Positions 1 through 10,604 of a stretch of 10,604 nucleotides of DNA are shown here, piece after piece. This DNA comes from Bacillota bacterium (GTDB taxonomy: Bacteria > Bacillota_A > Clostridia > Lachnospirales > WQUN01). The DNA lies in contig WQTQ01000147.1 in NCBI GenBank assembly GCA_009786175.1, positions 1 through 10,604 of the forward strand. Reading direction: 5' to 3'. Position 1 is the first letter of the stretch, and each line of letters opens with the position of its first letter. The notes under the pieces were generated by a model, which worked only from the letters and a program-made list of their open reading frames with translations, was not told the origin of the DNA and searched no databases. Made by a program: the position numbers and the translations under genes.

Positions 1-2
1 TG

Positions 3-89
3 GTAGACCGCACTTTAAGATTATGGCAAGCTGTCTGTTCAGGTGCGGTATTTGACTCGCTACAGACGAAAGCTTTGTCTATATATTAA
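3..89 (+). other. possible 3' end of an unrecognised gene
   Basis: A frame entering from the left window edge stays open for 28 codons and stops with TAA at 87-89. It reads as protein-like (it includes LRLWQAVCSGAVFDSLQ), but it is too short to identify. It would converge on and slightly overlap the small minus-strand frame that ends at 79. It could equally be chance, and only sequence to the left of the window would decide. Confidence 0.15.
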
Positions 90-249
90 ACAACACTCCC
101 ACAATGCTTATAGTATATAATTTATTAGATTTAACCACTTGCACGTCACAGATATTAGTTCGCAGATAATTTCCATATTCGTCAATGGCTTCAATATTGA
201 TCTGTGATAAAACTAAACTGTCTAAGACTCCATATTCATAGGATTGCAT
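79..249 (-). CDS. small hypothetical protein or gene remnant (56 aa)
   Basis: A 56-codon frame from ATG at 249 to TAG at 79-81. The composition is plausible for a protein: acidic and aromatic at the N-terminus (MQSYEYGVLDSL), then INIEAIDEYGNYLR, then a hydrophobic tail ending ISIVGVLFNI. The frame is open six codons upstream of the ATG before a TGA at 268-270. No Shine-Dalgarno sequence precedes the ATG, so it may be the severed end of a longer decayed gene. I recognise no family. It lies just upstream of the IS5-type transposase relic, in a region that otherwise lacks intact genes. Confidence 0.27.
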   Translation of the reverse strand: MQSYEYGVLDSLVLSQINIEAIDEYGNYLRTNICDVQVVKSNKLYTISIVGVLFNI

Positions 250-327
250 AAAAGTTGAGATTAAAGATCATTCCCCGATAGGCAACAAATCTGAAGGGCA
301 TAAACATTCACAGGTTAATGCCGTACA

Positions 328-570
328 TATTTAGTCAAAACGAACATACAACGGAAATATTTGCCATATTACTATTCGCCTTATAGTGCCGTGTGGAGTT
401 TCTTCCATCGAGTACGTGAATCAGGATTATGGGAACGCATTATGGATGCATTGATAAAAAGAACACGTATAAACGCAGGTCGGAAAAAAATTTTCTCTCT
501 TACGGAATAATCGACTCCCAAAGTGTAAAAACTATTTTGACAAGTAAAGAGCGAGAGATTGACGGCGCGG
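328..570 (+). pseudogene. IS5-family transposase fragment, frameshifted and truncated
   Basis: Two adjacent frames together read like the N-terminal half of an IS5-family DDE transposase. From about 328 one frame gives YLVKT, then SPYSAVWSFFHRVRESGLWE, then IMDALIKRTRINAGRK. The reading must then slip by -1 in the run of seven A at 484-490. It continues as SYGIIDSQSVKT, where the D of IIDSQSVKT is the expected first catalytic aspartate, then KEREIDG. Similarity ends near 566, before the remaining DDE residues. There is no start codon, no C-terminal half and no recognisable terminal inverted repeat. A -1 slip in an A run occurs as programmed frameshifting in some IS elements, but the missing second half means this copy is dead. 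Its right edge coincides with the break in the lanthipeptide-like relic on the other strand. Confidence 0.7.
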
Positions 571-720
571 GTAATTTTGACATGTACACGAGCATGTTAT
601 TTTGGGTTCGTTTCCAACACATGTTCGTGTAATAGCGCGAATACTATACGGATTTTTTGTTATTTTTTGGATATCTAGATCAAAATCATCAAACATATTT
701 GACAACATAGTGTTTCGCAT
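532..720 (-). pseudogene. class I lanthipeptide precursor-like peptide, 3' end disrupted
   Basis: A 62-codon frame. The N-terminal part contains FDDFDLDIQK (residues 10-19), the FNLD-type leader box used by class I lanthipeptide dehydratases; FDDFDLD is identical to the stretch I recall in the subtilin leader. A basic and polar stretch follows, with an Arg at 28 where a NisP-like protease could cut, then a core rich in Thr, Ser and Cys (TRTCVG, then KITCSCTCQN, residues 31-49). Such cores are dehydrated and cyclised to lanthionine rings and exported as antimicrobials. From about residue 50 (position 573 and below) the frame runs into DNA that encodes the IS5-type transposase relic on the other strand, so the tail ending YLSK is probably foreign. 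Start choice is open (ATG at 720, 708 or 696) and none has a good ribosome binding site. No lanB, lanC, lanT or lanP is in the window. It could be a chance frame, but leader box plus Cys/Thr core is unlikely by accident. Confidence 0.45.
585..631. repeat. inverted repeat inside the lanthipeptide-like relic
   Basis: TACACGAGCATGT at 585-597 pairs with ACATGTTCGTGTA at 619-631, with one mismatch (G592 against T625, a wobble in RNA) and a 21-nt loop. It covers the Cys-rich core codons of the minus-strand lanthipeptide-like frame. No T-tract follows on either strand, so it does not look like a terminator. It may be coincidental. Confidence 0.3.
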
Positions 721-798
721 CTTTCTGGTTTTATACGGAATCCTTTATAACCAACAACACAACGAATGCACTAAAAGTATACACCACGTCTTTTTATC

Positions 799-856
799 TG
801 TCCAACAAAATGGAGCACAAGAATTCGCGAATTTTTGTGCTCCATTTTGTTGGACA
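799..856. repeat. 58-bp near-perfect palindrome
   Basis: The left half begins TGTCCAACAAAATGGAGCAC and the right half ends GTGCTCCATTTTGTTGGACA. The outer 22-bp arms (799-820 and 835-856) match perfectly. The centre AATTCGCGAATT (822-833) is itself palindromic. The only mismatch is position 821 against 834, a G-U pair in RNA. The whole could fold as one hairpin of about 28 bp with almost no loop. It lies upstream of the secreted-peptide gene and upstream, on the opposite strand, of the lanthipeptide-like relic. No clear U-tract follows on either strand (the plus side continues AGTTTATAAAG), so it is not a typical intrinsic terminator. Possible roles are a bidirectional transcription barrier, a regulator-binding site or a small palindromic mobile element. 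Confidence 0.8.
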
Positions 857-934
857 AGTTTATAAAGTTTTGGTATGCATTTACTATAACAAATAACAGC
901 ATTGAAAATGCTAAATTTCGAAGGGAGTAATCTT

Positions 935-1099
935 ATGAAAACAAACAAAAAATTAATCGCAGCGTGGTTTATGTGTATGGTGATCGTTTTTATGGCCATT
1001 TCACCAATGGTTGTGGTTGGCGCGCCACACGAGCAGTTAATTTATGAAACAATACCACCTAACTGCATTTTACCTCCAAACTGTGATGATGAAGCTTAG
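935..1099 (+). CDS. small secreted Cys-containing peptide, candidate signal or bacteriocin precursor (54 aa)
   Basis: A 54-aa protein starting MKTNKKLIAAW. The positive N-terminus (K2, K5, K6) and the hydrophobic run of residues 8-30 (AAWFMCMVIVFMAISPMVVV) form a Sec-type signal or membrane anchor. The rest is a short polar tail, beginning about PHEQLIYE and ending with PPNCILPPNC and DDEA. The PPNC motif occurs twice, so two Cys sit six residues apart. A signal peptidase site after VVVGA would put Pro at +1, which is unfavourable, so cleavage may lie elsewhere. The ATG at 935 is set by AAGGGAG (921-927, 7-nt spacer), better than the in-frame ATG at 902. The leader carries a small hairpin (898-912), a possible -10 TATAAC (885-890) and, further up, the 58-bp palindrome. 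The stop TAG (1097-1099) overlaps the convergent regulator's ancestral stop codon. Receptor-like regulator beside a small exported peptide is the pattern of RRNPP peptide signalling in Firmicutes; function here is inferred. Confidence 0.6.
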   Translation: MKTNKKLIAAWFMCMVIVFMAISPMVVVGAPHEQLIYETIPPNCILPPNCDDEA

Positions 1100-1347
1100 G
1101 AAAGGATTATATTATATTTCTCCTTTATGAAACCTCTTATCATTCCCAACTCCTCATTTTTTCCATGGTTTTCATAAATCAAAAAACCATAGTAAGCCAA
1201 TACAAGGTATGAGAGAGCTTCTTCGCTCTTTCCAAGGCTCAGCAAGGCATATCCTTTATTGAAGTATAAACCAAGCATACTTTTTAAGTGCCCTCGCATT
1301 ATGCCATACTCAAGTGCATTATCAACTACAGTCATGGCAGCTTCATT
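1096..1347 (-). pseudogene. severed C-terminal part of the XRE-TPR regulator
   Basis: Directly after the TAG at 1348-1350 the same frame continues as NEAAMTVVDNALEYGIMRGH and stays open to TAA at 1096-1098. It includes a recognisable TPR helix pair (LYFNKGYALLSLGKSEEALS) and an ending (GFIKEKYNIIL) like the C-termini of HTH-TPR regulators. No base has to be added or removed, so the two parts were one gene of 596 sense-equivalent codons plus stop. An ATG at 1335 exists, but its upstream sequence (GAATGAAGCTGCC) has no good ribosome binding site, so separate translation is unlikely. The fragment ends on the stop codon of the convergent secreted-peptide gene. Confidence 0.75.
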
Positions 1348-2886
1348 CTAGTTCAAAAGGCCTAAACATGACGAGTGGTTAAACGATAGGTTACCACACA
1401 ATTGCGACTTTAATGTATCATCTTTCCAATGGGCTTCTATGTTCTGAAAAAGCTTCCGATACATCCGTTCGGCGTGCATGTGGTCTCCTTTGTAGTGGTA
1501 ATACGCCGCCATACAGTTAATTGTTACAGCTTCTTGCATCGTAAGTGGGTAGTTGGCTATATCATCACGCTCATCAAAACCGGGGATAGTAAGCCTAATT
1601 GCCACTGTAAGCATCTCTAAATATTCCGGCATTTCGTTATCTTTACTATGTTTACGACCATATATTCTAGCTTCTGTAAGTTGTGTAAACTGCCGGAGAA
1701 TAACGTGTTGGTAACGTTTCTTACTTTCTAACAACTTAAGTTCCTCCAACTGTTTACCCGCTTGTGTAAATTTTCTTTCTCTCATTAAAACCTGTATTTT
1801 ATCCCGCAGCTGCCACGTTTTAAACTCTTTGGCAGGGGCATGGAAACTATGATGCAAACCAATGTCCCTGCCCATTCGCTGCGCAAGTGCCTCAACTAAA
1901 AATATGTTGGGGCTTTTTGTTTTATTCATTTCCAGTTTAGTAAGTGCAGAACTGTCGCAAAGCCCGCCATATATTACTTTGCGTTTAAAACTTGTTTGGC
2001 CCATAAACGATTGCAGCATATCCCCCAGTGTTGTAATGTTGCGCTGTGGCTGGGCTACGGGTGTGTCCGGCGGCATGTCATGAAGTATAAGTTCCATTCC
2101 ATAAGTTGCAATGGGCATGTCTAGCTGCTTGTGGGCAATTGTCAAAATCTCGTTTGCGGCTTTTGCATTGTTTAAGCCCACATAACCCGCAAAAGTTTTT
2201 GCAAGCAATGGGTGGCAGGCTTCCTTGTTTCCTGTCGCAATGTGTATCAGAATTTCAATATGCATAAAATCCGGACAGTACTTACCTTGGTTACGCCTTA
2301 CAGCAAAGTTAAATCCTATATTACAGGTGGCCAACGCACTTTCGTAATCTTCAACTTGCAGTAAGTATCTTGCAAGTGTCAGCAACATAGGGGTTACTTG
2401 CACTTCCTTGGTTCTATCGTCCGGCGGATATGCTTCCACACTGTCTAAAACATTTTTAAGTATGGTAATGGCGGTATCCATGTCATTGTCTTTTGCATAT
2501 GTCATTGCAAGTATATGAAAAAGCTGCGGTTCAAATGCAATAAGCGGCTTATTAATATAGTCATTTTCGTCTGCATTAGTTTCGGCTAAGGCTTGTGTTA
2601 TTATTTGACGTATATCGCTTGTGCTTTCATTATTTTGCAATGCAAACACAGCTTTGTTGCTTAATCTCTCTTGCTCGTGTTGATACGGCAATGTTAACAT
2701 TTCGCCTGTGTCAAAAAAGGGTTCCACAAGTTTCTTTACGGATTTTATCTGTGTAGAGTGTTTATAATCTTGGTTGCGTTCTAAAGTACGCAAGTCAAGA
2801 TTTGTGTCTTCTGAAAGCATTTCACTCTCCAGTTTCATACGGTCACGTATTTTTTGAAATAGGTGGTCTGTGTTTTCGATGCGCAT
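1348..2886 (-). CDS. HTH-TPR transcriptional regulator (RRNPP-like), shortened by an in-frame TAG
   Basis: A predicted cytoplasmic DNA-binding regulator of 512 aa, with an ATG at 2886 fixed by AGGAGGT (2894-2900, 7-nt spacer). Residues 4-56 look like a degenerate XRE-type helix-turn-helix (KIRDRMKL, then MLSEDTNLDLRTLERN). Residues about 80-265 are helical TPR-like repeats (for example ILAMTYAKDNDMDTAITILK and ARYLLQVEDYESALATCNIG). Residues 286-341 contain a second XRE-like unit, with VIYGGLCDSSALTKLEMNKT followed by LVEALAQRMGRDIG. Residues about 355-512 are more TPR-like helices. In the family, TPR domains often bind a short imported peptide that switches DNA binding. The protein ends at TAG 1348-1350, but the frame continues for 83 more codons that complete the C-terminal TPR, so about 14% of the ancestral protein is lost. 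TAG also ends walR, yycI and rplM here, so recoding is unlikely. It converges tail to tail with the secreted-peptide gene, its possible ligand source. XRE-TPR type is fairly sure; ligand and targets are not. Confidence 0.75.
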   Translation of the reverse strand: MRIENTDHLFQKIRDRMKLESEMLSEDTNLDLRTLERNQDYKHSTQIKSVKKLVEPFFDTGEMLTLPYQHEQERLSNKAVFALQNNESTSDIRQIITQALAETNADENDYINKPLIAFEPQLFHILAMTYAKDNDMDTAITILKNVLDSVEAYPPDDRTKEVQVTPMLLTLARYLLQVEDYESALATCNIGFNFAVRRNQGKYCPDFMHIEILIHIATGNKEACHPLLAKTFAGYVGLNNAKAANEILTIAHKQLDMPIATYGMELILHDMPPDTPVAQPQRNITTLGDMLQSFMGQTSFKRKVIYGGLCDSSALTKLEMNKTKSPNIFLVEALAQRMGRDIGLHHSFHAPAKEFKTWQLRDKIQVLMRERKFTQAGKQLEELKLLESKKRYQHVILRQFTQLTEARIYGRKHSKDNEMPEYLEMLTVAIRLTIPGFDERDDIANYPLTMQEAVTINCMAAYYHYKGDHMHAERMYRKLFQNIEAHWKDDTLKSQLCGNLSFNHSSCLGLLN

Positions 2887-2954
2887 TACTGTTACCTCCT
2901 GGTTATGGTGTCAAATTTCGCTTCCATCTTATGTGTTAAAAGATAGTGTGTGTC

Positions 2955-3009
2955 TTTGGGGCAATTAGGTATGCTAATTGCCCCAAAGGGGTACCCCTTT
3001 GGGTTTTTT
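2955..3009 (+). terminator. two overlapping perfect hairpins, the second with a T6 tract on the plus strand
   Basis: Hairpin A has perfect 14-bp arms, TTTGGGGCAATTAG (2955-2968) and CTAATTGCCCCAAA (2974-2987), around a 5-nt loop. Hairpin B is the 22-bp perfect palindrome at 2982-3003 centred on GGGGTACCCC, followed by TTTTTT (3004-3009). They share 2982-2987, so they cannot both form fully. On the plus strand B plus T6 looks like an intrinsic terminator and A like a competing structure. On the minus strand, the direction of the flanking genes, there is an A-tract before B and no U-tract after A. The element fills the space between yycI and the XRE-TPR regulator and may separate the two transcripts or shape the regulator's leader. 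Confidence 0.55.
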
Positions 3010-3033
3010 ACAATTTTTGCTACCCAAGGATTT

Positions 3034-3042
3034 ATTGTATCA
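3034..3042 (-). promoter_or_regulatory. possible extended -10 promoter for the XRE-TPR regulator
   Basis: On the minus strand TGATACAAT matches the extended -10 form TGnTATAAT with one mismatch. No good -35 element stands 16-18 nt upstream, which is tolerable for extended -10 promoters. It is downstream of yycI and about 150 nt upstream of the regulator start, so the resulting leader would contain both overlapping hairpins. The assignment rests on the motif alone. Confidence 0.3.
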
Positions 3043-3115
3043 CAATTGCCTGCACATTCATAGCGTTACTGTATGGTAATATTTGGGCACAACGCCGGAT
3101 TCATTTTTCCTCATC

Positions 3116-3988
3116 CTAATCAAACACTACATTAGTAACCGCGTTTATCAAAAAAGGCTCATCTTCACACTGGGTAAAAATACGGTAGAACGGCACTGCG
3201 TGATAAGGGCCAAACTGGTCGCTAATATAACTTTGGAAATATACCAGGTCTATACGGTTTATGTGAATCGGTCTTTCCTCTGTAATATGCCGCACGCGCT
3301 GGGCAAAAGCCAGCAATGCCTCGTCCGGCGAAAAAATAGCCATTGGCTCGGCAACGTATCCACGTATTTGTCCAAATTGCATTTCAATTTCACGTATACC
3401 AACAGGCGTAACCAAAAATTCAATAGAATTAGAGTGTACAAGTATCCCACGATACTGTTGGCGGTAGATTATCCGTATTTCGTCTTCGCCCAGCCTATAT
3501 CCGTCAAAAATAAAGTCCGGGTAATAACTGTTTATAAACATGTCTGTTAACCGCACTGCCGCTGCATAAGTTACCTCATTTGCCAACTGAAGCAGAATGG
3601 TCGCGCTCCCTCTTTGGCGGAACCCGTTTGGGTTCCTGTATTCGATAAAACCATTGGATATTTCTAATCGGCTGTCACCATACCGGAAAATTGAACGCCA
3701 TGCATGTTCTTCACGCTCTACCGCATCGGGGTTTTCAAACAATATTTGTTTAAGCTCTTCCTGATTGTAGTAAAAGCCTGTAACCTCCAAAGGGCGCATT
3801 GGCGGGAACCGCCGTATAGGTATTGTGTACATACCTATGTTATTCCGGTTCAGCACTGTCCTAATCAGTCGCTCTTGGTCCCCGGTCATTACATAGCGGC
3901 GGTTTTCTATGGCCAGCATAATACCCAAGGCAATGTTAAGCAGCAGAAAAAACACTAAGATATAATTTTTTGCCCGTTCCCAGTCCAT
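3116..3988 (-). CDS. yycI: YycI-like WalK accessory protein
   Basis: A 290-aa membrane-anchored protein. It begins MDWERAKNYILVFFLLLNI, the characteristic YycI start: a short cytoplasmic MDW segment leading into a single transmembrane helix (residues about 8-27). The rest is an extracytoplasmic, beta-rich domain, and the length is close to the roughly 280 aa usual for the family. In Bacillus, YycI and YycH contact WalK through their transmembrane helices and restrain its kinase activity. The start follows the yycH stop by only 3 nt, and the ribosome binding site AAGGGGGA (about 3995-4002) lies in the last yycH codons, so the two genes are probably translationally coupled. The gene ends with TAG and is the last of the walR-walK-yycH-yycI series; walJ does not follow. 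Overall divergence from Bacillus YycI is high, so the call rests mainly on the N-terminus and gene order. Confidence 0.85.
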   Translation of the reverse strand: MDWERAKNYILVFFLLLNIALGIMLAIENRRYVMTGDQERLIRTVLNRNNIGMYTIPIRRFPPMRPLEVTGFYYNQEELKQILFENPDAVEREEHAWRSIFRYGDSRLEISNGFIEYRNPNGFRQRGSATILLQLANEVTYAAAVRLTDMFINSYYPDFIFDGYRLGEDEIRIIYRQQYRGILVHSNSIEFLVTPVGIREIEMQFGQIRGYVAEPMAIFSPDEALLAFAQRVRHITEERPIHINRIDLVYFQSYISDQFGPYHAVPFYRIFTQCEDEPFLINAVTNVVFD

Positions 3989-3991
3989 ACA

Positions 3992-5296
3992 TTATCCCCC
4001 TTGCTCTGTTTCAATGGCTTGTAAGTTAATGTGGGTATTAGACCGCAAACCGGGCCAAATCACAAAACCCAAACAGCGTTCCGCTTCTGCGGGCATCAAC
4101 CTGTTGGTGTAACTTGTGTCAACATGAAAAGTGTGGGCAATTTTGCGGTAACGTACTACCCGCCCGCGCTCTACAGTTACTTCTATGGCGTGTTGCAAAG
4201 GTATGTTACATTCCGGCCCGGTATGCCGGCTTTCCGCAAATACTATAGGGAAATTTTCTATTACATAATCGAACAAAAATACATTTCCGCGGCCGCGCCC
4301 GCCGTAACCTGCAAGAAAAAACTCGTTGGTTACATTTGTATCGCTATTTATAAATGCAAGAGCAGCAGAAAAATCTGATATTATATTAGTAGGGGTACGC
4401 CCCATGGTACGAAAACTGCTATAATCCAAAATATGTGTCGGCAAGTAGCGCACCGAAGTATTCCTGTTATTAAATGTAAAAATTCCGCCTGTGCCCATTC
4501 CGTGGCTTATTGTGGCAGGGTTATCAAAGAAATGCTCCACCTGCCTGCGAATAAATGCCAAAGACAGCGAGTTGGGATGGTTCTCGTAAGGGTTGGCTGT
4601 CAACACCGGATGATATTCAAAGTTTTCATGGAAGCGGGGCACAAATACCAATGCATCATCCGTTGCCGCAAAGCGGCGGTAGGGGTGCTGCGGAGTAATA
4701 TCAATACCGTCAAAAATCTCCGGCAGCCGACGTCCGGTTGGCACCAATGCAAACTGCCAGGTATAGTCTTCTCTAATAAAGTAGGCAACTATCGGGCTGT
4801 TTGGGATTTGCGGCGGGGCAACTGCCACCGCAGTAAAATTAGGAATGCCCACATCTGTAAGAGTTGCACCGCGCTGGCCCAAAGCTTCCGCAAACACAGT
4901 GGAATCCATGTTAAATGCGTATTGATAGATTAATAGGGGCTGGTTAACAATATGCGACATGTCTGTTTCCATGTGGCTGATAAAATGGCCGCTTTGCAGA
5001 ATAGTAGTTATTACCAGTTCCCCATATTCCCAAAAGTCTGAATCACCAATGCCATTGTACATAATGTCAAAATAGCCGTCACCCATACCGGAAACAATAC
5101 GAAAAGGGCGTACAAAATCAGAGGCCCCGTCCGGTGCCGCAGACGTAAACCGTGCCGCCAAGTATGGGAAAAAGCTGTAATTTGGTATACTCACAAGCCA
5201 TAACTGAACGGTTAAAAACACAGACAAAGCCGCCAGCCCCAAAATAGCCAGTGACTTTGCTATAGGCAAATACCGGTTTTTTATTGTATCCAACAT
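3992..5296 (-). CDS. yycH: YycH-like WalK accessory protein
   Basis: A 434-aa protein with a short cytoplasmic N-terminus (MLDTIKNRYLPIAK), one transmembrane helix (residues about 12-34, SLAILGLAALSVFLTVQLWL) and a large extracytoplasmic region, the layout of YycH (about 450 aa in Bacillus). In Bacillus it forms a complex with YycI and WalK at the membrane and dampens WalK signalling. The ATG at 5296 is chosen because AGGAGG lies at 5305-5310 (8-nt spacer) and because it places the transmembrane helix where the family has it; the longer frame to 5407 would run back into walK coding sequence. walK ends 31 nt upstream and yycI starts 3 nt downstream. Sequence similarity to characterised YycH is not obvious by eye outside the N-terminus, so position between walK and yycI carries much of the identification. 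Confidence 0.82.
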   Translation of the reverse strand: MLDTIKNRYLPIAKSLAILGLAALSVFLTVQLWLVSIPNYSFFPYLAARFTSAAPDGASDFVRPFRIVSGMGDGYFDIMYNGIGDSDFWEYGELVITTILQSGHFISHMETDMSHIVNQPLLIYQYAFNMDSTVFAEALGQRGATLTDVGIPNFTAVAVAPPQIPNSPIVAYFIREDYTWQFALVPTGRRLPEIFDGIDITPQHPYRRFAATDDALVFVPRFHENFEYHPVLTANPYENHPNSLSLAFIRRQVEHFFDNPATISHGMGTGGIFTFNNRNTSVRYLPTHILDYSSFRTMGRTPTNIISDFSAALAFINSDTNVTNEFFLAGYGGRGRGNVFLFDYVIENFPIVFAESRHTGPECNIPLQHAIEVTVERGRVVRYRKIAHTFHVDTSYTNRLMPAEAERCLGFVIWPGLRSNTHINLQAIETEQGG

Positions 5297-5327
5297 AGGG
5301 CAAGCCTCCTCTGCAATTTTTTCTGTA

Positions 5328-7094
5328 TCACGCCTGATACTTATTAAACCTAAGCACCATAGTAGTACCTTCCCCCATTTGGCTGGTAACATGAACCCGC
5401 CCGCCATGCTCTTCCATAATCTCTTTTACTATAGCAAGCCCAAGTCCTGTGCCGCCCATGGCACGGGCACGGGCCTTATCTACACGATAAAACCGTTCAA
5501 AAATATGGGGAATACTCTCTTGCGGGATACCCATACCTTGATCTTGTATAAAAATGCGATAATATTTATCAGTTGTTTCCATAGTTACCCGAATAGTAGT
5601 ATTTTCCGGGCTGTACTTAATGGCATTTGACAAAATATTGGTAATAACCTGGTTTATACGTGATGCATTTGCTTCTACAAAGCAAGGAACTGGTGATGTT
5701 TCTATTTCAATTGTCTGCATCTTTGTATTTGCTAAAAACTGGCTTTGATGCACTGCAAGGCGTAATAATGCCACAATATCTACAACATCCATTTCCAAAG
5801 CAGCTTGCTTGCTGTCTATGCGTGAAAGTTCCAATAAATCTGATACAAGAAGGGTCATGCGCTGGGCTTCATCGTCTATTACTTTCAAAAAGCTTTTGGC
5901 TGTTTCTTTGTCTTCCATTGCGCCGTCCATCAAAGTTTCGGCGTATGTGCGTATAGACGTTAAAGGCGTACGCAGCTCGTGAGATACATTGGCCACAAAT
6001 TCCTTACGCATATTATCCAGCTTAACTTGGCGGGATACATCCTGCAATACAATAATATAACCGTCCGCCGCGTCAGACTGGCTTGCATATGATGTTACAC
6101 AGGCCAGAATAAAGTGGTCTTTATCTTGGTAAGTAACTTCCCGTATTTCTTCCGGCTGCAGGTTATAAATGTCATCCGAATCGAAACCTAAAAGCTCTAA
6201 AATACTTTGCAGGTTAGAATTTAGCAAATCTACCCCATGCAACAGTTCCAGGCTTGCGTTATTCGCATGGGAAAGAGTGCCTGCCGCATCATACGCAAGC
6301 ACCCCATGGGAAGTATTTTGCAATATCGCTACGCTTTTATTTTTCTCGCGCGTTATACTCATCAATGAGTTATGCAGTTCTTGTGCCATGTAGTTAAAAT
6401 CCTGGGCAAGCTGCCCAATTTCATCTTTACTGTTAACCACCATTTTGCTGGAAAAATCGCCCGAAGCAATTGCCTTTGTATGCCGTGTAAGGTTTATAAT
6501 TGGCTCGGTAATTGCATTTGCAAGGAAAAACCACATAATTAAAGTCAGCACAATTGAAACAAGCACCATAACTACAAGAATGAGAGCAATACTGGCAAGG
6601 CTTTCATTCATGGCTTTGGTGCTGGTTCGTGTATAAATATAAAAATTTTCATCATCACGGGTTACAGGCATAGCAAAGCTAATCCATTGCTGCCTGTCTC
6701 TGCCCGCAATATCTTGGCCGGGCCGCCCAACTACAGCCCGTGCCTCACCGGCAAAGGCGGCCACTACAGCCCTACTGTTGGGGCGCAAGGCCCTAAAAGC
6801 ATCCGGTGCGATAACAATCCCGGCCTCGCTTAAAATCATTCCCTGAATTTCAGACTCTTCATCGTGGCCAAACAGCAGTGTAGCCCAACCGGCGGCACTG
6901 TAAAAAGCATCACGTTCATACTCTTGTACAATTTCATTATAAATTTTGTTGCTTACAGCACGAAGATGACTTTCTGTTTGCTCAACATGCAATTCGCGCA
7001 TAGTCCAAAGCATTACTGTACCGCTTACTATCATTACGGCTAGTATAACGGCAGCATATATGGCCATTAACTTTACCTTAATGCTATTCATCAT
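5328..7094 (-). CDS. walK: sensor histidine kinase WalK
   Basis: A membrane sensor kinase of 588 aa that autophosphorylates and passes phosphate to WalR to control cell-wall turnover. Domains in order: transmembrane helix 1 (about 9-30); extracytoplasmic sensor (31-165); transmembrane helix 2 (168-192); HAMP (about 192-243, ending around DEIGQLAQDFNYMAQEL); PAS (about 250-355); HisKA with FVANVSHELRTPLTS, phospho-acceptor His372; and HATPase with the N box around ITNILSNAIKYS (485-495), DQGMGIP (518-524), FERFYRVDKA and GGTGLGLAI (547-555). All catalytic boxes are intact. The order TM-sensor-TM-HAMP-PAS-kinase and the length (611 aa in B. subtilis) fit WalK. The start is ATG at 7094, preceded by GGGGTGG (6-nt spacer); a TTG at 7109 is in frame, but that GGGGTGG would then lie inside the gene. 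walR ends 33 nt upstream and yycH starts 31 nt downstream. Confidence 0.95.
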   Translation of the reverse strand: MMNSIKVKLMAIYAAVILAVMIVSGTVMLWTMRELHVEQTESHLRAVSNKIYNEIVQEYERDAFYSAAGWATLLFGHDEESEIQGMILSEAGIVIAPDAFRALRPNSRAVVAAFAGEARAVVGRPGQDIAGRDRQQWISFAMPVTRDDENFYIYTRTSTKAMNESLASIALILVVMVLVSIVLTLIMWFFLANAITEPIINLTRHTKAIASGDFSSKMVVNSKDEIGQLAQDFNYMAQELHNSLMSITREKNKSVAILQNTSHGVLAYDAAGTLSHANNASLELLHGVDLLNSNLQSILELLGFDSDDIYNLQPEEIREVTYQDKDHFILACVTSYASQSDAADGYIIVLQDVSRQVKLDNMRKEFVANVSHELRTPLTSIRTYAETLMDGAMEDKETAKSFLKVIDDEAQRMTLLVSDLLELSRIDSKQAALEMDVVDIVALLRLAVHQSQFLANTKMQTIEIETSPVPCFVEANASRINQVITNILSNAIKYSPENTTIRVTMETTDKYYRIFIQDQGMGIPQESIPHIFERFYRVDKARARAMGGTGLGLAIVKEIMEEHGGRVHVTSQMGEGTTMVLRFNKYQA

Positions 7095-7127
7095 TGACGG
7101 CCACCCCAATTATTAGTTGTGGAAGCC

Positions 7128-7841
7128 CTACTGAATAATCCCATTACCAAACTCTTGGGTAAAGTAGTAGCCCACACCGCGTTTAGTAAGAATATAGGTT
7201 GGAATATCCGGGGTAACTTCCAGTTTGGTCCTAAGACGGCGGATAGTAACATCTACGGTACGTACATCGCCAAAGTATTCATAACCCCATACCTTTTCCA
7301 ATAATGCTTCCCTGGTAAATACTTGATTATTTTGGGTTGCAAGAAATTTCACCAGTTCAAACTCCCTGCGGGTAAGATCTATAATAGTATCGCCACGTTT
7401 TATTTCATACAAATCTAAATCCATACTTAATTCGCCAAAAAGCAGGCGGTTAGCCCCGGGTGTGGCAGACTGAGGCATGTGCGTACGCCGCAAATTGGCC
7501 ATAATACGGGCAAGTGTTTCACGTACGCCAAAGGGTTTTGTTATATAATCATCCGCGCCAAGTTCAAAACTTAATACCTTGTCCGCTTCTTCCGCTTTTG
7601 CAGTCAGCATTATTATGGGTACTTGGGACACTTTGCGAAGGCGTTGGCATACTTCATACCCATCCAACCCGGGCATCATTATGTCAAGCAAGACTAAGTC
7701 CGGGTTTTCTGAAAGGGCTAAGCTTAAACCTGTCTCACCGTCGTACGCGGTGATTGTTTCATAGCCTTCCTTACGTAAGTTGTAGTTTAGTATGTCTACA
7801 ATTCTTGTTTCATCATCTACAATTAAAATTTTTGCAGGCAT
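7128..7841 (-). CDS. walR: response regulator WalR, OmpR/PhoB family
   Basis: A 237-aa cytoplasmic transcription factor. The receiver domain occupies residues 1-115, with the acidic pair D9/D10, phospho-acceptor D53 (LVLLDIMMPGLDGYEV), T80 and K102 (DDYITKPF). The OmpR-type winged helix covers about 133-230 and carries DLTRREFELVKFLA and a recognition region (GDVRTVDVTIRRLRTKLE) very like that of WalR/YycF, ending TKRGVGYYF. Phosphorylated WalR regulates autolysins and other wall genes in Firmicutes. The start at 7841 is fixed by AGGAGG (7848-7853, 6-nt spacer) and by the receiver beginning MPAKILIVDDE; the frame is open upstream to 7916, but that part would overlap the preceding gene and has no family counterpart. 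It stops with TAG 33 nt before walK. Confidence 0.95.
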   Translation of the reverse strand: MPAKILIVDDETRIVDILNYNLRKEGYETITAYDGETGLSLALSENPDLVLLDIMMPGLDGYEVCQRLRKVSQVPIIMLTAKAEEADKVLSFELGADDYITKPFGVRETLARIMANLRRTHMPQSATPGANRLLFGELSMDLDLYEIKRGDTIIDLTRREFELVKFLATQNNQVFTREALLEKVWGYEYFGDVRTVDVTIRRLRTKLEVTPDIPTYILTKRGVGYYFTQEFGNGIIQ

Positions 7842-7875
7842 TATTATCCTCCTAACAGCCCATTTGGGCGCGATA

Positions 7876-7904
7876 ACTATGTTTTGACTTTTATCGTCTT
7901 TCAA
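7876..7904 (-). promoter_or_regulatory. possible walR promoter
   Basis: On the minus strand TTGAAA (7899-7904, five of six bases of the -35 consensus) is followed after 17 nt by CATAGT (7876-7881, four of six of the -10 consensus). It overlaps the last codons of the LysM-G5 gene and would give walR its own short leader of about 30 nt. The -10 is weak, so walR may instead depend on read-through from upstream. Confidence 0.3.
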
Positions 7905-9198
7905 TTGGTACTGCACGAGTGCCTATTTCTACGATACGGGTAACCGGCTCTTGAATAATTACTGCACCAAGCTGCTCTGTATCTGTTACTATGCCATTTA
8001 GCCGGGTAATCCGCTCTACAGTACGCATTTCGCCGGGGCTTCCCTCTTGTACAACATAAGTTGTAGATTCATCCCTCTCGTCGGTATACGTTGTTTCTGC
8101 CGGCATTTCTATAATAGAATAGGTTGCTATTTCATCTATGGTAATAACAGAAAGAATGGGCATCCTGGTTCGTACGGTAAGCACATCACCCGGATGAATT
8201 GTAGTACCCAGTGTTATATTATTAGTATTTGCGATATTTTCTGCTGTTGTACCAAAGCGCGTGGCAATATGCTCTAACCTATCCCCGCTTACTACTGTGT
8301 ACTGATAATTAACCATTTCTGTACGGTCTAATATTATAATAGCTTGCGAAGGGGTAAGTATTCCTTCATAGTCACGCTCTACATTTTTGTTTACTACTTG
8401 CCACTCTGTGGCAAATCTGCTATACACTGTGTTCTCGTTTATCCACTCTGCCTGTATGCGGTTTTCGATGTCTCTAATGCAATCATCACTACGTACTACT
8501 ACTTCCAATTGCCCGTTGATATAAACAGCCCTAACATTAATTTCGTAGCCTATGTGAAGGCCAAGGTTGCTTATCATGCTGGACCTTTCTATAACATTCC
8601 TGCCCGGGGCCCACCGTGAAGGCTCGACAGTAACTTGTTGAGTAAGGATAACTTCTGTGCGGTGGTTGTTTTCTAAATGCGCGATAAGTTCCGTTTGAAA
8701 ACTCTCGCTTGTGGTTTCACGGTTCATAGGAATATGCCCAACAGGGCGGCCATCCATGTAAACAGCCAAGGCATTATGGCTAAAAAGACGTATTCCAAGC
8801 AGGATAAAAAGAGTGCCAAAAATAACAACAATTACACCAATATTTAAACCCTGCCTAACTTTGGGACTCATTCCGCGTTTAGGGGGCTTGTACTCTTGGC
8901 GTGGTTTTGTGTCCCTGCCAAGCCTGGTTCCTGTTACAGGAAGCGGCCTGCGTCCGGGCGATTGCAGATTTACCGATAGATCATCCAGCTGACGCCGCTG
9001 GGAAGTTGGCTGCTCCGGCACACGCTTTTTGGTATGCGATTTACTTGTAATGTCGGGATCATTTGTTTTTAGTTCCGGAAGAGGAGATAATTTGCGTGTA
9101 GATACAGCAGGCTTGGCGGACTTCACCCTTGGCGGTGCCAGTTCGACCAACTGAGGCGCACGCTTTGTGCCGCTTGTATTTTTACTGTTTTTTGACAT
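7891..9198 (-). CDS. membrane-anchored LysM-G5 cell-wall protein
   Basis: A 435-aa protein likely fixed in the membrane and reaching into the wall. Residues 1-116 are a basic, Pro-rich, probably disordered cytoplasmic tail; 118-138 (LNIGVIVVIFGTLFILLGIR) is a transmembrane helix; 140-290 is an extracytoplasmic region of unknown fold; 299-342 is a LysM domain (YTVVSGDRLEHIATRFGTTA to HPGDVLTV), which binds glycan chains of peptidoglycan; 347-428 is a G5 domain (ITIDEIATYSIIEMP to TRIVEIGT), which is thought to bind N-acetylglucosamine-containing polymers. Related clostridial LysM-G5 proteins usually continue into an M23 metallopeptidase (HxH motif) after G5. This one stops at residue 435 and the next gene starts 49 nt later, so no peptidase is present. 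ATG 9198 is supported by AGGAGG (9206-9211). ispE ends 24 nt upstream and walR follows, which fits a role in wall sensing or binding. Confidence 0.85.
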   Translation of the reverse strand: MSKNSKNTSGTKRAPQLVELAPPRVKSAKPAVSTRKLSPLPELKTNDPDITSKSHTKKRVPEQPTSQRRQLDDLSVNLQSPGRRPLPVTGTRLGRDTKPRQEYKPPKRGMSPKVRQGLNIGVIVVIFGTLFILLGIRLFSHNALAVYMDGRPVGHIPMNRETTSESFQTELIAHLENNHRTEVILTQQVTVEPSRWAPGRNVIERSSMISNLGLHIGYEINVRAVYINGQLEVVVRSDDCIRDIENRIQAEWINENTVYSRFATEWQVVNKNVERDYEGILTPSQAIIILDRTEMVNYQYTVVSGDRLEHIATRFGTTAENIANTNNITLGTTIHPGDVLTVRTRMPILSVITIDEIATYSIIEMPAETTYTDERDESTTYVVQEGSPGEMRTVERITRLNGIVTDTEQLGAVIIQEPVTRIVEIGTRAVPIERR

Positions 9199-9222
9199 AC
9201 CGACGCCTCCTATATGGTTTGA

Positions 9223-10098
9223 TTATACTGTAGTTGTTACAAAAAATTCTGTGTCAGTATAAATCTGTCTTAATGTATCACAAGCTGCTTTGGCATTATT
9301 TTCATTAGTAAAATACGCAAACACCGTGGCACCGGTACCGGTCATTTCGGCACCAAGGGCACCTTGTTTTTGCAAACCGGAAATCAGTGCCGAAATTTGC
9401 GGGTGCAGGTTTGATGTGACAGGAGTAAATATGTTATAAAAGCTTCTAGTAAGCGCGCATATATCCCGGGACTTATATATTGAAACAAATTTGTCGATAT
9501 TCTTATTCGCATTACTAACTAAATTTTGATATTGAAGTTTAGCAAAAAGTTCTTTGGTAGAAACATGTACTTTGGGGCAAGCAAGAACTACGGAACAGCT
9601 AGGGTATGATGGCAGCGGTGTTAATTTTTCGCCGATACCCTGTGCAAATGCCGCACCACCTTGTATATTTACAAGCAAGCAGAACGGAACATCTGCCCCA
9701 AGAGTTTTACCTGTCTCTATAAGTTCGTCTATTGATAAGTTTAAACTAAAAAGCCTGTTAATTCCGTGCATAGTTGCGGCGCAGTCACTACTGCCGCCCC
9801 CAAGCCCTGCCCCCATTGGTATGCGCTTCGTAAGCTTTATGCGTACTTGATGACTGATTTTATATTTTTCCATTAACAGCTTTGCAGCTTTAACTACAAG
9901 ATTTGTATCGTCTGCCGGTAACCCGGGTATATTTATGTCAAGTTGAACCAAACCGGCACCCGGGGGCATTTTTTGCAACAGCAAACTATCAGAAAGATTT
10001 ACCGCCTGCATAACAGAAACTATTTCGTGATACCCGTCACATCTCTTACTAACAATATCCAAAAAAAGGTTGATTTTGGCAAAAGCTTCTACTTCCAC
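9223..10098 (-). CDS. ispE: 4-diphosphocytidyl-2-C-methyl-D-erythritol kinase IspE
   Basis: A GHMP-family kinase that phosphorylates CDP-methylerythritol with ATP in the MEP route to isoprenoid precursors. Family landmarks are the N-terminal AFAKINLFLDI with catalytic Lys8, the ATP loop PMGAGLGGGSSDCAA (94-108), catalytic Asp136 in LGADVPFC, and the C-terminal EMTGTGATVFAYF (251-263). I place the start at GTG 10098, giving 291 aa (typical is about 280-300), because homologues begin just before the AKINL motif and no in-frame ATG lies nearby. The frame is open to a GTG at 10176, but that would overlap rpsI and translate the terminator stem. The GGGGG of the terminator's 3' arm (10103-10107) is the only purine-rich stretch upstream, 4 nt from the GTG, so initiation looks weak. 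The next gene follows after 24 nt. No convincing promoter is visible upstream, so transcription may come by read-through from rpsI. Confidence 0.93.
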   Translation of the reverse strand: MEVEAFAKINLFLDIVSKRCDGYHEIVSVMQAVNLSDSLLLQKMPPGAGLVQLDINIPGLPADDTNLVVKAAKLLMEKYKISHQVRIKLTKRIPMGAGLGGGSSDCAATMHGINRLFSLNLSIDELIETGKTLGADVPFCLLVNIQGGAAFAQGIGEKLTPLPSYPSCSVVLACPKVHVSTKELFAKLQYQNLVSNANKNIDKFVSIYKSRDICALTRSFYNIFTPVTSNLHPQISALISGLQKQGALGAEMTGTGATVFAYFTNENNAKAACDTLRQIYTDTEFFVTTTV

Positions 10099-10127
10099 AA
10101 AACCCCCAGCGTTTGGCTGGGGGTTTT
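10099..10127 (-). terminator. intrinsic terminator after rpsI, abutting the ispE start
   Basis: AAAACCCCCAGC (10099-10110) and GCTGGGGGTTTT (10116-10127) form a perfect 12-bp stem around a 5-nt loop. The GC-rich part is 8 bp and on the minus strand it is followed by TTTT and then GTG. The symmetry of the A and T tracts means it could also act on plus-strand transcripts. It lies 15 nt past the rpsI stop codon, as expected for the end of the rplM-rpsI operon. Its last T is adjacent to the proposed GTG start of ispE. Confidence 0.85.
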
Positions 10128-10141
10128 GCAGTGTTAAGAAA

Positions 10142-10534
10142 TTAACGTTTTGAGAATTGTGGCGCACGTCTTGCACCTTTAAGACCGTATTTTTTACGTT
10201 CTTTCATACGCGGGTCGCGGGTTAGGAAACCGGCACGCTTTAAAGGCTGACGGAAATCGCTGTCTGCAACCAGCAATGCGCGGGATATACCATGGCGGAT
10301 TGCGCCGGCTTGACCTGTATAACCGCCGCCATAAACATTAACCATAATGTCAAATTTGCTTAAGGTACCTGTTAATTCTAATGGTTGACGCACGATTAAT
10401 TTTAGTGTTTCCAAACCAAAATAATCGTCTATACCACGTTTATTAATTGTAATATTGCCTTTACCCGGTAAAAGATAAACGCGAGCAACGGCGCTTTTTC
10501 TTCTGCCTGTTCCGTAATATGAAACTGATGCCAT
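10142..10534 (-). CDS. rpsI: 30S ribosomal protein S9
   Basis: A 130-aa ribosomal protein of the small-subunit head; its basic C-terminal tail reaches towards the P-site tRNA. It shows the expected features: [16 protein letters not shown] near the N-terminus, the central [20 protein letters not shown], the conserved [20 protein letters not shown] and the terminal FSKR ending in Lys-Arg. Full length. The start at 10534 is set by AGGAGG (10544-10549, 9-nt spacer). The upstream rplM stop codon overlaps this ribosome binding site, so the two genes are co-transcribed and probably translationally coupled. A strong terminator follows 15 nt after the stop. Confidence 0.98.
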
Positions 10535-10547
10535 ATGCCGGCGCCTC

Positions 10548-10604
10548 CTATTCTAAATTAAGCACAAGTGCTTCCGGTTGTTGAGCTTGATGTTTGTGTT
10601 CCGG
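10548..10604 (-). CDS. rplM: 50S ribosomal protein L13, C-terminal end only
   Basis: The last 18 codons plus TAG of a gene entering from the right edge. They read [18 protein letters not shown], which matches the usual L13 ending (Pro-x-His-x-His-x-Ala-Gln-x-Pro, then a short acidic or hydrophobic tail). The position immediately before rpsI, with the stop codon overlapping the rpsI Shine-Dalgarno site, is the standard bacterial rplM-rpsI arrangement. Confidence 0.92.

Follow-up and report, generated by a model that had tools for sequence, protein, structure and literature searches.

The window, by which we mean the whole stretch of 10,604 nucleotides that was analysed, probably carries one copy of a multi-copy pheromone module of the RRNPP type, made up of a receptor, a convergent propeptide gene, a bidirectional operator and a divergent effector operon. 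At the sequence level this reading is supported by the recurrence of the convergent pair, the predicted PlcR-like fold of the receptor, its tandem duplication, the enrichment of palindromes and, in two genomes, the recurrence of these palindromes in front of operons.

In the window the propeptide gene (935..1099, plus strand; ATG at 935, stop TAG at 1097-1099) encodes 54 aa with a Sec-type N-terminus and a short tail, and is preceded by the ribosome-binding site AAGGGAG at 921-927. The regulator frame runs towards it on the minus strand from 2886 to 1096 and ends with TAA at 1096-1098, and the two tail-to-tail stops have the bases TTAG (1096..1099) in common. The ORFs, their coordinates and the shared stop were thus found as the original prediction had given them. 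The frame contains a single in-frame TAG at 1348-1350. Its first 512 codons (1348..2886, minus strand) comprise two tandem RRNPP-type units, the second of which is shortened by this TAG, and the rest of the frame (1096..1347, minus strand), which holds the last TPRs, is otherwise open and similar to intact relatives. Four such relatives of 584-645 aa (P0003, P0005, P0006, P0007) read through the TAG position, in agreement with the earlier view that the ancestral frame extended past it; P0003, with 595 aa, is 74% identical to the window regulator.

Of the other minus-strand genes, those for a LysM-G5 protein, WalR and WalK were assigned by Pfam, and four more we take to be rpsI, ispE and yycH- and yycI-like genes from their position and sequence. 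The full-length WalK matches of best identity (56-63%) came from ten MAG loci, nine of Defluviitaleaceae and one of Clostridiales. Between the receptor and the yycI-like gene, at 2954-3011, lies a 15-bp stem with another repeat and a T-run behind it, probably a terminator.

The regulator family was found in 3 of the 10 MAGs reached through loci, in 15/38 genomes of the Defluviitaleaceae-like family (as many as 12 matches in a single genome) and, when the profile was widened, in at least 36/392 genomes of the order, a lower bound because only the best three candidates per genome were scored. In total 105 distinct family ORFs were collected, of which 102 have usable downstream sequence; excluded were the window receptor's first piece, ORFs cut off by the end of the sequence and those with less than 150 nt downstream. 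The 102 ORFs represent 100 receptors, because two of them (L019, L101) are each in two pieces, the first pieces being counted as misses. The downstream sequences were filtered for convergent ORFs of 25-110 aa with a ribosome-binding site, a positive N-terminus and a hydrophobic core, whose stop lies -70 to +60 nt from the regulator stop; charge and hydrophobicity were the sole criteria for a signal sequence.

A convergent small ORF with a signal sequence was present at 44/102 family ORFs (43/101 without the window) and at 1/256 control genes (Fisher test for the 44/102, 1e-26), the control genes being taken from 20 loci, 18 in family genomes and two outside (L010, L011), in genomes not all of which hold a receptor. 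Both long (15/29, window included) and short family ORFs (29/73) have such a peptide, and candidates on the same strand were seen at 1/102 family ORFs and 4/256 controls. An earlier, narrower count (30-110 aa) had given 29/63 against 1/256 controls and 3/1260 shuffled flanks. The convergent arrangement is not chance. It had been asked whether homologous regulators share a downstream convergent ORF with a signal sequence and a PPNC-like motif: the ORF recurs, whereas the PPNC motif is absent from the other listed peptides. The adjacency itself was seen at the 44 ORFs, and the other 58/102 have no convergent peptide under the filter. Among the latter is part of one receptor clade (L049, L066, L067, L068, L071, L073, L077), whose ligand, if any, lies elsewhere.

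In the receptor tree, which was read without support values, the peptide-bearing tips are scattered (43/96, peptides up to +200 included), with 24 changes compared with a shuffled mean of 31.9. The four intact relatives of the window regulator lie near the peptide-bearing long receptors L031, L035, L036 and L038, and also near the peptide-less L023. The regulator was detected in no phage, plasmid or viral contig, and two patterns scanned against genome contigs did not recover it; such pattern scans miss distant members, as the family was found by the later genome search, and therefore leave room for mobile copies.

By structure comparison of predicted models the receptor has a PlcR/NprR/Rap-like fold of the RRNPP type, with PlcR as the top VIA match for both long and short receptor models. 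A TPR receptor of the RNPP fold, which is one criterion of RRNPP systems, is thus present, and together with the recurrent convergent ORF for a secreted-type peptide this supports the RRNPP kinship proposed for the pair. Rgg was not among the structure matches listed, which excludes nothing, and the Rgg family was not among the Pfam matches listed for the receptors scanned; a PDB sequence search gave no match.

The long members (576-722 aa; 29/102 ORFs including the window frame) are two receptor units fused, and the short members have mostly about 300-350 aa. The long members exceed the bound of 250-500 aa set for RRNPP receptors by default in PMC10075063, which is a software bound and implies no mechanism. 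An HTH above the Pfam cut-off was detected in four of the five receptors scanned (L061, L031, L018 and L069, and not L045), and Pfam found none in the window ORF, P0003 or P0004. In the P0003 model residues 27-59 have a pLDDT below 50, and the HTH region of the second unit is covered by the profile. Of the tandem XRE-TPR architecture that had been described, the two receptor units in tandem were recovered, while the HTH of the first unit is unrecognised in the window's own clade. Fusion has apparently taken place more than once, in the main long clade and in L110 and L115, which fall among the short forms. At five loci (L112, L114, L124, L126, L135) two receptor ORFs lie next to each other, in three cases with overlapping ends; such pairs may be forerunners of the fused double receptors, or fused receptors that have broken apart.

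Upstream of the propeptide gene the window contains an inverted repeat (799..856) with 29-bp arms, one mismatch and no loop, a candidate operator with TGGACA at both outer ends. A divergent promoter-like site on the minus strand, TGGACA-17-TATACT (10/12; 776..804), is directed away from the peptide gene; it weighs only jointly with the repeat, because one such site was found against a shuffle mean of 2.6. In the other direction (851..879, plus strand) a possible peptide promoter can be read from the sequence, TGGACA followed after 17 nt by a weak TATGCA, which is absent from the promoter-scan output and differs from the best -35/-10 pair at the repeat ends of the window (8/12). A search of Rfam gave no match.

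Inverted repeats were sought in the 150 nt upstream of each peptide start. A score of at least 13 was reached at 22/44 peptide genes, compared with 13/248 control upstream regions, 10/256 control downstream regions, 7/97 regions upstream of the regulators themselves and 0/220 shuffles. With a score of at least 10 the corresponding counts were 32/44 against 24/248, 43/256, 13/97 and 4/220. These repeats might be bidirectional terminators or a mobile palindrome instead of operators, which we consider unlikely. Thirteen of the 27 strong repeats (score of at least 12) do carry a homopolymer run at one end (of T in 3, of A in 10), two repeats (L075, L128) are terminator-like, and 4-5% of control flanks carry such repeats as well; however, the strong repeats finish 48-104 nt before the peptide start, and -35/-10 pairs of at least 9/12 are present at the ends of 10/27 (37%), compared with 7.6% of shuffles.

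The distribution within genomes bears on the same question. In two of the four genomes searched (G025 and G006) the locus-specific repeat recurs before further operons, which argues for operators; in the other two (G031, G004) it was found once, with no further copies. In G025 the arm of the L069 repeat, with up to three mismatches allowed, forms inverted pairs at five places. Three are less than 4 kb from the receptor. The other two, of which one lies on the receptor's contig at a distance of about 21 kb and one where a different contig starts, would also suit a mobile palindrome; the copy on the different contig and the third near pair may be a single site split by the assembly, because both are at contig ends. 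The G025 copies precede genes for secreted-type proteins (219-227, 170, 158 and 196 aa), with genes for an FtsX-type permease and an ABC ATPase behind that of the 158-aa protein. In G006 three copies of the L024 repeat within 5 kb precede genes whose products are of secreted type or membrane proteins; behind one of these genes an ABC exporter is encoded. Copies in both genomes have TGGACA or CAGACA in the outer arm and a -10-like box 16-18 nt further on, on both sides where readable, a spacing that again favours operators. So does the arm CCATGACGTTTTTGGAGA, which with up to two mismatches is common to three related receptors in three genomes.

At 21/25 loci with enough sequence a divergent ORF lies no more than 400 nt from the repeat, and at 14 it is signal-like, a count without a control rate. 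At one locus (L175:4246-7753) a radical-SAM enzyme, a 232-aa protein and an ABC exporter are encoded divergently from a convergent receptor-peptide pair. At three others (L156:2702-5737, L157:13285-14858, L158:211-1476) small secreted-type proteins, several with Cys and none with a Pfam match above the cut-off, lie behind copies of one palindrome.

The window itself has no divergent ORF with a ribosome-binding site. Between the inverted repeat and its left end lies the segment 361..632 (plus strand), which is probably a decayed transposase of IS4/5 type occupying the place of the relatives' divergent operon, judging from a weak DUF4096 match on 361-510 (E 0.0026; 18.4 bits, below the cut-off of 34.3); Pfam had no match on 429-632. 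The propeptide gene and the inverted repeat are both intact. Recoding of TAG was considered and ruled out: walR terminates in TAG, as does the yycI-like gene, where the matches of near relatives also finish (residue 286-288 of 290). TAG is a stop in the window genome, and the receptor copy is therefore interrupted. With a stop in its receptor and the remains of an insertion sequence on its effector side, the module in the window seems to be partly decayed by now, and this copy is probably damaged.

Alternatively the 512-aa receptor could be a working product, either a signal-blind or constitutive variant or one in which the TAG is read through, and not the outcome of a recent loss. In its favour the frame beyond the TAG has no further stop and is still similar to relatives, and two peptide-bearing receptors (L019, L101) are also each broken by one in-frame TAG beside an intact convergent peptide gene. 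Such a product is nevertheless improbable: TAG terminates other genes in the window, broken family members elsewhere have TGA or several stops, the truncation removes the last TPRs, and the remnant lies on the effector side of the same copy. Under the preferred reading of a damaged copy, loss of the receptor with the signal kept may be recurrent, though three cases are few.

The 44 propeptides have 42-74 aa, with a positively charged N-terminus, a hydrophobic core and a polar tail. Homologues of the window peptide were recovered by position and not by sequence, as protein searches returned only the peptide itself and viral contigs gave none. For the analysis of the tails 45 were used, namely those of the 44 peptides, among which the weak call L044 is counted, and that of L046. 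The tails are variable and rich in Pro and acidic residues. The motif [IVFL]-x-P-F occurs in 9/45, whereas 1000 shuffles averaged 0.77 and reached 4 at most. For [IVFL]-x-P-[FYN], which takes in TIPPNCIL of the window peptide, the count is 13/45, with a shuffle average of 3.6 and at most 10; both motifs were picked after inspection of the tails. The candidate pheromone core of the window, TIPPNCILPPNC (residues 39-50; 1049..1084, plus strand), overlaps this recurrent motif, and its ends mark the putative mature peptide. The Cys pair noted in the window peptide is not a feature of the family, as two or more Cys are present in 10/45 tails. Receptors that are closest to each other have tail sequences in common, VAYGMDY in L048 and L064 and PFxIGxNK in L021 and L022; over all peptide pairs, with the weak calls L044 and L138 omitted, the correlation of tail similarity with receptor distance as a test of co-evolution was not significant. 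That the peptide is no signal but a bacteriocin-like or cell-surface effector controlled by the adjacent regulator would fit the variable tails, the Cys in 27/45 of them and the neighbouring operons for secreted proteins and transporters, once with a radical-SAM enzyme and ABC exporter, but is very unlikely given the peptide-binding RRNPP fold of the receptor, the fixed position of the peptide beside it, the short core in nine tails and the tails common to close receptors.

From these data we infer the following course of processing, import, binding and activation by the peptide-bound receptor. The propeptide would leave the cell through Sec, and processing would release a short pheromone from its tail. 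An oligopeptide permease would bring this pheromone back into the cell, where the TPR receptor would bind it, in the long members with two receptor units within one chain. PF00496 binding proteins are encoded in 21/21 genomes, six of them without a receptor match. On the long palindrome with its back-to-back -35 boxes the receptor would control the propeptide gene, as feedback, and from the same palindrome the divergent operon of secreted proteins and sometimes ABC transporters. PlcR activates its targets when peptide-bound, and the peptide-bound receptor is likewise expected to activate both promoters, although the sequence is also compatible with relief of repression. The tail-to-tail layout would keep receptor and signal linked and leave the promoters of peptide and effectors side by side.

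In PlcR-PapR of the Bacillus cereus group an HTH and TPR receptor is encoded beside the gene of a secreted propeptide, and papR has the same direction as plcR. The module described here resembles this system in the receptor fold and the adjacent secreted-type propeptide, but differs in that it is convergent with close or overlapping stops, has a putative palindromic bidirectional promoter and includes receptors fused in pairs. The peptides of the streptococcal Rgg/SHP group III are short and hydrophobic and are not known to have a Sec-type leader, unlike the longer propeptides here with their Sec-type signal and polar tail. The convergent overlap had been regarded as not typical of RRNPP systems; according to PMC13361665, however, in Rgg/SHP group III the peptide gene overlaps the receptor 3' end and is transcribed convergently, and these SHPs are rich in hydrophobic residues. 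The stops of the window pair overlap in a similar way, and the same -4 overlap is found in 9/44 peptide-bearing ORFs including the window. The same paper names radical-SAM peptide operons as Rgg targets (PMC13361665), and export of SHP propeptides by PptAB is stated in PMC10075063. The radical-SAM operon at L175 may resemble these streptococcal operons.

AloP of Paenibacillus has the same direction as AloR, while in the present module peptide and receptor are encoded on opposite strands, with same-strand candidates at just 1/102 family ORFs. Shared with AloR-AloP is the occurrence of many paralogous receptor-propeptide pairs per genome; there AloP lies immediately downstream of AloR and a neighbouring gene is controlled, according to PMC7425212. 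The signature used by RRNPP_detector requires that a secreted propeptide be encoded at -60..400 bp from the TPR receptor, and according to PMC10075063 the survey covered complete genomes with receptors of 250-500 aa by default, set from validated lengths of 285-473 aa. The short forms found here match this signature, whereas the double receptors of 576-722 aa fall outside the survey because of its restriction to complete genomes and its default lengths.

The fused receptor and the palindromic operator appear to be new. Within the open-licence literature no paper on RRNPP systems in Defluviitaleaceae or Lachnospiraceae was found, an earlier description elsewhere being possible, and among the papers listed on termite-gut quorum sensing and on fused tandem receptors none was on the present system by title and opening of the abstract. 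The chances are about even that these modules form a new RRNPP branch in uncultured gut Clostridia, in which a receptor dimer was fused into one chain, apparently more than once, and a very long palindrome with back-to-back promoters switches both the propeptide gene and series of operons for secreted proteins; a single genome would hold as many as a dozen such channels in parallel. The length limit that the published detector applies by default passes over double receptors, so that further systems of this kind may have escaped notice. If true, the finding adds predicted triples of pheromone, receptor and operator from gut bacteria that are uncultured, and the repeat offers a directly testable regulon, which for RRNPP systems is rarely given by sequence alone. 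A natural fused receptor could moreover reveal in what way a pair of ligand sites works together with a pair of DNA-binding domains.
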